From positions 124,001-188,000 of the forward strand of contig JAPOWQ010000053.1 of the NCBI GenBank assembly GCA_026707585.1: a DNA stretch of 64,000 bases. The letters are read 5' to 3'. The notes beneath the pieces were generated by a model. The model had not been told where the DNA came from and did not search any database. It saw only the letters and a program-made list of their open reading frames with translations. The stretch is from Chloroflexota bacterium (GTDB taxonomy: Bacteria; Chloroflexota; UBA11872). The translations under genes were made by a program, and so were the position numbers. Shown here piece after piece: positions 1 to 64,000 of the stretch. Positions within the stretch are counted from its first letter, which is position 1. Each line of letters starts with the position of its first letter.

Positions 1-1
1 C

Positions 2-886
2 TTGTGGCATCGCGATGTAAGTCACGGGCCAACCAACAATGCTCCTTTGGCAGGTCTTCAGGCGGACATGCTGGCCAACGGTCCAAGCTCCGTGCAGTGG
101 AACATCCCGCTGTACGACGATGATGTGCTGTGGGTCGTCCCCGGCAGTCATCGGCGTCTGAACACGGCGCGCGAGAACCGGGAACTCCTGAACGACCCCC
201 GCGCAAAGCTGTCGAACTGCACGCAGGTCAGGCTCACGGCCGGCGACGGCGTGATGTACATCAACACCATCCTGCATTGGCCCAGCAACTACAGCACCAG
301 GCTGCGGCGCATCATTCATCTCCGGTACACCTCGTTCGGTGGCCGGCTGTTTCCCTACGGCTCCCGATTTCTTTGGGAGCCGGGTTTCGTCAAGTATCTT
401 TCGACGGAGGGTCAAGCGAGCTTCCATCGGTTTATCGAACTGGCTGAGCGCGAGGACGACCGGATCGAAGCGTTCTATCGAGCAATTCTGGACCAGGATC
501 CGGAAGCATTTCGGCAGGCTCTGACCCTGCTGCATCCAGGCGACACCGGGCGGTTGGTCTGCGTCGTCCTTCTGGCGAAACTGGCTCGCAGGATGAGCGC
601 CCTGAGGCGCCCGGAGCTGGACAACCTCCCGGCACGCGAGCGCGCGTCGGCTGTCGGCGAGCAGCCATTCAGCATCGGCAACCTCGAGGCGCTGGCCCGG
701 CGATTCACCGCCGCCGAAACGAAGCTGCTTGGACAGCGCTTTGCACCGCTGGACGCCAAGCTCCAAATGGAATCCGAGCACTTCGTGCCAAGTCTTGCGA
801 GCAAACCCACCCGCTACGCGCAAGAGCACATGCCCGACGACTTTGACGTGGACGACTTCATCGCGAGCTGGAGCACAGCCGCCTAG
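2..886 (+). CDS. PhyH-like Fe(II)/2-oxoglutarate dioxygenase, 5'-truncated
   Basis: The open frame runs off the left edge, so the N-terminus is missing and the TTG at position 2 is not claimed as the start. The visible 294 residues open with WHRD, an HxD iron-binding pair (H3, D5 of the visible part). They continue with VVPGSHRR and a distal histidine near residue 92 (ILHWPSN), followed by arginines near 100-102 that could bind 2-oxoglutarate. This arrangement is that of the phytanoyl-CoA dioxygenase (PhyH) family, which hydroxylates small organic substrates. The substrate cannot be read from sequence. About 180 residues after the jelly-roll core match nothing I recognise. The gene stands alone, facing away from the tRNA gene that follows. 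Confidence 0.72.
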   Translation: MWHRDVSHGPTNNAPLAGLQADMLANGPSSVQWNIPLYDDDVLWVVPGSHRRLNTARENRELLNDPRAKLSNCTQVRLTAGDGVMYINTILHWPSNYSTRLRRIIHLRYTSFGGRLFPYGSRFLWEPGFVKYLSTEGQASFHRFIELAEREDDRIEAFYRAILDQDPEAFRQALTLLHPGDTGRLVCVVLLAKLARRMSALRRPELDNLPARERASAVGEQPFSIGNLEALARRFTAAETKLLGQRFAPLDAKLQMESEHFVPSLASKPTRYAQEHMPDDFDVDDFIASWSTAA

Positions 887-961
887 GCTCAGTGCAAAGC
901 ATCTCCGATGGCGCAGAGTCAGGCTGATGTGACGTGGTCGTCGGGCAACAGGTCTCGATGC

Positions 962-1038
962 TGGTCGGGGCGGCCGGATTTGAACCGGCGACCTCCTGAC
1001 CCCCAGTCAGGTGCGCTACCAGCCTGCGCCACGCCCCG
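962..1038 (-). tRNA. tRNA-Pro (GGG)
   Basis: The minus strand folds into a complete 77-nt cloverleaf. The acceptor arm CGGGGCG pairs with CGCCCCG, the anticodon loop is CTGGGGG (anticodon GGG), the T arm contains GGTTCAAATCC, and an encoded CCA ends at 962. The 3' end lies about 75 bases beyond the stop of the truncated dioxygenase. Confidence 0.96.
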
Positions 1039-1052
1039 GCGACGCGAGTCTA

Positions 1053-2084
1053 TCAGCGAGCGCTCGGCGTGGTCGGCGAGCCGTCGGCCGCCACGGCCTG
1101 CCGCAGCCGCCGCTGGCGGCGCCACACGTCCCACGGCCACGACGGGCCGGCGACAAAGGGCCGAATCTCCTCCCAGTCGACTTGTCGGCAAGCCGCCACC
1201 TGCTTCCGCTGCCTCAGCATCGGACCTAGTGCCCGCAGGCCGGCCAGCCGCCCGCGCAGAGCCGCCAGGTTCCGCTGACGGGCTATCGTGATTGGCAACG
1301 ACGCCAGGTCATAAGCCAGCAGAAGTGATCCGTAGCGCAACAAGGCGCGCGTGGGGTGGTTCTTGACGATCGTCCAGACCTTGTTTCGCCCCAGGTGAAA
1401 CGTCTTGAACGGTGACTCTTCGGTGCCCGTGGCCGAGTGCGCATGTACCACGCGGGCTTCCGGGACGTAGCGCGCCGTCCAGCCCAGCCAGCGAGCGCGC
1501 CAGGCCAGGTCCACGTCCTCCAGGTAGGCAAAGAACGACGGATCGAATCCCCCTGTCTCGGCCAGCAAGTCCTTCCGATAGAGCGCCGCCCCGGCGCACG
1601 CGCCGAACACCTCGCCGGCGGCGTCGACACCAACTGGTTCGGCGTTGTGCCGGTCCCAGGCGATGCCCAGCACGTCGGTCACCACGCCGGCGGAGTCGAT
1701 GATGTTCGGATCCCGATCCAGCACGATCCGGCTACCGAACGACCCGGCCTCAGGATGCTCATGTGCGGCCCGGACCAGCGAGTGCAGCCAATCTGGATCG
1801 GGAACCGCATCGTTGTTCAGGGTTGCAATCAGATCCGTCTCCGCCAATCCAAACCCGATGTTGTTGGCTGCGGCGAACCCGTGATTCGAGTCCAGGCGCT
1901 TCAGCACGACCTGCGGATGCTCGCCAGCAATCCACTCGGCTGTGCCGTCCGTGCTGCCGTTGTCCACCACGATGGTCTCGAACCTCACGCCGGTCTGATC
2001 GCCCAACGCCGGGAGGCAGCGCTGCAGGTGGCGTTTCCCGTTCCAGGTCACGATCACGACCGAGGCTTCCGGACGTTCGCTCAC
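1053..2084 (-). CDS. family 2 glycosyltransferase
   Basis: A 343-residue GT-A enzyme expected to transfer a sugar from a nucleotide donor onto a growing surface glycan. The N-terminus has the GT2 signature VVIVTWNG (residues about 8-15), then VVDNGSTDGT and a metal-binding NNDAVPD segment near residue 90. FFAYLEDVDLAWR near residue 185 carries the ED acid motif of rhamnosyltransferase-like GT2 proteins. The last 90 residues are Arg-rich and amphipathic, fitting membrane association. It reads away from the exonuclease gene at 2199, with a 114-bp divergent gap, and ends just before the tRNA-Pro gene. Donor and acceptor are unknown. Confidence 0.85.
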   Translation of the reverse strand: MSERPEASVVIVTWNGKRHLQRCLPALGDQTGVRFETIVVDNGSTDGTAEWIAGEHPQVVLKRLDSNHGFAAANNIGFGLAETDLIATLNNDAVPDPDWLHSLVRAAHEHPEAGSFGSRIVLDRDPNIIDSAGVVTDVLGIAWDRHNAEPVGVDAAGEVFGACAGAALYRKDLLAETGGFDPSFFAYLEDVDLAWRARWLGWTARYVPEARVVHAHSATGTEESPFKTFHLGRNKVWTIVKNHPTRALLRYGSLLLAYDLASLPITIARQRNLAALRGRLAGLRALGPMLRQRKQVAACRQVDWEEIRPFVAGPSWPWDVWRRQRRLRQAVAADGSPTTPSAR

Positions 2085-2198
2085 GCTGCGATCGACCTTC
2101 CGCTGTTGTCACGACCAGGGCTGGTTCGGCGGCTTTCCGCACGCGCCGTGCGGCCGGCGTCTACGCTTAGGCGAGATCCAGCGGGCGTCAAATCAGTC

Positions 2199-3074
2199 AT
2201 GCAGCGGCAACTCCGGTCAATCTCTCCCACCCAACTACGCATCTACGACACCTGTCCGCTCCAGTATCGAATGCGCTACCTGGATCGGGTGCCCACCACC
2301 GACTCGCCGGCGTCGCTCGTCGGCCAAGCGGTCCACACCGCCCTGGAACGCAACTTTCTGGAGAAACGACACAGCGGCTATGGCCTGGATTTGCATGAGG
2401 CCGCCGAGATCTACGACGACGTTTGGGATGCCCGGCTTCCACCGGGGGCTGCATCGGGACCATCGGCGGACGAGTTCGACGAAGCTTACGCGTCGGGCCA
2501 ATCGGTCTTGGAGCTATACCTGACCGAAGTCGCTCCCGGCGTCATTCCGCATCTGATTGAACATCGATTCAGATTCGACATACCGGGCGTCCAGGTCCAA
2601 CTCGTGGGCACCGTTGACCTCATCGATCGGAACGGGGTCGTGATCGACCACAAGACCTCGTGGCGTCCCTACCCCGAGTCGTATCCCGATCGGGATCTGC
2701 AGCTACAGTGCTACGCGATCGGGTACGGAGTCTTCAGGGCGGGAACGCGGATTCGTCCCGGCAACCTGCCAGCGCCGTTCTTCATTCCTCAAGTCCGCGT
2801 TGATGTGCTGGTTCGCGAAGATCCGCCATTCATCCAGCAGCTATACGGAACCTACGGCCGCGAGGACCTGGAACAGTTTGCGGCCCGGGCAACTGAAATC
2901 GTTGTAGGAATCGAGGCGGCCCGATTCGATCCCTTCTGGCAAGCGCCGAATCTGGCCGAGGACCCCCAAGTCTGTCGCCGCTGTTCGTATGCCCTGATCT
3001 GCGAGGCGTCCCTCGTGCGGGACAAGCTACTGAAGGACGGCGGCCAGGATGGAGACGAGAAAGAACAGCGCTGA
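2199..3074 (+). CDS. PD-(D/E)XK exonuclease with Cas4/AddB-type cysteine set
   Basis: A 291-residue RecB-family nuclease. ATG 2199 is chosen because upstream codons in this frame only mirror the antisense GT2 gene. Visible motifs in order are SPTQLRIYDTCP (one cysteine at residue 19), a conserved His in GQAVHTALE, GTVDLIDRNG (catalytic Asp), IDHKTS (the D/ExK motif) and QLQCYAIGY (QxxxY). Near the C-terminus is CRRCSYALIC. One cysteine at the N-terminus and three at the C-terminus is the layout that binds a 4Fe-4S cluster in Cas4 and AddB. No CRISPR array or helicase partner is adjacent. Its 3' end overlaps the convergent secG gene by 48 bases. Confidence 0.85.
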   Translation: MQRQLRSISPTQLRIYDTCPLQYRMRYLDRVPTTDSPASLVGQAVHTALERNFLEKRHSGYGLDLHEAAEIYDDVWDARLPPGAASGPSADEFDEAYASGQSVLELYLTEVAPGVIPHLIEHRFRFDIPGVQVQLVGTVDLIDRNGVVIDHKTSWRPYPESYPDRDLQLQCYAIGYGVFRAGTRIRPGNLPAPFFIPQVRVDVLVREDPPFIQQLYGTYGREDLEQFAARATEIVVGIEAARFDPFWQAPNLAEDPQVCRRCSYALICEASLVRDKLLKDGGQDGDEKEQR

Positions 3075-3248
3075 CGCGCCGATCGTGAAGTTGAAGGTCA
3101 GCCGGTCGACGCCGCGCCGGGCGTGAAAGAACGAACTGTCGCTACCGCCCAACGCCGAGCCCATCCCCGTGTTCCGCAACTGGATAAGAACCGCGGCAAT
3201 CACAATGATCGAAAGCACCAACTGGGCGAGCTGTAAGGGCGCGTTCAT
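3027..3248 (-). CDS. secG: SecG preprotein translocase subunit
   Basis: A 73-residue protein with two hydrophobic helices (about residues 5-25 and 52-72) joined by a polar loop containing GMGSALGGSDSSFF, the signature of SecG. SecG sits beside SecYE in the plasma membrane and aids SecA-driven export. ATG 3248 is used: the longer open frame upstream lies inside pdxA and would add a non-SecG extension. The start is 4 bases after the pdxA stop, so it probably rides at the end of the long minus-strand operon. Confidence 0.9.
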   Translation of the reverse strand: MNAPLQLAQLVLSIIVIAAVLIQLRNTGMGSALGGSDSSFFHARRGVDRLTFNFTIGASALFFLVSILAAVLQ

Positions 3249-3252
3249 TCGG

Positions 3253-4272
3253 TCAGGCAGTCTCCGGGGCCGCCGGGCGTCCGTCGCTGACGGCCATGGT
3301 GGCGGCGATCTCGATGGCCATCTCCATACTATCCGCCCGCGCGATCCCTTGCCCGGCAATATCGAAGGCCGTGCCGTGATCCACGCTGGTGCGGATGATG
3401 GGCAGCCCCACGGACACGTTGATTCCGTCAAAGAACCCGGCCACCTTCACGGCCACGTGTCCTTGGTCGTGATACATCGCCACCACCCCGTCGAACGCGC
3501 CGTCTCGCGCCCGGTTGAAGACGGTGTCGCCCGGCTCGGGCCCGGTGGCGTCAATGCCGTCCTTGCGCGCATCCTCGATTGCCGGACGAATAAACGCATC
3601 GTCCTCGTCTCCGAACAGGCCGCCTTCTCCCGCGTGCGGATTGAGCCCGCAAACGGCGATTCGCGGCTCCCGGATCGCCATCCTCCGCAGGGTCTCGTCC
3701 AGCAGGCCGATCACGTGGCGCACGTTTTCGCGAGTGACGCGCGCAATGGCCTCCCGCAGCGAGACGTGCGTGCTGTTGTGAATCACCCGTAGTCCCGGCG
3801 CCACCAGCAGCATGCGCGCGCCGGGTGAGTCGGTCAGGTCGGCCAAGAGCTCGGTATGTCCCGCGTAGTTGTATCCGGCGGCATTGATGGCCGCCTTGTT
3901 GAGCGGCGCCGTGACAATCGCCGCCACGCGGCCGTCGAGCGCAAGCTTGGTGGCCACGATGACCGCCTCCGCCGCGGCGGCGCCGGCCCTGGCATCGACC
4001 GTCCCCACGGGCACGTCGTTCAGATCGCGTCCCCAGGGGTCGTAGACCTGGATTCCATCAATCCCTCGGTCCAATGCGTCCACGTCCACGGCGGCGACGT
4101 TCACACCCACGGCGCCAGCAGCCCGTTCCATCGTCCGCAAGTCACCGACCACCGCGAGGCGACAGGCGGCTCGAATCTTCGGGTTCGCCAGGGCTTTCGC
4201 TGTGATCTCGGGACCGACACCGGCCGGGTCACCCATGGTGACGGCAATCAGCGGGCGCTGATCGGCGGACAT
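3253..4272 (-). CDS. PdxA/PdxA2-family 4-phospho sugar-acid dehydrogenase
   Basis: A 339-residue PdxA-family protein: AVTMGDPAGVGPE at the N-terminus, metal-site histidines in GHTELLAD and MYHDQGHVAVK, and GTAFDIAGQG near the end. PdxA makes a pyridoxal precursor from 4-phosphohydroxythreonine. The PdxA2 branch oxidises and decarboxylates D-threonate or D-erythronate 4-phosphate to dihydroxyacetone phosphate, and is encoded beside four-carbon acid-sugar kinases. The kinase gene is immediately upstream here, so I favour the catabolic PdxA2 role. ATG 4272 is chosen; a GTG at 4308 would add 12 residues. Confidence 0.85.
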   Translation of the reverse strand: MSADQRPLIAVTMGDPAGVGPEITAKALANPKIRAACRLAVVGDLRTMERAAGAVGVNVAAVDVDALDRGIDGIQVYDPWGRDLNDVPVGTVDARAGAAAAEAVIVATKLALDGRVAAIVTAPLNKAAINAAGYNYAGHTELLADLTDSPGARMLLVAPGLRVIHNSTHVSLREAIARVTRENVRHVIGLLDETLRRMAIREPRIAVCGLNPHAGEGGLFGDEDDAFIRPAIEDARKDGIDATGPEPGDTVFNRARDGAFDGVVAMYHDQGHVAVKVAGFFDGINVSVGLPIIRTSVDHGTAFDIAGQGIARADSMEMAIEIAATMAVSDGRPAAPETA

Positions 4273-4327
4273 CACAATCTCGGTGACGCGTGGCGTGGCG
4301 TTGGCCACTCGCCTGCAAGACGTGTCG

Positions 4328-5557
4328 TCACGCCACGTGCCTCGATCGGGAGCATAGGGTTCGAAAGGCAGTAATCAGCGCGTCCGGACCTCCCATGTTC
4401 CCACCCTTGGTGACCACAGACGCCACCCGGCGCGTTCCGCGCAGCGCATGCCCGCCCGGTACGCCCCACTCGATCTCCCCCAGAACTTCGATCGCGTCCA
4501 CCTCCAGCGCATCCAGCGCGGCGCGCGCGGTATCCCCGCCGGTCAGAATCAGCCCCGGCTGCTCGGCGGCGTCAACGATGGCTCTACACAGATCGCCCAC
4601 GCACCGGAGCTGGCGCCGGCATTCCTCAACACGCGGCGCCGTTCCCTCAATCGTCGTGTCGAAGATGACCAGCCGCTCGCCCGGCCGGTTGAGGCGCGTC
4701 GCTCGAACCGCCGCTTCGATGTCCGCTCCGCTTCGTATTCGCATCCGCCGTGCATGCCCCGTTGCCAACGCGCGCTCGACCTGAACTTCGGTGTGAGCGC
4801 TGGGTGTACCCACCACGGCCGCCACGAATCCCGATCGTCCCGGGTCCGCGGATTGGGCTGAGTCCTGATCGGTCTGCGCCAGGTACTCGGCAAGCCCGGC
4901 CGAACCCGCGCTGATGCGCCCGACATCCGACGCGCGAAGGCCCAACGCGATCGCGCTCAGGTCGCCGTCCGTCTCCACGTCCGGGACCACGACGTTGGCA
5001 CCGGACCTCTGTGCCGTCGTAATTGCGTCCACAAAGCTGTCCGGATCTCCCCGAACGACGTCAAGCGGCACCCACTCGGTCGTCAGGCCGGCGCTCTCCC
5101 GCAGAAGAGTCGGAATGTGCGATTCCAATACCGGTGTCAGTGGATCGCGTCCCGGAGCGGCTTCGGCAACGGGCAGGCCGTCCAACCGGTGTATCCCATC
5201 CACCGTCGTCCGGCCGCCGGTCGGATAGGCAGGCGCAAACACCAGCGGCCCCGAGCCGGCGGCGTCGCGTAGCGCCCGCAATTCAGCCCCGATGTTTCCG
5301 CGTAGCAGGGAATCGGTCTTCTTGTAGATCCGCGCCGACGTTCCGCATGGCAGCGTGCGATACGCGGCCGTCACGCTTGCGGCGGCGCTGGAGGCCGGAA
5401 CGTGCCTGGACTCGGTGCTCACGGCAACCACCGATCCGTGCGAAGGCCATACGCCCGGACGGGTCGAGACGATGGTCTGTTGGCCGGCTTTCCGGAATTG
5501 CAGCGCGGTATCCAGCGCCCCCGTCAGGTCGTCGGCAATGACGGCCCAACGGTCCAT
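4328..5557 (-). CDS. four-carbon acid-sugar kinase (DUF1537 family)
   Basis: 409 residues with the family signatures: AVIADDLTGALDTA at the N-terminus, KKTDSLLRGNIGAEL (about residues 79-93), APAYPTGGRT, and a C-terminal nucleotide-binding part with LTGGDTARAALDALEV. DUF1537 enzymes phosphorylate the 4-hydroxyl of threonate, erythronate or related acids with ATP. The start is 3 bases after the larA-like stop and the stop is about 55 bases before pdxA2, so translation is likely linked. With PdxA2 this gives a two-step route from a C4 sugar acid to a triose phosphate. Stereospecificity cannot be read from sequence. Confidence 0.9.
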   Translation of the reverse strand: MDRWAVIADDLTGALDTALQFRKAGQQTIVSTRPGVWPSHGSVVAVSTESRHVPASSAAASVTAAYRTLPCGTSARIYKKTDSLLRGNIGAELRALRDAAGSGPLVFAPAYPTGGRTTVDGIHRLDGLPVAEAAPGRDPLTPVLESHIPTLLRESAGLTTEWVPLDVVRGDPDSFVDAITTAQRSGANVVVPDVETDGDLSAIALGLRASDVGRISAGSAGLAEYLAQTDQDSAQSADPGRSGFVAAVVGTPSAHTEVQVERALATGHARRMRIRSGADIEAAVRATRLNRPGERLVIFDTTIEGTAPRVEECRRQLRCVGDLCRAIVDAAEQPGLILTGGDTARAALDALEVDAIEVLGEIEWGVPGGHALRGTRRVASVVTKGGNMGGPDALITAFRTLCSRSRHVA

Positions 5558-5560
5558 ACC

Positions 5561-6826
5561 TCAGGCCACCAGGGGCAGCGTGTCCGGTGCGTGCGTCAAG
5601 ACCCCAACCCGCGGTGCGGTGACGCCTGTGCGCGCCAGGGCCGCAAGCGCCGTTTCCACATCCGGCGCCCTATCGAAGCCCAGTGCTTCTGCCTCGTGCC
5701 TCGCGATTCCGTCCGATACCAGCACCACGCGCGCGTATTCCCGGACCCTGGCCCAGGCCACCGCCAGCGATGCGGCCACGCGGTCGTCGATCTCGTTGCG
5801 CTCGTAGCGTCGCAGCAACTGGTCGGCTGGCTGCGCCGTGTAGTCGAGCATGTCGGGGTGCGTCACGGCCACGCCTTCCGGGCACGGCGTCACCACGATG
5901 ATGGCTCCGCCCGGCCGCACCATCAGCATGGCCGGATACAGGCTCTTGTGGGCCTGCCAGAACTCGATATCGCACGGGTGCGACCCGGCCACCACTGCGT
6001 CCAGCCCGGCGGGTGCGCGAACCCCGTAGATGCGCCGGGCGTCTTCGACGGCCCGTCGATACGTAGGCCGCGTGGCCCCAAAGCGAGCCGTCACGATCCG
6101 CCCGTCGGCATTGAGCGTCACATTCAGCACGTGCCGCATGCCGCAGCGCTCGGCAATCAACTCCATCTCGGCGCGGACCGGCGTGTCGACTCGCCCCAGC
6201 AACGGCGTCCGCGCCCTGGCGCTGAACATGTGCGTGGCGGCCGTGGTGGCGGCCCCCGATACGCCCGGCTGCACGATCTTGGCGCCGGCCGAGAATCCGG
6301 CGATGTGGTGCGGCACCACCGCGCCGGTCCCAATCACGAGATCGGCCTCGAACAGGTGCTCGTTGACTTCGATCGGCGTCCCGCTCGGCGTCACGCCCAG
6401 GTCGCGCAGGGGTGCCGTGCGGTGGTCGTGCTGCGTCACCCGCACCCGCCCCAGCACCTCGTCACCGACCTTGCGCCTGACCTCGGCGTCCGTCATCGGC
6501 CGGTGCGTGCCCAGAGCGATCATCACCAGGATCTCGTCCGCCGCGATCCCCGCCGTTTCCAGGTCGTCCAGGATCGGCGGCAGCAGCAGGTCCGCCGGCG
6601 TCTCCCGCGTAATGTCGTCGATCAGCACAAGAGCGCTGTTCTTGCCTCGCGCTGCCTCCAGCAACGACTCAGACCCGATGGGATCGTCCAGCGCCGCTCG
6701 AATCAGCCCGCGAGGATTGCCCGCCGGCGGAGTGGCCCGCGGCGTGTAAACACCCGCAACCTCGACGCCCATGCCGCGCACGGCCAGCGTCGCTTCGCCA
6801 TACGGCAGGTCGAATCGGCGGATCAT
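5561..6826 (-). CDS. LarA-like nickel-pincer 2-hydroxyacid racemase/epimerase
   Basis: 421 residues of the LarA (DUF2088) family. LarA uses a nickel-pincer nucleotide to shift hydride at C2 of 2-hydroxy acids. The expected residues are visible: ALGTHRP (His of the H108 position), HHIAGFSAGAKIVQPG (histidines at the H174 position and the pincer-binding Lys of K184), and THMFS (H200 position). Family members act on lactate, malate, gluconate and other 2-hydroxy acids. Lying directly before the C4-acid kinase and pdxA2, it may epimerise a sugar acid at C2 to feed them. The pincer-making larB, larC and larE genes are not in this window. Confidence 0.88.
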   Translation of the reverse strand: MIRRFDLPYGEATLAVRGMGVEVAGVYTPRATPPAGNPRGLIRAALDDPIGSESLLEAARGKNSALVLIDDITRETPADLLLPPILDDLETAGIAADEILVMIALGTHRPMTDAEVRRKVGDEVLGRVRVTQHDHRTAPLRDLGVTPSGTPIEVNEHLFEADLVIGTGAVVPHHIAGFSAGAKIVQPGVSGAATTAATHMFSARARTPLLGRVDTPVRAEMELIAERCGMRHVLNVTLNADGRIVTARFGATRPTYRRAVEDARRIYGVRAPAGLDAVVAGSHPCDIEFWQAHKSLYPAMLMVRPGGAIIVVTPCPEGVAVTHPDMLDYTAQPADQLLRRYERNEIDDRVAASLAVAWARVREYARVVLVSDGIARHEAEALGFDRAPDVETALAALARTGVTAPRVGVLTHAPDTLPLVA

Positions 6827-6847
6827 GCCGCTGGCACCGATGGCCCG

Positions 6848-7672
6848 CTAGGCGGCCACCACCGGATTGCTGAGCACCCCCACACCTTCCACCTCAATCT
6901 CGATCACGTCGCCCGGTGACAGCGCCGACGGACCCGCGCACGTCCCCGTGTAGATGCAATCGCCGGGACTGAGCGTTACCCCCTGCGAGGTGTACGCAAC
7001 CAGGGCCGCCACGTTGAACAGCAGGTCGTTGGTATTGCTGTGCTGCTTGGTTTCCCCATTGAGCCGGGCCATGATCTCAAGGTTGGAGGGGTCCAGGTCG
7101 GTGGCAATGCACGGACCGAGCGGTGCAAACGTGTCCATCCCCTTGCTCATCAGCAGCACGCCGGTCGCCATTTCCTTGACCTGCAGGCCACGCGCACTGA
7201 CGTCGTTGCCACAGCTGTAGCCCAGCACGTAGTCAAGCGCCTCGTCTTCCGAGACGCTTCGGCAGGTCTTCCCGATCACCGCCACCAGCTCGGCCTCATA
7301 GTGCACCTCGCCGAACGGGTCTTTCTGAAGGTCCGGGTCGTTCATCGACTGGGTGAACTTCGCCGGGTCCGGCAGGACGATCGGCGCTCCGGGTCCGGTG
7401 ATGGCCGAATTGGGCTTCATGAACAGCATCGGGAACTTCGGAATGGCGTCCTCATCGTGGCCTTCCAGGATGTGCGCCAGGTAGTTGGCCCCAACCGCGA
7501 TCACATTGCCGGGATCGACCGGCGCCAGCAAATCCAGGTCGTCCACCGTGCCGACCTGCGCCCCGACCTCGTAGTCGCCAAACATGTCGCCGCTGACGGC
7601 GTAGACGGCGCCCGATTCCTTCAGAGAGCCAAGGGCCGGCCCGGATTCGGTGGCGTAACGAACGAATTTCAT
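6848..7672 (-). CDS. fumarylacetoacetate hydrolase-family enzyme
   Basis: A 274-residue FAH-fold protein. A short N-terminal cap precedes the catalytic beta-roll with the metal ligands in EVHYEAELVAVIG (two Glu) and GNDVSARG (Asp). MSKGMDTFAPLGP and IYTGTCAGP mark the active-site wall. Related enzymes hydrolyse or decarboxylate 2-oxo acids (ureidoglycolate lyase, 2-oxo-4-pentenoate hydratase, dehydratases of sugar acids). The start is 60 bases after the alpha/beta-hydrolase stop and 21 bases before larA, so it belongs to the same catabolic operon. The precise reaction is unknown; processing of a 2-keto-3-deoxy acid is a reasonable guess. Confidence 0.85.
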   Translation of the reverse strand: MKFVRYATESGPALGSLKESGAVYAVSGDMFGDYEVGAQVGTVDDLDLLAPVDPGNVIAVGANYLAHILEGHDEDAIPKFPMLFMKPNSAITGPGAPIVLPDPAKFTQSMNDPDLQKDPFGEVHYEAELVAVIGKTCRSVSEDEALDYVLGYSCGNDVSARGLQVKEMATGVLLMSKGMDTFAPLGPCIATDLDPSNLEIMARLNGETKQHSNTNDLLFNVAALVAYTSQGVTLSPGDCIYTGTCAGPSALSPGDVIEIEVEGVGVLSNPVVAA

Positions 7673-7732
7673 GCCCAGTGTCCGTCGTGTGGTGCGCGCG
7701 TTGGCGCGAAGGCTAGCACTACCCGTCCGCGG

Positions 7733-8509
7733 TCAGAGCCCGAGGAAGCGGGCCAGTTCGGCGCGCAATTCGTCCGGCGCCTCAAGGCTCGGCCAATGGC
7801 CCACGTCGGGCAGCGTAAAGACCTCGGCGGCGGCCAGCCGGGCGGCCAGAATCTGAAGGTCGATATCGCTCACAAACGGATCGTCCGAGCCGCGCACCAG
7901 CAGCGTTGGCGCCGAAATCTCGGTCGCCTCCTCCAGCAACACGCGCCGAGCGCCGCTGGCCAGGCTTCCGGCTATCAGGTCGGCGTCTACGGCGGCCGCC
8001 GCGTCGCGCATGGCGGCAAAGTGCGCCTCCGCCAGGTCCTCCACCAACCCGGCGCGCAGCCAGGCGTCGGCCCCGTCGGCATCCCAGCCACCATTCTCGA
8101 TTCCGTTCAGTCGCTCCACGCTTACACGCGGGTCCCGGTCGAACCCCGCCGTCGCAACCAGGGCCAAGTGGCTGACGTGACTCGGGAAGCGAGCGGCAAA
8201 GTTGAGTGCGACTAGGCCTCCGTACGCGTGTGCCACGACAGGCAGCGCGTCGGTGTTTCCCTGCGCGTGCAACACGCGGTGCACCAGCGTCGCCGCGTCG
8301 TCGACGGAGCCTGTCGCATTCCCCCGTTCGCTCCTGCCGAAACCGGGAAAGTCCAGCACAAACGCGCGGCACGTGTCGGCCAGACCCTGGGTGACCAGGT
8401 CCCAGGCGACGCCACCCGGCCCAACGCCGTGTATGAACAGGACCGTGGTGCTGCCAGCACCGCGCACGTCGAGCGAGACGCTGCGATTGTCGACCGTTAC
8501 CAGGGGCAT
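7733..8509 (-). CDS. alpha/beta-hydrolase-fold protein lacking the nucleophile Ser
   Basis: A 258-residue alpha/beta hydrolase. It has the oxyanion segment FIHGVGPGG, a DFPGFGRSERG loop, the acidic residue in GSDDPFVSD and the catalytic His in DVGHWPSLE. At the nucleophile elbow, where relatives read GHSxGG, the sequence is AHAYGG: the codon is GCG (Ala) rather than a Ser codon. Asp and His are kept, so ordinary serine-esterase chemistry is not expected. It may be a lyase-like or binding variant, or hold a recent TCG-to-GCG change. It sits 3 bases after hpt and ahead of the FAH gene. Confidence 0.82.
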   Translation of the reverse strand: MPLVTVDNRSVSLDVRGAGSTTVLFIHGVGPGGVAWDLVTQGLADTCRAFVLDFPGFGRSERGNATGSVDDAATLVHRVLHAQGNTDALPVVAHAYGGLVALNFAARFPSHVSHLALVATAGFDRDPRVSVERLNGIENGGWDADGADAWLRAGLVEDLAEAHFAAMRDAAAAVDADLIAGSLASGARRVLLEEATEISAPTLLVRGSDDPFVSDIDLQILAARLAAAEVFTLPDVGHWPSLEAPDELRAELARFLGL

Positions 8510-8512
8510 TGG

Positions 8513-9220
8513 CTATGGAACGTCCTTCAAATCCATGGCCTCGGCGTCCGCAATATACGGCAACCCCCGAAAGCGCCCATCCAGGTCGAGCCCATAGCCA
8601 ACCACGAATATGTTCTCGATCTCGAACCCCACCCATCGCGGCTTGACCTCCATCACGCGGCGCGAAGGCTTGTCCAGCAGCGTCACCACCTCGATCGAAC
8701 GCGGCCCGCGGGACTCTAGCAACTCCAGCGCGGCTGCCGCCGTCCGGCCGGTATCCACAATGTCCTCAACGATAAGCACGTCCCGCCCGGCGATGTCGTA
8801 GCCCAGGTCCTTCACGACCTGCACCTCGCCGCTTGACTCGAGACCCTCATAGGAAGCTAGCGCAAGTGACTCCACTCGATGGCCCGTGGTCAGGGCGCGC
8901 GTGAGGTCGGCGGCAAAGACAAAGGCCCCATGCAGCACCAACACCAGGACGGGCTCGCGACCCTCGTAGGCCGCTGAGATCTCCACACCGAGTTCGCGAA
9001 CTCGGCGCGCAATCGCCTCGGCTGAAATGACTGTCGGCGGCCGGACGCCCCCCGAATCTCCGGCCTGAGCCCCAGCGATCGTCACGCGTTCCGGCGCCGC
9101 CTCGGTGAACAGAAGCTGTGAGCCTTGGCAGTGATCGACCGAAGTGTGCGGCGTTTCGCCCTTACGCCGCAAACGTGGCTCCGCCGTGGCGCGAGCCTGT
9201 GTAGTGATTCTTGACTTCAT
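8513..9220 (-). CDS. hpt: hypoxanthine phosphoribosyltransferase
   Basis: A purine-salvage enzyme joining hypoxanthine or guanine to PRPP. The PRPP loop VLIVEDIVDTGRT is clear, with LVLVLHGAFVFAADL before it and a WVGFEIENIFVVGYGLD segment after it, which stacks on the purine. ATG 9220 is chosen because GAGGG lies just upstream at good spacing. It gives 235 residues, about 45 more than usual; a GTG at 9085 would give the standard 190. A tail of AT-poor leader-like residues at the N-terminus makes the shorter form possible. It is the first gene of the minus-strand run down to secG. Confidence 0.9.
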   Translation of the reverse strand: MKSRITTQARATAEPRLRRKGETPHTSVDHCQGSQLLFTEAAPERVTIAGAQAGDSGGVRPPTVISAEAIARRVRELGVEISAAYEGREPVLVLVLHGAFVFAADLTRALTTGHRVESLALASYEGLESSGEVQVVKDLGYDIAGRDVLIVEDIVDTGRTAAAALELLESRGPRSIEVVTLLDKPSRRVMEVKPRWVGFEIENIFVVGYGLDLDGRFRGLPYIADAEAMDLKDVP

Positions 9221-9330
9221 AAGGTCCCTCGCGCACGGGTATCGCCCACCGGCGAATCCCCGAACCGGTGGGATCCCGCCCAGACCGCCGGAGCAGCGGC
9301 CGCCAGCGCGGAGTGGGACTTCACGCTGAT

Positions 9331-10485
9331 TCACTCCCGCGGTTCAGGCGGCCGTGCGACCGCCTCCTGGTAGACCCCGATCAGGCATTGCGCGGAGCGA
9401 CGCCAGGAGTAGGCTCGCCGTCTGATGCGCCCACGCTCGATCAGTTCATCGCGGCGCGACCCGTCCGTCAAGAGTTCGCTGAGTCCGTCTGCCAACGCCT
9501 CCGGGTCCAAGGGATCCACGGTGAGCGCGGCGTCGGCGGCGACTTCGGTCGTGGCCGGGGTATCCGACGTCAGGACGGGACACCCACAGGCGAAGGCTTC
9601 CAGGATGGGAATGCCAAACCCCTCGCCGTGGCTTGGATAGGCATAGACCGAGGCCAGCGAATAGAGGGCTCGCAAGGCGTCGTCGCTTACGCGACCCACG
9701 AAGCGAACGCGGTCGCCGGCCTGCTCGATGGCCGCGTAGACCCGGGCGCAAAGCCAACCCTCACCGCCGGCATGTATGTGTTCGACGGCGGGGAGTCCGC
9801 TGCGCGCCGATGCCAGCGACACGGCTCGAGCGAGGCCCTCGATGTTCTTGCGCGGCTGGATGGTTCCCACTGAGAGGACGAAGCGTTCCGGCAGCGCGAG
9901 TTGCTTGCGAACCGCGGCAAGTTCGTGGCGATCAGTGACCGGCCCCAACCAGTCCGGCACGGCATTGGGCACCACACGAATCCGGTGCGGTCGCACGCCG
10001 TAGCGCTGCATCAGATCGCGCCTGGTGGCCTCGGAGACCGCGATGATCAGCCGGGCGCGATCGATCGACTTAGGGACGGCCGTTTCCAGGAACCGGCGCT
10101 GGCGCGGATGCGCGTCCTGCGGACGGATCACGAACGACAAGTCATGGACGGTGAGCACCCCGTGGGCGGCCAGCAGCGGCGGCAGTGTGAAGTCCGGGCC
10201 GTGGAAGACCCGAACGGGTCCGGCCAGCGCCTCGCCCGGCACAGGAAGCCGTGCTTTGAACCACGTCGCCAGCGCAACCCGTGGAGAGACGGGAATCCGG
10301 CGCACGCGGACGCCCTCATGAATCGCAAGCGCGTCGACCGCGCGCGCAGGTCCGCGACGCGTGTATACGAGAGTCAGTTCGGGTCGGTCCGGATGCACGG
10401 CCAGCGCGTTGACGAGCTCCCGAACCGAGCGGCCAATGCCAGCCTGTTGCGTCGCGGCGGCGGTGATGTCGATCGCGACGCGCAC
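9331..10485 (-). CDS. family 4 (group 1) glycosyltransferase
   Basis: 384 residues with the GT-B fold of GT4. The N-terminal domain begins MRVAIDITAAATQQAGIGRS; the hinge is followed by LSVGTIQPRKNIEGL and by the donor-binding segment GEGFGIPILEAFACGCPVLTSD (two Glu of the EX7E motif). It is similar to mannosyltransferases acting on polysaccharides. The start is 2 bases after the stop of the flippase-like gene, so it is translated with it. This trio with the O-antigen ligase probably assembles and moves a surface or exported glycan. Confidence 0.88.
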   Translation of the reverse strand: MRVAIDITAAATQQAGIGRSVRELVNALAVHPDRPELTLVYTRRGPARAVDALAIHEGVRVRRIPVSPRVALATWFKARLPVPGEALAGPVRVFHGPDFTLPPLLAAHGVLTVHDLSFVIRPQDAHPRQRRFLETAVPKSIDRARLIIAVSEATRRDLMQRYGVRPHRIRVVPNAVPDWLGPVTDRHELAAVRKQLALPERFVLSVGTIQPRKNIEGLARAVSLASARSGLPAVEHIHAGGEGWLCARVYAAIEQAGDRVRFVGRVSDDALRALYSLASVYAYPSHGEGFGIPILEAFACGCPVLTSDTPATTEVAADAALTVDPLDPEALADGLSELLTDGSRRDELIERGRIRRRAYSWRRSAQCLIGVYQEAVARPPEPRE

Positions 10486-10487
10486 GT

Positions 10488-11543
10488 TTACCGGCGTTTG
10501 AGGCGCGTGAGCACGAAAAGCAGACCGCCGGTAAGGATGACTGACCAGTACGTGATGACCCGGTCGACAATCGCGACGGCGCCGGCCACCCCACCCCCAA
10601 CGCCGATCAGCCGCATCAGGCCTAACAGACCACCCTCGACCGCGCCCAGGCCGCCCGGCGTTGGCACCGCCAGCAGCAGCGACGCTGCGGTGCCAACGAA
10701 CACGATCTCGGCTGGGTTCAATTCCAGGCCAAGGGCTCGCATGACAAGCGTCAATCGCAGCATTTCAATTGACCAGATGGCGAAGCTGGCTAACCACAGA
10801 AACGGTCCGGTCCGCCAGGTCCAGCTATCGAACACGCCGCTGTGAAAGCGTTCGTAAACTGCCGCGGCCGACTGTGGGAGCCGCGCGAAGATCGGCGTGC
10901 CAAACACCAGCAGAAATAGCACGCCCAACGCCAGGACCGCCAGCGCCAACGCCGCGACGGCCAAAATGCGCCCCACGTCCTCGCTGGTCTCGGGCGACCT
11001 GGCTATCCAGGCGGCGGATGCCATAACCATGATGATCAGCGCGCCCACGTCGAACACGCGTTCCGAAAAGATGGTCCCCAGCGTGCGGGTCAGCGATGTC
11101 CCATAATTCGCCCGCGCCATGTAGGCCCGATAGATGTCGCCCAGTTTGAACGGCACCACGCCGTTCACGAACCACGAGATGTAGAGAATCTGCGCCAGAT
11201 CGCGCATTCGGTAGCTCGGTGTCACGTCTTCGCGATGCACCGCGTTGGTCAGCAGAATGCGCCACCGGAGCGTGCGAATCGGAAAGGTCAACGCAAACAC
11301 AACGTACGCCACCGCAATCAGCCACGGATCAGCGGAGCGGATGCGCAGCACGATGTCCTCAAGCCGCAGGTCGGCCAGAATCCAGGTGAGCGCCAACAGC
11401 GCGCCGGCTACCAGGAAGCTGATAAGAGTTCGCGAGCTGAGGAATCGCCGACGAAGATCGGTCCGCGTCGGATCCACGACCGACTCGCCCACCGGTGTTC
11501 CGCTGCCGGTCACGACACCGCTCGACTTGCATTCGGCGTCCAA
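10488..11543 (-). CDS. flippase-like integral membrane protein (UPF0104/AglD family)
   Basis: 351 residues with about eight hydrophobic helices. The family motifs are LTFPIRTLRWRILL near residue 70, then NGVVPFKLGDIYRAYMA and PTPGGLGAVEGGLLGLM near residue 290. These mark the lysylphosphatidylglycerol synthase membrane region, also called the flippase-like domain. Homologues are encoded with glycosyltransferases and may move lipid-linked sugars. Its start overlaps the 3' end of the O-antigen ligase gene by 34 bases. No aminoacyl-transferase domain is attached, so lipid aminoacylation is not expected. Confidence 0.85.
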   Translation of the reverse strand: MDAECKSSGVVTGSGTPVGESVVDPTRTDLRRRFLSSRTLISFLVAGALLALTWILADLRLEDIVLRIRSADPWLIAVAYVVFALTFPIRTLRWRILLTNAVHREDVTPSYRMRDLAQILYISWFVNGVVPFKLGDIYRAYMARANYGTSLTRTLGTIFSERVFDVGALIIMVMASAAWIARSPETSEDVGRILAVAALALAVLALGVLFLLVFGTPIFARLPQSAAAVYERFHSGVFDSWTWRTGPFLWLASFAIWSIEMLRLTLVMRALGLELNPAEIVFVGTAASLLLAVPTPGGLGAVEGGLLGLMRLIGVGGGVAGAVAIVDRVITYWSVILTGGLLFVLTRLKRR

Positions 11544-13258
11544 CCGCGCGGCCGTGCCGGAACGACCAGCGCTAGCGCCAGAATCAACGCAAACACGATC
11601 CCCATACCGCTCACAAACAGACTGTCAACCAGGTTGTGGGTCGCAAACCCGACCAAGGCGCCAAGCGCGCCGATGGCGCTCCACTCGAACGCCCCGCCGC
11701 GCACTCGGCGCACGGCGGCTGCGGCAATGCCAAGCGCCCAAAGGATGAGGCCAGCGAACATGAGAATGCCAGGCAAGCCGGCTTCGGCGCCGAAATTCAG
11801 CGCAACATTGTGCGCGTGCCCAAGTGGCTCGTCGAAGGGCTGTAACGCGTAGGCGCGGTAGGCATCATCAAAGTTCCCGGCCCCAACGCCCAGCACGGGC
11901 CGATCCTGAAACATCCGCCAGCCCGCCGCCCAGTGCGCGACCCGCTGCGTGATGGCAAAGTCATCGTGCGCGCGGTGACGCACAACGTCGTCCACCGGAT
12001 GCTCGCCTTGCAACATCCGCGAGATATCGGGCGGCAGCGCTCGGTCGAACACCCCGCCGAACGCTGCCACGGCGATGACCAGCACCGCAGCGGCGGCCAG
12101 GACCAACGCGCCGCGCACTCGCAGCGAAGTCTGACGACCGGCCATCAACGCCACAAGCAACGAACTGGCGCCCACGCCAAGCCAGGCGCCCCTTGATCGG
12201 CTGGCCACAATGCCCATCAATACGACGATTCCCAGCAGCGTCAGCCAGCGCCGCCGCGAACCGCGCGCATAGATCGCCGCTGCCAGGATGAGCGGCAAAT
12301 GAATCCCCAGGTAGCCCCCATACGGATTCGGTTGATCGAAGGTCCCAAAAGCGCGCAGGACGCCTCCCACGACGAATCCACCGGGACCCGCCGCTGCCGC
12401 CGTCTGGACCAGCCCCAGGACGGCCTGCACGAGGATCGCCGCAACAACGGCCCAGGCCACGATCCGGCGGCTTGACGGCTCGCGCATCAGGTCGGTCAGG
12501 ATCACCAGCGCCACGGCGATTTGGAGCCACTTCAGGACTTCCTTGAGCACCAGTGCCGGATTCACGGCTACCAGCGCCGTCACCATCAGCCAGCCGGCAA
12601 AGAGCAGCAGCCCCAGCGTGTAGGTTGGGACGGACGCCCGATCTCTGGCGTCTCGACCGAATATCCAGGCAGCCAGCGCCCCGAGCAGTAGGACGTCGGT
12701 CACCCCAAACGCGATGCCGCTGACCTGAATCTCGGTCACGCCGCGAAACGGGACGGCCGCAATGGCCAGCGCGACCAGCACGGTGACCGCCGCCCGCGCC
12801 TCGAACCCCGGCACGACAAGCCGGAGCGTCGCCGCCGCTACGCCCACGAACAGCAGCACCGTTAGCGCCAGCGTCGGCAGCGGCCCCGAAACTACGGCGG
12901 CCAGACCCACTCCCACCACGACAACGCCCATCGCCGCCCATCCGGGAGCAGCGGGCCATACCGCGCGACCTGACCTGGGATGCCTGAGGCCCACCCAACG
13001 GTGCCCGTCCCCTGGCGCAGGTCGAGCACGCGACAACACCGCCCCAATCGACAAAGGACCCAGCAGCACCAGGCAAGCGGCTGCGGCCAGCAGCCCGGCC
13101 TGAATCAGAAAGCCGGCAATGCCCAGCGTGACCAGCAGCGCACCAAGCGCCAGCCCCGCGCCGCCTATCGCGGATCGCCAGCTCGAGCGTGCCTCCGCGA
13201 AGCCCAGGGCGGTCACGTCCGTCGCCGCGGGACTCCGGGCCCCGGCATGCGCGCCCAC
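11510..13258 (-). CDS. O-antigen ligase/Wzy-type polysaccharide polymerase
   Basis: 582 residues, with at least ten hydrophobic helices and a large loop around residues 400-480. The Wzy_C signatures are SRSRGAWLGVG and VGAGNFDDAYRAYALQ, followed by a loop His in GHAHNVALNFGAEAGLPG. Such proteins join or polymerise undecaprenyl-linked glycans at the outer face of the plasma membrane. GTG 13258 opens the frame, with no better start near it. It begins the three-gene minus-strand glycan operon. Acceptor and repeat unit are unknown, and if the organism lacks an outer membrane the glycan would be a capsule or a cell-wall polymer. Confidence 0.83.
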   Translation of the reverse strand: MGAHAGARSPAATDVTALGFAEARSSWRSAIGGAGLALGALLVTLGIAGFLIQAGLLAAAACLVLLGPLSIGAVLSRARPAPGDGHRWVGLRHPRSGRAVWPAAPGWAAMGVVVVGVGLAAVVSGPLPTLALTVLLFVGVAAATLRLVVPGFEARAAVTVLVALAIAAVPFRGVTEIQVSGIAFGVTDVLLLGALAAWIFGRDARDRASVPTYTLGLLLFAGWLMVTALVAVNPALVLKEVLKWLQIAVALVILTDLMREPSSRRIVAWAVVAAILVQAVLGLVQTAAAAGPGGFVVGGVLRAFGTFDQPNPYGGYLGIHLPLILAAAIYARGSRRRWLTLLGIVVLMGIVASRSRGAWLGVGASSLLVALMAGRQTSLRVRGALVLAAAAVLVIAVAAFGGVFDRALPPDISRMLQGEHPVDDVVRHRAHDDFAITQRVAHWAAGWRMFQDRPVLGVGAGNFDDAYRAYALQPFDEPLGHAHNVALNFGAEAGLPGILMFAGLILWALGIAAAAVRRVRGGAFEWSAIGALGALVGFATHNLVDSLFVSGMGIVFALILALALVVPARPRGWTPNASRAVS

Positions 13259-13424
13259 AGGTTGGTCGCGTGAGGCATTAAATTACGGTCGCCATGTCAT
13301 GGGAACGGCCAGAATCGTACGTTGTTCCGCAAACCGGTGAGCCTAACCAGTCACCGGTCGATTGGCACCCTCGGGCGCGCGAGAATCGGTGGCATGCCGC
13401 GCCAACCATCGATGGACTAAGCCG

Positions 13425-13928
13425 GTGACGGACGTCCTGATCGGGCTTGGCTCGAACGTCGGCGACCGGCTGACGCACCTTCGCAGTGCCGTGAACGGCC
13501 TGCGCCTGGTGCTCCGGCACCTCGAGGTGTCCCACGTCTACGAGACAAGCCCCGTAGGGCTGCTCACACAACCGCCCTTCCTGAACGCGGCGGTTCGCGG
13601 CGAGTCGACCGAAGGCCCGCAGCGGCTGTTCTATTGGGCAAAATCGCTCGAGCTTGCCGCTGGTCGGCGACCCGGCCCGCGGCTCGGACCACGTCAACTG
13701 GACCTGGACATCATTGCCTTCGGAGACCTGCTGGTTGCGACGCCGCGCCTGCGAATTCCGCACGCGGCGTTTGCCGAGCGGGGCTTCGTGCTCGCGCCGC
13801 TGGCGGATCTCGCGCCAGACCTCGTGCTTCCCGGTGCGGAAGCCGCGGTGAGCACGCTGGCCGCGCGGGTCGGGCGTGCCGGTATCGAACGCGCGTATCC
13901 GCCGGCGTCGCTCTCGGCTCCGCGATAA
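13425..13928 (+). CDS. folK: 2-amino-4-hydroxy-6-hydroxymethyldihydropteridine diphosphokinase
   Basis: 167 residues from GTG 13425. The product begins TDVLIGLGSNVGDR, the folate-pathway HPPK N-terminus. VYETSPVG and PPFLNAAV follow, and the signature GPRQLDLDIIAFGD is near residue 90. It transfers diphosphate from ATP to the hydroxymethylpterin, the step before dihydropteroate synthase. A TTG at 13362 would add 21 residues of no FolK character. It is followed within 8 bases by folC, so two folate genes are paired; folP and folB are not in view. Confidence 0.93.
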   Translation: MTDVLIGLGSNVGDRLTHLRSAVNGLRLVLRHLEVSHVYETSPVGLLTQPPFLNAAVRGESTEGPQRLFYWAKSLELAAGRRPGPRLGPRQLDLDIIAFGDLLVATPRLRIPHAAFAERGFVLAPLADLAPDLVLPGAEAAVSTLAARVGRAGIERAYPPASLSAPR

Positions 13929-13935
13929 TCGAGCA

Positions 13936-15291
13936 ATGTCCGACATGTATGCCGCCGGGCTGGCGTGGCTATACGCATACGCCGACTTCGAGCGTGGTGC
14001 GGGGCTGGGCGGCGGCCCGCCGTTCGAGCGGGGTCTGGAACGAACCTCGCGGCTGCTGGCCGATCTCGGCAACCCGCACGACGGCCTGCGAATCGTTCAC
14101 GTCGCCGGCAGCAAGGGCAAGGGCAGCGTGTGCGCGCTGGTGGCCTCGGCCGCCGAAGCCGCCGGATTGCGCACCGGCCTCTACACCCAGCCGCACCTCC
14201 ACACCTTTCGCGAGCGCTTTCAGATCGATGGCGAACCCATCCACCAGGCCTCGTTCACCCGCCTGGTGGCCCAGGCTCGCGACGCCGTCAAGGGAACCTG
14301 CTCCGCATCCCTTGGCGCCCCCACCACGTTTGAGATCAGCACCGCAATGGCGCTCGCCTGGTTCCGCATGCAAGGGGTAGATCTCGCAATCCTCGAAGTC
14401 GGCTTGGGCGGACGCCTGGACGCAACCAACGTCGTGTCACCCGATGTCACCGCCGTCACTACCATCGTGCGCGAACACACGCGCCTGCTGGGCGACACAT
14501 TGCCTGCAATCGCCAGGGAAAAAGCCGCTATCGCAAAACCGGGTGTTCCGATGCTCGTCAGCTCCCAGCCGGCAGACGTGCTGGCTGCCATCCGAGACGT
14601 AGCCGTAGCCGCCGGCGCCGACGTTGAAGTCGTACCGGCCCTCGCGACCGACGGAACCGCGGCCTGGCGCGACGGCCGCGCAACCACGATTGCCCGTGAC
14701 CCCCAGTCCGGCGATACGCTGCCTCTGGGCCTGGCCGGCCCCCACCAGGCCCGCAACGCTGGCCTGGCCTATGCCATCTGTCGAGCGCTCGGCGACCGCG
14801 GCCTTCCCATTCCGCGCGACGCGATCCGCGCCGGCTTCGCCGCCGCGCGCTGGCCGGGCCGCTTGGAGCTGGTAGGCAACGATCCGCCGGTTGTCGTGGA
14901 CGGGGCACACACGGTTGAAGCCGTGGAGGTCGTGGTGGAAACGCTGCGTCGGCAACTCAACCTGCGTCGCGGTCCGGTCATCTTCGGCGCCCTGCGCGAC
15001 AAGTCGGTCCGACCCATGGCGGAAGCGCTCCGGCCATTCGCGACACGCCTGGTGGTGATCCAACCGGGACACCCACGAGGGATGCCGTCCGGCGCAGTGC
15101 TCGACCAGCTTGACGGACTCCCTGGCGCGACTGCGGTCCTCAACGCGGCGAGCGCACTGGCCCTGGCGCGCGACGCCGCGCGACCCGGCCAGGCCGTGCT
15201 CGCCACCGGGAGCCTGGCGGTCGCCGCCGACATTCGAGCCGCCGCGGGGATTCCGGTCGACACCGATCCCTCCGTGCTCGTCAACCCCTAG
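13936..15291 (+). CDS. folC: folylpolyglutamate/dihydrofolate synthase
   Basis: 451 residues from ATG 13936. The ATP loop HVAGSKGKGSVCA (about residues 56-68), YTQPHLHTFRERF and GLGGRLDATNVV are the FolC signatures. The central domain has the VVVDGAHTVEAVE segment, and the C-terminal domain binds the amino-acid substrate. The enzyme adds glutamate to dihydropteroate and then to folates. A longer in-frame start at 13876 lies within folK and is rejected. It is separated from the DUF1992 gene by only 2 bases. Confidence 0.93.
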   Translation: MSDMYAAGLAWLYAYADFERGAGLGGGPPFERGLERTSRLLADLGNPHDGLRIVHVAGSKGKGSVCALVASAAEAAGLRTGLYTQPHLHTFRERFQIDGEPIHQASFTRLVAQARDAVKGTCSASLGAPTTFEISTAMALAWFRMQGVDLAILEVGLGGRLDATNVVSPDVTAVTTIVREHTRLLGDTLPAIAREKAAIAKPGVPMLVSSQPADVLAAIRDVAVAAGADVEVVPALATDGTAAWRDGRATTIARDPQSGDTLPLGLAGPHQARNAGLAYAICRALGDRGLPIPRDAIRAGFAAARWPGRLELVGNDPPVVVDGAHTVEAVEVVVETLRRQLNLRRGPVIFGALRDKSVRPMAEALRPFATRLVVIQPGHPRGMPSGAVLDQLDGLPGATAVLNAASALALARDAARPGQAVLATGSLAVAADIRAAAGIPVDTDPSVLVNP

Positions 15292-15293
15292 CG

Positions 15294-15809
15294 ATGGACA
15301 CGCCCCCCGACCGCCGAGCCCGCAGCAAGCTCGACCAGGTCGCCGCCTCCGGACTGTTCGAGCACACCGCCGGACGCGGCAAGCCGCTCAACCTGACGCC
15401 CGACGACCCCAACGTGCCGGCCGATCTCAGGCTGGCCTTCCGGATGATGCGCGATGCGAACGTGTCCCCGCCGTGGATCGCCCTGGCCCGAGAGGTCGAG
15501 CAGGCGCTGGATGATCTACGCCGCCACCTCGCGCGGCACGAGCGCCGCATGCGCGAGCTTCGGGAGGCCCTGGTATCGGGACGAGCGGCGGAATTCAAGG
15601 AGTCCTTCAAGAGCGCGAGAGATACGCACCTGCGGCATCGGCACGAATTCGAACGACTGCTAGACGAAACCCGACAAAGGATTGACAAGCTCGCCGCCAC
15701 GGCGCCGGACGGCGCGCAACGCCTGATGTTTCGTCCCTCCGCCTTCCTGGAACGCTTCGAGGCCGCCTGGCCCTGGCCCGAGCGCACCGAGGACGAGCGG
15801 CGCCAATGA
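15294..15809 (+). CDS. DUF1992 (DnaJ homologue subfamily C member 28-like) protein
   Basis: 171 residues. The N-terminal 70 carry the DUF1992 pattern: ARSKLDQVAASGLFEHTAGRGKPLNL followed by VPADLRLAFRMMRDANVSPPWIALAREV (given in two parts, residues about 9-34 and 41-68). The C-terminal half is a charged heptad-like helix rich in Arg and Glu, probably a coiled coil. Homologues occur as DnaJ-associated or YhdN-like proteins without a settled function. Its stop overlaps the GT9 start (ATGA), so co-translation is likely. I can assign the family but not a role. Confidence 0.75.
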   Translation: MDTPPDRRARSKLDQVAASGLFEHTAGRGKPLNLTPDDPNVPADLRLAFRMMRDANVSPPWIALAREVEQALDDLRRHLARHERRMRELREALVSGRAAEFKESFKSARDTHLRHRHEFERLLDETRQRIDKLAATAPDGAQRLMFRPSAFLERFEAAWPWPERTEDERRQ

Positions 15810-16918
15810 AACGACGTATTCGAGTCTGGCTGGGACACGGGCTGTGGGCGTTGCTAAGCCTCGGCTTCGGATTGCGACGGCTGCTTGGCGGCCGGCGAAG
15901 CTTGCCCACGGATCCCCGCCGCGTGCTGATCGTGCGTTTCGACCTGATGGGCGACGTGGTCAACGCCCTCGCCGCGGCAGCCGCTGCGCGCGAGCGCTGG
16001 CCGCACGCCCACCTGGCGTTTATGACGCCGCCCGCCTGGCAGCCGATCGTCCGGCGTTGCCCGGCTGTCGATGAGGTGATCCCGTTTGACGGCGGGACGG
16101 TCACACACTGGCCGGCGGTGCTGGACCCAATGGCCTGGGCAAAGGTCGTGGGTGTCTTGCGAGCAGTCCGGGCCAGCCGATTCGACGTGGCAGTGAGCGT
16201 CTACGGCCCAATCGCCGGTGCCGTGGTCGCGCTCAGCGGGGCACGCTGGCGCGTGGGCTACCGGGCCGAAGCGCCCGCCTGGAGTTTCGATCAGGCCTTG
16301 CCAGGCCATCGTCGCAACGGCGGCCCCCACGAGGCCGAGTTGGCAACTCAGCTGATTCAACTCGCCGATCCGGCCTGGCAGACCGTCGAAGCGGGTACCG
16401 GGTCGGATCTGGTGAAGGACCTACCGCGCCCGCTGGTCATCCTTCACCCCGGCGCGTCTCACGGCGAGGCCAAGCGCTGGCCCGACGCGCACTGGGCAAC
16501 CCTGGCTCGCGAGTTGGAACCCCAAGTGACCACGCTGGCCGTGGTCGGTCTCACCGACGCCCGACGGACCGCCAACCAAATAGCGGAAGCCGCGGCCATC
16601 CACGACCTCACCGGTCGGACCTCGCTCGACGAGCTCATCGGTGTTCTGGCCCATGCCGACGTCGTCGTATCGACGGACAGTGGACCCGGACACCTCGCGC
16701 GGGCGCTGGGACGGCGCGTGGTCATGCTTCACGGACCCACGGATGTTGCCATCCATGGGCCGGGCGACCCCGCATCGCGCGCACTGCGCGTCGACCTGCC
16801 CTGCGGTCCCTGCTACAGCTTCGATCGGCCGGCGGAATGTCGCTTCCGCGACGTGCTCTGCATGCAGTGGCTGGCGCCGGACCGGGTGCGCGACACAGTC
16901 TTGGACATGATTCGCTGA
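15806..16918 (+). CDS. family 9 glycosyltransferase (heptosyltransferase-like)
   Basis: 370 residues. After a positively charged hydrophobic N-terminus comes VLIVRFDLMGDVVNALAA, the usual GT9 start. VILHPGASHGEAKRWP and STDSGPGHLARALGRRVV follow as the donor-binding signatures, and SFDRPAECRFRDVLCMQ at the end contains the Cys-rich tail found in ADP-heptose transferases. GT9 enzymes add heptose or related sugars to inner-core glycans. It overlaps DUF1992 by 4 bases. The donor in this lineage is unknown. Confidence 0.87.
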   Translation: MKRRIRVWLGHGLWALLSLGFGLRRLLGGRRSLPTDPRRVLIVRFDLMGDVVNALAAAAAARERWPHAHLAFMTPPAWQPIVRRCPAVDEVIPFDGGTVTHWPAVLDPMAWAKVVGVLRAVRASRFDVAVSVYGPIAGAVVALSGARWRVGYRAEAPAWSFDQALPGHRRNGGPHEAELATQLIQLADPAWQTVEAGTGSDLVKDLPRPLVILHPGASHGEAKRWPDAHWATLARELEPQVTTLAVVGLTDARRTANQIAEAAAIHDLTGRTSLDELIGVLAHADVVVSTDSGPGHLARALGRRVVMLHGPTDVAIHGPGDPASRALRVDLPCGPCYSFDRPAECRFRDVLCMQWLAPDRVRDTVLDMIR

Positions 16919-16969
16919 CGGCGCCCCCATGAATTGTTATGTCAACATAGGCGCTCAGATACCGACAGC

Positions 16970-17755
16970 ATGAGTACCGCAACCATTAGCGGCACGGCCA
17001 CCCTCCTCGACGAGCTCGAAACGCGCATCCTCGGCGTACGCGTCCACGCCATCAGCCGGGCGCTCACTGTCGCCTGGATCGACGCTTGGCTGGCTTCCGG
17101 CGCCCGCGCCCACGTGGTGACGATCAACCCCGAAATTGTCATGCGCGCACGCAGCGACCCCGCCTACGGCGAGTTGCTGGAACGCACACGCCTGAATGTC
17201 CCTGACGGCGCCGGAATCGTCGCCGCGGCCCGCCTCCGACGCCTGCCGATGCGCCAGCGAGTGACCGGGGTCGACCTTGTCGACGACCTGGCCGGTCTGG
17301 CCGCCGTCCACGGCTACCGCCTGCTCCTTGCCGGCGCGGCCCCGGGCGTCGCCGACCAGGCCGCCGCGGAACTCCAACATCGCTACCCGGAGCTCATCCC
17401 GCCGGCCACCATGGTTGGCAGGTCGGGGCCGGACGGCGACGCCGAAGCCCACGCCGTAATCCAGGAGTCCCGCCCCCACATCGTCCTGGCCGCCTACGGC
17501 GCGCCCGCCCAGGAGTTCTGGATCGACCGCAATCTGCGTGACCTTGCCCCGGTCGTGGGCATAGGTGTCGGCGGCACCCTGGACTACCTGGCGGGGCGCA
17601 TTCCTCGCGCTCCAGCGCCGCTGCGCCGCGTTGGCCTGGAGTGGGCCTACCGCCTCGCCCGCGAGCCCTGGCGCTGGCGCCGCATGCGCGCGTTGCCGGA
17701 ATTCGCCCGGCTCGCCATCCTCGAGGCCCTGGGCCTGAGGATTGGGGTTCGATGA
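16970..17755 (+). CDS. WecG/TagA/CpsF-family (GT26) glycosyltransferase
   Basis: 261 residues from ATG 16970. The GT26 pattern is clear: VTINPEIVMRARSDP near residue 45, NVPDGAGIVAAARL, LLLAGAAPGVADQAA, GAPAQEFWIDRN and GVGGTLDYLAGRIPRAP near the end, then the Trp/Arg-rich tail WAYRLAREPWRWRRM that docks on the membrane. Members transfer N-acetylmannosamine or similar amino sugars to a polyprenyl-linked acceptor. The last codon overlaps the ribokinase start by 4 bases (ATGA). Confidence 0.87.
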   Translation: MSTATISGTATLLDELETRILGVRVHAISRALTVAWIDAWLASGARAHVVTINPEIVMRARSDPAYGELLERTRLNVPDGAGIVAAARLRRLPMRQRVTGVDLVDDLAGLAAVHGYRLLLAGAAPGVADQAAAELQHRYPELIPPATMVGRSGPDGDAEAHAVIQESRPHIVLAAYGAPAQEFWIDRNLRDLAPVVGIGVGGTLDYLAGRIPRAPAPLRRVGLEWAYRLAREPWRWRRMRALPEFARLAILEALGLRIGVR

Positions 17756-18660
17756 GTCGCATCGCCGTGGTAGGCAGCATCAACCAGGACATCGTCATCC
17801 GCGTCCCTCAAATCCCCCGGCCCGGTGAGACCGTCCATCACGGCCGCCTCGCCCGCTACGCCGGCGGTAAGGGCGCCAACCAGGCCGTGGCCGCCGCCCG
17901 CGCCGGGGCGTCGGTCAGCATGCTCGGCGCCGTCGGACCCGATGCCGCCGGCGACGACCTGCTGCGCGGGCTGACTGCCCAACGCGTGGACACCACGCAC
18001 GTCGCCCGGGTGGGCTCGGCCGCCACCGGCACGGCGCTCATCGCCGTCGACGACACCGGCGCCAACTCGATAGCCGTGGCCGAAGGCGCCAACTTCCAAA
18101 TCGATCCGGCGGCTGTTGCGAGCGCCGTCGCCGGGATTCAGCCGGTCGCCGTGATTGGCCAGCGCGAAGTCCCGGACGACGTCACCAATGCCGCCTTCGG
18201 GACTGCGCCACCCGGCCTGCGCGTGCTCAACGTCTCCCCGGTCGATGAAGATGTGGCCATCGATCTTGGCCAGGTGGACATCGCCGTCGTCAACGAAATC
18301 GAAGCCGCGCAGTTGACCGGTGACTCAAGCGCCGACGACCCTGAAGGGCTGGCCAGGGCCCTGGCCATGCAGTCCCACCGCGGTTGTGTCGTGACACTGG
18401 GCGGCGATGGGCTGGTCGCACACGTGGACGGCCACACCCACGTCCAGCCCGCGTTTCCCACGACCGTCGTGGACACGACAGGAGCTGGCGACGCCTTCTG
18501 CGGGGTGTTTACGGCGGCGCTCGTCGCCGGGCGGTCGGTCGAAACGGCACTGCGGTGGGGCCAGGCGGCCGGCGCCCTGGCCGCAGGCACGCCGGGCGCT
18601 CAACCTTCGATGCCGATTGCCGACGACATTCGCCGGCTTGCGGAGGCTGAACTGGCCTAG
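17752..18660 (+). CDS. rbsK: ribokinase (PfkB family)
   Basis: 302 residues. GSINQDIVIRVPQIPRPGET opens the protein, RYAGGKGANQAVAAARAGA is the first PfkB signature (around residue 40), and DTTGAGDAFCGVFTAAL near residue 240 carries the catalytic Asp and anion hole. It phosphorylates ribose, or another small sugar or nucleoside, at the terminal hydroxyl. Start ATG 17752 overlaps the GT26 stop. No ribose transporter or nucleosidase is adjacent, so the true substrate stays open. The SDR that follows starts 58 bases later. Confidence 0.87.
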   Translation: MSRIAVVGSINQDIVIRVPQIPRPGETVHHGRLARYAGGKGANQAVAAARAGASVSMLGAVGPDAAGDDLLRGLTAQRVDTTHVARVGSAATGTALIAVDDTGANSIAVAEGANFQIDPAAVASAVAGIQPVAVIGQREVPDDVTNAAFGTAPPGLRVLNVSPVDEDVAIDLGQVDIAVVNEIEAAQLTGDSSADDPEGLARALAMQSHRGCVVTLGGDGLVAHVDGHTHVQPAFPTTVVDTTGAGDAFCGVFTAALVAGRSVETALRWGQAAGALAAGTPGAQPSMPIADDIRRLAEAELA

Positions 18661-18718
18661 TGCGCGCGGCTTCGCCGTCACGGCTAGGCTCAGTGCATCA
18701 TTGACCGTGCAAGCCCCA

Positions 18719-19486
18719 ATGACTGTCCTCGAACGCTTCCGTCTCGACGCCCGCCGCGCATTCGTCACCGGCGCCAGCCGCGGCATTGGTCGGGCCATCG
18801 CCCTGGCGCTGGCCGAGGCGGGCGCCGACGTGGCCCTGGCCGCCCGCGACGAAGCCCGGCTAACCGAGCTTGCCGCCGAGATCGAGACGCTGGGCCGACG
18901 AGCGATGGTCGTTCCGCTGGACCTCGCCAACCTGGAATCCATCGAACCAGCCATTGACGCCGCGGCCGCCACGCTGGGCGGCCTGGACCTCCTGGTCAAC
19001 AACGCCGGCGTGACCTATCGCGGCGGCTTCGAGATTCACGACCCGGCCGAGTTCGACCGCATGTTCGACGTCAATCTCGGCGCCGTGCTCTTCGCCTGCC
19101 AGGCGGCCCGCCCCCATCTGGCAACCGCCGGTGGAGGCGTGATCGTCAACATCGGCTCCATCGCCGGAACCAAGGGCACGGGCCTCTACGGTGCGAGCAA
19201 GGAAGGCGTGCATTCGCTGACTCGCGGGTTCAGCCGCGAGTTCGCCACCGACGGCATCCGCGTCGTGGCGCTGGCCCCCGGACAGGTCTACACCGACATG
19301 GGCGCCCGCGTGCGGGCCAACCCGGATGAGATGAACACCCTGCTGCACCACACGGCGCAGGGACGTGTTGCCGACCCGTCAGAGATTGCCTCGGGGGTCG
19401 TCTACCTGGCCTCACCCGCCGCCGGCTTCGTGACCGGGACGACCATCGCCATCGACGGCGGCCGCGACTTCTTCGCGAGACGATGA
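18719..19486 (+). CDS. SDR-family oxidoreductase (first of tandem pair)
   Basis: 255 residues of a classical short-chain dehydrogenase. TGASRGIGRAIALAL binds the cofactor (residues about 17-31), LVNNAGVTYR follows, and the catalytic YGASK comes after the Ser of NIGSIAGT. APGQVYTDMGAR and DGGRDFFARR close the protein. ATG 18719 is the first start downstream of the ribokinase stop, and the longer open frame upstream lies inside ribokinase. A 3-oxoacyl or sugar-acid (gluconate 5-dehydrogenase-like) substrate is plausible. The stop overlaps the next SDR start by 4 bases. Confidence 0.87.
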   Translation: MTVLERFRLDARRAFVTGASRGIGRAIALALAEAGADVALAARDEARLTELAAEIETLGRRAMVVPLDLANLESIEPAIDAAAATLGGLDLLVNNAGVTYRGGFEIHDPAEFDRMFDVNLGAVLFACQAARPHLATAGGGVIVNIGSIAGTKGTGLYGASKEGVHSLTRGFSREFATDGIRVVALAPGQVYTDMGARVRANPDEMNTLLHHTAQGRVADPSEIASGVVYLASPAAGFVTGTTIAIDGGRDFFARR

Positions 19487-20238
19487 CAGCCCCCGATCCC
19501 TTCCGGCTGGACGGCCGCCGCGCCCTCATCACCGGCGCCAGCCGCGGCATCGGGCGCGCGATCGCCGAGATCTACGCCCAGGCCGGCGCCCGCCTGGCCC
19601 TGGCCGCTCGTACGACCGCCAACCTGGAAAAAGCCGCCAACGAAGTCCGCGAACACGGCGCCGAAGTCCACACCTTGGGCGCGGACCTGACGGATGCACA
19701 GGCGCCAACACACCTGGTCGAGCAGGCCGCCGAAGTCATGGGCGGCCTCGACATCGTCGTCAACAATGCGGGCGACGGCGGCCACGCCGGACTCACGCTG
19801 GACGCCTACCGCCGCCTGCTGCATGTGAACCTGCGCGCCCCGGTGCTGATCACCCAGGCCGCACGTCCATATCTGCTCAAGTCCGACGCCCCGGTGGTCA
19901 TCAATGTTTCGTCGGTCTCGGCGAGGCTGGGCGGCGCCGAGCCCTATGGACCGCTCAAGGCTGCCCTGTCCTCCTACACCGTGGGTCTGGCCAGGGAGTG
20001 GGGTAAAGACGGCATCCGCGTGGTCGCCATCGCTCCCGGCGTGATCGAAACCGACATGACGGCGAGCTACACCGATGCGGACTGGTGGACCGACAACCTG
20101 GCCGATCGCGTGGCCCTGGGACGCAACGGCCGTGTGGAAGAAATTGCCGGCGTGGCCCGCTTCCTGGCCTCCGACGCCGCCGCCTATATCACCGGCGCCG
20201 TCATTCCCGTCGACGGCGGCTTGGTCCACCAGTACTGA
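19483..20238 (+). CDS. SDR-family oxidoreductase (second of tandem pair)
   Basis: 251 residues, clearly a paralogue of the preceding SDR: ITGASRGIGRAIAEI, VVNNAGDGGHAGL, Ser in NVSSVSARLG and the catalytic YGPLK, then APGVIETDMTASY and VDGGLVHQY. Both begin with a closely matching FRLDxRRA stretch, so a tandem duplication is likely. It is co-translated with its partner through an ATGA overlap. The stop is 8 bases from the convergent sialidase-like gene. Confidence 0.87.
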   Translation: MTAPDPFRLDGRRALITGASRGIGRAIAEIYAQAGARLALAARTTANLEKAANEVREHGAEVHTLGADLTDAQAPTHLVEQAAEVMGGLDIVVNNAGDGGHAGLTLDAYRRLLHVNLRAPVLITQAARPYLLKSDAPVVINVSSVSARLGGAEPYGPLKAALSSYTVGLAREWGKDGIRVVAIAPGVIETDMTASYTDADWWTDNLADRVALGRNGRVEEIAGVARFLASDAAAYITGAVIPVDGGLVHQY

Positions 20239-20246
20239 GCGCCGGT

Positions 20247-21320
20247 TTACGTCCGGTCGATCAGTTCCAGCCAGCGCAGGTCGATGATCCCGTCCTCGCC
20301 GGCCGACGGCGCCAGCACGCAGCCCAGCCGGCCGTTTCGCAGCAGCGCCATGTCCGGGTAGCCGCAGCGCACGTCGCCGGCCGGCGGCGGCGGACCGTCG
20401 CTCGGACTGGCCAGCCAGCCGACGCGTCGCCAGGTCGCACCCTCGTCCTCGCTCACGCTGCACCCCACCCCCGAGCGGTTGCCCGCCTCGTCGCGGTACG
20501 CGCACAGCAGCGCTCCGGACCGCAGCCGCTGCAGCTTGATGTTGGCGCCCCAGAACTCCACCGGCCGCGGTTCGGTCCAGCTTGCCCCCTCGTCCCCCGA
20601 ATACGCGACCACGCTGGGATGGCCATCGAACACCCGCGCCACCGCCATGTACCGCCCGTCCGCCAGCCGCGTGATGTCCATGTCGCCATAGCCCAGCACG
20701 GGGTGCGACGCCACGATCACCGGCGCTGAAAAGCTCTCGCCTTCGTCGTCCGTAAAGCAAACCCCCGCCTGCCACCCCGTGTCGCGCCCGGTCGTCCCGA
20801 TAGCCGCCAGCATGTGTCGTCCGTCGTCCAGGAGATGAGGGTTGCTGGCCCCGTAGAGCTCCGACCACTCGGGAAACAGGCGAATCTCGGGACTCTCAGC
20901 CCCCCAGGTCTCGCCGCCATCCGTTGAGCACGTCGTGGACAGATACCACCCGGTGCACGGCTCGTCGCCCGGCAGGCTGGGATCCATCTGGATCCGCCCG
21001 AGTCCCAGCAACAGCCGCTGGTCCGAAAACGGCATCAACCCACCCAGGTGCATGCAGTCCCACCCGGGCACGGCATAGATGGCCTCCGGCGCCGTCCACG
21101 TCGCCCCATCGTCGTCGGATCGCGACGTCAACATCACGCTGTTGTTTCGACGCTGAACGCCCGGCGCCCAGCTGAACACCATCACCAGCCGCCCGCCCCC
21201 AAGCTGCGCCAGGCTGGCCGAGTAGTGAGCATGCGGTGTGTCGCTCGCAAACAGCCGTCGCGCCTGCCCCACCGCAATCGGCGCGTCGGCTACCAGGTCC
21301 GGTTCGCCTGTCATCACCAT
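20247..21320 (-). CDS. BNR-repeat sialidase-like glycoside hydrolase
   Basis: 357 residues carrying at least five Asp-box motifs (SxDxGxTW): SDDDGATWTAP, STDGGETWG, TDDEGESFSAP, SGDEGASWTEP and SEDEGATWRR. These sit at turns of a six-bladed beta-propeller. The family includes sialidases and uncharacterised exo-glycosidases. I do not see an N-terminal signal peptide or a clear arginine triad, so sialic-acid cleavage is not claimed. The start (GTG or ATG at 21314-21320) faces the DUF899 gene across a 176-bp divergent gap. Confidence 0.78.
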   Translation of the reverse strand: MVMTGEPDLVADAPIAVGQARRLFASDTPHAHYSASLAQLGGGRLVMVFSWAPGVQRRNNSVMLTSRSDDDGATWTAPEAIYAVPGWDCMHLGGLMPFSDQRLLLGLGRIQMDPSLPGDEPCTGWYLSTTCSTDGGETWGAESPEIRLFPEWSELYGASNPHLLDDGRHMLAAIGTTGRDTGWQAGVCFTDDEGESFSAPVIVASHPVLGYGDMDITRLADGRYMAVARVFDGHPSVVAYSGDEGASWTEPRPVEFWGANIKLQRLRSGALLCAYRDEAGNRSGVGCSVSEDEGATWRRVGWLASPSDGPPPPAGDVRCGYPDMALLRNGRLGCVLAPSAGEDGIIDLRWLELIDRT

Positions 21321-21496
21321 TGCGATTCACCTCGACGACAACGCAGTGATCCTACGCCCGATTGCCGGCAATTCGCGCCTTCGCAACTTGGGGTCGATGC
21401 CGCGCCCCGACTGCCAATGGCCAGGCACGGCCGCGCTCCTACACTTGATGAAGCTGAAATGACCGCCCGCACAAGGGCACGCTGAAGGGAAGAACG

Positions 21497-22090
21497 GTGA
21501 CCGCTCCGACCGATCTACAGGAAGAGCTTGCTGCGGCTTGGTCCGATCTGGAGAAGGCGCAGCAGCGACTCAAGGAAGTTCGCCGCCGTGTGCCGTCGGA
21601 GCCTGTGCCGGACTACCAGCTTCACGGGCCTGATGGGCCGGTGAGGCTCTCTGAGCTGTTCGGCGCCAAGTCCGACCTGATCCTGATCCACAACATGGGC
21701 ACCGGCTGTCCCTACTGCACCATGTGGGCCGACGGCTTCAACGGCGTGCTCCATCATCTCGAGGATCGCTCGGCCTTCGTGGTCGTCTCTCCCGACAGCG
21801 TCGAAACCCAGCAGGAGTTTCGGAGAAACCGGGGCTGGCGCTTCCGCATGTACTCGGCGGCGAACACTACGCTGTTCAACGACATGGGCTTTGAGTCCGA
21901 GGACGAGCACTACGGCTCCAACGCCATGCCCGGCGTCTCCGCCTTCCACAAGAACCCCGACGGCTCCGCCGTGCGCGTCGCCTCAGACTTCCTCGGACCC
22001 GGCGACGCCTATTGCAGCGTCTGGCACCTCTTCGACCTGCTCCGCGACGGCGTCGGCGACTGGGAAGCCAGGTTCGACTACTCGACTTAG
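21497..22090 (+). CDS. DUF899 thioredoxin-like protein
   Basis: 197 residues from GTG 21497, with a purine-rich GGGAAGAA stretch upstream. The N-terminus is a charged helix (residues 5-35). A thioredoxin-like core follows, with HNMGTGCPYCTMWADGFN holding a CxxC-like CPYC pair, then DSVETQQEFRRNRGW and a C-terminal YCSVWHLFDLLRDG. DUF899 proteins are predicted dithiol oxidoreductases with no settled partner. It stands alone just upstream of gatC. Confidence 0.82.
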   Translation: MTAPTDLQEELAAAWSDLEKAQQRLKEVRRRVPSEPVPDYQLHGPDGPVRLSELFGAKSDLILIHNMGTGCPYCTMWADGFNGVLHHLEDRSAFVVVSPDSVETQQEFRRNRGWRFRMYSAANTTLFNDMGFESEDEHYGSNAMPGVSAFHKNPDGSAVRVASDFLGPGDAYCSVWHLFDLLRDGVGDWEARFDYST

Positions 22091-22177
22091 CCAAGCGCAC
22101 ATTCCGCCGCGCCGGCCATGAGCGTTCGGCCTCCGCTCCTATAATCGCCGCCGATTCGCCAACTACCGAGCAGCGCT

Positions 22178-22471
22178 GTGTCCATTGACCGTTCGCAAGT
22201 CGACCATGCCGCCGAACTGGCGCGGCTCGAGCTGTCCGACGACGAGCGCGAGCGGCTGCGCGGCGAGCTGGGGCAGATCCTGCAGGCCTTCGAGGCGCTC
22301 AATACGCTGGACACCGAGCACATCCCCCCCACCGCCCAGGTCATTCCGCTAGGCAACGTCGAGCGCGACGACGTGGTTGCGGAATCGCTGCCGCTGGACG
22401 CCGTGCTCGACAACGCACCCCGCGTCGAGGACGGCCAGATTCGCGTGCCTCCCGTGCTGGGCGAGTCCTGA
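22178..22471 (+). CDS. gatC: Asp-tRNA(Asn)/Glu-tRNA(Gln) amidotransferase subunit C
   Basis: 97 residues from GTG 22178, with VDHAAELARLELSDDERERL and LDTEHIPPTAQVIPLGN, the GatC pattern that wraps GatA and GatB together. The complex amidates misacylated Glu-tRNA(Gln), or Asp-tRNA(Asn), so the organism very likely lacks one direct aminoacyl-tRNA synthetase. It is followed after 3 bases by gatA. Confidence 0.92.
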   Translation: MSIDRSQVDHAAELARLELSDDERERLRGELGQILQAFEALNTLDTEHIPPTAQVIPLGNVERDDVVAESLPLDAVLDNAPRVEDGQIRVPPVLGES

Positions 22472-22474
22472 CCG

Positions 22475-23947
22475 GTGGCCGATGAGCTTTATCTGCTGAC
22501 GCTGCACGCGGCCGCGCGAGGTCTGCGAAGCGGGACGTTCAGTTCGGTCGAACTGACTCGCTCCCTGCTCGACCGCATTGAATCCGTCGACGGACGGGTC
22601 GGCGCTTATCTCACCGTCACCGCCGACCTGGCCCTGGAGCAGGCCGCCGACGCCGACACCCGCCGCGCCTCGGGCCGGGACGGCCCGCTGCTGGGCCTGC
22701 CCATCGCCCTCAAGGACGTGCTCAGCACCGCCGGCGTGCAAACGACCTGCGCCTCCCGAATCCTCGAAGGCTTCATCCCGCCGTACGACGCCACGGCCGT
22801 AACTCGCCTGAAGAACGCCGGCGCGGTAACTCTCGGCAAGACCAACATGGACGAGTTCGCCATGGGCTCGTCCAATGAGCACTCCGGCTACAAGCCGGCG
22901 CGCAACCCCTGGAACCTGGACAAGGTGCCCGGCGGCTCCAGCGGCGGCTCCGCGGCCGCGGTGGCCGCCGACGAGTGCCTGGCCGCCCTGGGATCGGACA
23001 CCGGCGGCTCGGTCCGTCAGCCCGCCGCCCTTTGCGGCTGCGTGGGACTCAAGCCCACCTACGGCCGCATCTCGCGCTTCGGCCTGATCGCCTTCGCCTC
23101 GTCGCTGGACCAGATCGGCGTGCTGACCAAGGACGTCACCGACGCCGCGCTGCTGCTGGGCGTCCTTGCCGGGCACGACCCGCGCGACTCAACGTCCGCT
23201 GACGAGCCTGTGCCCGAATACGGCGGCGAACTGAACGGCGACATCGGCGGGCTGCGAATCGGCGTGGCGCCGGAGTACTTCGGCGAGGGACTTGATCCCC
23301 AGGTCGGCGATTCCGTCCGTGCGGCAATCGACGACCTGCGAGGCCTCGGGGCAACCGAGCGTGAAATCTCACTGCCGCACACCGAGTACGCCTTGCCGAC
23401 CTACTACGTCATTGCCCCGTCCGAAGCCAGCGCCAACCTGGCTCGCTACAACGGCGTCAAGTACGGCCTCTCCGACCCGCAGGCCACCGACGTGGACGAA
23501 ATGATGGCCCGCATTCGCGGCCGGGGCTTCGGGTCGGAGGTCAAGCGCCGCATCATGATCGGCACCTTCGCGCTCTCCTCCGGCTACTACGACGCCTACT
23601 ACGTCCGCGCCCAGAAAGTCCGCACCCTCATCAAGTCCGACTTCGAGACCGCGTTCCAGGACGTCGACGTCATCGCGGCGCCCGTCGTGCCGTCCCCCGC
23701 CTTTGACCTGGGCGCCAAGCTGGACGACCCCGTGGCCATGTACCAGTCCGACATCATGACTCTCCCCGCCTCCCTGGCTGGCCTTCCCTGCATGAGCATC
23801 CCCTGCGGATTCGTGGACGGCCTCCCGGTCGGCCTCCAACTCATCGCGCCCCCCTTCGCCGAGTCCCGCCTCCTCCAGGCCGCCCGCGCCTACGAACGCG
23901 CCCGCGGCAACCTCCCCGCCCCCCTCAAGGCCATCGACGCCGCATGA
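22475..23947 (+). CDS. gatA: amidotransferase subunit A
   Basis: 490 residues of the amidase-signature family. The Lys of the Ser-cisSer-Lys triad lies in [11 protein letters not shown] and the two serines in [14 protein letters not shown], after [35 protein letters not shown] follows. It hydrolyses glutamine and passes ammonia to GatB through a tunnel. GTG 22475 is the start and lies 3 bases after gatC. Confidence 0.95.
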
Positions 23948-23984
23948 CCACCCCGAACCTCGGCCCGTCGTTCCCTGTCCCCTT

Positions 23985-24076
23985 GGAGACTACTGCAAAA
24001 CGCTCCTCGCCCTCGAATCTGCGGCCGCTCTTCCTCCCTCTCCCCATGGGAGAGGGTTGGGGTGAGGGTCTTCCGG
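23985..24076 (+). repeat. 92-bp dispersed repeat, copy 1
   Basis: Lies in the 259-bp gap between gatA and gatB. It aligns without gaps to the reverse complement of 56036-56127 at about 76 of 92 bases by my count. Its core is a hairpin, CCCTCTCCC-CAT-GGGAGAGGG, followed by TTGGGGTGAGGGTCTTCCGG. It interrupts an otherwise tight gat cluster, so it may form a structure in the gatCAB transcript. Confidence 0.85.
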
Positions 24077-24206
24077 TCGAGGCGCCGCTCAAAACTGAGC
24101 AGCTGCAGGTCAACCCGGCGGCGCTGGAGCACACGAGGGTCTTCAACACCTCTGTCGTCACCCTGAGCCTGTCAAAAAGATTTTCAGCTGCTGTCGAGTG
24201 CCCCGC

Positions 24207-25664
24207 ATGACCACTGCCAGCGCCACCGCCTACAGAGTGGTCATCGGCCTCGAAACCCACGTCCAGCTCCGCACGCAAAGCAAGATGTTCTGCGGCTGCG
24301 CCGCCGACTACGCCAACGCCCGGCCCAACACCCACGTGTGCCCCGTCTGCCTGGGCATGCCCGGCGTCCTGCCCGTCATCAACCGCGAGGCCGTCGACCA
24401 CACCATCCGTACCGGCCTGGCGCTCAACTGCGAGATTCCCGAGTACGCCAAGTTTGACCGCAAGAACTACGCCTACCCCGACCTGATGAAGTGGTACCAG
24501 ATCTCCCAGTACGACCTGCCGCTCTGCATCAACGGGCACTTTGACGTCGAGGTGGACGGCGCAACGACCCGCGTTGGCATCACGCGCGTCCACCTGGAAG
24601 AAGACACCGCGCGCCTGACCCACGTCACCGCCGCCGACGGCGCCCCGGCCAGCCTCATCGACGTCAACCGCTCCGGCTCGCCACTGATGGAAATCGTCAG
24701 CGAGCCCGACATCCGCACGCCCGCCGAGGCGATGGCTTATGGCGAGAAACTACGTGCCCTGCTCCGTTGGATCGGCGTATCCACCGCCAACATGGAAGAC
24801 GGAGCGCTGCGCATCGACGCCAACATCTCCGTCTGGCCCCAGGGCGAGCCGATCGGCGACGTCAAGGTCGAAGTCAAGAACATGAACTCCTTCCGCGCCC
24901 TCGGCCGCGCCCTGGCATTCGAGATCGAACGTCAGACCGGCCGGCGCGAGCGCGGCGAAGCCATCGAACAGGAAACCCGCGGCTGGGACGAGACCTCAGG
25001 CGCCACCCGCTCCCAGCGCACCAAGGAATACGCCCACGACTACCGCTACTTCCCCGAACCCGACCTGCCCCCGCTCCACGTCACTCGACAGCGCGTCGAC
25101 GCCCTGCGCGCCGCCCTCCCCCGCATGCCCGACCAGGTCGCCGCCGACCTGATCCAGCAGAGCGCCCCCGAGGCCGACGTGGCCGAACTCGTCCAGGACC
25201 GCCCGCTCACGGATTACACGCTGGCGGTCATCGAAGCAGGCGCTTCCGCCGGTGAGGCCGTGACCTGGATCGTCCACGAGTTCCGCCGCGCCTTGAACGC
25301 CCAGCCCAACAGGGGCGCAGCCATCCCGATCCCCCCGGCAGAGATCGCCAGCCTTCTCACCCTACGAGCCAAAGGATCGGTCAGCAGCACCATGGCCGGC
25401 GAAGTCCTCGACGAAATGTTCGCCACCGGCAAGGCGGCTGAAGATATCGTCCAGGCCCGCGGTCCCCAGATCAGCGGTCAGGACGAACTCCTGGCCATCG
25501 CCCGCCTGGTCATCCAGGAAAACCCCCAGGCCGTCCAGGACTACCGCGACGGCAAAGGCCGCGCCCTCCAGTTCCTCATGGGCCAGGTCATGCGCATCAC
25601 CCGCGGCAAAGCCAACCCGAAAGCCGTAAGCGAATTGATTCGCAGCGAGCTCGAGTCTGCCTAG
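24207..25664 (+). CDS. gatB: amidotransferase subunit B
   Basis: 485 residues from ATG 24207. [18 protein letters not shown] marks the N-terminus, followed by [29 protein letters not shown] and VDVNRSG-type segments of the kinase-like cradle domain. The last 150 residues are the helical YqeY-type tRNA-binding tail. GatB phosphorylates and amidates the tRNA-bound acid with ammonia from GatA. Separation from gatA by a repeat-bearing gap is unusual for a cluster in which gatC and gatA are only 3 bases apart. Confidence 0.95.
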
Positions 25665-25767
25665 CGTCCGCGCCGGCCGGCTGCCGGTGTGCGGTCCTGG
25701 GGACTAGGATTATTCAGCAGCATTTGAACGCGGAATTGGAAATCGCTGGCCAGGCGGAGCGTGACAG

Positions 25768-27027
25768 ATGAGTCCAATAAAGGCGCCGAATAGCGGACCT
25801 TACGCCGCTGCGCTAGCCCAATTCGATCAAGCGGCTGACCAGATAAGTCTTGATCCGAACCTGCGCGAGGTCCTTCGCTGTCCCAAGCGCGAACTCACGG
25901 TCAACTTCCCGGTCGAGATGGATGACGGGTCAATCACCTGCTTCACCGGCTACCGCGTCCAGCACAACGTCACCCGCGGCCCGGCCAAGGGCGGCATCCG
26001 CTATCACCCCAGCGCCGACCTGGACGAAGTTCGCGCCCTTGCCATGTGGATGACCTGGAAGTGCGCCGTGATGAACCTGCCCTACGGCGGCGCCAAGGGC
26101 GGCGTAACCGTGGATCCCCGCACGCTGAGCCGCCACGAACTCGAGAACCTCACCCGCCGCTACGCCACCGAAATCATTCCCCTGATGGGCCCCGACAGCG
26201 ACATTCCCGCCCCCGATATGGGCACCAACATGCAGGTGATGGCCTGGATCATGGACACCTACTCCATGCACGTGGGCTATTCGGTTCCCGCGGTAGTCAC
26301 CGGAAAGCCCGTGGCCATCGGCGGTTCGGAAGGCCGCGAACGGGCCACGTCCAGGGGTCTGCTGGTTGCAACGCAGGCCATGTTGGAGCGGCTTGAGCGT
26401 CCGGCGACGGGAACCGTCGCCATCCAGGGCGCTGGCAACGTCGGCCTGAACGCCCTGCAGCTGTTCAGCGAGGCGGGCTTCACCATCGTCGCCATTAGCG
26501 ACAGCAGCGGCGGCATCTACGACCCGACAGGTCTCGATGCGTCGCGGGTATACAAGCATGTTTCGGATGGCGGCTGGCTGGCCGACTACTGCGAAGCCGA
26601 GCACATCTCGAACGCCGAGCTACTGGCGCTGGACGTTGACGTGCTGGCGCCCGCCGCCATCGAAGGCCAGATTCACGCCGGCAACGCCGCGGACGTACGG
26701 GCGAGCATGATTGTCGAGGGCGCCAACGGTCCAGTCACGCCGGAGGCCGACGCCCTTCTGAACGACCGCGGGGTGGTGGTCGTTCCCGACATCCTGGCCA
26801 ATGCCGGCGGCGTGACGGTGTCGTACTACGAGTGGGTGCAGGGCATGCAGCACTTCTTCTGGAGCAGGGAGGAGATCAACAAGCTGCTCGCCGACCACAT
26901 GGGGCGCGCCGCGCAAGAGGTTTGGGATCTGGCACAGGACCGCGGCGTCAACCTGCGCGAGGCGGCCTACCAGATTGCGGTTGGACGGGTGGCCGAGGCC
27001 ACCCAGCTTCGAGGGATTTACCCCTAG
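25768..27027 (+). CDS. gdhA: glutamate dehydrogenase (Glu/Leu/Phe/Val family)
   Basis: 419 residues, the normal length for a hexameric GDH. GGIRYHPSADLDEVRALAMWMTWK (in two parts, residues about 75-98) and the LPYGGAKGGV segment hold the catalytic lysines; PAPDMGTNMQVMAWIMDTYS follows. The Rossmann motif is VAIQGAGNVG near residue 220. It interconverts glutamate with 2-oxoglutarate and ammonium. ATG 25768 has GGAG a few bases upstream. It is next to the gat genes but not obviously in their operon. Cofactor preference (NAD or NADP) is unclear. Confidence 0.93.
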   Translation: MSPIKAPNSGPYAAALAQFDQAADQISLDPNLREVLRCPKRELTVNFPVEMDDGSITCFTGYRVQHNVTRGPAKGGIRYHPSADLDEVRALAMWMTWKCAVMNLPYGGAKGGVTVDPRTLSRHELENLTRRYATEIIPLMGPDSDIPAPDMGTNMQVMAWIMDTYSMHVGYSVPAVVTGKPVAIGGSEGRERATSRGLLVATQAMLERLERPATGTVAIQGAGNVGLNALQLFSEAGFTIVAISDSSGGIYDPTGLDASRVYKHVSDGGWLADYCEAEHISNAELLALDVDVLAPAAIEGQIHAGNAADVRASMIVEGANGPVTPEADALLNDRGVVVVPDILANAGGVTVSYYEWVQGMQHFFWSREEINKLLADHMGRAAQEVWDLAQDRGVNLREAAYQIAVGRVAEATQLRGIYP

Positions 27028-27449
27028 CCGCGCAAGACCTCTCGAACGGCCGCCCAACTGAACGGCCGTCCGTCGTCAAAGGTCGCCCGCACCTCACCGA
27101 AGGGGTCGCGGCCTTCGTCGCTGGGGTTGTAGAGCTGGGTCGGCGAGTTGAGAAGAATCGCCGGACGATCGCCCGCCACCATGAAGCCGTGGTGGACGAG
27201 CCTGGGAATCAACACCGTGTATTGCGCGTCGTCCGTCTGGGATTGGCCCATAGGCAGGAGGTCCAACGTGCCGGCGGTCGGCGATCCCTCACGACCGTCC
27301 CACAGGGCCAGGATGATGTCGCCGGCCGCCACCACGAACCGATCTTCCTGGTGCTGGTGAACGTGCCACTCGTCCTCATCACGAGCTAACCCGGCAGGTG
27401 TGGTGGAGAAGTAGGTCTGCGCGAACGGCCGCTGTTCGTCCTCGTACAC
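27024..27449 (-). CDS. cupin sugar 3,5-epimerase-like protein, start uncertain
   Basis: 141 residues from GTG 27449, resembling the RmlC/WxcM cupin barrel. It has EDEWHVHQHQEDRF (paired His), AGDIILALWDGREGSPT, IPRLVHHGFMVAGD and SPTQLYNPSDEGRDPF. The same frame continues upstream to a stop at 27603-27605 and encodes RFRLRIHDAAARPLRV and NRDESGSLVEILRTDW, which match the usual N-terminus of such epimerases. Yet no ATG, GTG or TTG lies there. The real start may be a rare codon, or a base may be altered. The 3' end overlaps the convergent gdhA stop by 4 bases. Confidence 0.7.
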   Translation of the reverse strand: MYEDEQRPFAQTYFSTTPAGLARDEDEWHVHQHQEDRFVVAAGDIILALWDGREGSPTAGTLDLLPMGQSQTDDAQYTVLIPRLVHHGFMVAGDRPAILLNSPTQLYNPSDEGRDPFGEVRATFDDGRPFSWAAVREVLRG

Positions 27450-27616
27450 ATCCGACCAGTCCGTGCGCAGGATCTCGACGAGCGATCCGGACTCGTCACG
27501 GTTGACCCTGAGCGGTCGCGCAGCCGCGTCGTGGATGCGAAGTCGAAACGTGGTGAGGTCGAGGTCGATTGAAGATCGGTCCCCGGATCGTATGCCGCCA
27601 GTCTAGGCGACCAGGA

Positions 27617-28240
27617 TCACAGATCTCCGGCCAAGGCCAACGCGCGCTGGTATTCCTCCGGCGTATTGAGATTCCAGAACGACCGAAGGTCCGGATCGAG
27701 CATGCGCAAATCTGCCTCCGGGATTCTGACCGTCGACACGGCGTCAAATACGAGCGCAATCTTCAGATCGCGGCGCTCGATCTGCCGGCGGGCTGGCGCC
27801 AATACGGTCTTCCGGTAGACCGTGTGCAGCGGCTCGGGCCGGCCGCCGGTCACCGGTACCGCTGCGTCCACGCGAGTTGCCCGCCCGACGAGATCGAGAA
27901 TGAGCATCGGGTTCAGAAAGGGCATGTCGGCCGCCGCAACGAACGCGAGGTCATGGGCTGCGCCGGCAAGTCCGCTATAGATGCCGCCCAGACTCCCGGA
28001 GCGCGGGTACAGGTCGCCGACAACGCGCGCACCCGATACCCCCGGGTCGTCGTTGGCCACCAGCACGATATCGTCTGTGAGCCGCGAGACGGTAGCCACC
28101 ACGTGCCCGAGAAGCGTCTGCGCCGAGCCGTCACGCGCCGGTACCCACGGCAGGGCACGTTTGTCGCGGCCCATGCGCCGGCTCTGACCACCCGCCAGGA
28201 TGATGACCGAGAACCGGGGGGATGTCATCGGGATGGACAT
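27617..28240 (-). CDS. mobA: molybdenum cofactor guanylyltransferase
   Basis: 207 residues. VIILAGGQSRRMGRDKRALPW is the nucleotide-binding N-terminus (a 12-residue core LAGGQSRRMGRD), followed by GDLYPRSGSLGGIYSGL, AAADMPFLNPMLI and a C-terminal NLNTPEEY. It attaches GMP to molybdopterin, which implies molybdoenzymes elsewhere in the genome. It starts at ATG 28240, close to the divergent thioredoxin promoter. No other cofactor genes are adjacent. Confidence 0.9.
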   Translation of the reverse strand: MSIPMTSPRFSVIILAGGQSRRMGRDKRALPWVPARDGSAQTLLGHVVATVSRLTDDIVLVANDDPGVSGARVVGDLYPRSGSLGGIYSGLAGAAHDLAFVAAADMPFLNPMLILDLVGRATRVDAAVPVTGGRPEPLHTVYRKTVLAPARRQIERRDLKIALVFDAVSTVRIPEADLRMLDPDLRSFWNLNTPEEYQRALALAGDL

Positions 28241-28243
28241 CCG

Positions 28244-28272
28244 TTGACTTCACGCAGCGGCCTGCCTACGCT
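28244..28272 (+). promoter_or_regulatory. sigma70-type promoter of trxA
   Basis: TTGACT at 28244-28249 and TACGCT at 28267-28272 are separated by exactly 17 bases. The site lies 38 bases before the trxA ATG and just outside the divergent mobA start. Confidence 0.6.
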
Positions 28273-28309
28273 CGAATCAGAACGTCCAGAAGTTCTCCAA
28301 GGAGCTCCA

Positions 28310-28642
28310 ATGGCAGCCCCCGAAGCCGTAGGCGACAGCGATTTCCAGTCCAAGGTTCTCGAAGCCCCCACGCCGGTCCTGGTGGACTTCTGGGCCGAGT
28401 GGTGCGGTCCGTGCAAGATGATCGCCCCGATCGTGGACGAATTGGCCGAGGAATACGACGGCCGCGTCGCCTTCGCCAAGGTGGACGTAGACGCCAATCC
28501 CATGACACCAGGCCAATTCGGCATTCGCGGAATCCCGACGCTACTAGTGTTTAATGACGGCGCGGAAGTCGGGCGCATCGTCGGGTTTCGACCGAAGTCC
28601 GATCTGGCTGCCGCGCTGGACCAAGCGCTGAACGGCGCGTAA
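28310..28642 (+). CDS. trxA: thioredoxin
   Basis: 110 residues from ATG 28310, with AAGGAG at good spacing. The active site is FWAEWCGPCKM (CGPC), followed by KVDVDANP and the cis-proline segment IRGIPTLLVF. It reduces disulfides in the cytoplasm. A sigma70-type promoter lies directly upstream. Its CGPC has both cysteines encoded normally, in contrast with the TGA-containing CxxC-type gene at 59162. Confidence 0.95.
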   Translation: MAAPEAVGDSDFQSKVLEAPTPVLVDFWAEWCGPCKMIAPIVDELAEEYDGRVAFAKVDVDANPMTPGQFGIRGIPTLLVFNDGAEVGRIVGFRPKSDLAAALDQALNGA

Positions 28643-28687
28643 CACCGAGCCAGCACCTCCGCATATTCGAAGACGCTTAGGGACTCC

Positions 28688-30541
28688 CTAGCCGGCCGCA
28701 AAGCTGCGGGACTCGTGCATCGCATGATGCACGCTGTGCATCATGCCGATCACCTCGCGACGCCGAGCCGCGATTGGACCGTCCGGATTGTCCTCATCGT
28801 CGGCAGCCAGCTGGGTTTCCAGCAGCTCATCCTTGAGCTGACGATCGCGGAGTCGCAGCACGATGAACTCAATCTCGTGCCGAAGATTGCCAGAGCCTCC
28901 TGGTGCAACCGCCGCACGACCGCGCACCTGATCCAGGAGCTTTCGCGAGGTCGCATCAAGCGCGGCCGAAATGTGTTCCAAGTCCAATCTTCGATGTTGA
29001 AGCGCATGGTCGACTATCTGCCGTAGGACGTGCCGGGCCAGCGGGTCAGCCAGCAATAGCGGGTCCAGACCGCCAATCAATTCAATCGAGTGTTCGTCTG
29101 CACGGACTGTGCAGGTGAGGAGCCCCTCTTCGAGGCTGCTGATACGAATCGGTTCTTCCGCCGCGGGTACGTCGGCGTTGCGGGCGGACGCTCTCGGCGC
29201 GCCGCGGCGTCCGTCCCTAGCGGCCAACCGGCGCAGTTCGTCAGCCGGTACGCCGCTCAACTCGGACAGTCGGCCGAAGTAGTGGGCGCGAACGACGGCA
29301 TCGCTTATCTCGGAAACGATCGGCAAGAGTTCACGCATTGCCGCACGCCGACCGCTCAGACTGCCCAGATCCTGCTGCCCGCCGGCCCAGCGAAAGGCGA
29401 AGTCAGCCAGTGGCGTTGGGTTGGCGATGAGGTCCCGCCAGCGCTGCGGCTTGGAGCGAACCAACGAGTCCGGATCGTCGCCAACCGGTAGCTCGGCGAT
29501 CCCGATGTCCGTCGTCAGGCGGTCTTCGTGCCGGACCAGCCCACGGACGTCGACCATGGTCCCCGACTCGTAGTCGCCGGCCTCGCGAACGACGTCCAGC
29601 CCGCGGCGGGCAGCCGCCGCGCCGGCGGCGTCGGCATCCAGGGCAATGACCACCCGCGACGCGCCGGAAGTCGTGAGCATGCGCGCCTGCTGGGGAGTGA
29701 GTGAGGTACCCATGGAGGCCACGGTGTTGGTGAAGCCGGCCTCGTGCGCGGCGATCACGTCCATGTAACCCTCGACGATGACCGCGGTGCGCTCCTCGCG
29801 GATGGCGTCACGGGCCAGGTGGTAGCCGTAGAGAAGGTGGCCCTTGGTAAAGACCTCGGAATCGCGGGTGTTCAGGTATTTCGGCTCGATGTCGCGAAGG
29901 GTGCGGCCGCCGAAGCCGACAACGGCGCCGGAGCGGTTCCAGATGGGAAAGATCAGGCGGTCGAACAGGTAGTCGCGGACTCCGCGCTCATCGGAGCGGG
30001 CCAGGCCGGCGGCTTCAATGGCGTCGTCTTTGAAGTCAAGTCTGCGCAGGTGGGCCAGGAGCGGCGAACCGTGCGCGCTGGCGTAGCCCAGTCCGAATTG
30101 CGCGACTGTCGTGTCCGCCAGCCCTCGCGTCCGCACGTAGACGCGCGCTTCCTCGGCGGCCGGTGACTCCAGGAGTTGCCGGTGCAGGAACTTCTGGGCC
30201 TCGGCCAGCAGACCGAACATCGCGGCCTGCCGACCGCGCCGCTCGGGATCGGCGGGTCCGCGCTGAATCTCGATGCCGGCTTCGCGGGCAAGTTCGCCCA
30301 GGGCGTCGGGAAACTCGATGCGGTTTCGACGCATCACGTAGGTGAGCAGATCGCCGCCCTCGCCGCAGCCGAAGCACTTGTAGCTGCCGCGGTCGGGAAA
30401 GACGAAGAAGGAGGGCGTTTTCTCGCTGTGGAAGGGGCACAGACCCTTCCAGTTGCGGCCGGCGCGCTGCAACCGAACGTCTCGGCCGATGTACTCGACC
30501 GCGTCCAGCCGGGCCTTGACTTCCTCTACCGGCGTCGCCAT
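28688..30541 (-). CDS. dnaG: DNA primase
   Basis: 617 residues, the usual length. The zinc site is CPFHSEKTPSF with KCFGCGEGGD downstream (CHCC). The RNA polymerase core has the TOPRIM parts AVIVEGYMDVIAAH and VVIALDADAAG, with GFGGRTL before them. The C-terminal about 150 residues are a helical helicase-binding domain. It makes primers on both strands at the replication fork. It is the last gene of the ppdK-GNAT-dnaG run on the minus strand. Confidence 0.95.
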   Translation of the reverse strand: MATPVEEVKARLDAVEYIGRDVRLQRAGRNWKGLCPFHSEKTPSFFVFPDRGSYKCFGCGEGGDLLTYVMRRNRIEFPDALGELAREAGIEIQRGPADPERRGRQAAMFGLLAEAQKFLHRQLLESPAAEEARVYVRTRGLADTTVAQFGLGYASAHGSPLLAHLRRLDFKDDAIEAAGLARSDERGVRDYLFDRLIFPIWNRSGAVVGFGGRTLRDIEPKYLNTRDSEVFTKGHLLYGYHLARDAIREERTAVIVEGYMDVIAAHEAGFTNTVASMGTSLTPQQARMLTTSGASRVVIALDADAAGAAAARRGLDVVREAGDYESGTMVDVRGLVRHEDRLTTDIGIAELPVGDDPDSLVRSKPQRWRDLIANPTPLADFAFRWAGGQQDLGSLSGRRAAMRELLPIVSEISDAVVRAHYFGRLSELSGVPADELRRLAARDGRRGAPRASARNADVPAAEEPIRISSLEEGLLTCTVRADEHSIELIGGLDPLLLADPLARHVLRQIVDHALQHRRLDLEHISAALDATSRKLLDQVRGRAAVAPGGSGNLRHEIEFIVLRLRDRQLKDELLETQLAADDEDNPDGPIAARRREVIGMMHSVHHAMHESRSFAAG

Positions 30542-30642
30542 CTCAAGCCGAGCTTAAGCCACCATTTGATGCGCCGCGCCGTACAGGTTAGAAGCCGAGA
30601 GAGTCGCGTTACGAGCGCGCGAGATTGTCCGAGCTGCGAGTG

Positions 30643-31479
30643 CTACGGCACGAAGATGTACTCGTCGAAGTCACAGATCGGCCGGTAGCCCAGGCGCGCA
30701 TACAGCCGGTTGGAAACCGGATTCGCCAGGTCCGTGAACAGCGCGCAGAACTCGCGACCTTCGTCCAGCAGCAGCTGACTCAGGTCCGCGACGCAGGCCG
30801 AGGCGTAGCCGCGGGCTCGATGTTCGGGCGGGGTGTAAACGAAGTTGATCCTGATGCCGCGCGGGGTGGGCCCATCGCAGGCAGCCATCGACACAGGTCC
30901 CCCGTTGTCCCAGACGTACATGCGTCCGAGGGCGATGCGCCTTCTTACGCTTTGTTCAGCAGATGGCGGGTCCTCGGACCGCAGCTCGATGTTCAGGGCA
31001 TCGGCCCACTGGGCGAGGGGTTCCACTTCGGACCTGGCAGCCGGTCTGAATAGGCCAGTCGGTCGCCTGGGTGGGATGACTTCGGTCAGTTCGTGGACCC
31101 GCGAGTGCATTTGGAAACGCGTCTCGTGTCCCGTCCGCGCGTGCCACGTGTCAAGGAAGCTGGCCGTAGTTCTGGCCGGACCGATAACTCCGGGAAGTAA
31201 GGACGTGTCCGCGCTCAACTGCTCGGCCAGCGCCTCAATGGCTGCCGGCTGCCCGCGAGACAGGATCAGATTCGACCCGGACTGCAGCGCCGCCATGACG
31301 CAAACTCCATCGCGATCCACGGTCAGCGCGTGCTCGGCCGACGTCGCGCTGGATGCCACCCCGAGCATGAGCACGTTTTCGGCCTCACGCTCAGCGAGGA
31401 AGCCCTGCGCTCGCGACAGAAACGCTTGCGCGTCCGGGTGCCGCCTTACGACGAGGTTTGCCATCTGGCGGCTCGGCAT
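30643..31479 (-). CDS. GNAT-family N-acetyltransferase
   Basis: 278 residues. The C-terminal half is the acetyl-CoA fold: INFVYTPPEHRARGYASACVADL (core motif RARGYAS) and NPVSNRLYARLGYRPICDFDEY. The N-terminal 120 residues are a distinct helical domain. It may start at ATG 31464 (MANLVVRR), giving 273 residues. The acceptor is unknown. It follows ppdK after 15 bases and precedes dnaG by about 100 bases. Confidence 0.82.
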   Translation of the reverse strand: MPSRQMANLVVRRHPDAQAFLSRAQGFLAEREAENVLMLGVASSATSAEHALTVDRDGVCVMAALQSGSNLILSRGQPAAIEALAEQLSADTSLLPGVIGPARTTASFLDTWHARTGHETRFQMHSRVHELTEVIPPRRPTGLFRPAARSEVEPLAQWADALNIELRSEDPPSAEQSVRRRIALGRMYVWDNGGPVSMAACDGPTPRGIRINFVYTPPEHRARGYASACVADLSQLLLDEGREFCALFTDLANPVSNRLYARLGYRPICDFDEYIFVP

Positions 31480-31494
31480 AGATCTCGGTCCGAG

Positions 31495-34149
31495 CTAGCG
31501 GTCGCGGAAGCCCTGCTCCAGGCGGGCGTGCGCGGCCGCGATGCGGGCCACCGGTACGCGGTACGGGGAGGCGCTGACGTAATCCAGGCCCAGCGACTCG
31601 CAGAAGTCGATGGACGACGGGTCGCCGCCATGCTCGCCGCAGATCCCGACTTCGATGTCAGCGCGGGCGGCGCGGCCCTGCTCGGTGGCGGTGCGCATCA
31701 GGGCGCCAACGCCGTCGCGATCAAGCACGCCGAATGGGTTGTCGACGAGGATGCCGTCTTCCACGTACTTGAGCAGGAAACGTCCTTCGGCGTCGTCGCG
31801 GCTGATGCCGAAGGTCGTCTGGGTGAGGTCATTGGTCCCGAAGCTGAAGAACTCGGCGACACCGGCGATCTCGGTCGCGGTGAGGCAGGCACGCGGCACT
31901 TCCAGCATGGTTCCAAACTTGTAGTCGATCCGGTCTCCGACTCGCTGCTGCACGTGCTCGGCCGTCGCGCGCAGGCGGGACTCGATAGTGGTGAGTTCGG
32001 AAATGTGGCCGATGAGCGGAATCATGATTTCCGGCAGCACGTGTACAGCCTCGGCCTTCAATTGCAGCGCGGCCTCTACGATGGCCTGAACCTGCATCTC
32101 GTAAACCTCGGGATAGACGAGACCAAGGCGGCAGCCGCGCAAGCCCAGCATGGGGTTGAATTCGTGGAGTTCGGCAGCGCGCGCCACCTTGCGACGGGCA
32201 AGGGCGAGTTCGTTTGCCGACGCGCCGCTTTGCTCCAGGCTGGCCAGTTCGTCGTCGACCCCACTCAGGAATTCGTGCAGCGGCGGATCAAGCAGACGGA
32301 TGATGACCGGCAAGCCATGCATGGCGCGCAGGATGCCGACGAAGTCCTCGCGCTGGATGGGCAGCAACCGGTCCAGCGCGCGTCGGCGCTCGGCCTCGGA
32401 CTCGGCCAGGATCATGTCCTGCACGATGGGCAGGCGGTCGCCCTCGCGGAACATGTGCTCAGTGCGGCAGAGGCCAATGCCTTGCGCACCGTACGAGCGC
32501 GCCAATTCGGCTTCTTCGGGCGTGTCGGCATTCCCCCAGACCTGGAGCCGGCGGATTTCGTCGGCCCAACTGAGCAACTCATGGAGTTCCTGCGTCATCT
32601 CGCCGGGGATGAGCGGCACGTCGCCGCGGATCACGTTACCGAGGGTGCCGTCGATCGTGAGCGTTTCGCCTGCCGCAACCACCTCGCTACCGACTCGGAA
32701 CTCGCCGACCTCAATGTCGATGTCAAGGACTTCGCAGCCGACAACTGCCGGCAGCCCAAGCTGACGAGCCACGATGGCCGCGTGGCTGGTGGCGCCGCCG
32801 CGCGACGTCAGAATGGCCTGTGAGGCGGCCATGCCGTGAAAGTCGTCGGGCGAGGTTTCGGGCCGAACCAGGATGACCGGCCGGCCCTCCTCGGCCAGCG
32901 CGGCGGCATCGTCGGCGGTAAACGCCACTTCGCCGGTCGCCGCGCCCGGGGATGCATTGAGGCCACGGGCAATTGGGTCCACGGGCGTTGACGCGTCAAT
33001 GCGCGGGTGCAGCAGAGCACTAACCTGCTCGGCCTCGACGCGGCGAACGGCGGTCTCGCGGTCGATCTTGCCCTCGTGGACCATGTCCACGGCAATGCGG
33101 ACAGCGGCCGCCGGGCTGCGCTTTCCGGCGCGCGTCTGCAGCATGAAGAGGCGGCCGTCTTCGATGGTGAACTCGAGGTCCTGCATTTCGGCGTAGTGGG
33201 CCTCGAGGGCGTGCGCGTAAGCCTGGAACTCGCCGTAGACCTCCGGCAGCGTCTGGCGCAACGTGCTGATCTGTTCCGGCGTGCGAATGCCGGCCACCAC
33301 ATCTTCGCCCTGGGCGTTCAGGAGATACTCGCCAAAAAGCTCCGGCTTGCCGTCGTTTGGGTCCCGGGTGAAGGCCACGCCGGTACCCGAGCGCTCGCCC
33401 ATGTTGCCGAAGACCATGGTCTGCACGTTGCAGGCCGTGCCCCAGTCGTGCGGCAGGCGGTGGAAGTTTCGGTAGTCCACTGCCCGGCGGCCGTGCCATG
33501 AGTCGAAGACGGCCCGGATCGCGCGTTCCAGTTGCTCGTGCGGGTCCTCCGGGAATCGCTGACCGGTCTCCTCGAAGATGAGGTTCTTGAAGTCGGCGGT
33601 TACGGCCTCCCACTCAGGCGAAGTCAGCTCGGGGTCATCGGACTTCCCGAGGCGCTCTTTGTGCTCGTGAATGATGTCTTCGAAGGCGCGACTGTCGAGA
33701 CCCAGGACGATCGAGCCGAAGCCCTGCACGAATCGTCGGTAGGAGTCGCGGCTGAAGCGCGCGTCGCCGGTGAGAGTCGTCAGACCCTCGAGGGTCTGGG
33801 CGTTGAGTCCGAGATTCAGCACAGTGTCCATCATTCCGGGCATGGACACGCGCGCGCCTGAGCGCACGGAAACCAGGAGCGGATTGGTGGGGTCGCCAAA
33901 GCGCTTGCCCGTCTGCATCTCGACTTCGTACAGCGCGCCATCGATCTGCTGCTGCATGCCGGCCGGGAACTTGCGGCCGTCTTCGTAGTAGGCGAGACAC
34001 GCCTCGGTCGTGATCGTGAAGCCCGGCGGCACGGGGATACCGGCACGGGTCATCTCGGCGGAACCGGCGCCTTTGCCGCCAAGCAGATTGCGCATGGACT
34101 CAGCGCCCTCGCGGAACAGGTAGACCCACTTGTGCTCAGTGGCGGACAT
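31495..34149 (-). CDS. ppdK: pyruvate phosphate dikinase
   Basis: 884 residues, the usual full length. It has the N-terminal ATP-grasp half (LLGGKGAGSAEMTRAGIPVPPGF, here abbreviated at LLGGKGAGSAEM), the swivelling His domain with LTSRGGATSHAAIVARQL (catalytic His after SxA) and the PEP-binding barrel with GLCRTEHMF and CGEHGGDP. It interconverts pyruvate, ATP and phosphate with PEP, AMP and diphosphate. It starts opposite the MFS gene and leads the GNAT-dnaG run. Confidence 0.96.
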   Translation of the reverse strand: MSATEHKWVYLFREGAESMRNLLGGKGAGSAEMTRAGIPVPPGFTITTEACLAYYEDGRKFPAGMQQQIDGALYEVEMQTGKRFGDPTNPLLVSVRSGARVSMPGMMDTVLNLGLNAQTLEGLTTLTGDARFSRDSYRRFVQGFGSIVLGLDSRAFEDIIHEHKERLGKSDDPELTSPEWEAVTADFKNLIFEETGQRFPEDPHEQLERAIRAVFDSWHGRRAVDYRNFHRLPHDWGTACNVQTMVFGNMGERSGTGVAFTRDPNDGKPELFGEYLLNAQGEDVVAGIRTPEQISTLRQTLPEVYGEFQAYAHALEAHYAEMQDLEFTIEDGRLFMLQTRAGKRSPAAAVRIAVDMVHEGKIDRETAVRRVEAEQVSALLHPRIDASTPVDPIARGLNASPGAATGEVAFTADDAAALAEEGRPVILVRPETSPDDFHGMAASQAILTSRGGATSHAAIVARQLGLPAVVGCEVLDIDIEVGEFRVGSEVVAAGETLTIDGTLGNVIRGDVPLIPGEMTQELHELLSWADEIRRLQVWGNADTPEEAELARSYGAQGIGLCRTEHMFREGDRLPIVQDMILAESEAERRRALDRLLPIQREDFVGILRAMHGLPVIIRLLDPPLHEFLSGVDDELASLEQSGASANELALARRKVARAAELHEFNPMLGLRGCRLGLVYPEVYEMQVQAIVEAALQLKAEAVHVLPEIMIPLIGHISELTTIESRLRATAEHVQQRVGDRIDYKFGTMLEVPRACLTATEIAGVAEFFSFGTNDLTQTTFGISRDDAEGRFLLKYVEDGILVDNPFGVLDRDGVGALMRTATEQGRAARADIEVGICGEHGGDPSSIDFCESLGLDYVSASPYRVPVARIAAAHARLEQGFRDR

Positions 34150-34298
34150 GCGGCAGCGGCTCCGACTTCAGGAGAGAGAGCGCCGCAGGGGCGCGGCGCG
34201 CACGGCTCTCGAATGTACCATCGCCCCGGGGCGAGCCCGCCGCTGCGCTTACGGGAGAAGGCCGACAGATTTCCTGGTTCAACTCCGGCCGGCGTTGG

Positions 34299-35474
34299 GT
34301 GGCCACGGTGGCCCTGGGCCACTTTGCGGTGGACTTCACGGCGAATCTGCCCAACATGATGTACCCGTTCCTGGCGCTCCAGTTGGGCGTGGACTCCTAC
34401 GGGCTCATCGGCATTGCTACGGGAGTCTGGGCGCTCACCTCGTCGCTCTCGCAACCGCCCTTCGGGTACCTCGGCGATCGATTCGGACGCCGCTGGCTGG
34501 CCGTGGGCACTATCGCAGTGATGGCGGTGCTCATGGCGTTGGTGCCGCGCGCGCCGTCGTTCGCCGTGTTGTTGCTCCTGCTCGGGATTGCCGGCGTAGC
34601 GGTGGGCGGGTATCACCCCCAGGGTGGCGCCATTGCCAACGAGGCCGCCCGCCGGAATAAGGGCCCGAGTGTGGCGACATTCTTCCTGGGCGGGCACCTG
34701 GGCTTTTTTGCCGCACCCCTGGCGGCCGGACTCGTCCTGGCGGCCAGCGGCCTGGAGTGGATGCCGCTGATGGCAGCCCCGGCGCTGCTGATTGCTGGGC
34801 TGCTTCCGTTCGGGCTGCGCGGGTTTTCCAGCACGAGGCAGGCAGCAAGCGGCGGCAATTTTTCCATGCCAGATGCGACCCGCGCCGTCTTTGCCGCCAT
34901 CCTGGTCATAGCATTTGTCCGTGGTTGGGCGTACGCAAGCCTCAACACCTACATCCCCTTCTTCGTCTCGCCGGGAGAGCCTGACCCGCTCTTGTACGGC
35001 TCCCTGCTGTCCCTCTACTTCGGCTTTCACGCGGCCGGCGCGTTTGGCGGCGGCGTTCTGGCCGAGCGCCTGGGCACGCGGCGCTTGATCGGCGTCTCAT
35101 CAGCACTGCTCATTCCATTCATCGCGGCGTTTGCGCTGTTGCCGATCGGTCCGGCGTCGTACGTGACGGCGGCTGCCGTTGGAGCGCTGATTGGGGCCGG
35201 CTTCACCCCGACGGTTCTGCTGATGCAGCGGATGGCTCCTAATCGCATGGGCGTCGTGACCGGCATCGTGCTCAGCGTGGCGTTCGGTGCTCCGGTGATC
35301 GGCAACCCGCTGACCGGCTTCGTGGGCGACGCCGCCGGTCTCAATGTGGCGTTCATGCTGATGGCGGTGGCGCAGGTCGCCGTGCTGGTGGCGCTTCGCT
35401 GGATCCCCGGCCGGACAGGCAGCGGCCACGTGGCAGCGAGTCCGGCGAGAAGCGCGGCTGGAGGCGCGGGTTGA
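34299..35474 (+). CDS. MFS transporter (fosmidomycin-resistance-like)
   Basis: 391 residues from GTG 34299 with about twelve hydrophobic helices. The N-terminal VALGHFAVDFTANL and the loop motif GYLGDRFGRRW are typical of the Fsr branch of the major facilitator superfamily, as is VGGYHPQGGAIAN near residue 105. Such proteins export small molecules with a proton gradient. The substrate is unknown. It is divergent from ppdK and followed by the Nudix gene after about 75 bases. Confidence 0.83.
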   Translation: MATVALGHFAVDFTANLPNMMYPFLALQLGVDSYGLIGIATGVWALTSSLSQPPFGYLGDRFGRRWLAVGTIAVMAVLMALVPRAPSFAVLLLLLGIAGVAVGGYHPQGGAIANEAARRNKGPSVATFFLGGHLGFFAAPLAAGLVLAASGLEWMPLMAAPALLIAGLLPFGLRGFSSTRQAASGGNFSMPDATRAVFAAILVIAFVRGWAYASLNTYIPFFVSPGEPDPLLYGSLLSLYFGFHAAGAFGGGVLAERLGTRRLIGVSSALLIPFIAAFALLPIGPASYVTAAAVGALIGAGFTPTVLLMQRMAPNRMGVVTGIVLSVAFGAPVIGNPLTGFVGDAAGLNVAFMLMAVAQVAVLVALRWIPGRTGSGHVAASPARSAAGGAG

Positions 35475-35550
35475 CTGGAGTCGCGAATCACCGCGGAGAG
35501 TCCGGTCAGATTGAGTGCCGGGGAGTGCAGAAGCCCGATTCCCAGATGGA

Positions 35551-36012
35551 ATGCTGACCGCAGGTATTCCCGTGAGATTCGTTGTGAACACGGAGTGTGC
35601 TGTTCTTCGCGACGACAAGTTCCTGATGATTACCAGGGGCGCCGCTGTCAAGCACGCCTCCGGAGTACTGGGGTTTCCCGGCGGCAAAGTGGAAGCGGGG
35701 GATGAACCCGAAAGTGTTCTCGAATCCACTGTTCGTCGTGAGGTCTTGGAGGAGACCGGTATTTCGATTTCGGAGGAGATCGAGTACGTGCGGAGCACGG
35801 CCTTCACTCTGGCGGATGGGACACCCGTCGTCGACGTGCTTTTCCTTGGGAGCTACGAGGCGGGAGAGCCACGGATCGCCGATCCTGGCGAGGTCGAGGG
35901 AATCAACTGGATGACTGCGGACGAGATTCTGGCCCACGAGAGGACTCCGCCTTGGTTGGTCGATCAGATCACCGCAGTCACTCGACATCAGCGCCGGCGC
36001 CTTCGACCCTGA
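35551..36012 (+). CDS. Nudix hydrolase
   Basis: 153 residues from ATG 35551 (a GTG at 35515 would add 12). The Nudix box runs from PGGKVEAGDEPE to RREVLEETGI. Its spacing is four residues longer than the standard GX5EX7REUXEEXGU, a variant seen in some members. It cleaves nucleoside diphosphates linked to another moiety. The next gene is an ADP-ribosylglycohydrolase, so ADP-ribose or a NAD product is a reasonable substrate guess, but the box alone does not show this. Confidence 0.8.
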   Translation: MLTAGIPVRFVVNTECAVLRDDKFLMITRGAAVKHASGVLGFPGGKVEAGDEPESVLESTVRREVLEETGISISEEIEYVRSTAFTLADGTPVVDVLFLGSYEAGEPRIADPGEVEGINWMTADEILAHERTPPWLVDQITAVTRHQRRRLRP

Positions 36013-36073
36013 CAGTGGATTCCAACTTGGCGACTCGAAACACTTCTGGCTATAGAGATGGAGGACATCGCTG

Positions 36074-37453
36074 ATGGGAATCCTGGAGCTTCGTGAACGA
36101 GTCGACCGGCAGTTGCAGGAGCAGTACAGGCGCCGGCGACCGGACGATCCTGCCGTCAACCTGCGAAAGACGCTGGTAGATGAGTTGGTTCAGCTCGCTG
36201 AGGAAGGCTGCGAGGTCGAGGACATCACGGCAGACGTGCTTGCGTCGGACGTGCTGTCAATGGATGTGGCCACCGTTGAGGATTGCCTGGCCCGGCTGGA
36301 TGGCTTGCCTTTGCGGTCCGACTTCCAGTTTGAGGAACCGAGCGACCTGGCCGGGATTCAAGCCGCACGGCCCGCGCAGCGACCAATCCCCGAGATCGAC
36401 GACTCCGACTACGACCGGCGCCTACGCGGCGCCTGGATTGGGCGCTGCACCGGCTGCACGTTGGGGAAGCCGGTAGAGGGCTGGACGAGGGCCGAGATTC
36501 GCGAGCTGCTGGACGCGGCCGATATTGGCGATCTGCGGTTCTACGTTCCGTACCTGGAACCGAATCCGACGGGGCGCGCGTGGCACCCGTCGGCGGTGTA
36601 CTCGGCGCAGGGACGGATCGATGGCGTACCGCGGGACGACGACATCGACTACTGCATCCTGGCGCTGGAGATCCTGGAGACCTATGGCCCCGGCGTGACG
36701 ACAGCTGACTTCGGGCAGTCGTGGCTGGAGATGCTGCCGTATTGGCGGGTGTATACGGCTGAGCGGGCGGCTTACCGCAACCTCGTTCTGGGACTGCCGA
36801 CCAGCGAGGCAGCCACGACTCGGAATCCGTATCGCGAGTGGATTGGCGCCCAGATTCGGGCCGACGTGCTGGGCTGGGTGCATCCGGGCCGGCCGGAGGC
36901 TGCAGCTGCGTTGGCGTATCGGGACGCGGCGTTGTCGCATGTGAAGAACGGGATCTACGGCGAGATGTGGGCGGCGGCCACAATTGCGGCGGCGTTCAGC
37001 CTGCACGATCAGCTGGAGGCGGTGCGGGCCGGGATGGATCAGATTCCGGCCAACAGCCGGTTGCACGAGGCGTTGACCAACACGTTGGCCTGGAGCGAGG
37101 AGTACGCCGACTGGCAGGACGCGTGGGAGCGGGTTGACGAGGCGTATGGGCACTACAACTTCGTGCATACGATCAACAACGCCTGCTTCGTGGTGCTGGG
37201 GTTGGCGTATGGGCGCGGGGACTTTGCGGCGACGGTTGGGATTGCCGTGGAATGCGGGGAGGACACGGACTGCAATGGGGCTACGGCCGGATCGATCCTT
37301 GGGGCAACCAAGGGCGCGGAGGTAGTTCCGACGGAGTGGACCGAGCACTTCCACGACCGGGTTGAGACGATTGTCAGCGGGATCGGGACGCTGCGGTTGA
37401 GCGACCTGATCGCGAGGACGGCGGCGCTGGCGCGGGGGCGGTTCGCCGCCTAG
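36074..37453 (+). CDS. ADP-ribosylglycohydrolase-family protein
   Basis: 459 residues. An N-terminal extension of about 110 residues precedes the fold, which starts at RLRGAWIGRCTGCTLGKP. DDDIDYCILALEILE and GEDTDCNGATAGSILGATKG supply the magnesium-binding Asp pairs that hold the ribose. The family removes ADP-ribose from proteins or from dinitrogenase reductase; some members act on other substrates. ATG 36074 is used. It overlaps the convergent ligase stop by 4 bases. Confidence 0.85.
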   Translation: MGILELRERVDRQLQEQYRRRRPDDPAVNLRKTLVDELVQLAEEGCEVEDITADVLASDVLSMDVATVEDCLARLDGLPLRSDFQFEEPSDLAGIQAARPAQRPIPEIDDSDYDRRLRGAWIGRCTGCTLGKPVEGWTRAEIRELLDAADIGDLRFYVPYLEPNPTGRAWHPSAVYSAQGRIDGVPRDDDIDYCILALEILETYGPGVTTADFGQSWLEMLPYWRVYTAERAAYRNLVLGLPTSEAATTRNPYREWIGAQIRADVLGWVHPGRPEAAAALAYRDAALSHVKNGIYGEMWAAATIAAAFSLHDQLEAVRAGMDQIPANSRLHEALTNTLAWSEEYADWQDAWERVDEAYGHYNFVHTINNACFVVLGLAYGRGDFAATVGIAVECGEDTDCNGATAGSILGATKGAEVVPTEWTEHFHDRVETIVSGIGTLRLSDLIARTAALARGRFAA

Positions 37454-39345
37454 CCGGATCCGCCCTGGCGGGCGAAGAGGTCGCGGACCTCGGCCACGGT
37501 GGTGGCGTCGGCGGGGGCCTTGTCCTCGCGGACGAAGCCGATGACGCGTGGGAAACGCAGGGCCAGGCCGAGTTCGTCGTCGGTGCGGCCGGCGACGTGC
37601 ATCGGGCTGCGGGTCAGCTCGTCGGCCAGGACCTCGACCACGATTTCGGGGCTGGCCCAGACGTCCGGGACAACATCCGATTGGACGTTGGCTGGACGGT
37701 CGGACACCGCGATTCCGTCCAGCTTCTCGCGGATGCGGACCCATTCCTCGTCGGAGTAGCCGGTGCCGATGCGGGCGATGGATTTGAAGACCTGCTCGTC
37801 GGCGTCCCAGACGGCGCTGAGGAGGGCTCCAATGCCCCAGGGCGTGCGCTTGCCCTGGCCGCGCCAATAGCCGATCAGGACGCAATCCAGGGTATCGGTG
37901 AGAGCCGACGAATAGCTGGCCTTGTACTTGATCCAGTTGAAGTTGCGCTGGCCGGCCTGGTAGACGGAGTCGAGGCGCTTGGCCATGACGCCTTCGAAGC
38001 CGGCGTGTACCTGCTCGTTGAAGAAGACGTCTATTGCTTCCGGATCGTCGGTGACGATGCACTCGGAGACCTGAAGATCCTCGCCCTCGTTCTCGACGAT
38101 CTCCTCGAGCCGGCGACGGCGCTCGGTGAAGGGCAGTTCGATCACGTTGTCGCCGTCATAGAGCAGGTCGAAGGCGTGGACGTGGAGCGGAATCTCTTTG
38201 GCTGCCTCCTCGATGCCGTGCCGGCGGCGGCGTGAAGTGGTGACCTGGAAGGGCAGGAACTCGCCGGTCTCCGGGTTCACGCCCATGGCCTCGCCTTCGA
38301 TGATGACCTGGGGCTTCCTAAGGCCAGCGCGAGCGGCCTGCGACACGTCAGGGAACATCCGGGACATGTCTTCCAGATTGCGGCTATAGATGCGGACCTG
38401 GTCGCCGTCGCGATGGATCTGGACACGGAAGCCATCCAACTTGGGTTCGACGGCGGCCGAGCCGATCTTGTCGACGATTTCCTGCCCGCTGGACATGCGG
38501 GCAGCCTGGGCCATGCGGACGGGATTGCCGACTCGAACCCGGGCGCAGTCCATGGCGTCGGCGCCGCCCCGCAGGTAGTCGCGGGCCGTCTGACCCAGGT
38601 CGCAGGTCAGGTTGTAGGCACGCTCGATGGCCTTGCGGTCGGACTTGTCGCCGACTCGAGCGAATGACAGCGCGTCCATGAACGTGGGATCGCCGATGCC
38701 GAGGCGCAGGCGGCCGACGGGAATGCGCGGCAGGTAGCGGTTGGAGCGCGGATCCAGATCGCGAAGCAGGCTGGCGATGCCGGCAACCTTGCGTTCCTGG
38801 GACTCGGCGCCCTCCGCCTCGGCGACTAGACGCAGACGTGCAAAGACTCCCCCGACCGAGACTCCTCGGGCCCAGTCCTGGGCTAGCTCGCGTTGGCGAC
38901 GCGCCCGCCAGGACGGATTGCCGACTGCGGTGTGCCAGTAGATCCGGCCCTTGCCGAAGCGATGCCGGTGGGGCATCCGGCCGGGCAGTCCGCTATTCGT
39001 CAGTCCGTTTCCCCGGGGAGGCGGCGGTGCGGCAGCAATTGACTCGGACGGAGTGAGGGCTTCAGCCGCAAGTCCCAGGTCGCCGGCCTCTCGAAAGACG
39101 GCTTGAACTTCGTCGGCCTCGGCCTCGAACGCCTGGGCAATCGAGCGCAGGAGCAGGCGGCTGGCCATGCCAAACTCGAGGTCGACGAACTTGGGGACCA
39201 GGCGACCCTGCATGAGGTAGGTGACCTGGGCGGCTTCCTCCGGGGTGACGCGCTGGTAGAGCTCGGCCAGGATCTCGATCATGGCGTTGCGGCCAGAAAC
39301 CGCGTCTATGCGTTCGAAGACTTCGGCCAGTTCACGAAACGTCAT
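37450..39345 (-). CDS. ATP-dependent DNA ligase
   Basis: 631 residues. The N-terminal about 200 residues are the helical DNA-binding domain. The adenylation domain has VEPKLDGFRVQIHRDG (nucleotide Lys in KLDG), IIEGEAMGVN and the later FEGVMAKRLDSVYQ and FNWIKYKA motifs. The OB domain follows with VLIGYWRGQGKR. It seals nicks with ATP, and is archaeal-like in layout. It is the third gene of an operon in which uvrD, HAD and ligase are joined by 4-nt overlaps. The NAD-dependent LigA is not in view. Confidence 0.93.
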   Translation of the reverse strand: MTFRELAEVFERIDAVSGRNAMIEILAELYQRVTPEEAAQVTYLMQGRLVPKFVDLEFGMASRLLLRSIAQAFEAEADEVQAVFREAGDLGLAAEALTPSESIAAAPPPPRGNGLTNSGLPGRMPHRHRFGKGRIYWHTAVGNPSWRARRQRELAQDWARGVSVGGVFARLRLVAEAEGAESQERKVAGIASLLRDLDPRSNRYLPRIPVGRLRLGIGDPTFMDALSFARVGDKSDRKAIERAYNLTCDLGQTARDYLRGGADAMDCARVRVGNPVRMAQAARMSSGQEIVDKIGSAAVEPKLDGFRVQIHRDGDQVRIYSRNLEDMSRMFPDVSQAARAGLRKPQVIIEGEAMGVNPETGEFLPFQVTTSRRRRHGIEEAAKEIPLHVHAFDLLYDGDNVIELPFTERRRRLEEIVENEGEDLQVSECIVTDDPEAIDVFFNEQVHAGFEGVMAKRLDSVYQAGQRNFNWIKYKASYSSALTDTLDCVLIGYWRGQGKRTPWGIGALLSAVWDADEQVFKSIARIGTGYSDEEWVRIREKLDGIAVSDRPANVQSDVVPDVWASPEIVVEVLADELTRSPMHVAGRTDDELGLALRFPRVIGFVREDKAPADATTVAEVRDLFARQGGSG

Positions 39346-40016
39346 GTGGACCTACCCACGGTCAGCAAGTTGGCGCGCACCCAGTCGTGGACGTCGCGCA
39401 TGCCGTCGAAGGCATGGTAGGGAACGCCGTCTTGCTTGCAGCGGTCCGCCAGCTGGGAACGGGCGAACAGCAAATCGGCCGCGCGGGCGGCGGCCCAGTC
39501 GCTCATGCCGTCGCCGGCGTAGGCGACGCGCCAGCCCTGGCCCTGCAGCGCCCGGACAGGTCCGGCTTTCCAGCCCCCGCGAGGGTCGTGGCCGGGGCGT
39601 TCGTGGGGGAACTTGAGCTTGATCGAGCCGTTTTGGAAGAAGAGCCGGTTGGCTTGAAACGGCAGGTCGGACAGGCCCGCTCGGGTAAGCATTGGCTTTA
39701 CGTAGGCATCGAAGCCGTCGCTGACGACCTGGGCCGGAATGCCGTGCGCCGTGAGGTCGGCGACGAGCGCCGGGAAGGCTGGATCGACGGCGTGCTGGTC
39801 GATGAGCCGGAGGAACTCCGGTTCGCGGGCAGTGACCAGGGCGAACTGGCGGCGGGCGCGTTCGCTGGTGGGGATTTCGCCGCGAATCCACTCGTTGTCG
39901 ATGTCGCGCCAGGTGGGGGCGGCGAAGGCGTCGAAAATGACGTGGCCCATGTCGCTGGGGGAGATGGTGCCGTCGAAGTCGAAGACGAAGGCCCAGCGGG
40001 CGGTTGTGCCGGTCAG
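39342..40016 (-). CDS. HAD-superfamily phosphatase, apparent CTG start
   Basis: 224 residues from CTG 40016. Motif I is FVFDFDGTIS (residues 10-19), the nucleophilic and acid Asp pair of HAD phosphatases; motif II is QVVSDGF, and KAGPVRAL plus YAGDGMSDWAAA are motifs III and IV. It resembles the phosphoserine phosphatase/MtnX-like group. ATG 39950 would remove motif I, and no ATG/GTG/TTG lies between it and the uvrD frame. The CTG overlaps the uvrD TGA (CTGA), with GAGG seven bases before it. It may act on DNA ends, given its neighbours, but that is inferred. Confidence 0.78.
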   Translation of the reverse strand: MTGTTARWAFVFDFDGTISPSDMGHVIFDAFAAPTWRDIDNEWIRGEIPTSERARRQFALVTAREPEFLRLIDQHAVDPAFPALVADLTAHGIPAQVVSDGFDAYVKPMLTRAGLSDLPFQANRLFFQNGSIKLKFPHERPGHDPRGGWKAGPVRALQGQGWRVAYAGDGMSDWAAARAADLLFARSQLADRCKQDGVPYHAFDGMRDVHDWVRANLLTVGRST

Positions 40017-42244
40017 GTCACGGCCTCGAGCTTGGCGTAGCTGACCGCGATCTTCTTGAGGCCGACGTCGCCCTCGAACATGACGGTGACTTCCTCGTCG
40101 AAGTTGGTGATCTGGCCCGAGACGATGAGGCCCTCGCCGAAGACCGGATGTCGCACGCGCTGACCGTCGTGGTAGGTGCGCTCCGCCGGCGGTTGCGGCT
40201 GATCGTCTTCGTCGATGTCCAGGCCCGGGCTCGGAACGCCGGGTCGGGCGTCGAGGCGGCGGCGGTAGGTGAGGCGCTCGGGCGGGATGTCCTGCAGGAA
40301 GCGTGAGGGGAACCGCACGGGGGCGCCCCAGCCGGAGCGGTGGCGGGTGTAGGTGAGGAAGAGGCGGTCCTTGGCGCGGGTGAGCGCCACGTAGGCCAGG
40401 CGGCGCTCCTCGTCCATTTGGGCGGGTTCGTCGTAGCTGCGGGCGTGAGGGAACAGCTCTTCCTCCAGGCCGACCAGGATGACGACGCCGAATTCGAGGC
40501 CCTTGGCCGAATGGGCCGTGAGCAGGGTGACCGCGTCGCCGCCGGTTGCCAGGTTGTCCACGTCGGCGACCAGTGCGGCCTCACTCAGGTAGCGGGACAA
40601 GCTTTCGCGCGGGCCGAGGCCGTCGTACTTGGAGGCGGCGGTCTGAAGCTCGACGACGTTCTCCCAGCGCTCTTCGGGGCTGTCGGGGTCGTTGTCCAGG
40701 ACCTCGTCGTAGCCGGACTCACGGACGACCGCGTTGACGAGACCGCCCACCGGCACTTCGTCGGCCAGGGTGTCCAGGCGTCGCAGAAGCCGACCAAGCT
40801 CGATCAGGGCGCGAGTGGCGCGAGTGGGCAGCGGGTTGTCGAGCGTGGATTGCACGGGTCCGCCGGAGTCGGCGTCGGCGGCCAGCAGGCGCGTGAGTTC
40901 GCCGGAGGAGCGGCTGGTGCGCTCGGCCCATTCGCGGAGGACCTGGAGAGTCTTGGCGCCGATGCCGCGGCGCGGGGTGTTGGCGATGCGCTCGAAGCTG
41001 ACCAGGTCGCGCGGATTGGCGATGGCTCGCAGGTAGGCCAGCACGTCGCGCACTTCGCGGCGTCCGTAGAACTCGGTGGCGCCGACCAGTTGGTACGGCA
41101 GGCCCTGGCGGACGAACCACTCCTCCAGGGGCCGCGACTGGGCGTTGGTGCGGTAGATGATGGCGATCTCGTGGTTTGGGACGTCTTCGCCACGCAACTC
41201 GCGGATGAGGTTGCCGACCTGGCGGGCTTCGTCGTCTTCGTCGAAGGCCTCGATGATCTCGGGCGGCCGGCCGTCGTCACGCTCCGTCCAGAGGGTCTTC
41301 TCGGCGCGGTTGGCGACCCTGGAAATCACGGCGTTGGCTGAGGCCAGGATGTTGCCCGACGACCGGTAGTTGCGTTCCAGGCGGATGACCCGGGCCTCGG
41401 CGAATTGGGCCTCGAAGTCGAGGATGTTGCGGATGTCGGCGCCGCGCCAGGTGTAGATGCTCTGGTCGTCGTCGCCGACGACGCAGACGTTGCCGCGGCC
41501 TTCGGCAAGCTGGCGGACGAACTCGTACTGGGCGCGGTTGGTGTCCTGGTATTCGTCGACCAGGATGAAGCGGTAGCGGTCCTGGTAGAAGGCGCGCAGG
41601 TCGGGAAACTCGCGGAAGAGACGGACGCAGAAGGCGATCATGTCGCCGAAGTCGACGCCGTTGGCGCTGTCGAGCAAGCGCTGGTAGCGGTGGTAGACCT
41701 GCGCGACGGCTTCCTCAAAGTAGCCCTCCGAGCGCTCGGCGTAGACGAAGGGATCGGCGAGCTCGTCCTTGGCACGGGAGATGGCGTTGCGGATGGCGAC
41801 GGGGCTGATGGTGGTGAGGCCGATGCCGACGTCGCCCATGGCCTGCTTGACAAGGCGCAACTGGTCCTCGGCGTCGTAGATGGTGAACTCGGGCTCGCGG
41901 CCCAGGTGGTGGATGTCGCGCCGGAGGATGCGGAGGGCCTGGCCGTGGAAGGTGCCGACGTGGACGCCAGCCGCCATGCGGCCGACGAGGTCGACGATGC
42001 GTTCGCGCATCTCGTTGGCGGCCTTGTTGGTGAAGGTGACGGCGAGGATGTTCCAGGGGGCGACGCCGGAGGCGATGAGGCTGGCGACGCGGCAGGTGAT
42101 GACGCGGGTCTTGCCGGAGCCGGCGCCGGCGAAGACGAGCAGGGGGCCGTGGACGTGGTCGATGGCGGCGCGCTGCTGGGGGTTCAGACCGCTGAGATCG
42201 AGGGACAGGAGCCCGGTGGCCGGCGGGTGGTCGGTGGCGCTCAC
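40013..42244 (-). CDS. pcrA: UvrD/PcrA-family superfamily 1 DNA helicase
   Basis: 743 residues from GTG 42244; longer starts up to 42427 run into the repeat region and have no helicase character. LNPQQRAAIDHV starts the core, followed by the Walker A FAGAGSGKTRVI, TFTNKAANEMRER, VDEYQDTN (motif II), GDDDQSIYTWRGA and VTLLTAHSAKGLEF. It unwinds DNA during repair and removes proteins from DNA. The C-terminus ends in a Tudor-like RVRHPVFGEGLIV segment. It leads the repair operon with HAD and ligase. Confidence 0.93.
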   Translation of the reverse strand: MSATDHPPATGLLSLDLSGLNPQQRAAIDHVHGPLLVFAGAGSGKTRVITCRVASLIASGVAPWNILAVTFTNKAANEMRERIVDLVGRMAAGVHVGTFHGQALRILRRDIHHLGREPEFTIYDAEDQLRLVKQAMGDVGIGLTTISPVAIRNAISRAKDELADPFVYAERSEGYFEEAVAQVYHRYQRLLDSANGVDFGDMIAFCVRLFREFPDLRAFYQDRYRFILVDEYQDTNRAQYEFVRQLAEGRGNVCVVGDDDQSIYTWRGADIRNILDFEAQFAEARVIRLERNYRSSGNILASANAVISRVANRAEKTLWTERDDGRPPEIIEAFDEDDEARQVGNLIRELRGEDVPNHEIAIIYRTNAQSRPLEEWFVRQGLPYQLVGATEFYGRREVRDVLAYLRAIANPRDLVSFERIANTPRRGIGAKTLQVLREWAERTSRSSGELTRLLAADADSGGPVQSTLDNPLPTRATRALIELGRLLRRLDTLADEVPVGGLVNAVVRESGYDEVLDNDPDSPEERWENVVELQTAASKYDGLGPRESLSRYLSEAALVADVDNLATGGDAVTLLTAHSAKGLEFGVVILVGLEEELFPHARSYDEPAQMDEERRLAYVALTRAKDRLFLTYTRHRSGWGAPVRFPSRFLQDIPPERLTYRRRLDARPGVPSPGLDIDEDDQPQPPAERTYHDGQRVRHPVFGEGLIVSGQITNFDEEVTVMFEGDVGLKKIAVSYAKLEAVT

Positions 42245-42310
42245 GGGCGATTCTAGGGCACTGGCGGAGGGCGGGGCGTGGGGTGCGAAATGGGGCGTCT
42301 TCGCGCACGT

Positions 42311-42334
42311 AAGAGTTTTTTCCAAAAAACTCTT
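42311..42334. repeat. 24-nt perfect palindrome
   Basis: Two 11-base arms (AAGAGTTTTTT and its complement) are separated by only CC. It lies about 70 bases upstream of the pcrA GTG and just left of repeat copy A. Such an A/T-rich stem could terminate transcription arriving from the right on the minus strand or end a leader, or mark an insertion scar. Confidence 0.6.
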
Positions 42335-42389
42335 GAGGCGCCGCGGGGCGTCGTCGGGCGAGGAATCGACGACAGCGAGCGGGGTGGCT

Positions 42390-42441
42390 GAGAGCGGCAT
42401 GCGGAATCCGAGTTGCGATGACATCACGCCCAGTGTACACT
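42390..42441 (+). repeat. 52-bp direct repeat, copy A
   Basis: Matches 44609-44660 on the same strand at 50 of 52 bases, starting GAGAGCGGCATGCGG and ending in CCCAGTGTACACT. Weaker similarity extends about 80 bases further left on both copies. It marks the left end of an A+T-richer segment. It contains a promoter-like pair (42413-42441). Confidence 0.85.
42413..42441 (+). promoter_or_regulatory. promoter-like site A with palindrome over the -10
   Basis: TTGCGA at 42413-42418 and TACACT at 42436-42441 with a 17-base spacer. The -10 lies in the 10-bp perfect palindrome AGTGTACACT, which could be an operator. It points right, toward the membrane-protein gene about 690 bases away. Confidence 0.55.
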
Positions 42442-43127
42442 ATCTGCATACCGCCAGCCAGTACAGGGGAGGCGAGCGATTGGCGAGGGGAGGCGAGCGG
42501 GTCGAAGGGGCCTTCGTCGTTATGCCGAGCGAAGGGCGACGTTGCGAAGGCAGCCAACGAGCGGCAGAGACCCAGGAAGGGCTGGCTTGAGCGCATGGAG
42601 CGGCACCCGGCGGGGAAACCACATGGAATCGGACCACCACGCCGAGCAGCCACGACCGCTGAGCCTGAACCTCGCCAAGCAGCGACTCCACGTCCGTCTC
42701 GACCATGAACAGCCCAATCCTGCGGGCCATGCGCCAGGCGCACTTGTTTTTGACGTCTCGTTGCCGCGCCAGATCCGGGGCCGGGATCACGTGCCGGGAG
42801 CCGGCAATATGGTCAACCGGGTAGAGCGACGTGACGAGGCAGGTGCTGGAGCCTGCAACGATGGGGCGGACGCAGGGAGACACCTGGACGCCGCAAAACC
42901 GGCGTGTGTACGCTCGGCGCTGACGGAGCCGGTGGAAGCGCGTGGGTCGATCGCGGCACCGGCAGGTAGACCGGAGTCCGACGCGGAGGTCCACGAGCTT
43001 ATCCAGGATGGCAGCGGTGTCGGGACAGACCCGCTGGAAGTCGAAGACGGCATCGGCGTTAGGCGTCGCCGTGGTTGCTTAAGCTCGATACCCCACGGGG
43101 GTTTACCTGCGATAAGACAAAAGAACA
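42442..43127. other. leader-like stretch with no gene I can support
   Basis: 686 bases between repeat copy A and the membrane protein gene. Several open frames exist on both strands (for example 42440-42994 minus and 42542-43144 plus), but none has a recognisable motif, ribosome site or codon pattern. A 13-base direct repeat (GGGGAGGCGAGCG) occurs twice near 42466-42499. The stretch may be a long untranslated leader, or the decayed remains of an older gene. Confidence 0.5.
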
Positions 43128-43730
43128 ATGACCTACGTCCTTAGCGCCGGGTTTCCAGTCGTTTTCATTAGCTGGTGGGGCACTTATGTCGTGCCCAGTC
43201 TCCTGCGCCTTGCGTTTCCTGCAGTGATTCCACCGATACCTGTTTGGTTGAACGCGGATGCCAATGGCTCGCTGCCAAACTACATGTCAGCGGCAGTCCT
43301 GGCGACCGCGACAATTGCCCTGTTCGCAGGTGCAGTTCGCGCATATCGAGAATCTCATCTTGCGACAATCGGCTGGTCGTTCCTGGCGGTCACAACACTG
43401 TTTGTGCTAATTGCTGAACTCACCGACTGGCACAACCGTCTGTTGGCTTCGTGGTCTATTCAACTTGCACCGTTGGCGGCAATGTTTGTTGTGCTTGTAA
43501 TTCTGTTCATATGGCGAGTTGATCAGCCATCGCATGTGCGTCTCTTGCTTGGCCTTGGGTGTATCTTATGGAGCGCGGTTATTGTTCACGAAGCAATCCA
43601 ACCGTACGCGAAGTCCAGATTTGGATCTTTGCCAATAGTAATCGAAGAAACGATGGAAGTCACGGGAGCGTTAAGTCTGATTGCGGCAGCCTGGCTCGCG
43701 CATAATCGACCGACAGCGTTGCCGACCTAG
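43128..43730 (+). CDS. multi-spanning membrane protein of unknown function, first part
   Basis: 200 residues with about six hydrophobic helices (around residues 5-30, 52-74, 80-102, 107-133, 140-162 and 175-193). I recognise no family. The DNA is visibly lower in G+C than the rest of the window and uses codons such as TTT, AAT and ATA that neighbours avoid. ATG 43128 has only a weak purine stretch upstream. The TAG at 43728-43730 ends it, but the same frame continues for 236 more codons with another transmembrane helix straight after the stop, so this may be the front of an interrupted gene. Confidence 0.55.
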   Translation: MTYVLSAGFPVVFISWWGTYVVPSLLRLAFPAVIPPIPVWLNADANGSLPNYMSAAVLATATIALFAGAVRAYRESHLATIGWSFLAVTTLFVLIAELTDWHNRLLASWSIQLAPLAAMFVVLVILFIWRVDQPSHVRLLLGLGCILWSAVIVHEAIQPYAKSRFGSLPIVIEETMEVTGALSLIAAAWLAHNRPTALPT

Positions 43731-43802
43731 CGCATCCCGGCGGCATGGTCGACCCTCGCGGTCAGCGTTGGCAGTGTCCTGGTTATCCTATATCTCTACC
43801 AA

Positions 43803-44438
43803 GTGCCTCTAATCAGTACGCGTTATGCAACTCCTTTGATCAGCACGCGTGACACGTCTCCTATGGGAACGTTTCACGTTGTCTTGGAGGGATATGGATC
43901 CATACAGCAAGACCTACGCCGCGTACCCTTACCGTCCAATCGCATTGACGTACGAATGGGGCTTCGTGGCGAGATGCCGACGAGCGTTGACCTGCGCGTG
44001 CTGTCTGATACGACGGTTATCAGCGCAGGCCGCACCCAAGTACCCCCGCAGGCAGAGGGCGTGTCAATGCAGACATTCGTCCTGGCCCCAGTGCTCGATA
44101 CTATATCCGATGGGCTCAGCATACAGTTGATCGCCGACCTTCCCGTGAACTCGACGCTGCGAATTGGCGCAATTCAAAGCAATCTTGATGACGGACTTCA
44201 GCTACAAACAAACGGTGATGTCCAACCGCCTGGGCATCGCATCGAATACACAGTTTATTCGGCGGCGGAACCAACGCGGGCGAAGCTGTCGTCGCTCTGG
44301 CACATCGCACGAGATTGGCGACACGTGGCCACGGCAGTGTTTTGCTGGGTCTCACTGATTCCGCTGGTGTTCATGCCGGTTTTTATCATTCGCCTGGCCC
44401 TAGCGGCACCGATAGGCCGTTCTCATGTTCGGTCGTGA
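43803..44438 (+). CDS. membrane-anchored protein of unknown function, continuation of same frame
   Basis: 211 residues from GTG 43803. The frame is open back to the TAG at 43728, and those extra codons encode a helix (STLAVSVGSVLVILYLYQ) with no ATG, GTG or TTG. The body is a beta-rich polar domain with a PLISTR duplication at the N-terminus, and ends in a helix (VATAVFCWVSLIPLVFMPVF) near the C-terminus. Together with the preceding frame this would make one protein of about 436 residues. Either TAG is a mutation and the pair is a pseudogene, or the second half uses an unusual start. Confidence 0.5.
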   Translation: MPLISTRYATPLISTRDTSPMGTFHVVLEGYGSIQQDLRRVPLPSNRIDVRMGLRGEMPTSVDLRVLSDTTVISAGRTQVPPQAEGVSMQTFVLAPVLDTISDGLSIQLIADLPVNSTLRIGAIQSNLDDGLQLQTNGDVQPPGHRIEYTVYSAAEPTRAKLSSLWHIARDWRHVATAVFCWVSLIPLVFMPVFIIRLALAAPIGRSHVRS

Positions 44439-44608
44439 AGAGGGCGTGCTGCAAGGGCGTTGCGAGATTGCGCCGGACGCCGCAGAGCATCGGTGCGGGA
44501 CCGTTGAGCCAGATATGCCCGGAAGGCACGTAGCCAGTTTCCAAGAGACGCTTCGCTCGGCGTCGGGCATCGTCAGGCGAGGGAGCGACGCAATCTGGCG
44601 GCGGAGCG

Positions 44609-44660
44609 GAGAGCGGCATGCGGGATCCGAGTTGCAATGACATCACGCCCAGTGTACACT
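44609..44660 (+). repeat. 52-bp direct repeat, copy B
   Basis: Second copy of the element at 42390, differing at two positions (A for G, twice reciprocal). It lies to the right of the A+T-richer segment and 209 bases before the start of the PD40 protein. The two copies are 2.2 kb apart. Confidence 0.85.
44632..44660 (+). promoter_or_regulatory. promoter-like site B with palindrome over the -10
   Basis: TTGCAA at 44632-44637 and TACACT at 44655-44660, again 17 bases apart. Here the palindrome extends to 12 bases (CAGTGTACACTG). It points at the PD40 protein at 44870, leaving a leader of about 200 bases. Confidence 0.6.
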
Positions 44661-44869
44661 GTGTGAGAACTACATGAAATTTCTGAGGGCGCGAGCAACC
44701 GGCGAGGGGTTGCGAGCGGGCCGCAGGGTCTTGCCAGGCAGGTCACGAGGCTTGGCGATACGGAGGGACAGCGATAGCTGGCAGGTCGGCGGTGTGGATT
44801 TCTTCTGCCGGCGGTGCGCGGCGGCACAGCCGCCGGGCACCCGTCCGGCCGCGGGGGGAGATCGTAAGC

Positions 44870-46150
44870 ATGCGAAGCGTCCGGGTCGCGATCGTTGGGG
44901 TGGTGCTGGCGGCGGTGCTGGCGGCGGTGGTGGCGGCGGTGGGGGCCGGGCCGGCGTTGGCGCAGTGGCCGACGACGTGCGTTGAGTTGAACGACATCGT
45001 GGAGGCGCACCTGGGGAACGACGGCAACGTCGGCATCTACCAGCGCGTGTTCGGCGACCAAGCCGAGGCGGCCTGCCAGAACGATCATCGGGACGACGTG
45101 CGAGGCGTGTTCGCCTGGGCGTTCGCCGAGGCTTCGCAGCCCGTCGACAGCGTTGCGCCCGACCTGGCCTGGCCGACGGACTGCGCGAAGCTGAACGACA
45201 TCGTGGAAGCGCACCTGGGCAACGTGAATAACGTGGAGATCTATCAGCGCGTATTCGGCGAGCAGGCGGAGGCAGCCTGCCGCAACGACCACCGGGCGGA
45301 CGTGCAGGGCGTGTTCGGGTGGGCGTTCGGTAGACCCGCGCCACCGCCGCCATCGCGCATAGCCTTCGAGTCCAATATCGATGGCGACCACGAGATCTGG
45401 GTCGTCAACAGCGACGGCTCCGGGCTGACCCAGCTGACCCACAACGACGCCTGGGACGCCGATCCCGCCTGGTCGCCGGATGGGCGTCGCCTCGCCTTCA
45501 CGTCGTATCGCGGCGGGGACTGGGAGATCTTCGTGATGAATGCCGACGGCAGCGGCCTGACGCAGCTCACGCGCAATTCTGCCTGGGACGGAACCGCCGC
45601 CTGGTCGCCAGACGGGCGTCACCTCGCTTTCGGCTCGGATCGCGACGGGAATGCCGAGATATTCGTGATGAATGCCGACGGCAGCGGCCAAACGCAAGTG
45701 ACGCATTCTGAGGCCTGGCATGCCTACTCCGCCTGGTCACCGGATGGGCGTCGCCTCGCCTTCACGTCGGACCGCGACGGGGAGTCCGAGATCTTCGTGA
45801 TCAATGCCGACGGCAGCAGCCTGACCCAACTCACAAACAACGCCATTGGGGACGGAACCCCGGCCTGGTCGCCGGATGGGCGCCGCCTCGCTTTCTACTC
45901 GAATCGCGACGGAGATTCCGAGATCTTTGTAATGAATGCCGACGGCAGTAGTGTGACGCAACTGACGCACAATTCAGCTTCGGACCATAGTCCCAGCTGG
46001 TCGCCGGACGGGCGCCGCCTCGCCTTCGCGTCGGACCGCGACGGGGACTATGAGATTTTCGTCATGAACGCCGACGGCAGCGACCAGACCCAATTCACGC
46101 ACAATTCCGCCGTGGACTATCGACCCGCCTGGTCTCCGGCCCCCGCATAG
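44870..46150 (+). CDS. secreted PD40 beta-propeller protein with tandem novel N-terminal domain
   Basis: 426 residues from ATG 44870, with GGGGGGAG upstream. Residues 1-31 are a signal peptide ending GPALAQ. Residues 33-85 and 101-153 are two copies of one domain of about 53 residues (WPTxC, LNDIVEAHLGN, IYQRVFG, QAEAAC, NDHRxDV, VFxWAF), each with two cysteines that could pair. A Pro-rich linker follows, then six PD40 repeats (AWSPDGRRLAF, SDRDGxxEIFVMNADGS) forming a TolB-like propeller. It should act outside the plasma membrane as a binding or scaffold protein. Promoter B precedes it. Confidence 0.85.
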   Translation: MRSVRVAIVGVVLAAVLAAVVAAVGAGPALAQWPTTCVELNDIVEAHLGNDGNVGIYQRVFGDQAEAACQNDHRDDVRGVFAWAFAEASQPVDSVAPDLAWPTDCAKLNDIVEAHLGNVNNVEIYQRVFGEQAEAACRNDHRADVQGVFGWAFGRPAPPPPSRIAFESNIDGDHEIWVVNSDGSGLTQLTHNDAWDADPAWSPDGRRLAFTSYRGGDWEIFVMNADGSGLTQLTRNSAWDGTAAWSPDGRHLAFGSDRDGNAEIFVMNADGSGQTQVTHSEAWHAYSAWSPDGRRLAFTSDRDGESEIFVINADGSSLTQLTNNAIGDGTPAWSPDGRRLAFYSNRDGDSEIFVMNADGSSVTQLTHNSASDHSPSWSPDGRRLAFASDRDGDYEIFVMNADGSDQTQFTHNSAVDYRPAWSPAPA

Positions 46151-46227
46151 GCGCCGGTATCGGCGCGGCCGGGTTCTGAGGCGACCGTTCGCACGAAGGC
46201 CGCCGCCGGGTGAGCCTTGTCGTGAGA

Positions 46228-47097
46228 CTATCCCGACTGCTGACGTATGCGGACGTTGACGGTGAGGTTGCTTTTGGTGGCGCCGCGGAAGATGCCGCGG
46301 GTTGGGGAGACGTCGTGGTAGTCGCGGCCGACGGCGACGCGGACGTGGTGCTGGTCGGCGAGGGTCTGGTTGGTGGGATCGAAGCCGATCCAGCCGAGGC
46401 CGGGGAGGCGGCATTCGGCCCACGCGTGCGTTGCCGTCTCGGGGGCCTGCTCGCCGTCCGCGCCGGTGACGTGGAGGTAGCCGGAGACGTAGCGGGTGGG
46501 AATGCCCCAGGAGCGGGCGATGGCGATCATGACGTGCGCGTAGTCCTGGCAGACGCCGTGGCCTGTCTCGAGAATGTGGTCGATCGGGGAGATCACCGAG
46601 GTGCTGCCGGGGCTGTAGGTGAAGCGGCGATGCAGCGTGTCGGTGAGCCGCCGGAGGCTCGTGAGCGGGTCGTCGAGCGGGCCAATGCCATGCCGGCGAA
46701 CGAACGCAGCCAAGGCCGGAGAGGGACCAGTCAGCGCACTGGGGCGCGTGAACTCCCAGTCCGCGAAGGTGTTTCGTTTAGCGCGGATGCGTGGCCAGGC
46801 GCCGGCGTCCAGCGCTTCGGGCACGGGATCCGGCGGCAGCACGTCGATCGACGAAGCTGCCGTGATGGCCAGGCCCTGGTGCTGCCGATGGAGATTGAGC
46901 AGATGCCTGGTATTGCCGAAGGCGTCCGTTTCTGCGTTGACGGTCGCCGCAGGCTCGGTCGCGACGTCGAAACTCAGCAGCCGCTGACGAGCGTCGGCGC
47001 CGGGCTTGAGGCAGAGCCGCATGACGCAATAGCGCGCGGGCGCCGCGTAGGTGTATCGCGATTCGTGCTCGATCCGGTAGCGGATTGGGTCCGCCAT
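46228..47097 (-). CDS. transglutaminase-like cysteine peptidase/amidase
   Basis: 289 residues. The N-terminal region (RYRIEHESRYTYAAPARYCVM) is the bacterial transglutaminase-associated domain. The catalytic core has GVCQDYAHVMIAIAR (Cys), THAWAECRLPG (His) and WIGFDPTN (Asp). It is the last gene of a trio with alpha-E and circularly permuted ATP-grasp genes, a conserved set in many bacteria thought to make or cleave a peptide-like bond. No signal peptide is visible. ATG 47097 is used. Confidence 0.88.
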   Translation of the reverse strand: MADPIRYRIEHESRYTYAAPARYCVMRLCLKPGADARQRLLSFDVATEPAATVNAETDAFGNTRHLLNLHRQHQGLAITAASSIDVLPPDPVPEALDAGAWPRIRAKRNTFADWEFTRPSALTGPSPALAAFVRRHGIGPLDDPLTSLRRLTDTLHRRFTYSPGSTSVISPIDHILETGHGVCQDYAHVMIAIARSWGIPTRYVSGYLHVTGADGEQAPETATHAWAECRLPGLGWIGFDPTNQTLADQHHVRVAVGRDYHDVSPTRGIFRGATKSNLTVNVRIRQQSG

Positions 47098-47101
47098 GGA
47101 C

Positions 47102-48070
47102 TCAGCGAACCGGAGCGTCGTGGACGGGGTATTGAAAGTATGTTTCCGTCACGAGATCGTGAAGTTCGCGTCCGTGCGCATTCAGCCGCTGGAGCAGGGA
47201 CCTGGGATCGTCGCGGTCCAGCCAGGCGAAGTTGACCAACGCGCTCATTCGGCCGATGAGTCGCTGCGCGGCGCCGGCGGCCTGCTGACTGGGGCTGGGG
47301 GCCGTGGCCGCGAGCTCGGCCGAGAGCATGTCCAGCGACCGGCTGAGCGAGTCGGGGAGTCGGGCATCGGTGGCCAGCAGGTCGAGAACCTGGCGGGGTT
47401 CAACCTGGAGGCTGAAGGTCCGGTCATACGCCTCCAACGCGTGATACAGGCGCAAGAGGCTGGTCCAGGCAGCTTCGGAGACATCCTGGGTGACGTTAGC
47501 CGCGGCGATCTGCGCGTCAAGCAGCGCCGACGAGAGCTGCACCCGTTCAATCGAGCGACCGAGGTTGAGGAATCTCCAGCCTTCGTCGCGATACATGGTG
47601 GCGGCGGTCACGCCGGCGAAGGTATCGATTTCGGCCACGGTTTCCGCGTAGAACCGTTCGGGCGACGAGGCCCAGATGTCCTGGATCGTCAGTCCCTGAA
47701 TGCGCAGATACGACCGATTCAGGCACGTCCACATTTCGGCGCTCAGACAGTGGCGGACGTGACGTGCGTTCTCCCGCGCGGCGGCAACACCACTCCACAC
47801 CGAGTCCGGATTCGTCGGTTCGAACGTGAGGTCGTCCGCCAGCGTGTAGGAGTCCGCCAGGCTGTAGTCGTCCTGTGCGAGTAGTTCCAGACTTCCGACG
47901 GGTGGCTGGCGATTGAGGCATCCGTAGAGGCGAAGCCAGCCGAAGTGAATCTCGGTGACCGGTCGATCGACGAGCGCCTCGGTCTGGATGCGCAGGAGAC
48001 GGCTGAGGTGTTGGGCGCGCTCGAGATAGCGGCCCAGCCAGTAGAGACCTTCGGCACTGCGCGACAGCAC
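47102..48070 (-). CDS. alpha-E domain protein (DUF403)
   Basis: 322 residues, mostly helical. The N-terminus MLSRSAEGLYWLGRYLERAQHLSRLLR has the family signature LSRSAEGLYWLGRYLERA. The remainder is rich in Leu and Arg in helical runs, with GYDRTFSLQVEPR-like and MSALVNFAWL segments. The protein has no known activity and always accompanies the ATP-grasp partner. It is 4 bases from the transglutaminase start and 5 bases from the ATP-grasp stop. Confidence 0.87.
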   Translation of the reverse strand: MLSRSAEGLYWLGRYLERAQHLSRLLRIQTEALVDRPVTEIHFGWLRLYGCLNRQPPVGSLELLAQDDYSLADSYTLADDLTFEPTNPDSVWSGVAAARENARHVRHCLSAEMWTCLNRSYLRIQGLTIQDIWASSPERFYAETVAEIDTFAGVTAATMYRDEGWRFLNLGRSIERVQLSSALLDAQIAAANVTQDVSEAAWTSLLRLYHALEAYDRTFSLQVEPRQVLDLLATDARLPDSLSRSLDMLSAELAATAPSPSQQAAGAAQRLIGRMSALVNFAWLDRDDPRSLLQRLNAHGRELHDLVTETYFQYPVHDAPVR

Positions 48071-48075
48071 GCGGG

Positions 48076-49509
48076 TTAGTTCTCCAGCACCCAGAGGTCC
48101 TTGCCGCCGCCGCCCTGGCTTGAATTCACCACGAGGCTGCCTCGGCGCAAGGCGACGCGGCAGAACGCTCCGGGGACAATGCGGGTTTCGAGGCCGCTCA
48201 GGACAAACGGGCGAAGGTCAACGTGGCGTGGCTCGATACGGCCATCGATTAGACACGGAGCGCGCGATAGGGCGAGCACGGGCTGCGAAATGAAGTCGGC
48301 GGGGTTGGCTCGCACCTGCTCGGCGTAGGCCGCCCGCTCGGCGGGCGACGCATGCGGACCGATGAGCATTCCATACCCACCGGACTCGCCGACGCGCTTG
48401 ACCACCAAGTTCTGGAGATTGTCGAGCGTGTATTCGAGTCCGTCGGGATTACGACACAGATACGTTTCAACGTTAGCAATGATCGGTTTTTCAGCTAAGT
48501 AGTAGCGAATCATGTCGGGAACGTATGCGTAAACGCTCTTGTCGTCGGCGACCCCGGTGCCCGGGGCATTGGCCAGGGTCACGTTGCCCTGCTTGTAAGC
48601 GTGCATGATTCCCGGAATGCCAAGCAACGAATCTTCACGAAACACGACCGGGTCCAGAAAGTCGTCGTCAACACGCCGGTACACCACGTCGACGCGCCGC
48701 AATCCGGCGGTGGTGCGCATGTAGACGACACCGTCGTCAACGAGGAGATCGCGACCCTCAACCAGCTCCGCGCCGATTTCCCTGGCCAGGAACATGTGCT
48801 CGTAGAAGGCCGAGTTGTAGACGCCCGGTGTGAGCACGGCGATCGCCGGGTCGGATGTTCCCTCGGGCGCCAGTTCCTGGAGGGTCGTAAGAAGAACGCG
48901 CCCGTAGTGCTCGATGTCCTGAACGCGGGAGGATCGGTAGAGGCGGCGGAAGCTGGCCTTGACGGCCTTGCGGTTGGCCAGCATGTAGGCGACGCCCGAG
49001 GGGACGCGAAGGTTGTCCTCAAGGACCTTGAATCCCTCGTTGGTTCGCACCAGATCGGTTCCGCAGATCGCGACCCAAACGCCGTGCGGCGCCTGGAAGC
49101 CGCGCATTTCGATCCGGTACTGGGGGCAGCCGCGCACCACATCGACCGGAATGACGCCGTCTTCGACGATGCGGGCCGCGCCGTAGACATCGGCCAGGAA
49201 GAGGTTGAGGGCCATGAGACGCTGGGTCAGGCCGGCTTCAAGCTCACGCCACTCGCCGCCGGATAGCACGCGCGGCAAGCAGTCGACGGGGATGATGCGC
49301 TCGTCGCCTTCTTCGTCGCCGTAGACCTTGAATGAAATGCCTTCGCTGGAGAACGAGCCAGTGACCTGGTCCTGGATGTCGGCCAGGTCAGCCGCGGACG
49401 TGTCGGTTAGCGCTCGGTGAACGCCCTGGTAGTGGGCTCGTGGGCTTCCATTGGCCTGGAACATCTCGTCGTAGACATCGGCGTCAAGTTCATAGTTATC
49501 GAGGTCCAT
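48076..49509 (-). CDS. circularly permuted type 2 ATP-grasp protein
   Basis: 477 residues from ATG 49509 (a TTG at 49518 would add three). GSFSSEGISFKVYGDEEGDERIIPVD near residue 50, then LRVPSGVAYMLANRKAVK, LLVDDGVVYMRTT and KRVGESGGYGMLIGPHAS near the end are family landmarks (abbreviated here). The fold predicts an ATP-dependent carboxylate-amine ligase. With alpha-E and the transglutaminase it forms one transcription unit. The acceptor is unknown. Confidence 0.88.
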   Translation of the reverse strand: MDLDNYELDADVYDEMFQANGSPRAHYQGVHRALTDTSAADLADIQDQVTGSFSSEGISFKVYGDEEGDERIIPVDCLPRVLSGGEWRELEAGLTQRLMALNLFLADVYGAARIVEDGVIPVDVVRGCPQYRIEMRGFQAPHGVWVAICGTDLVRTNEGFKVLEDNLRVPSGVAYMLANRKAVKASFRRLYRSSRVQDIEHYGRVLLTTLQELAPEGTSDPAIAVLTPGVYNSAFYEHMFLAREIGAELVEGRDLLVDDGVVYMRTTAGLRRVDVVYRRVDDDFLDPVVFREDSLLGIPGIMHAYKQGNVTLANAPGTGVADDKSVYAYVPDMIRYYLAEKPIIANVETYLCRNPDGLEYTLDNLQNLVVKRVGESGGYGMLIGPHASPAERAAYAEQVRANPADFISQPVLALSRAPCLIDGRIEPRHVDLRPFVLSGLETRIVPGAFCRVALRRGSLVVNSSQGGGGKDLWVLEN

Positions 49510-49759
49510 GCGAATCAATTATCCGGCAGATCCATCGTGACTTTTCGTCAGAATAAACGCTGCGCGACGTCCAACACGCTCACTGCCGACGGTCATCGGG
49601 GAACTCCCGGAAAGGACCTGGCGGGCAGTCTATCGGATGCCGGGCGTCCCGCGTGAACGGCAGCGCCGGGCCTGACGAGGGACAGGGGTGGTGGCGCGAC
49701 GCGGCGATGTCCGGCGTGTCCGCACCCATGCAGCCTCAGTCGCGCGCGCTGATCATGCG

Positions 49760-49800
49760 AACCGCGCGCGGGCGGGGGGCTGGCGCCGCCCGCCCGCGCG
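49760..49800 (-). terminator. G+C-rich hairpin after amt
   Basis: Two arms of about 16 bases (CCGCGCGGGCGGGC-like) flank a short loop at 49779-49783. It lies 14 bases past the amt stop on the minus strand and is not followed by a U run, so it may be a rho-independent-like stop or a stabilising end. Confidence 0.5.
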
Positions 49801-49813
49801 GGAGTTGTGACGC

Positions 49814-51232
49814 TTAGTTTGCGGCGGGCTGGGCCTGTTCTTCTTCCTCGTCGTACTCCTCGGGCATGAGGACAAACTCGGGGTAGGCCTCGATGCGCAG
49901 CTCGCCGGCGTCCTGACCCAGGCGCTCGACCTGCGGTGACACGCGCGCGCCAATGGTCATGTCGATGAGCCGCCACAGCCCAAACGAAACGGCAAACACG
50001 AATGCGCCGATGGCCAGCACACCGATCAACTGGACGTGGAACTGGCCGCCAGCGGCGATGCAGACGGCCAGAGTTCCCCAGACGCCAGCGAACAAGTGGA
50101 CGGGAACCGCGCCGACCACGTCGTCCTGCCGGAGTTTCTCCAGCAGCTTCATGCCGACAACGCAGATCGCGCCGCCGATGGCGCCAATGACGATGGCCCA
50201 ATAGTGGTCGACGATATCGGGGCCGGCCGTGATGGACACCAGCCCGGCCAGCGCGCCGTTCAGACCACCCGCGAGGTCGGTTCGACCGAAGATTGGCCGG
50301 GAGACGACCAGCGCAGCCAGGGCACCGGCGGCGGCGGCGAGGTTGGTGTTGACCAGGACGTGGGCCATGGCAATGGCGTCAGCCGCGCTTCCGAGCGCCA
50401 ACTGTGAACCGCCATTGAAACCGAACCAGCCCAGCCAGAGGATGAAGACACCCAGCGTGACCATCAGGATGTTGGAGGGCGGGGTCGCCCTGACGGAGCC
50501 GTCTTTCCTGAACTTGCCGAGCCGGGGACCGACGACCAGGATGCCGGCCAGCGCGGCCCAGCCACCGGTGCTGTGCACGATGGTGGATCCGGCAAAGTCC
50601 TGGAATCCCATACCGTCCAGCCAGCCCCCACCCCAGGTCCAGGCACCGACGATGGGGTAAATGACGGCGGTGAGAATGAGCACGAAGAGAAAGAAGGACC
50701 AGAGCTTGACCCGCTCGGCCAGGGCGCCGGACACGATGGACGCGGCCGCGGCCACAAAGACCATCTGGAAGAACCAGTCGGACATCGTCGAGTAGGCGTT
50801 GTCGCCAGCGAGCACGGCGGCGGCATCGCCTTCGCCGTTGAGCAGCGCAAGCTCCTCGGGCGAGGCGCCGTAGAAGATCTTGAACGTGCCGATGAAGTTG
50901 CCGACGATCTCCCCGTACATCAGGTTGTAACCAATGATGTAGTAGGCCAGACCGGCGATCGAGTACAGGCCGATGTTCTTCAAGCAGATCATGGAGGCGT
51001 TCTTGGTCCGCACGGACCCGGCCTCCAGCATCGAGAAACCGGCGCTCATCCACATGACCAGCGCGCCCCAGACGAGGAACGCGAAGGTGTTGAGCACGTA
51101 GACGGCTTCGGCTTCGACGCCCTGGGCCTGGGCCACGGCGGGCCGCGCCAGGACGATGCCGAGGGAGGCGGCCGCCACCAACAACAGCAGGGTGCGCCGG
51201 CGCTGCCCAAACATTTGCAAGATCGCGGTCAC
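49814..51232 (-). CDS. amt: ammonium transporter
   Basis: 472 residues with about eleven helices. A leader with a hydrophobic stretch is followed by YVLNTFAFLVWGALVMWMSAGFSMLEAG, the Amt N-terminal channel (GFSMLEAG core). The two pore histidines are in TIVHSTGGWAALAG and GAVPVHLFAGVWG. It moves ammonium or ammonia across the membrane. The C-terminal tail is acidic. No GlnK/PII gene is adjacent, which is unusual for amt. GdhA elsewhere in the window fits ammonium use. Confidence 0.93.
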   Translation of the reverse strand: MTAILQMFGQRRRTLLLLVAAASLGIVLARPAVAQAQGVEAEAVYVLNTFAFLVWGALVMWMSAGFSMLEAGSVRTKNASMICLKNIGLYSIAGLAYYIIGYNLMYGEIVGNFIGTFKIFYGASPEELALLNGEGDAAAVLAGDNAYSTMSDWFFQMVFVAAAASIVSGALAERVKLWSFFLFVLILTAVIYPIVGAWTWGGGWLDGMGFQDFAGSTIVHSTGGWAALAGILVVGPRLGKFRKDGSVRATPPSNILMVTLGVFILWLGWFGFNGGSQLALGSAADAIAMAHVLVNTNLAAAAGALAALVVSRPIFGRTDLAGGLNGALAGLVSITAGPDIVDHYWAIVIGAIGGAICVVGMKLLEKLRQDDVVGAVPVHLFAGVWGTLAVCIAAGGQFHVQLIGVLAIGAFVFAVSFGLWRLIDMTIGARVSPQVERLGQDAGELRIEAYPEFVLMPEEYDEEEEQAQPAAN

Positions 51233-51708
51233 GATGAGGCTCCTCCTCTACTTGCTCGCGGCAACACAACCCGCCGTCGGAATACGGATATTCGACGAAG
51301 ACTGACCAAGGTGCGGAGATCCAGCGATGGTGGATGCCGGAGGGCCGGCAGACGCGGCCGCGCGAAGCTGTCCATCGCCGAATGGCGCGGCGCGCGACGG
51401 CCGGCGTTCCTGACCTGACGTGAGCGGACGGCCATTGCGCACTCGACAGCGGCTCCGTGTGACCTCGTCGGAGGCCACGCCTCGCGCGTCAACGGTTGCT
51501 GAAGGCATCCACCCAACCGGAGCAGGCTGTACTGGGGCGATACGGTAGCAAGTCGGCCTGAATTGGGCTAGCTCAGGGACCCGCCCCTCATCGCCCCTGG
51601 TCCAAGTCCTGATTCGTTGACAGATAGTGGCCGATAGCGCACGCAGTTGGTGGGATTCCAGCGGGAATCGAATCTCAGAGATACGGAATCCAAGGCAGAT
51701 GAGGCCGT
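51233..51708. other. intergenic region between amt and NCS2 genes
   Basis: About 475 bases. No open frame here looks like a gene and I see no tRNA, repeat or clear promoter. It should contain the amt promoter on the minus strand. Confidence 0.4.
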
Positions 51709-53475
51709 CTATTTGGTCCCGGGCGGGTCTACGCGGACGGTGATGATGTCGGTGCCGTGGAATTGCTGGTGGCTGACGGATGAGGCGTACTGGCGCAGGA
51801 GGCGCAGGGAGATTTCGCCCTCGGTGGGAATCGCCTCGTCGTGCTGCTGGAGCTGGCGGACGCGGTCTTCAATGTTGTCGTCGTCGCCGCCGCCGATGAA
51901 CTCGAGCTCGGCCACGGGGCCCTCGCTGGAGGCGACGACAACCAGGCGCCGCGTCTCCTCCTCCTCGTCGTCTTCGTCATCGTCCAGATCCAGGCTCAGA
52001 TCGAGGTCGAGCGGCGCCAGGGTCAGGAGCGTCTCTTCGGACACGGCGCTGAGCCGGTCTTTCATGGCCTGGTCCCAGCCGCGGCGTTCGGCGAATTCGG
52101 CCATGAACTTGTTGAGATCGGGCAGGGCATCGATGTGGAGCCGCGACTGAAATCGCATGCGGCGGGGGCTGGTGAGTTCCAGGTAGAGAATCATGGCGAC
52201 GGCGGCGAATCCGCCGGTCGTGATGCCGCTCTTGAAGAGGGCGCCCCAGACGGGGCCGAGGTCGGGCAGGTTGAAGAGGTTGAACTGGAAGGCCGCGCCG
52301 ATCCAGAAGCACATGCCGGCCACTACGACCTTGTCCCGGTTGTCCTCGTTCTGGATGACCGTGCGGGCGCCATCGACGAAGAGCGTTCCGGTGATGAGGA
52401 TGAGGTAGCCGGTCATGACGGGGCCGGGGATCGTGCTGAGCAGACCGGAGGCCTTGGGAAGGAAGGCCAGGACGATCAGGATGCCGCCGATGAAGTAGCC
52501 GACGCGGCGGGACGCGACGCCGGTGATCTGGGTGAACGCGGCGAAGCCGGGATTGATGATGTTGGGAACGGCGCCGGCGAGACCGGCCATGAGATTGGAT
52601 GCACCCGTACCGGCCAGCGCGCCCTGGACCTGGCGGAAGTTCACGGCCCGGTCGTCACGCCATGACACGCGCTGCGCGGCAATAGCGGCCCCGTTGGCCT
52701 GGATGGAGATGATGAGCCCGAGAAAGAGGAATCCGGGCAGGAGCGTCCAGAAGGAGAGGCCGAAGTCGAGTCCCAGGCCGGGCGCGGTCTGCGGCAGCCC
52801 GATCCAGGGGGCGTCCATGACTCGATCGAAACTGTAGATGCCGAACACCGCTGCGACGACGCAGCCGCCAACGATTCCGATCAACGGCGCCCAGAGTCGG
52901 AGCAGTTCAGATCCACGGAGCGCAAGGGCAGCGACGATGATTAGCGTGGCCAATGCCGTGAGCGGAGCAGCCACCGGCTCGGTTTCGGTCGCGTCGTCCA
53001 GCAGACCGAAGACGACGGACGCCAACGTGATGGACAGGATCATCATCACGGTGCCGCCGACGGTGGGGGTGACGATGCGCCGGAGGATGACGAGCCAGCG
53101 AGCGACGACGAGCTGGATTACCGCGGAGACAAGGACGAGGGCCGTGAGCGTGGCCGGTCCGCCATCGGCCACGGCCGTGATGCAGAACGGGATGGCGAAG
53201 GCGGCGGTGAACATGGGCAGGACCGCGCCGGCGCCAGCCGGGCCAAGCCGGCGGACCTGCAGGATGGTGGACAGGCCGCAAACCAGGAGCGAGGCGAAGA
53301 CCATCCAGATGAGGTAGGACTCGTCCCGACCGGACGCGTTGGCGACGATGACGGGCGTGACGAGCAGGGTGGCGGAGGCAATGAGGCTGAATTGCAGGCC
53401 GTACCCCAGCGAGGCGAGCAGCGGCGGGTTTTCGTGCGCCTCATAGCGGGGGTTTTGAAGCGCTACCGTGGCCAG
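51709..53475 (-). CDS. NCS2-type nucleobase permease with C-terminal ATPase-like domain, CTG start
   Basis: 588 residues from CTG 53475. Residues about 20-425 form the transporter, with VGGTVMMILSITLAS, GLGLDFGLSFWTLLPGFLFLG and the QANGAAIAAQRVSW and GVASRRVGYFIGG segments of xanthine/uracil permeases. Residues 450-588 look like a GHKL ATPase: GWDQAMKDRLSAVSEETLLTL (N-box-like SEE), DDDNIEDR and GEISLRLLRQYASS. A very acidic linker lies between. No ATG/GTG/TTG exists upstream of 53304, which would lose two helices. CTG 53475 has GGAGG five bases upstream. Confidence 0.78.
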   Translation of the reverse strand: MATVALQNPRYEAHENPPLLASLGYGLQFSLIASATLLVTPVIVANASGRDESYLIWMVFASLLVCGLSTILQVRRLGPAGAGAVLPMFTAAFAIPFCITAVADGGPATLTALVLVSAVIQLVVARWLVILRRIVTPTVGGTVMMILSITLASVVFGLLDDATETEPVAAPLTALATLIIVAALALRGSELLRLWAPLIGIVGGCVVAAVFGIYSFDRVMDAPWIGLPQTAPGLGLDFGLSFWTLLPGFLFLGLIISIQANGAAIAAQRVSWRDDRAVNFRQVQGALAGTGASNLMAGLAGAVPNIINPGFAAFTQITGVASRRVGYFIGGILIVLAFLPKASGLLSTIPGPVMTGYLILITGTLFVDGARTVIQNEDNRDKVVVAGMCFWIGAAFQFNLFNLPDLGPVWGALFKSGITTGGFAAVAMILYLELTSPRRMRFQSRLHIDALPDLNKFMAEFAERRGWDQAMKDRLSAVSEETLLTLAPLDLDLSLDLDDDEDDEEEETRRLVVVASSEGPVAELEFIGGGDDDNIEDRVRQLQQHDEAIPTEGEISLRLLRQYASSVSHQQFHGTDIITVRVDPPGTK

Positions 53476-53480
53476 GATTA

Positions 53481-53485
53481 CCTCC
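53481..53485 (-). promoter_or_regulatory. Shine-Dalgarno site deciding the CTG start
   Basis: GGAGG on the minus strand lies five bases before CTG 53475 of the permease gene. It is the best ribosome site near this start, and no canonical start codon is within reach of it. Confidence 0.55.
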
Positions 53486-53636
53486 GCGGCAACTTTACAG
53501 CGGGGGGCCGACGTGGACGGTGGACCGAGACATCACCGCAATGTGGGGATGCGCGTTCTGAACGTCCCAAAGCGGCCCCGACGATCTCAACGTGGACGCG
53601 GCCTCGGGTTTCCCGGTGCGCGTGACACAGTCGAGG

Positions 53637-53665
53637 TTGACGTATTTCCGTAATTGCGTTATTTC
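53637..53665 (+). promoter_or_regulatory. promoter of the toxin-antitoxin pair
   Basis: TTGACG at 53637-53642 and TATTTC at 53660-53665, separated by 17 bases, lie 34 bases before the antitoxin ATG and next to GAGAGG. Confidence 0.55.
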
Positions 53666-53699
53666 TGGCGTTGGCCGCCATGTTGGGGAGAGGACAGCA

Positions 53700-53978
53700 A
53701 TGCAAGCCAAAAAGAAGAGACTCACGCTGGACCTCGACCCTCCGGTGCAACGGCGCCTGAAGGCGGTGGCCGCGCTCAAGGGTATCAGCATGCGCCGCTA
53801 CTGCCTGGCCGCCATTGATCGGGAGCTCGCTCGAGACGCGGCCAACGGTGTGTTCGCCGGCAGCTTCAATATCGAGTCACTTGTCGCCCTTCAGGACGAG
53901 GCATTTGGAGACACAGTTCTTCCAGGCGACGGGGCCGAGTTCATCCGGGAGGCGCGCGAGTCCAGGAACGCTTCTTGA
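53700..53978 (+). CDS. VapB-like antitoxin
   Basis: 92 residues from ATG 53700, with GGGGAGAGG upstream. KKKRLTLDLDPPVQRRLKAVAALKGISMRRYCLAAI (residues 4-39, given in short as LTLDLDPPVQRRLKA) is a ribbon-helix-helix DNA-binding start. The tail is acidic and should bind the toxin. It probably binds its own promoter. The stop overlaps the toxin TTG by 4 bases. Confidence 0.75.
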   Translation: MQAKKKRLTLDLDPPVQRRLKAVAALKGISMRRYCLAAIDRELARDAANGVFAGSFNIESLVALQDEAFGDTVLPGDGAEFIREARESRNAS

Positions 53979-54418
53979 ACGATTACGTGGTGGTGGATGC
54001 GAGCCTGGCCTTCAAGTGGGTGGTGAAGGAGATCTACACCGACGAGGCCAACAACCTTGGCCGCTTGTGGAACAGCCAGGGAGTCCGAGTCGCGGCGCCG
54101 TATCTGATGCCGGTGGAGTTGACGAATGCCCTGCACCAGCGCGTTGTGCGGGGCGAGTTGACCGTGGCAGCGGCGACACAGCGCCTGGCGAGCCTGCTGG
54201 CATCGGGTCTCGAGCTGCATCAGCCACCGCACATATACGGCAGAGCGATGGCACTGGCACGCCAACTTGGACAAGGGGCAACGTACGACGCCCACTACCT
54301 GGCGCTCGCCGAGACGCTGGGCTGCGAGCTGTGGACCGCCGACGGGAGGTTCTACCGGACGGTGCATCCGGTGGTTGAGCGTGTCCGATGGGTAGGAGAG
54401 ACCGCCGCCAGGGGTTAG
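53975..54418 (+). CDS. PIN-domain VapC-like toxin
   Basis: 147 residues. Acidic residues of the PIN nuclease are in VVDASLAFKW (Asp), MPVELTNAL (Glu) and TYDAHYLALAE and WTADGRFY (Asp). VapC-type enzymes cut structured RNA, often initiator tRNA, when the antitoxin is lost. The TTG start 53975 overlaps the antitoxin stop (TTGA). It lies beside two tRNA genes. Confidence 0.82.
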   Translation: MNDYVVVDASLAFKWVVKEIYTDEANNLGRLWNSQGVRVAAPYLMPVELTNALHQRVVRGELTVAAATQRLASLLASGLELHQPPHIYGRAMALARQLGQGATYDAHYLALAETLGCELWTADGRFYRTVHPVVERVRWVGETAARG

Positions 54419-54465
54419 TCGAAGACTCGTTGCCGGAGCCCGGGATATATCGGTAGGCGAGTTTC

Positions 54466-54542
54466 TGGTGGGCCCTCGTGGATTCGAACCACGGACCTCG
54501 CCCTTATCAGAGGCGCGCTCTAACCGACTGAGCTAAGAGCCC
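54466..54542 (-). tRNA. tRNA-Ile (GAT)
   Basis: The minus strand gives a 77-nt cloverleaf: acceptor GGGCTCT with AGGGCCC, D arm AGCTCAGTCGGTTAGAGC, anticodon loop CTGATAA (GAT), T arm GGTTCGAATCC, and encoded CCA. Confidence 0.96.
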
Positions 54543-54643
54543 GCGAACCACCGGCGCCCATGCAGGCCTGGCGGCGCGTGTCCGCAGTATACGGCGCGCA
54601 CGATGGCCTTTCAGCGGGCCGTGCCGGACGTAGAATCGCGGCA

Positions 54644-54716
54644 GGGGACGTGGCTCAACTGGTAGAGCATCGCCTTTGCAAGGCGGGGGTTGGGGGTTCG
54701 AGTCCCCCCGTCTCCA
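54644..54716 (+). tRNA. tRNA-Ala (TGC)
   Basis: A 73-nt cloverleaf: acceptor GGGGACG with CGTCTCC, D arm GGCTCAACTGGTAGAGC, anticodon loop TTTGCAA (TGC), T arm GGGTTCGAGTCCC. The CCA is not encoded in full, unlike tRNA-Ile beside it. Confidence 0.96.
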
Positions 54717-54780
54717 CCCTGATGGACAACGAATCGAGCCGTGTTACGGTGCCGGAGTTCGCGCTGGGGGCTGATGCTCG

Positions 54781-55233
54781 ATGGACCTGACGAAGGACGT
54801 TCCGCGGAGCGGGTACGAGAAGCTGGGCGGGATTGGGTTTTTGCCGCGGTCGATCGACAAGGGGCGGGCCCACCTGGCAGGCACGATGGGCGAATACGTG
54901 GTCCTGTGGGGACGCACCGAGACCATGCTGGAGTTCCTGGGGATCGAGGTCGACGACTTCATCCAGGCGCTGCGCACGCGGCTGACCGACGAGGAGGTGC
55001 TGGCCTGGGTGCAGGAGCAGATGCAGCCGCGGTCGGCCGAGGAGATTGACGACTTCAATCGCCAGATGGCGACGGACGAGCCGCGCGAGGGATCGAACTG
55101 GGACTGGCCGCGCTTTCGAGAGTTCCTGGAGGAGTGCGGGCAGGGGCACCGGACGGATATCCGGCGGCACTATGACCGGTTGGATCTGGATGAAGGGCGC
55201 GAGGTTCCGCAGGGCGGGCGGACGGACTGGTAG
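54781..55233 (+). CDS. DUF5069 protein
   Basis: 150 residues, with DLTKDVPRSGYEKLGGIGFLPRSIDKGRAH at the N-terminus (core PRSGYEKLGGIGFLPRSIDK), the family landmark, followed by LTDEEVLAWVQEQ and an acidic C-terminal half. No enzyme activity is known. It lies between the tRNA-Ala gene and the glycosylase. Confidence 0.82.
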   Translation: MDLTKDVPRSGYEKLGGIGFLPRSIDKGRAHLAGTMGEYVVLWGRTETMLEFLGIEVDDFIQALRTRLTDEEVLAWVQEQMQPRSAEEIDDFNRQMATDEPREGSNWDWPRFREFLEECGQGHRTDIRRHYDRLDLDEGREVPQGGRTDW

Positions 55234-55319
55234 ACGCTGCGCTGGGCGGGGCGTCGCGGGGGCGGAAGCGATTGGCCTAGCGGCTTAAGATCGGCGGCCC
55301 GCAAGCTACCAGTAGTTCA

Positions 55320-55985
55320 CTGCTGGACCTGAATTTTTTCCGACGACCAGTCGACGCTGTGGCGCAGGACTTGATTGGGTGCGTGCTGCGGCGGCGGCTG
55401 GATGGGCTGTGGCTGGGCGTTCGGATCGTGGAGACGGAGGCCTATGGGCTGAACGATCCGGCGAGCCATGCCTACCTGGGACGTACACCTAGCCGGGAGC
55501 CGATGTGGGCGCCGCCGGGGACGATTTACATGTATCACTCGCGTGCCGGGGCTTCGCTGAACGTGAGCTGCGGAACAGGGCCGGAGGCGGTGCTGATCAA
55601 GGCGGGCGTGCCGGTTGTCGACGCCATATCGCCGAAGGCGGCGCTGGCTGCGATGCACCGGCTGAATCCGACACGCGATGGGCAGTCGCGGCGTACAGAT
55701 CGGCGGTTGTGTGCGGGTCAGACGCTGTTGTGCCGGTCATTAGGCCTGACGGTGGCGGAGTGGACGGGGCGGCAGTTCGATCCGGATCGGTTCTACATCG
55801 GGGCCCGACGAACCAGGCCGCGAATCGTTGCCACGTTGCGGCTGGGGATTCGGCCCGAGCGGGATGACGGACGACGGTCGCGGTATGTGGACCGCGCGTT
55901 GGCGGGTTCGGCCACGAGCAATCCGTTGCGGCGGGGAGCCGTGGCCGGGCGTGACTACTGGGAGATCGAACCCAACGAGGATTGA
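55320..55985 (+). CDS. mpg: 3-methyladenine DNA glycosylase (AAG/Mpg family)
   Basis: 221 residues if read from CTG 55320, and 208 from GTG 55359. The upstream part LDLNFFRRPVDAVAQDLIG matches the family N-terminus FFxRPxxxVAxDLLG, so GTG 55359 cuts the conserved start. GVRIVETEAYGLNDPASHA holds the catalytic Glu, and TIYMYHSRAGASLNVSC the base pocket. It excises alkylated purines. No ATG, GTG or TTG lies between the in-frame stop at 55278 and 55359; ATC 55290 and CTG 55320/55323 are options. Confidence 0.85.
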   Translation: MLDLNFFRRPVDAVAQDLIGCVLRRRLDGLWLGVRIVETEAYGLNDPASHAYLGRTPSREPMWAPPGTIYMYHSRAGASLNVSCGTGPEAVLIKAGVPVVDAISPKAALAAMHRLNPTRDGQSRRTDRRLCAGQTLLCRSLGLTVAEWTGRQFDPDRFYIGARRTRPRIVATLRLGIRPERDDGRRSRYVDRALAGSATSNPLRRGAVAGRDYWEIEPNED

Positions 55986-56035
55986 GTTCGCTCAGCCTCC
56001 ACAGAGACCGCTACGAAACTTCGGGGGATGGTTGC

Positions 56036-56127
56036 CCGGAAGACCCTCACCCCAACCCTCTCCCACAGGGAGAGGGAGAAAGAGCGGCCCCGCTTTCGAG
56101 GTCGAGACGGGGCATGCAGAGGTCTCC
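56036..56127 (-). repeat. 92-bp dispersed repeat, copy 2
   Basis: Same length as, and opposite strand to, the copy at 23985-24076. It holds the hairpin CCCTCTCCC-ACA-GGGAGAGGG. A 38-base part of it (56064-56101) is repeated degenerately at 56127-56164, so the element has partly duplicated in tandem. It lies in the gap between mpg and the aldo/keto reductase. Confidence 0.85.
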
Positions 56128-56191
56128 ACAGGGAGAGGCTTCAAGAGCGACCGCAACTTCGAGGACGCCAGGCATCGCGCCGAGGTCTGTC

Positions 56192-57121
<930 letters not shown>

Positions 57122-57251
57122 GCGAGAGTTCCTACTGGCGCGAATAGGGCTTGGTGTCAACCTTACCGCCCGCGCAAGCCGACCGACTACGTTTGGGCGC
57201 GAACCTCAGGTTGGGGCATGATGCGCGCGGCCTCCGCAATCGAGAGCTTCC

Positions 57252-58259
57252 GTGCCAACTACCACGTCCCAGGTCGTGTTCCTCGAAGGCGGGAACGTCG
57301 CGATCGAGAATGTGGAGATTCCCGATCCGGCGCCGAACCAGATCCTGGTGCGCTCGACCCGCTCACTGATCAGCGCGGGGACGGAACTGAACATCCTGGA
57401 ACTGTCCGCCACGGGACGTGGGGAGCCCGGGTACTCGATGGTGGGTGAGGTAGCCAAGGTTGGCAGGGCGGTCGAGGGGTACGCGGAAGGCGACCGCGTG
57501 TTGACGTACCTGAAGCACCAGGGCGCGGGGCTCGTCACGATCGACCCGAATCTGCCGGACGAGGCCACGTATGCCGGGCTCATACCGGACGACGTCAGCG
57601 ACGAGGACGCGAGCTTCGTGGTGCTGGGTGACGTGGCGCTGCACGGCGTTCGGCGGGCGGGGCCGGGGCTGGGCGACTCGGTGGCGGTGTTCGGTCAAGG
57701 CGGCCTGGGGCAGATGGTGACGCAGTTTGCGCGGATGGCCGGCGCGTATCCGGTGGTTGCGGTCGACCTGCTGGACGAGCGGCTGGAACTGGCTCGCTGG
57801 TCGGGGGCGACGCATACGGTCAACGCTCAGCGCGAGGATGCCGTGGCGGCAGTGCAGGACATCACCGGCGGCGGGGCGCGGGTGGTGTTCATGGTCACGC
57901 GCACGCCCAAGATCCTGCCGGACTGCATGCGGGCGGCGGCGGCGGGCGGCACCGTGTCGATGACCGGCAGCCCGCCGGGGACGGTGGAGATTGGCCTGCA
58001 AGTGGAACTGCTGCGCAAGGAGCTCTCGATCATCGGCACGTACCAGTCGATGTACCCGCGCGAGCCGTACCACATGTTCCAGTGGACGCGGGCAGCCAAC
58101 CGGCAGTACATCCTGGACGCGATGGCGCGCGGGGAGTTTCGGGTCGACCGCTTGATTTCGCACCGCGAGCCGTACACGAAGGCCGGCGACCTGTATGAAA
58201 TGATCAAGCGCGGCCCGGCTGGCTGGCTATCGATCATCCTGCACTGGGACCCAGCCTAG
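57252..58259 (+). CDS. medium-chain (MDR) dehydrogenase
   Basis: 335 residues from GTG 57252. The N-terminal GroES-like part has SLISAGTELNILE and GYSMVGEVAKVG. The Rossmann motif is VAVFGQGGLGQMV near residue 135, followed by AVDLLDERLELARWSGA. The usual zinc-binding cysteines are absent, so it may be a zinc-independent MDR acting on a sugar or secondary alcohol. The last 25 residues (TKAGDLYEMIKRGPAGWLSIILHW, in short MIKRGPAGW) are duplicated as a relic at 59061-59150. Confidence 0.83.
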   Translation: MPTTTSQVVFLEGGNVAIENVEIPDPAPNQILVRSTRSLISAGTELNILELSATGRGEPGYSMVGEVAKVGRAVEGYAEGDRVLTYLKHQGAGLVTIDPNLPDEATYAGLIPDDVSDEDASFVVLGDVALHGVRRAGPGLGDSVAVFGQGGLGQMVTQFARMAGAYPVVAVDLLDERLELARWSGATHTVNAQREDAVAAVQDITGGGARVVFMVTRTPKILPDCMRAAAAGGTVSMTGSPPGTVEIGLQVELLRKELSIIGTYQSMYPREPYHMFQWTRAANRQYILDAMARGEFRVDRLISHREPYTKAGDLYEMIKRGPAGWLSIILHWDPA

Positions 58260-58343
58260 GCCGGTTGGCGCGGGAACCGGCATATTCCCCGAGCCTGCGT
58301 TTATGATGGTCCGGGTTAGTACGGACCAGAAGAATGACGGGCC

Positions 58344-59018
58344 ATGGGACCAAACTCGGTAAATAAGCTCGAGGCCCTGGGCCTGGTTGTGGGCCCGGTG
58401 CTGGCGTTGATCTTCTTCGCGATCGAGCCGGGGGGAATGTTCGTCCAGCCGGCGGACTCGACCGACCCCGCCGCGACGATTACCGCCGTGGCGTCAAACC
58501 CGGGTGTTGCTCGGATTACGGCGCTCATGGTCCCGCTGGGCCTGATCCTGATGCTTTACGGGTTGTCCGGCATGAGTCGAGTCATGCGGCCAGACACCAT
58601 GGCAGCCGCCTGGTCGCGGCTGGGCATCCTGTTTATGAACGTGGGGGCCTTCGGCTGGATTCTTACCTCGGGGCTGACCTACATCCTGACCAGGACGCAG
58701 CTGGACGCGGCGCAGGGGCTTGAGTCGGCTATCCCGATCTACATGGTGGATTCGGGGATGGGCATGTTGTCGAGCATGGCCGTCGCGTCTGGATTCCTGG
58801 CCTTCAACCTTGGTCTGTCGGCCATCTACCCTCCGGGAATCCTCAGGATCACGGCCCTGGCAATTGCAGCCGTCTCGGTCATCTGCCTGGTTGCGGTCAT
58901 CATCGGAAATTCCGTTCCGGACCGGACCATGATCACGGTGTCCAGGATCTGCTACTTCCCCTGGGTGGCCTGGAGCGTCGTGCTTGGCGTGCGGTTTCTG
59001 AAGGGACGCAGTCTCTAG
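58344..59018 (+). CDS. six-helix membrane protein of unknown function
   Basis: 224 residues with about six hydrophobic helices. GLVVGPVLALIFFAIEPGG starts it, followed by LMVPLGLILMLYGLSGMSR, LGILFMNVGAFGWILTSGL, LSSMAVASGFLAFNLGLSA and LAIAAVSVICLVAVIIG. I recognise no family. ATG 58344 is used. It may be a small permease or a sensor. Confidence 0.6.
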   Translation: MGPNSVNKLEALGLVVGPVLALIFFAIEPGGMFVQPADSTDPAATITAVASNPGVARITALMVPLGLILMLYGLSGMSRVMRPDTMAAAWSRLGILFMNVGAFGWILTSGLTYILTRTQLDAAQGLESAIPIYMVDSGMGMLSSMAVASGFLAFNLGLSAIYPPGILRITALAIAAVSVICLVAVIIGNSVPDRTMITVSRICYFPWVAWSVVLGVRFLKGRSL

Positions 59019-59060
59019 CGCCAATCTCGGTTGGACGCCTCCCGGGCTGAGACCCGGACG

Positions 59061-59150
59061 ATGCATGCGAACGCCACCGACCTTTGTGCCATGATTCGGC
59101 GCGGTCCGGCCGGGTGGCCGTCGAACCTTCTGCATTGGGCTAGCGCGTAA
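59061..59150 (+). pseudogene. C-terminal relic of an MDR dehydrogenase
   Basis: The frame reads ANATDLCAMIRRGPAGW PSNLLHW then ASA and stop at 59148. It parallels residues about 311-335 of the gene at 57252 (AGDLYEMIKRGPAGW LSIILHW DPA). Only the last 28 codons remain. Its TAA overlaps the ribosome site of the next gene, so a second dehydrogenase copy was probably lost here. Confidence 0.7.
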
Positions 59151-59156
59151 GGAGGT
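59149..59156 (+). promoter_or_regulatory. strong Shine-Dalgarno of the selenoprotein gene
   Basis: AAGGAGGT, the full complement to the 16S tail, sits five bases before GTG 59162. It shows that ribosomes start here although a TGA follows after 11 codons. Confidence 0.8.
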
Positions 59157-59161
59157 CTCCG

Positions 59162-59518
59162 GTGGCGTTGCCGACGTTCTATTTCAAGAGCACCTGAACG
59201 AGTTGCCGGAAGGCCCGTGCGGCCTTGAACGCGACCGGGATGGACTATGAGCCGCGCGACTATGCGCGCAAGCCGCTGACCGACGACGACATTCGGGCGA
59301 TTGCCGGACCGCATGCGCTGCGGGAGGTCATGAACCCGCGCAGCCCGTCGTTCCGCAAGCTGGGGATCGAACGGGACTCGATCGACGACGCCCAGGCGCT
59401 GGCGTTGATGCTGGAGAACCAGAACCTGGTGCGGCGGCCCACGCTGGCCGCCGGCGACGTTCGGGTCTTTGGATTCAACGCGGACGCGTACGAGGAACTG
59501 GCCGGCGGCGAGGCATAG
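59162..59518 (+). CDS. putative selenocysteine-containing ArsC/Spx-like protein (TGA at codon 12)
   Basis: 118 residues if the TGA at 59195-59197 is read as selenocysteine. The product would start VALPTFYFKSTUTSCRKARAA (U = TGA; give as FKST-U-TSCRKARA). ArsC and Spx relatives have CTSCRKARAWL here, so U replaces the first Cys of CxxC (U12, C15). The rest fits the family: DYEPRDYARKPLTDDDI, RSPSFRKLGI, LMLENQNLVRRPT and FGFNADAYEEL. A stem-loop follows at 59210. GTG 59162 has a perfect ribosome site. If TGA stops, a start at 59225 leaves a protein with no active site. The role may be thiol redox or arsenate reduction. No selABD genes are in view. Confidence 0.8.
59206..59238 (+). promoter_or_regulatory. 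SECIS-like stem-loop
   Basis: AAGGCC (59210-59215) pairs perfectly with GGCCTT (59221-59226) around a five-base loop CGTGC. A lower CCGG/CCGG pair (59206-59209 with 59235-59238) can close it below an internal loop. The loop opens 18 bases after the TGA and has G as its second base. That is the position and loop type expected of a bacterial SECIS, recalled from published rules. Confidence 0.55.
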
Positions 59519-59569
59519 GCGCCACTTCGGATATCCTCACGTTCCGTTATTTCTTATCTGGAGGTCGCC

Positions 59570-60274
59570 GTGGCCCTGACCCAGGCGCAGCTTGACGAAC
59601 TTCGCGAGATCGACACACCGACGATTCTGAACGCGATCGAGACGTTCGACGTCCGGCCCAATACGCTGGGGTTCACCGGGACCAACATCCGCTACCTGGC
59701 CCCCGACATGGGCGTGATGCTGGGCTACGCCGTCACCGCGCTGGGCGACACGATGAGCGAAGACGCGCCCAAGAGCCCGGACGGCATGTTCCAGATGTGG
59801 GAAGCCGTGGATGAAACGCCGAATCCGGTGGTGCTGGTCATCAAGGACTTCGGCGACGATCCGACGCACTCGGTGCATGCAGGCGACGGCATGGCCACGC
59901 TGGCGCACGTGCTAGGAGCGGACGGCATCGTGACCGACGCGGCGCTGCGCGACCTGGAGGGCGTGAAGGGGGCCGGCATCAAGCCCTTCGCGCGTGGCCT
60001 GGCGCCGTCGCACGCCAATAACCGGATCATTCGCGCCCAGATCCCAGTCGCAATCGACGGCATGGACGTGAATCCCGGCGACCTGGTTCATGGGGACGAG
60101 AACGGCGTCTGCACGATTCCGATGGAAATCGCCGACAAGGTGGCGGCGGCTGCGCACAAGATCCTGGAAGGCGAGGAAGCCACGCGGCTGAGCTACCTGG
60201 AACCGGGCTTCAACCTGGACGACTACGCCAAGCAACGCGGCCTTACGCGCAAGGACCCGTCGCGCGGGTTCTAG
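59570..60274 (+). CDS. RraA/HMG-aldolase-like protein
   Basis: 234 residues from GTG 59570. TLNxIETFDVRPN-type start, GADGIVTDAALRDLEG (substrate Arg/Asp), and DLVHGDENGVCTIP (metal-binding Asp) are RraA family landmarks. Members either bind RNase E or cleave 4-hydroxy-4-methyl-2-oxoglutarate and oxaloacetate. In a catabolic setting with MDR and AKR genes, an aldolase/decarboxylase activity on a 4-hydroxy-2-oxo acid is more likely. It follows the selenoprotein gene after about 50 bases. Confidence 0.85.
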   Translation: MALTQAQLDELREIDTPTILNAIETFDVRPNTLGFTGTNIRYLAPDMGVMLGYAVTALGDTMSEDAPKSPDGMFQMWEAVDETPNPVVLVIKDFGDDPTHSVHAGDGMATLAHVLGADGIVTDAALRDLEGVKGAGIKPFARGLAPSHANNRIIRAQIPVAIDGMDVNPGDLVHGDENGVCTIPMEIADKVAAAAHKILEGEEATRLSYLEPGFNLDDYAKQRGLTRKDPSRGF

Positions 60275-60297
60275 ATCACCTCGTCCCGCAAACGGCA

Positions 60298-60332
60298 GCG
60301 CCCCGCGTTTCCCGACTGGAAACGCGGGGCGC
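60298..60332. terminator. bidirectional hairpin between rraA and ykgJ
   Basis: A 15-bp perfect stem (GCGCCCCGCGTTTCC and its complement) closes on the loop CGACT. It lies between the convergent rraA and YkgJ genes, and has no U run. Confidence 0.65.
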
Positions 60333-60388
60333 CGTGCATCTGGCCGAGGAACGCGTCGAGCGGCCCGGGAGCCTGGGCTAACGGTGGC

Positions 60389-61144
60389 TTACCGGCGACC
60401 GGGAAAGTCGTCCCTGCCTACCACCGGGTACGTCTTTTCCGCGGTGAGCGGCGTGGGATGCCTGGCCAGATCGCCGGAGGCCGTGCGGTTGCGCAGCAGG
60501 TGGATGGCCAGCAGGGTGTAGAGGCCGTCTTCCGAGCTCCGGCGGCCGCCCAGTTCGAAGTATTTGGGCGACATGATGGACATGTCCTCCAGGGGAATGT
60601 CGGTGGTGGTGCGTTCCTGCTGGCGGAAGCGGCCGGCGAATACCTCGCAGATCATGGCGTTGCCGCTGGGCATGCGGGCGCGACCGTAGGCGCGGCACAC
60701 GAACGGGCGCACCGGGTAAACCTCGCAACGATTATCGGGCCCGAGCATGGGACAGCGGGTGGACTCGGTGCGGAACCCCTGGCCGACGGCGCGCACGAAC
60801 GCCTTTGGCTGCTTGTTGCGCATCTTGAGCCAGCGGCTGAGCGGATTGCCGTATTGCTGTATCTGGTCGGTGACGCGCTTGTAGATCGCGAGGCGCTGCT
60901 CCTTCGTCAGGTTCTCGCGCATCCAGTCGTGAATCAGTGCCCACTCCTGCTCGCCGGCCAACACCTGGTGCATACAGCAGCGCGCGCAGCCTTTCTGGCA
61001 CTCGAGGATCGGGTTGTCGCGCACGACGACCTCGGACCAGCCTTCCATGGCGTCGTACAGCTCGGGGAGGCTGCCGGCCGACTCGGCCATGCGTGAATAG
61101 AACGCATGCAAGTCGACGGTCTCGGGCGAGGGCTTTTGGGCCAA
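60389..61144 (-). CDS. YkgJ-family cysteine cluster protein
   Basis: 251 residues. CQKGCARCCMHQVL near residue 50 and RCPMLGPDNRCEVYPVRPFVCRAYG near residue 135 (in short RCEVYPVRPFVCRAYG) are the two halves of the Fe-S or Zn-binding YkgJ motif. The function is unknown. ATG 61144 is used. It stands alone, facing rraA across the hairpin. Confidence 0.85.
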   Translation of the reverse strand: MAQKPSPETVDLHAFYSRMAESAGSLPELYDAMEGWSEVVVRDNPILECQKGCARCCMHQVLAGEQEWALIHDWMRENLTKEQRLAIYKRVTDQIQQYGNPLSRWLKMRNKQPKAFVRAVGQGFRTESTRCPMLGPDNRCEVYPVRPFVCRAYGRARMPSGNAMICEVFAGRFRQQERTTTDIPLEDMSIMSPKYFELGGRRSSEDGLYTLLAIHLLRNRTASGDLARHPTPLTAEKTYPVVGRDDFPGRR

Positions 61145-61235
61145 GGTTTGCGAATCCAGTCAGGTCTTGCCTGAAGTATGGCAACTTGGCGGCCACCAGT
61201 TCGACTGGTTTTCCGGCGAGACCAGTGGTTCGACC

Positions 61236-62126
61236 TCAGTTGACCGGGGTGTACGATCCCCAGTCGGGGCGCCGCCCGTCTACGTCGTCGATTTGGTAGA
61301 CCTTGGCCAGGTCCCAGCTGGCGAGCGCCTGGCCGGCATAGCGCGCCACGTCTGGGTCGGCCGCCAAGGCCGCCACGACCCGGCCCAGGAAGCGGGGCGT
61401 CTCAGAGACGGCAAAGTCAACGTCCTGCTCGATGGCCTCGCGCCAGGTCGATTCGGTGACGCCAAAGCGGTCCAGCATGGCTTCCGATCGCAGGTAGCCC
61501 GGCGTGACGGCCAGGGCCGTGATGCCGGTGTCGTCGGTGTGCTGGCGCAACTCCTGGTCCAGTGCCAGCGCGAGGCGGATCACGGATGTCTTGACGAGGT
61601 CGTAGTAGAGCTGGCCCCGGTAGTTGAGGTTATTGCCGTCGGTGACCTCCACGATCAGGCCGGCGCCGCGTTCGAGCATGAGCGGCAGCGCGTAGCGGCT
61701 GGTGATGATGTGGGAGTGGATGGCCTGGCGAAGCATGCGCAGGCCGTTTTCCAGCGACTGCTCCCAGAAGCGACGGCCCCAGGCGGTCAGATCGTCGCCG
61801 CCCCAGACGTCGTTGACCAGGATGTCCAGGCGGCCGGCCTGATCCCGGTGGATGCGGGCGATGAGGGATTCGACCTGGTCGGGAACGGTGTGATCGACTT
61901 GCACGGCGATACCCGACCCACCGGCGGCATCGACCAGTTCAGCCGTTTCTTCGATGGTTTCCGGCCGGTTCATGGGCGAGCGGCGCCGGCGGGTGGTGCG
62001 GCCGGTGCAGTAGACCGTGGCGCCTGCAGTGCCAAGCTCAACGGCAATACCGCGGCCGCAGCCGCGGGTGGCGCCGGCGACGAGGGCCACCTGGCCCCGC
62101 AACGGGTGTGCGTGGTGCGATGTCAT
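61236..62126 (-). CDS. SDR-family oxidoreductase
   Basis: 296 residues. VAGATRGCGRGIAVELG is the cofactor site, with ATVYCTGRTT at the strand after it. VND replaces the usual NNAG, and the catalytic pair lies in LYYDLVK. A long C-terminal part carries VTPGYLRSEAMLDRFG. It is an atypical SDR of the kind near DHRS1. It stands between the rRNA genes and ykgJ. Confidence 0.82.
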   Translation of the reverse strand: MTSHHAHPLRGQVALVAGATRGCGRGIAVELGTAGATVYCTGRTTRRRRSPMNRPETIEETAELVDAAGGSGIAVQVDHTVPDQVESLIARIHRDQAGRLDILVNDVWGGDDLTAWGRRFWEQSLENGLRMLRQAIHSHIITSRYALPLMLERGAGLIVEVTDGNNLNYRGQLYYDLVKTSVIRLALALDQELRQHTDDTGITALAVTPGYLRSEAMLDRFGVTESTWREAIEQDVDFAVSETPRFLGRVVAALAADPDVARYAGQALASWDLAKVYQIDDVDGRRPDWGSYTPVN

Positions 62127-62232
62127 GGATTAGTCAGCCCCGGCGGCGTGGCGTGTGCCCGGCAGGGCAGCGTGACACGCACGGCGAAGGACGTGTGACG
62201 GAGAAGACATGATGGCGCGGACGTGGCGTCAG

Positions 62233-62356
62233 GTTTCCCGGCAACGGGCTATCTTCCCACCGGGTTGCCCCGGCAGTATTGTCGCTGCTGACGAGCTTAA
62301 CGACTGTGTTCGGGATGGGAACAGGTGTGGCCTCGTCGCTCGAGTCACCGGGAAAC
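62233..62356 (-). rRNA. 5S ribosomal RNA
   Basis: The minus strand opens GTTTCCCGG and closes CCGGGAAAC, a nine-base end helix. Between them lie CCACACCTGTTCCCATCC, CCGAACACAGTCGTTAAGC and GGTGGGAAGATAG, the conserved 5S elements. Ends may be off by a few bases. Confidence 0.93.
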
Positions 62357-62402
62357 CGAACTCCGGAAGGGTACGCAAAGCTGCAGTGTTGCCGGCCTAA
62401 CG

Positions 62403-64000
<1,598 letters not shown>

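Follow-up and report, generated by a model that had tools for sequence, protein, structure and literature searches.

The pair formed by a DUF1537 kinase and PdxA2 has reportedly been assigned to D-threonate catabolism, in 2016 work by Zhang et al., and erythronate is said to be assigned to an aldolase pair rather than to these two enzymes, so that "threonate or erythronate", which a sequence-only reading of our locus had named as the pair's substrates, is loosely worded. A comparison route for C4 acids with a DUF1537 kinase begins by oxidation, whereas the locus described here is predicted to begin with a redox-neutral epimerisation by a nickel enzyme. That kinase family is also used on C4 acids in the route of PMC10580937 (excerpt). 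Four-carbon acids include L-threonate, a product of ascorbate (PMC12540250, excerpt), and the name DtnK is used for D-threonate kinase (PMC10971088, excerpt).

The other closely related system is the LarA superfamily, which holds lactate racemase, the malate racemases LarAH5, LarAH6 and LarAH62, gluconate 2-epimerases and 2-hydroxyglutarate racemase, and in which the natural roles of the groups are mostly open: one published grouping gives shown activity for 8 of 25 LarA groups (PMC11851776, excerpt). The C2-epimerisation considered here is known chemistry, since lactate and hydrophobic-acid racemases weakly C2-epimerise 4-deoxythreonate and 4-deoxyerythronate (PMC11770544). This side activity resembles our prediction in that an NPN enzyme epimerises a 2,3-dihydroxy C4 acid at C2, but differs from it in being slow, in belonging to other LarA groups and in using 4-deoxy compounds; neither DUF1537 nor PdxA nor any kinase comes up in the main text of that paper. 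Deoxythreonate has been proposed as a possible LarA-superfamily substrate, and a nearby sugar kinase as a possible indication of a sugar epimerase (PMC7583248, excerpt). The earlier remark that such an entry step was not known to be described holds in part: we found no description in print of a LarA-type C4 sugar-acid role in the literature searched (with supplements and the 2016 PNAS paper outside its scope), but the 4-deoxy side activity and the hint in PMC7583248 had already been published.

Our window, a stretch of 64,000 nucleotides from a Chloroflexota genome (assembly GCA_026707585.1, contig JAPOWQ010000053.1), has the two enzyme families of D-threonate catabolism adjacent to each other and adds a LarA-type gene as the predicted entry step (Table 1). 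Coordinates re-derived from the window sequence place the LarA-like, DUF1537 and PdxA genes in one row, with 3 bases between the first two and, ahead of pdxA, either 55 bases with the ATG start at 4272 or 19 bases with the GTG start at 4308 that opens the longest frame (351 aa), which confirms the three genes on one strand with gaps of 3 and about 55 bases that had been noted before. We infer that the LarA, DUF1537 and PdxA2 genes are co-transcribed. The FAH gene lies 21 bases upstream of the LarA-like gene on the same strand.

Table 1 Features of the predicted C4 sugar-acid locus (positions in the window).
Feature	Coordinates	Strand	Length	Domain or structural evidence
LarA-superfamily protein, predicted NPN-dependent C4 sugar-acid C2-epimerase	5561..6826	-	421 aa	Pfam Lar_N/LarA_C
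DUF1537 four-carbon acid sugar kinase	4328..5557	-	409 aa	Pfam SBD_N/NBD_C
PdxA2-type dehydrogenase, predicted D-threonate 4-phosphate dehydrogenase	3253..4272	-		Pfam PdxA; 2hi1/6e85 nearest structures
FAH-family protein, probable operon member	6848..7672	-	274 aa	Pfam FAA_hydrolase
Alpha/beta hydrolase, possible operon member	7733..8509	-	258 aa	Pfam Abhydrolase_1

As in the described members of the superfamily, both domains are present in the LarA-like protein (Lar_N 176.9 bits against a Pfam cut-off of 23.3, LarA_C 29 bits against 25), together with all six NPN-binding or catalytic residues that we checked. These residues, D71, R74, H108, H173, K183 and H199, correspond to D72, R75, H108, H174, K184 and H200 of the reference LarA and are kept in 36 of 36 rows of the clade to which the window protein belongs. 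The genome also carries larB and larC on contig 24 and larE on contig 19, with one match each over the curated cut-off; all three genes that had been put forward as a check are thus present, and a genome lacking larE or larC, which was to count against the idea, is not what we observe. The clade, with 36 rows and with members in Chloroflexota, Sporomusa, spirochaetes and archaea, is marked by a distinct pocket signature (His-Ile / Ala or Ser-Leu), which in the window protein reads H174, I175, S353 and L354 (positions F175, F176, W358 and T359 of the reference LarA). Twelve near copies (L080, L081, L083-L087, L089-L091, L111 and L127) were kept outside the residue alignment and the tree and are included in the linkage counts below; L098, a partial and weak LarA-like frame, is in the alignment and was removed before the tree, and L067, L068 and L070 are also outside the tree.

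The association of the three genes extends well beyond the window, as a search of other genomes, proposed with the sequence-only reading, bears out. Among the fetched family relatives the trio is present in 16 of 17, the 17th being interrupted by a contig end, and an 18th relative from the same genus (G023) keeps the kinase and PdxA2 with no LarA at that place. Across 47 clade loci, DUF1537 was found at 32, PdxA at 29, both at 27 and either at 34, and for the 32 loci outside the window's own family the corresponding numbers are 18, 15, 13 and 20. The arrangement recurs, rearranged, in distant bacterial phyla and one archaeon, with the orders LarA-kinase-PdxA, PdxA-LarA-kinase, kinase-PdxA-LarA and LarA-PdxA-kinase all seen. 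Of 400 genomes sampled from the phylum, 21 have a clade LarA, and in 20 of them DUF1537 lies beside it (18 of the 21 are from one family, and the contig of the 21st stops at LarA); any DUF1537 occurs in 47 of the 379 genomes without a clade LarA. A Fisher value calculated for the sample takes no account of this kinship and is not read here as a probability. We rejected chance neighbourhood on the strength of the phylum sample and of the recurrence across phyla, set against 14 loci with LarA of other types, at none of which DUF1537 or PdxA was found. This control set includes L125, L126 and L128, which were separated from a set of 50 loci on account of their pocket residues and tree position, as well as the distant group-22 NPN isomerase L068. 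The linkage is not universal, with neither kinase nor PdxA at 12 of the 32 loci outside the family. L095, L107, L113, L115, L119 and L124 have no partner despite more than 4 kb of sequence on either side and are therefore true misses within that reach; at L122 the kinase and PdxA lie 4.6 kb and 3.2 kb from LarA, non-adjacent, and in G093 and G259 LarA and the kinase are together with PdxA elsewhere and unlinked.

The kinase, which is the sole PF07005 match in its genome (G000), exceeds both Pfam cut-offs (SBD_N 174.9 bits against 25, NBD_C 66.4 against 28.3). Of the three NCBIfam kinase models matched, D-threonate kinase (DtnK) scores best at 189.3 of 450 bits, the others being 3-oxo-tetronate kinase (121 bits, under cut-off) and 3-oxo-isoapionate kinase (a 34-bit match). 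The PdxA protein is over the cut-off for Pfam PdxA (343.2 bits) and for the general NCBIfam pdxA model (359.6 bits for a cut-off of 290.35) and under that of the PdxA2 equivalog model (330.7 of 583 bits). Its nearest structure is 2hi1, deposited as 4-hydroxythreonine-4-phosphate dehydrogenase 2 (304 bits), followed by the D-threonate 4-phosphate dehydrogenase 6e85 (293 bits), whereas biosynthetic-type structures score 184-185 bits (1r8k/1ps7/1ps6) and 184 bits (3lxy), with the exceptions of 4jqp, which bears the name of the biosynthetic enzyme, 4-hydroxythreonine-4-phosphate dehydrogenase (281 bits), and 1yxo (219 bits). Judged by sequence comparison, the solved PdxA2 structures are closer to the protein than those of the biosynthetic type, with 4jqp as a caveat. 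The identity first proposed for the two enzymes is hence backed by the PdxA2-like structures and by the best kinase model, but the specific cut-offs are missed in both cases.

On balance, we think that the window LarA is probably an NPN-dependent C4 sugar-acid C2-epimerase, most likely for D-erythronate/D-threonate, that feeds DUF1537 and PdxA2. It is the recurrence of the LarA-kinase-dehydrogenase row in distant organisms that makes a C4 sugar-acid epimerase probable, and the candidates are narrowed to a few stereoisomers by the clade's own pocket signature together with its gene-order tie to two enzymes of established chemistry, the kinase and the dehydrogenase. As we infer them, substrate, activity, direction and product would be as follows. 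The epimerase would interconvert D-erythronate and D-threonate, with the C2 hydride passing to the NPN cofactor and being returned on the other face while H108 and H173 serve as acid and base; the kinase would then phosphorylate D-threonate at O4, and PdxA2 would oxidise C3, with loss of CO2, to give dihydroxyacetone phosphate. The LarA step would in this way form a redox-neutral side entry into the known kinase/dehydrogenase route. Gene linkage is equally compatible with the L-series, in which L-threonate from ascorbate breakdown would be interconverted with L-erythronate and the kinase would accept one of them, and published LarA homologs converted the 4-deoxy pairs of the D and the L series about equally fast (PMC11770544); however, the best scores of both kinase and PdxA are to D-threonate enzymes, though under the specific cut-offs, and we regard the L-series as unlikely.

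Other neighbouring genes bear on the range of substrates. FAH immediately precedes LarA in 16 of the 17 fetched family relatives (3.4 kb away in one), and the alpha/beta hydrolase adjoins FAH in these relatives and in three same-order genomes where the row alpha/beta hydrolase-FAH-DUF1537 stands with neither LarA nor PdxA beside it; since FAH is kept beside DUF1537 there, it may be part of the kinase module. At some clade loci IlvD-type or galactarate-type dehydratases, or PanB, replace or accompany the kinase, where neighbour families are BLAST clusters of mechanically called frames, some of them antisense artefacts, and representatives alone were scanned. The scanned IlvD (L106, L109) and PanB (L109, L112) exceed the ordinary ilvD/panB cut-offs and may therefore be housekeeping proteins; PanB adjoins a second LarA in L103 and L109, the one in L103 being of LarAH10 type. 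Such dehydratases and PanB, an FAH gene without an explained step, and the inclusion of 3-oxo-isoapionate kinases in DUF1537 would all suit an epimerase for a different sugar acid (a C5 aldonate, a branched acid, for example one related to isoapionate, or a deoxy acid) with the kinase and PdxA2 in the same series, but C4 enzymes are the best scores for kinase and PdxA alike, and we hold this to be improbable. For the C4 epimerase, a wider version is possible if doubtful, namely that the whole clade consists of nickel C4-aldonate 2-epimerases, a widespread family so far undescribed, serving a kinase/PdxA2 branch or, at IlvD-, galactarate-dehydratase- and PanB-type loci, a dehydratase/aldolase branch. 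If so, both C2-epimers of a C4 sugar acid would be usable by the cell with no oxidation of the acid, and a nickel-dependent, redox-neutral entry would be added to four-carbon acid breakdown.

Compared with the superfamily, the H-I-S-L pocket matches none of the published patterns for the lactate, malate, 2-hydroxyglutarate and gluconate groups, and no matched NCBIfam LarA model reaches its cut-off. Lactate/glycerate racemase was rejected because the pocket differs (H, I, S, L against F, F, W, E/Q); the lactate racemase model gives 227.8 of 460 bits. Nor does the protein fit the gluconate 2-epimerase/hexonate groups, which are defined by a loop E-V (or E-S), an alpha-11 W, an alpha-14 A/V and the group model: the loop here is H-I and the hexonate model reaches 70.3 of 500 bits. 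W290 and S/A at 353 resemble those groups, although W290 is weak evidence for a sugar-acid group because the outgroups L125, L126 and L128 share it. A malate or tartrate racemase/epimerase located in the operon would account for the two best NCBIfam scores, both to malate racemase models (287.2 of 500 and 262.5 of 462 bits), and for Mar2 as the top solved relative when the clade profile is the query, though with the window protein alone the broad-spectrum LarA 9eid comes first (185 bits) and Mar2 follows (176 bits). Both model scores are nevertheless far under cut-off, the G-H/Q-K type motif of the malate group is replaced by A-S-L, and none of the 36 clade rows has the lysine to which binding of the second malate carboxylate is attributed, which makes this reading highly improbable.

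It is scarcely credible that the genes lack a joint function, with LarA an unrelated racemase and its two neighbours, kinase and PdxA2, salvaging 4-hydroxythreonine for vitamin B6: DUF1537 kinases and PdxA2 may act on 4-hydroxythreonine or its phosphate (PMC7954711 and PMC9997740, excerpts), but the LarA linkage recurs in distant phyla in varied gene orders, and B6 synthesis is unlikely because PdxS was found and PdxJ was not in a genome assembly that is 95.6% complete. The locus also differs from D-threonate catabolism in that a search of the window genome yielded no TRAP solute-binding gene; TRAP transporter genes lie close to several clade clusters, as identified from representatives. At the window locus itself, a secG-like frame comes after pdxA2.

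The LarA-superfamily, DUF1537 kinase and PdxA2-type dehydrogenase genes of the trio lie where the sequence-only reading had put them, spaced by 3 and 55 bases when PdxA is read from its ATG, but the unit is longer than that reading had it, continuing upstream with an FAH-family gene and an alpha/beta hydrolase, and its genes are probably co-transcribed. Comparison of the LarA gene (421 codons) in the window and in a locus of the same genus (L043) shows 26 differences at first, 11 at second and 107 at third codon positions, as expected when selection maintains the protein. In another relative (L022, genome G069), the LarA match carries one internal TAA, from a pseudogene or an assembly error. 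A secG-like frame begins 4 bases past the stop codon of pdxA2; it is odd that a secretion gene should close a sugar-acid unit.

Genes of the unit and the frame that follows it
Gene	Position (nt)	Strand	Remark
Alpha/beta hydrolase	7733-8509	-	60 bases before FAH-family gene
FAH-family gene	6848-7672	-	LarA follows after 21 bases
LarA-like	5561-6826	-	Pfam, above cut-off
DUF1537	4328-5557	-	Pfam, above cut-off
PdxA	3253-4272 from ATG; longer if GTG at 4308	-	Pfam, above cut-off
secG-like frame, 73 aa	3248-3027	-	After PdxA; label by sequence look, not family search

The trio recurs in relatives and in distant phyla, in several gene orders, which bears out the suggestion that it be looked for in other genomes. 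Scanning the species-genome collection with the alignment of the window protein's LarA clade gave 50 loci, 47 from the clade and three outgroups (L125, L126, L128). DUF1537 is found at 32 of the clade loci, PdxA at 29, both at 27 and either at 34; at the 32 clade loci outside the source genome's own family the corresponding counts are 18, 15, 13 and 20, and 12 have neither partner, six with over 4 kb of sequence on both sides (L095, L107, L113, L115, L119, L124) and six where one or both flanks are cut shorter (L100, L101, L103, L105, L109, L118). Around other LarA types, neither DUF1537 nor PdxA was found (0 of 14 loci, three from the source genome). The order LarA-DUF1537-PdxA is kept in 16 of the 17 family relatives fetched, the 17th (G181) ending at a contig end, and is seen again at L093; the remaining orders are PdxA-LarA-kinase (L096-L099, L102), kinase-PdxA-LarA (L106, L108, L110, L112, L121), LarA-PdxA-kinase (the archaeal L116) and, without PdxA, kinase-LarA (spirochaete L117, L120, L123) and LarA-kinase (L094, L127). 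Two genomes (G093, G259) have LarA and kinase together, with PdxA elsewhere in the genome. The LarA-kinase link occurs in Chloroflexota, Thermomicrobiota, Hydrogenedentota, Bacillota, Spirochaetota and one Njordarchaeota archaeon, among others, in mostly metagenome-assembled genomes, and is looser in Thermodesulfobacteriota (L122, kinase 4.6 kb away). Within a 400-genome sample of the phylum, DUF1537 adjoins the clade LarA in 20/21 genomes (the contig of the 21st stops at LarA), while any DUF1537 occurs in 47/379 genomes without clade LarA, although the effective number is small because 18 of the 21 belong to one family.

The six NPN/catalytic residues that were checked are all kept in 36/36 clade rows, and in the window LarA they are D71, R74, H108, H173, K183 and H199 (D72, R75, H108, H174, K184 and H200 of LarA). 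The cofactor genes larB, larC and larE, which the sequence-only reading had proposed to look for, are all present, with one match each over the curated cut-off in the genome: larB and larC adjoin each other on contig 24, after an enolase-like frame (labeled by sequence look), and larE is on contig 19. No NCBIfam LarA model matched the window protein up to its own cut-off. Three more LarA-superfamily genes of the genome (L064, L067 and L068, on contigs 75, 8 and 14) comprise one that comes close to the cut-off of the lactate racemase model (433 of 460 bits), another whose E-V loop resembles that of hexonate epimerases (best model hexonate, 139 of 500 bits) and a group-22 NPN isomerase over the cut-off (460 of 400).

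In a tree built on 47 LarA rows, 36 fall on one branch (96/96), including all 22 DUF1537-linked rows of the tree. The kinase label requires 8 changes on this tree, at least 7 by the starred branches, and thus the LarA-kinase link was gained or lost more than once. At the specificity positions F175, F176, W358 and T359 of LarA (PMC11770544), the clade has H in 35/36 rows (Y in one), I in 36/36, A/S/G in 27/8/1 and L/V/N in 32/3/1, respectively, the columns for the last two resting on our own matching. In the same study, the lactate pattern is reported as F-F-W-E/Q, the gluconate pattern as E-V-A-H and the 2-hydroxyglutarate pattern as Y-F-H/Q-T, and the malate groups have H/Q-K at the third and fourth positions; the lysine thought to hold the second carboxylate of malate is absent from 36/36 clade rows. 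W290 is found in 36/36 rows and H293 in 35/36, and the equivalent of W290 is also W in the hexonate-epimerase-like paralog. This position would correspond to the alpha-11 W reported as a mark of sugar-acid LarA groups (PMC7583248), but it weighs little as such because the three outgroups share it.

Among solved structures, the closest relatives of the PdxA are 2hi1 (4-hydroxythreonine-4-phosphate dehydrogenase 2; 304 bits) and 6e85 (D-threonate 4-phosphate dehydrogenase; 293 bits), compared with 184-185 bits for 1r8k, 1ps7, 1ps6 and 3lxy, although 4jqp, which bears a biosynthetic name (281 bits), and 1yxo (219 bits) are a caveat to the PdxA2 likeness. Another PdxA is encoded on contig 30. The assembly, with an estimated completeness of 95.6%, yielded PdxS but no PdxJ, which makes B6 synthesis through PdxJ unlikely. 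For the sole DUF1537 gene found in the genome, the best NCBIfam model is D-threonate kinase (189 of 450 bits) and the next 3-oxo-tetronate kinase (121 of 350), both below cut-off; kinases from the same kind of cluster in Sporomusa (299 vs 173 bits) and a spirochaete (295 vs 152 bits) likewise place D-threonate kinase before 3-oxo-tetronate kinase, again below cut-off.

D-threonate (2S,3R) and D-erythronate (2R,3R) differ in configuration at C2, where inversion turns one into the other, and the substrate of the DUF1537/PdxA pair is reportedly D-threonate. In the predicted route, LarA would invert D-erythronate at C2 to D-threonate, which would pass through D-threonate 4-phosphate to dihydroxyacetone phosphate and CO2. 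In known LarA chemistry, an arginine and two histidines bind the carboxylate, and C2 is inverted through proton-coupled hydride transfer to the cofactor (PMC11851776, PMC7583248). A genome of the same genus (G023, L131) keeps kinase and PdxA2 but lacks LarA at this site, which fits an optional LarA entry step and argues against an obligatory one. The view that such a step had not been described holds in part: among the matches listed in the literature searched, no paper links LarA enzymes with DUF1537 (the supplementary gene-context table of PMC7583248 could), and none joins LarA with threonate or erythronate beyond PMC11770544 and a remark in PMC7583248. Weak epimerization of 4-deoxythreonate/4-deoxyerythronate by other LarA groups is, however, published (PMC11770544), and PMC7583248 suggests deoxythreonate as a possible substrate and notes that a sugar kinase nearby may point to a sugar epimerase, so reasoning from kinase to epimerase is not new.

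The DUF1537 slot in the source genome's order is modular, its partners changing between relatives; in three genomes (L132-L134) it holds alpha/beta hydrolase-FAH-DUF1537 and neither LarA nor PdxA. Neighbor families of the clade loci, grouped by clustering with only representatives scanned for identity, include the TRAP transporter genes DctP, DctQ and DctM (no DctP gene was found in the source genome), a PrpR-type sigma-54 activator, an RpiR-type regulator, a GntP permease and, at some loci, IlvD-type dehydratases, galactarate-type dehydratases or PanB. These are compatible with sugar-acid use, although the IlvD and PanB copies scanned exceed the cut-offs of the ordinary ilvD and panB models, so a housekeeping role is possible for them. 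At the Gracilibacter locus (L104), the clade LarA is preceded by PdxA, two FAD-dependent oxidoreductases, an NMT1-type binding protein and a TRAP permease, and no DUF1537 was found in the stretch. Two clade LarA genes occur in a single Negativicutes genome (UBA1444): that of L121 is accompanied by kinase and PdxA, and that of L107, where Tyr replaces the pocket His, adjoins a galactarate-dehydratase-like gene. At L103 and L109, a second LarA adjoins PanB near the clade LarA; that of L103 is over the LarAH10 model cut-off (606 of 540 bits), and at L109 IlvD lies immediately upstream of the clade LarA.

Follow-up and report, generated by a model that had tools for sequence, protein, structure and literature searches.

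A Sec-containing arsenate reductase with a UxxS motif is known from Sargasso Sea data (PMC1088965), and an 'Arsenate reductase 2', in which the motif is UxxC, was reported in 2008 from 42 GOS sequences (cd03032; PMC2398784). The ArsC-like UxxC family is also listed in two reviews, in one of them as 'arsenate reductase-like protein' (COG1393; PMC9312934) and in the other with the NCBIfam model NF041106 (ArsC_rel_Se_1, 'ArsC family (seleno)protein') assigned to it (PMC13188914). An earlier note on the DNA analyzed here, made from its letters alone, had mentioned reports of Sec-containing ArsC-like proteins; such proteins are indeed already catalogued, with a UxxC motif (PMC2398784, PMC9312934, PMC13188914). 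ArsC-like UxxC selenoproteins are a known kind of protein, and an uncharacterized one.

The window, by which we mean the whole 64,000-nucleotide stretch of Chloroflexota DNA that was analyzed, contains a gene at 59162-59518 that we predict with high confidence to belong to this kind: its in-frame UGA is very probably read as Sec with the aid of SelB and a downstream hairpin, and its product would be a Sec-x-x-Cys redox protein of the ArsC/Spx group. The window protein shares with the GOS 'Arsenate reductase 2' the ArsC superfamily, Sec as the first residue of UxxC and the existence of Cys homologues; the GOS family comes from marine reads, is uncharacterized, and its 42 sequences may or may not include the Chloroflexota subgroup described here. 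With NF041106 it shares the superfamily, the position of Sec and a UTSC-type motif. A relative from the Planctomycetes (L052) is a member of that model (138.7 bits, cut-off 85), whereas the window protein, with 36.6 bits, falls outside it, as do the tested relatives from the Chloroflexota (17 to 51 bits).

The gene and its signals are as follows:

59149-59156, plus strand: Shine-Dalgarno site AAGGAGGT, five bases before the GTG start
59162-59518, plus strand: predicted selenoprotein gene, ArsC/Spx-like, with a GTG start, 118 residues, Sec12 (UTSC) and a TAG stop at 59516-59518
59195-59197, plus strand: in-frame TGA, the predicted Sec codon, aligned with the leading Cys of CTSC (C10 in B. subtilis Spx, C12 in E. 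coli ArsC)
59225-59518, plus strand: ORF expected from a standard gene caller in place of the full gene, with a TTG start and 97 aa, the active site missing

From the GTG, the frame runs through 11 sense codons to the TGA and through 106 further sense codons to the TAG; on re-reading, this layout and the ribosome site proved to be exactly as the earlier note had given them. The upstream (T)AAGGAGG is kept in close members of the genus. Without recoding, the longest and only ordinary ORF of the frame is the one that begins at TTG 59225, as predicted in the note, which had expected a mis-called ORF near that position. The read-through protein matches the Pfam ArsC family (PF03960) over residues 7-112, spanning the TGA, with 61.2 bits against a cut-off of 24, while the part after the TGA alone reaches 48.3 bits. 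Third-position GC content (GC3) is coding-like on both sides of the TGA (0.91 and 0.87). This is the sole such case among 17 candidates in the window, defined as in-frame TGAs that have an open start, lie two or three codons from a Cys and are followed by 50 or more codons, so that the frame is more than a chance occurrence. The same search by motif and GC3 yielded no further convincing selenoprotein genes in the window.

The host genome (3.92 Mb in 75 contigs, a draft that is 95.6% complete) encodes selA (508 bits), selB (332 bits), selD (370 bits) and a tRNA-Sec with the anticodon UCA (71 bits; ARAGORN agrees), which are the four components by whose presence the earlier note had proposed to check its reading. 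The selD gene (L018 1501-2427, on contig C49 of the same genome) is a selenoprotein gene too, with an in-frame TGA in the context AHGAG-U-ACK (GAGUACK motif); this TGA sits where Sec-type SelD has Sec. Two similar Cys-rich proteins with a CxxGCxxCC motif, YkgJ-like by eye, were also observed. One (window 60389-61144, minus strand) is convergent to an RraA-like gene beside the selenoprotein gene, and the other (L001 3381-4103, minus strand) lies directly upstream of selB.

An alternative is that a suppressor tRNA or an altered genetic code lets UGA be read as Trp, Gly or Cys, with no selenium involved; insertion of Cys would be chemically fitting, as homologues carry Cys at this column. Against such a reading, TGA closes 21 of the 47 long coding-like ORFs of the window and is therefore an ordinary stop in an unchanged genetic code, and a canonical tRNA-Sec, selA, selB and a Sec-type selD are all present in the genome. 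Homologues from genomes in which the Sec machinery was not found, and the hairpin behind the TGA, also bear on this alternative and are described below.

Homologues support the reading of the TGA as a Sec codon. In a first sample of 101 related genomes, a match was found in 26, and 23 of these contain exactly one internal stop, which is always TGA. A search of 400 Chloroflexota genomes gave a match in 58, of which 39 have one internal TGA and none a TAA or TAG. Reading of the codons places the TGAs of the homologues at the first position of UxxC. Two further genomes, G247 and G397 (L090, L091), were found by hand to have TGA at the column, bringing the total to 41 Sec genomes. The homology search had counted both as free of stops, its match having begun just after the TGA, and upstream of the match we observed the motifs UGSC and UGTC, accompanied by a hairpin that pairs; matches that start just behind the TGA can thus be miscounted as non-Sec. 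A clear Cys occupies the column in five matches (genomes G030, G038, G204, G244 and G196; rows L043, L045, L074, L094 and L095), as would be expected from the earlier note, which had placed the TGA at the first Cys of CTSC. Matches outside the Sec and Cys sets either leave the motif uncovered or belong to more distant proteins that lack it.

Could the gene be a pseudogene, or the TGA a sequencing error, with a Cys codon mutated or misread? A single base separates TGA from TGC or TGT, and the window comes from a draft assembly. However, at least 41 separate assemblies have TGA at this column, two of which (G002 and G346) are in one or two contigs. Close relatives keep the frame intact, free of the disabling changes for which the earlier note had suggested looking, and a comparison of 10 genomes of the genus gives a pN/pS of 0.00 for the part before the TGA, where only six codons could be compared, and of 0.17 for the part after it, values that indicate purifying selection on both sides. 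The synonymous sites of the hairpin are, in addition, frozen (see below). The 41 genomes with TGA refute a pseudogene or an error, to which we assign a practically negligible probability.

selA is present with a high score in all 41 Sec genomes, and both selB and tRNA-Sec were found in each of the 29 that were tested. Presence of selA is associated with the Sec form (39 of 39 versus 14 of 19; Fisher p 0.0025, kinship ignored); because selA already occurs in 320 of the 400 genomes of the sample, this co-occurrence is consistent with the Sec reading rather than strong evidence alone. We regard genome G204 as more telling. Its gene (L074, 1501-1830) has the Cys form, while relatives in its own family (G046, G083) bear Sec, and a search for selA, selB and tRNA-Sec in this genome (80% complete) found none of them. 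Likewise, G196 has a Cys codon at the column, and no match to tRNA-Sec, selB or selA was found there. That both genomes carry a Cys codon in place of the TGA argues against a selenium-free reading of UGA. A tree calculated after masking of the Sec/Cys column places the genes of G030/G038 and of G204, all of the Cys form, among Sec forms, a placement that fits changes from Sec to Cys; the deep branches are poorly supported. This tree rejects a single Sec clade, from which we do not claim separate origins of the Sec forms, the protein being short and its deep branches poorly resolved. The selenoprotein reading of the earlier note is thus supported by the Sec machinery, the Cys homologues and the intact frame in relatives.

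Directly behind the TGA lies a potential insertion signal:

59199-59237, plus strand: bacterial SECIS-like hairpin, with a lower stem, an upper stem AAGGCC (59210-59215)/GGCCUU (59221-59226) and the apical loop CGUGC (59216-59220)

The upper stem begins 12 nt behind the TGA, and the element conforms to all published bSECIS constraints (loop 5 nt, CGU, 6 bp, 18 nt; as in PMC13188914). The folding energy is -17.8 kcal/mol; judged from the sequence alone, the minimum-energy fold is mildly unusual (z -1.6), a weak test that we supplemented with synonymous-codon shuffles and covariation. An Rfam search at the hairpin returned no known RNA family, and to our knowledge Rfam has no general model of bacterial SECIS elements.

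Across 16 genomes of the genus and family, a single codon is used at four of five hairpin codons versus two of 18 elsewhere (Fisher p 0.008), the comparison being confined to codons with at least four synonyms and an invariant residue. All 102 stem cells in the window's family are paired, versus 67 expected from synonymous shuffles, which treat the sequences as independent, so that significance within this family is inflated. One relative, L036, has two silent, compensatory changes (AAG to AAA and GCC to GCT), by which one G-C pair becomes A-U; this double change aside, the hairpin of the family varies hardly at all at synonymous sites. Outside the family, the distance between UGA and stem is about four bases greater, and the stem is made of other sequences that still pair. 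In 23 Sec genes of other families, 152 of 184 cells of this shifted stem are paired, versus 97 (SD 4.9) in synonymous-codon shuffles; 27 cells are changed on both sides, versus 11 in column shuffles, and pairing drops to 31-57% when the partners are slid. We consider this diverse set a better test of the hairpin than the window's own family. The five Cys genes have 23 of 40 cells paired versus 18.6 expected (SD 2.2), and in L074 of G204 the position of the stem is partly decayed (5 of 8 pairs). Pairing at the common stem position is poor in five distant Sec rows (L038, L039, L082, L087 and L093). In its conservation and covariation the hairpin behaves like a SECIS element. This behavior is a further point against decoding of UGA as another amino acid, which we consider highly improbable.

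We modeled the structure of the window protein from 15 aligned homologues (mean pLDDT 92). Structurally it comes closest to Spx, YffB and ArsC-family proteins (TM 0.66-0.82), in agreement with a profile search in which Spx comes first. Sec12 aligns with Cys10 of Spx and Cys12 of ArsC, and Cys15 with Cys13 of Spx; the ArsC reference sequence used in this alignment is identical to 1i9d, and that of Spx agrees with the profile-search alignments over the stretch that they show. The YffB/ArsC-family reductase (PDB 1rw1, NF008107) is similar in length and fold (TM 0.77), but the window protein differs by its Sec-x-x-Cys active site and scores 48 bits against a cut-off of 121.

The alignment of Sec12 with ArsC Cys12 raises the possibility that the protein is a glutaredoxin-dependent arsenate reductase with Sec as its catalytic residue. 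It passes the Pfam ArsC cut-off, and its RRP motif contains the equivalent of Arg94. The catalytic set of ArsC, which we take to be Cys (or Sec) with Arg60, Arg94 and Arg107, is however represented by only the catalytic residue and one of the three arginines, the positions equivalent to Arg60 and Arg107 being occupied by other residues. The motif is UxxC, with a second Cys, where ArsC has CxxS and its reported Sec form UxxS, and no arsenic-resistance genes are present among the neighbors examined. With a score far below the cut-off of the arsenate reductase model (TIGR00014; 30.7 bits versus 106) and two of the three catalytic arginines missing, the protein is no classical arsenate reductase, and a Sec-based ArsC is an unlikely reading.

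A second possibility is a regulator of the Spx/MgsR type (TIGR01617, NF002459), which would bind the alpha subunit of RNA polymerase and use a selenenylsulfide as a redox switch. Spx is the best match in both sequence and fold, the Spx/MgsR model TIGR01617 is missed narrowly (73.6 versus 75.05 bits), and the window protein keeps both CxxC positions, with Sec for the first Cys, as well as the arginines equivalent to R60 and R92. On the other hand, the dedicated Spx models are missed by about 70 to 120 bits. Gly52 of Spx, which is reported to be essential for contact with the C-terminal domain of the alpha subunit (PMC2801614), is replaced by Ala in the window protein and by Ala, Ser or Pro or Val in aligned relatives. 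The loop before this position is two residues shorter, K62 is not conserved, and the protein lacks the C-terminal extension. We therefore consider a regulator of this type quite unlikely. An Spx-like regulator of the Chloroflexota whose contact with RNA polymerase is governed by a selenenylsulfide, that is, a selenium-based redox switch, is very unlikely; we are not aware of any description of a transcription regulator that senses through a Sec residue.

The description 'ArsC/Spx-like' in the earlier note accordingly holds for fold and descent and does not extend to class, the protein scoring too low for the models of true arsenate reductases as well as for those of true Spx regulators. The window protein is probably a Sec-x-x-Cys oxidoreductase of the ArsC/Spx fold, of the selenol/thiol type. 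We infer that selenocysteine is inserted at the UGA at 59195 by SelB and Sec-tRNA(UCA), under the direction of the hairpin 12 nt behind it. The product would be a thioredoxin-fold protein of 118 residues whose active site is Sec-x-x-Cys. Its fold, its conserved Cys and the existence of homologues with Cys lead us to infer a redox step in which, most likely, the selenolate of Sec12 attacks an oxidized substrate (a disulfide, sulfenic acid or similar), Cys15 resolves the intermediate through a selenenylsulfide, and thioredoxin or a low-molecular thiol could then reduce the selenenylsulfide.

The neighborhood upstream of the gene includes the following:

57252-58259, plus strand: zinc-type (MDR) dehydrogenase gene, directly upstream of the selenoprotein gene in several relatives
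58344-59018: gene for a 224-aa membrane-type protein, between the dehydrogenase and selenoprotein genes in the window
59068-59150, plus strand: residual 3' end of an ADH gene, the ancestral neighbor, closing with a TAA

In several members of the genus and in its sister genus, the selenoprotein gene directly follows the zinc-type dehydrogenase gene, whose stop adjoins or overlaps the Shine-Dalgarno site. In the window, it is the TAA closing the ADH remnant (TAAGGAGG) that overlaps AAGGAGGT. The intervening 224-aa protein has no match in Pfam or NCBIfam. It looks like an insertion accompanied by a duplication of the dehydrogenase end, because three members of the genus with no match to its gene (L025, L026 and L029) have the dehydrogenase and selenoprotein genes adjacent to each other. 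A plain blastn comparison of the end of the window's dehydrogenase gene with the region before the selenoprotein gene found nothing; the remnant at 59068-59150 is diverged, and visible only through the relatives. This arrangement suggests an old two-gene operon of dehydrogenase and selenoprotein that was later interrupted. Close by, the window contains a 5S rRNA gene and the 3' part of a 23S rRNA gene (62236-64000, minus strand).

New in these results are a well-supported Chloroflexota subgroup that lies outside the current NCBIfam model, a putative SECIS element whose stem occurs in two placements, and a Cys form from a genome in which no Sec machinery was detected. Among the Chloroflexota sampled, Sec is the commoner state in this subgroup (41 Sec versus 5 Cys). 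Because the subgroup fails the current NCBIfam selenoprotein model, pipelines that rely on that model are likely to report a truncated ORF that lacks the active site. Having both Sec and Cys forms, the subgroup provides natural pairs for asking what selenium adds to an active site of the ArsC/Spx type.
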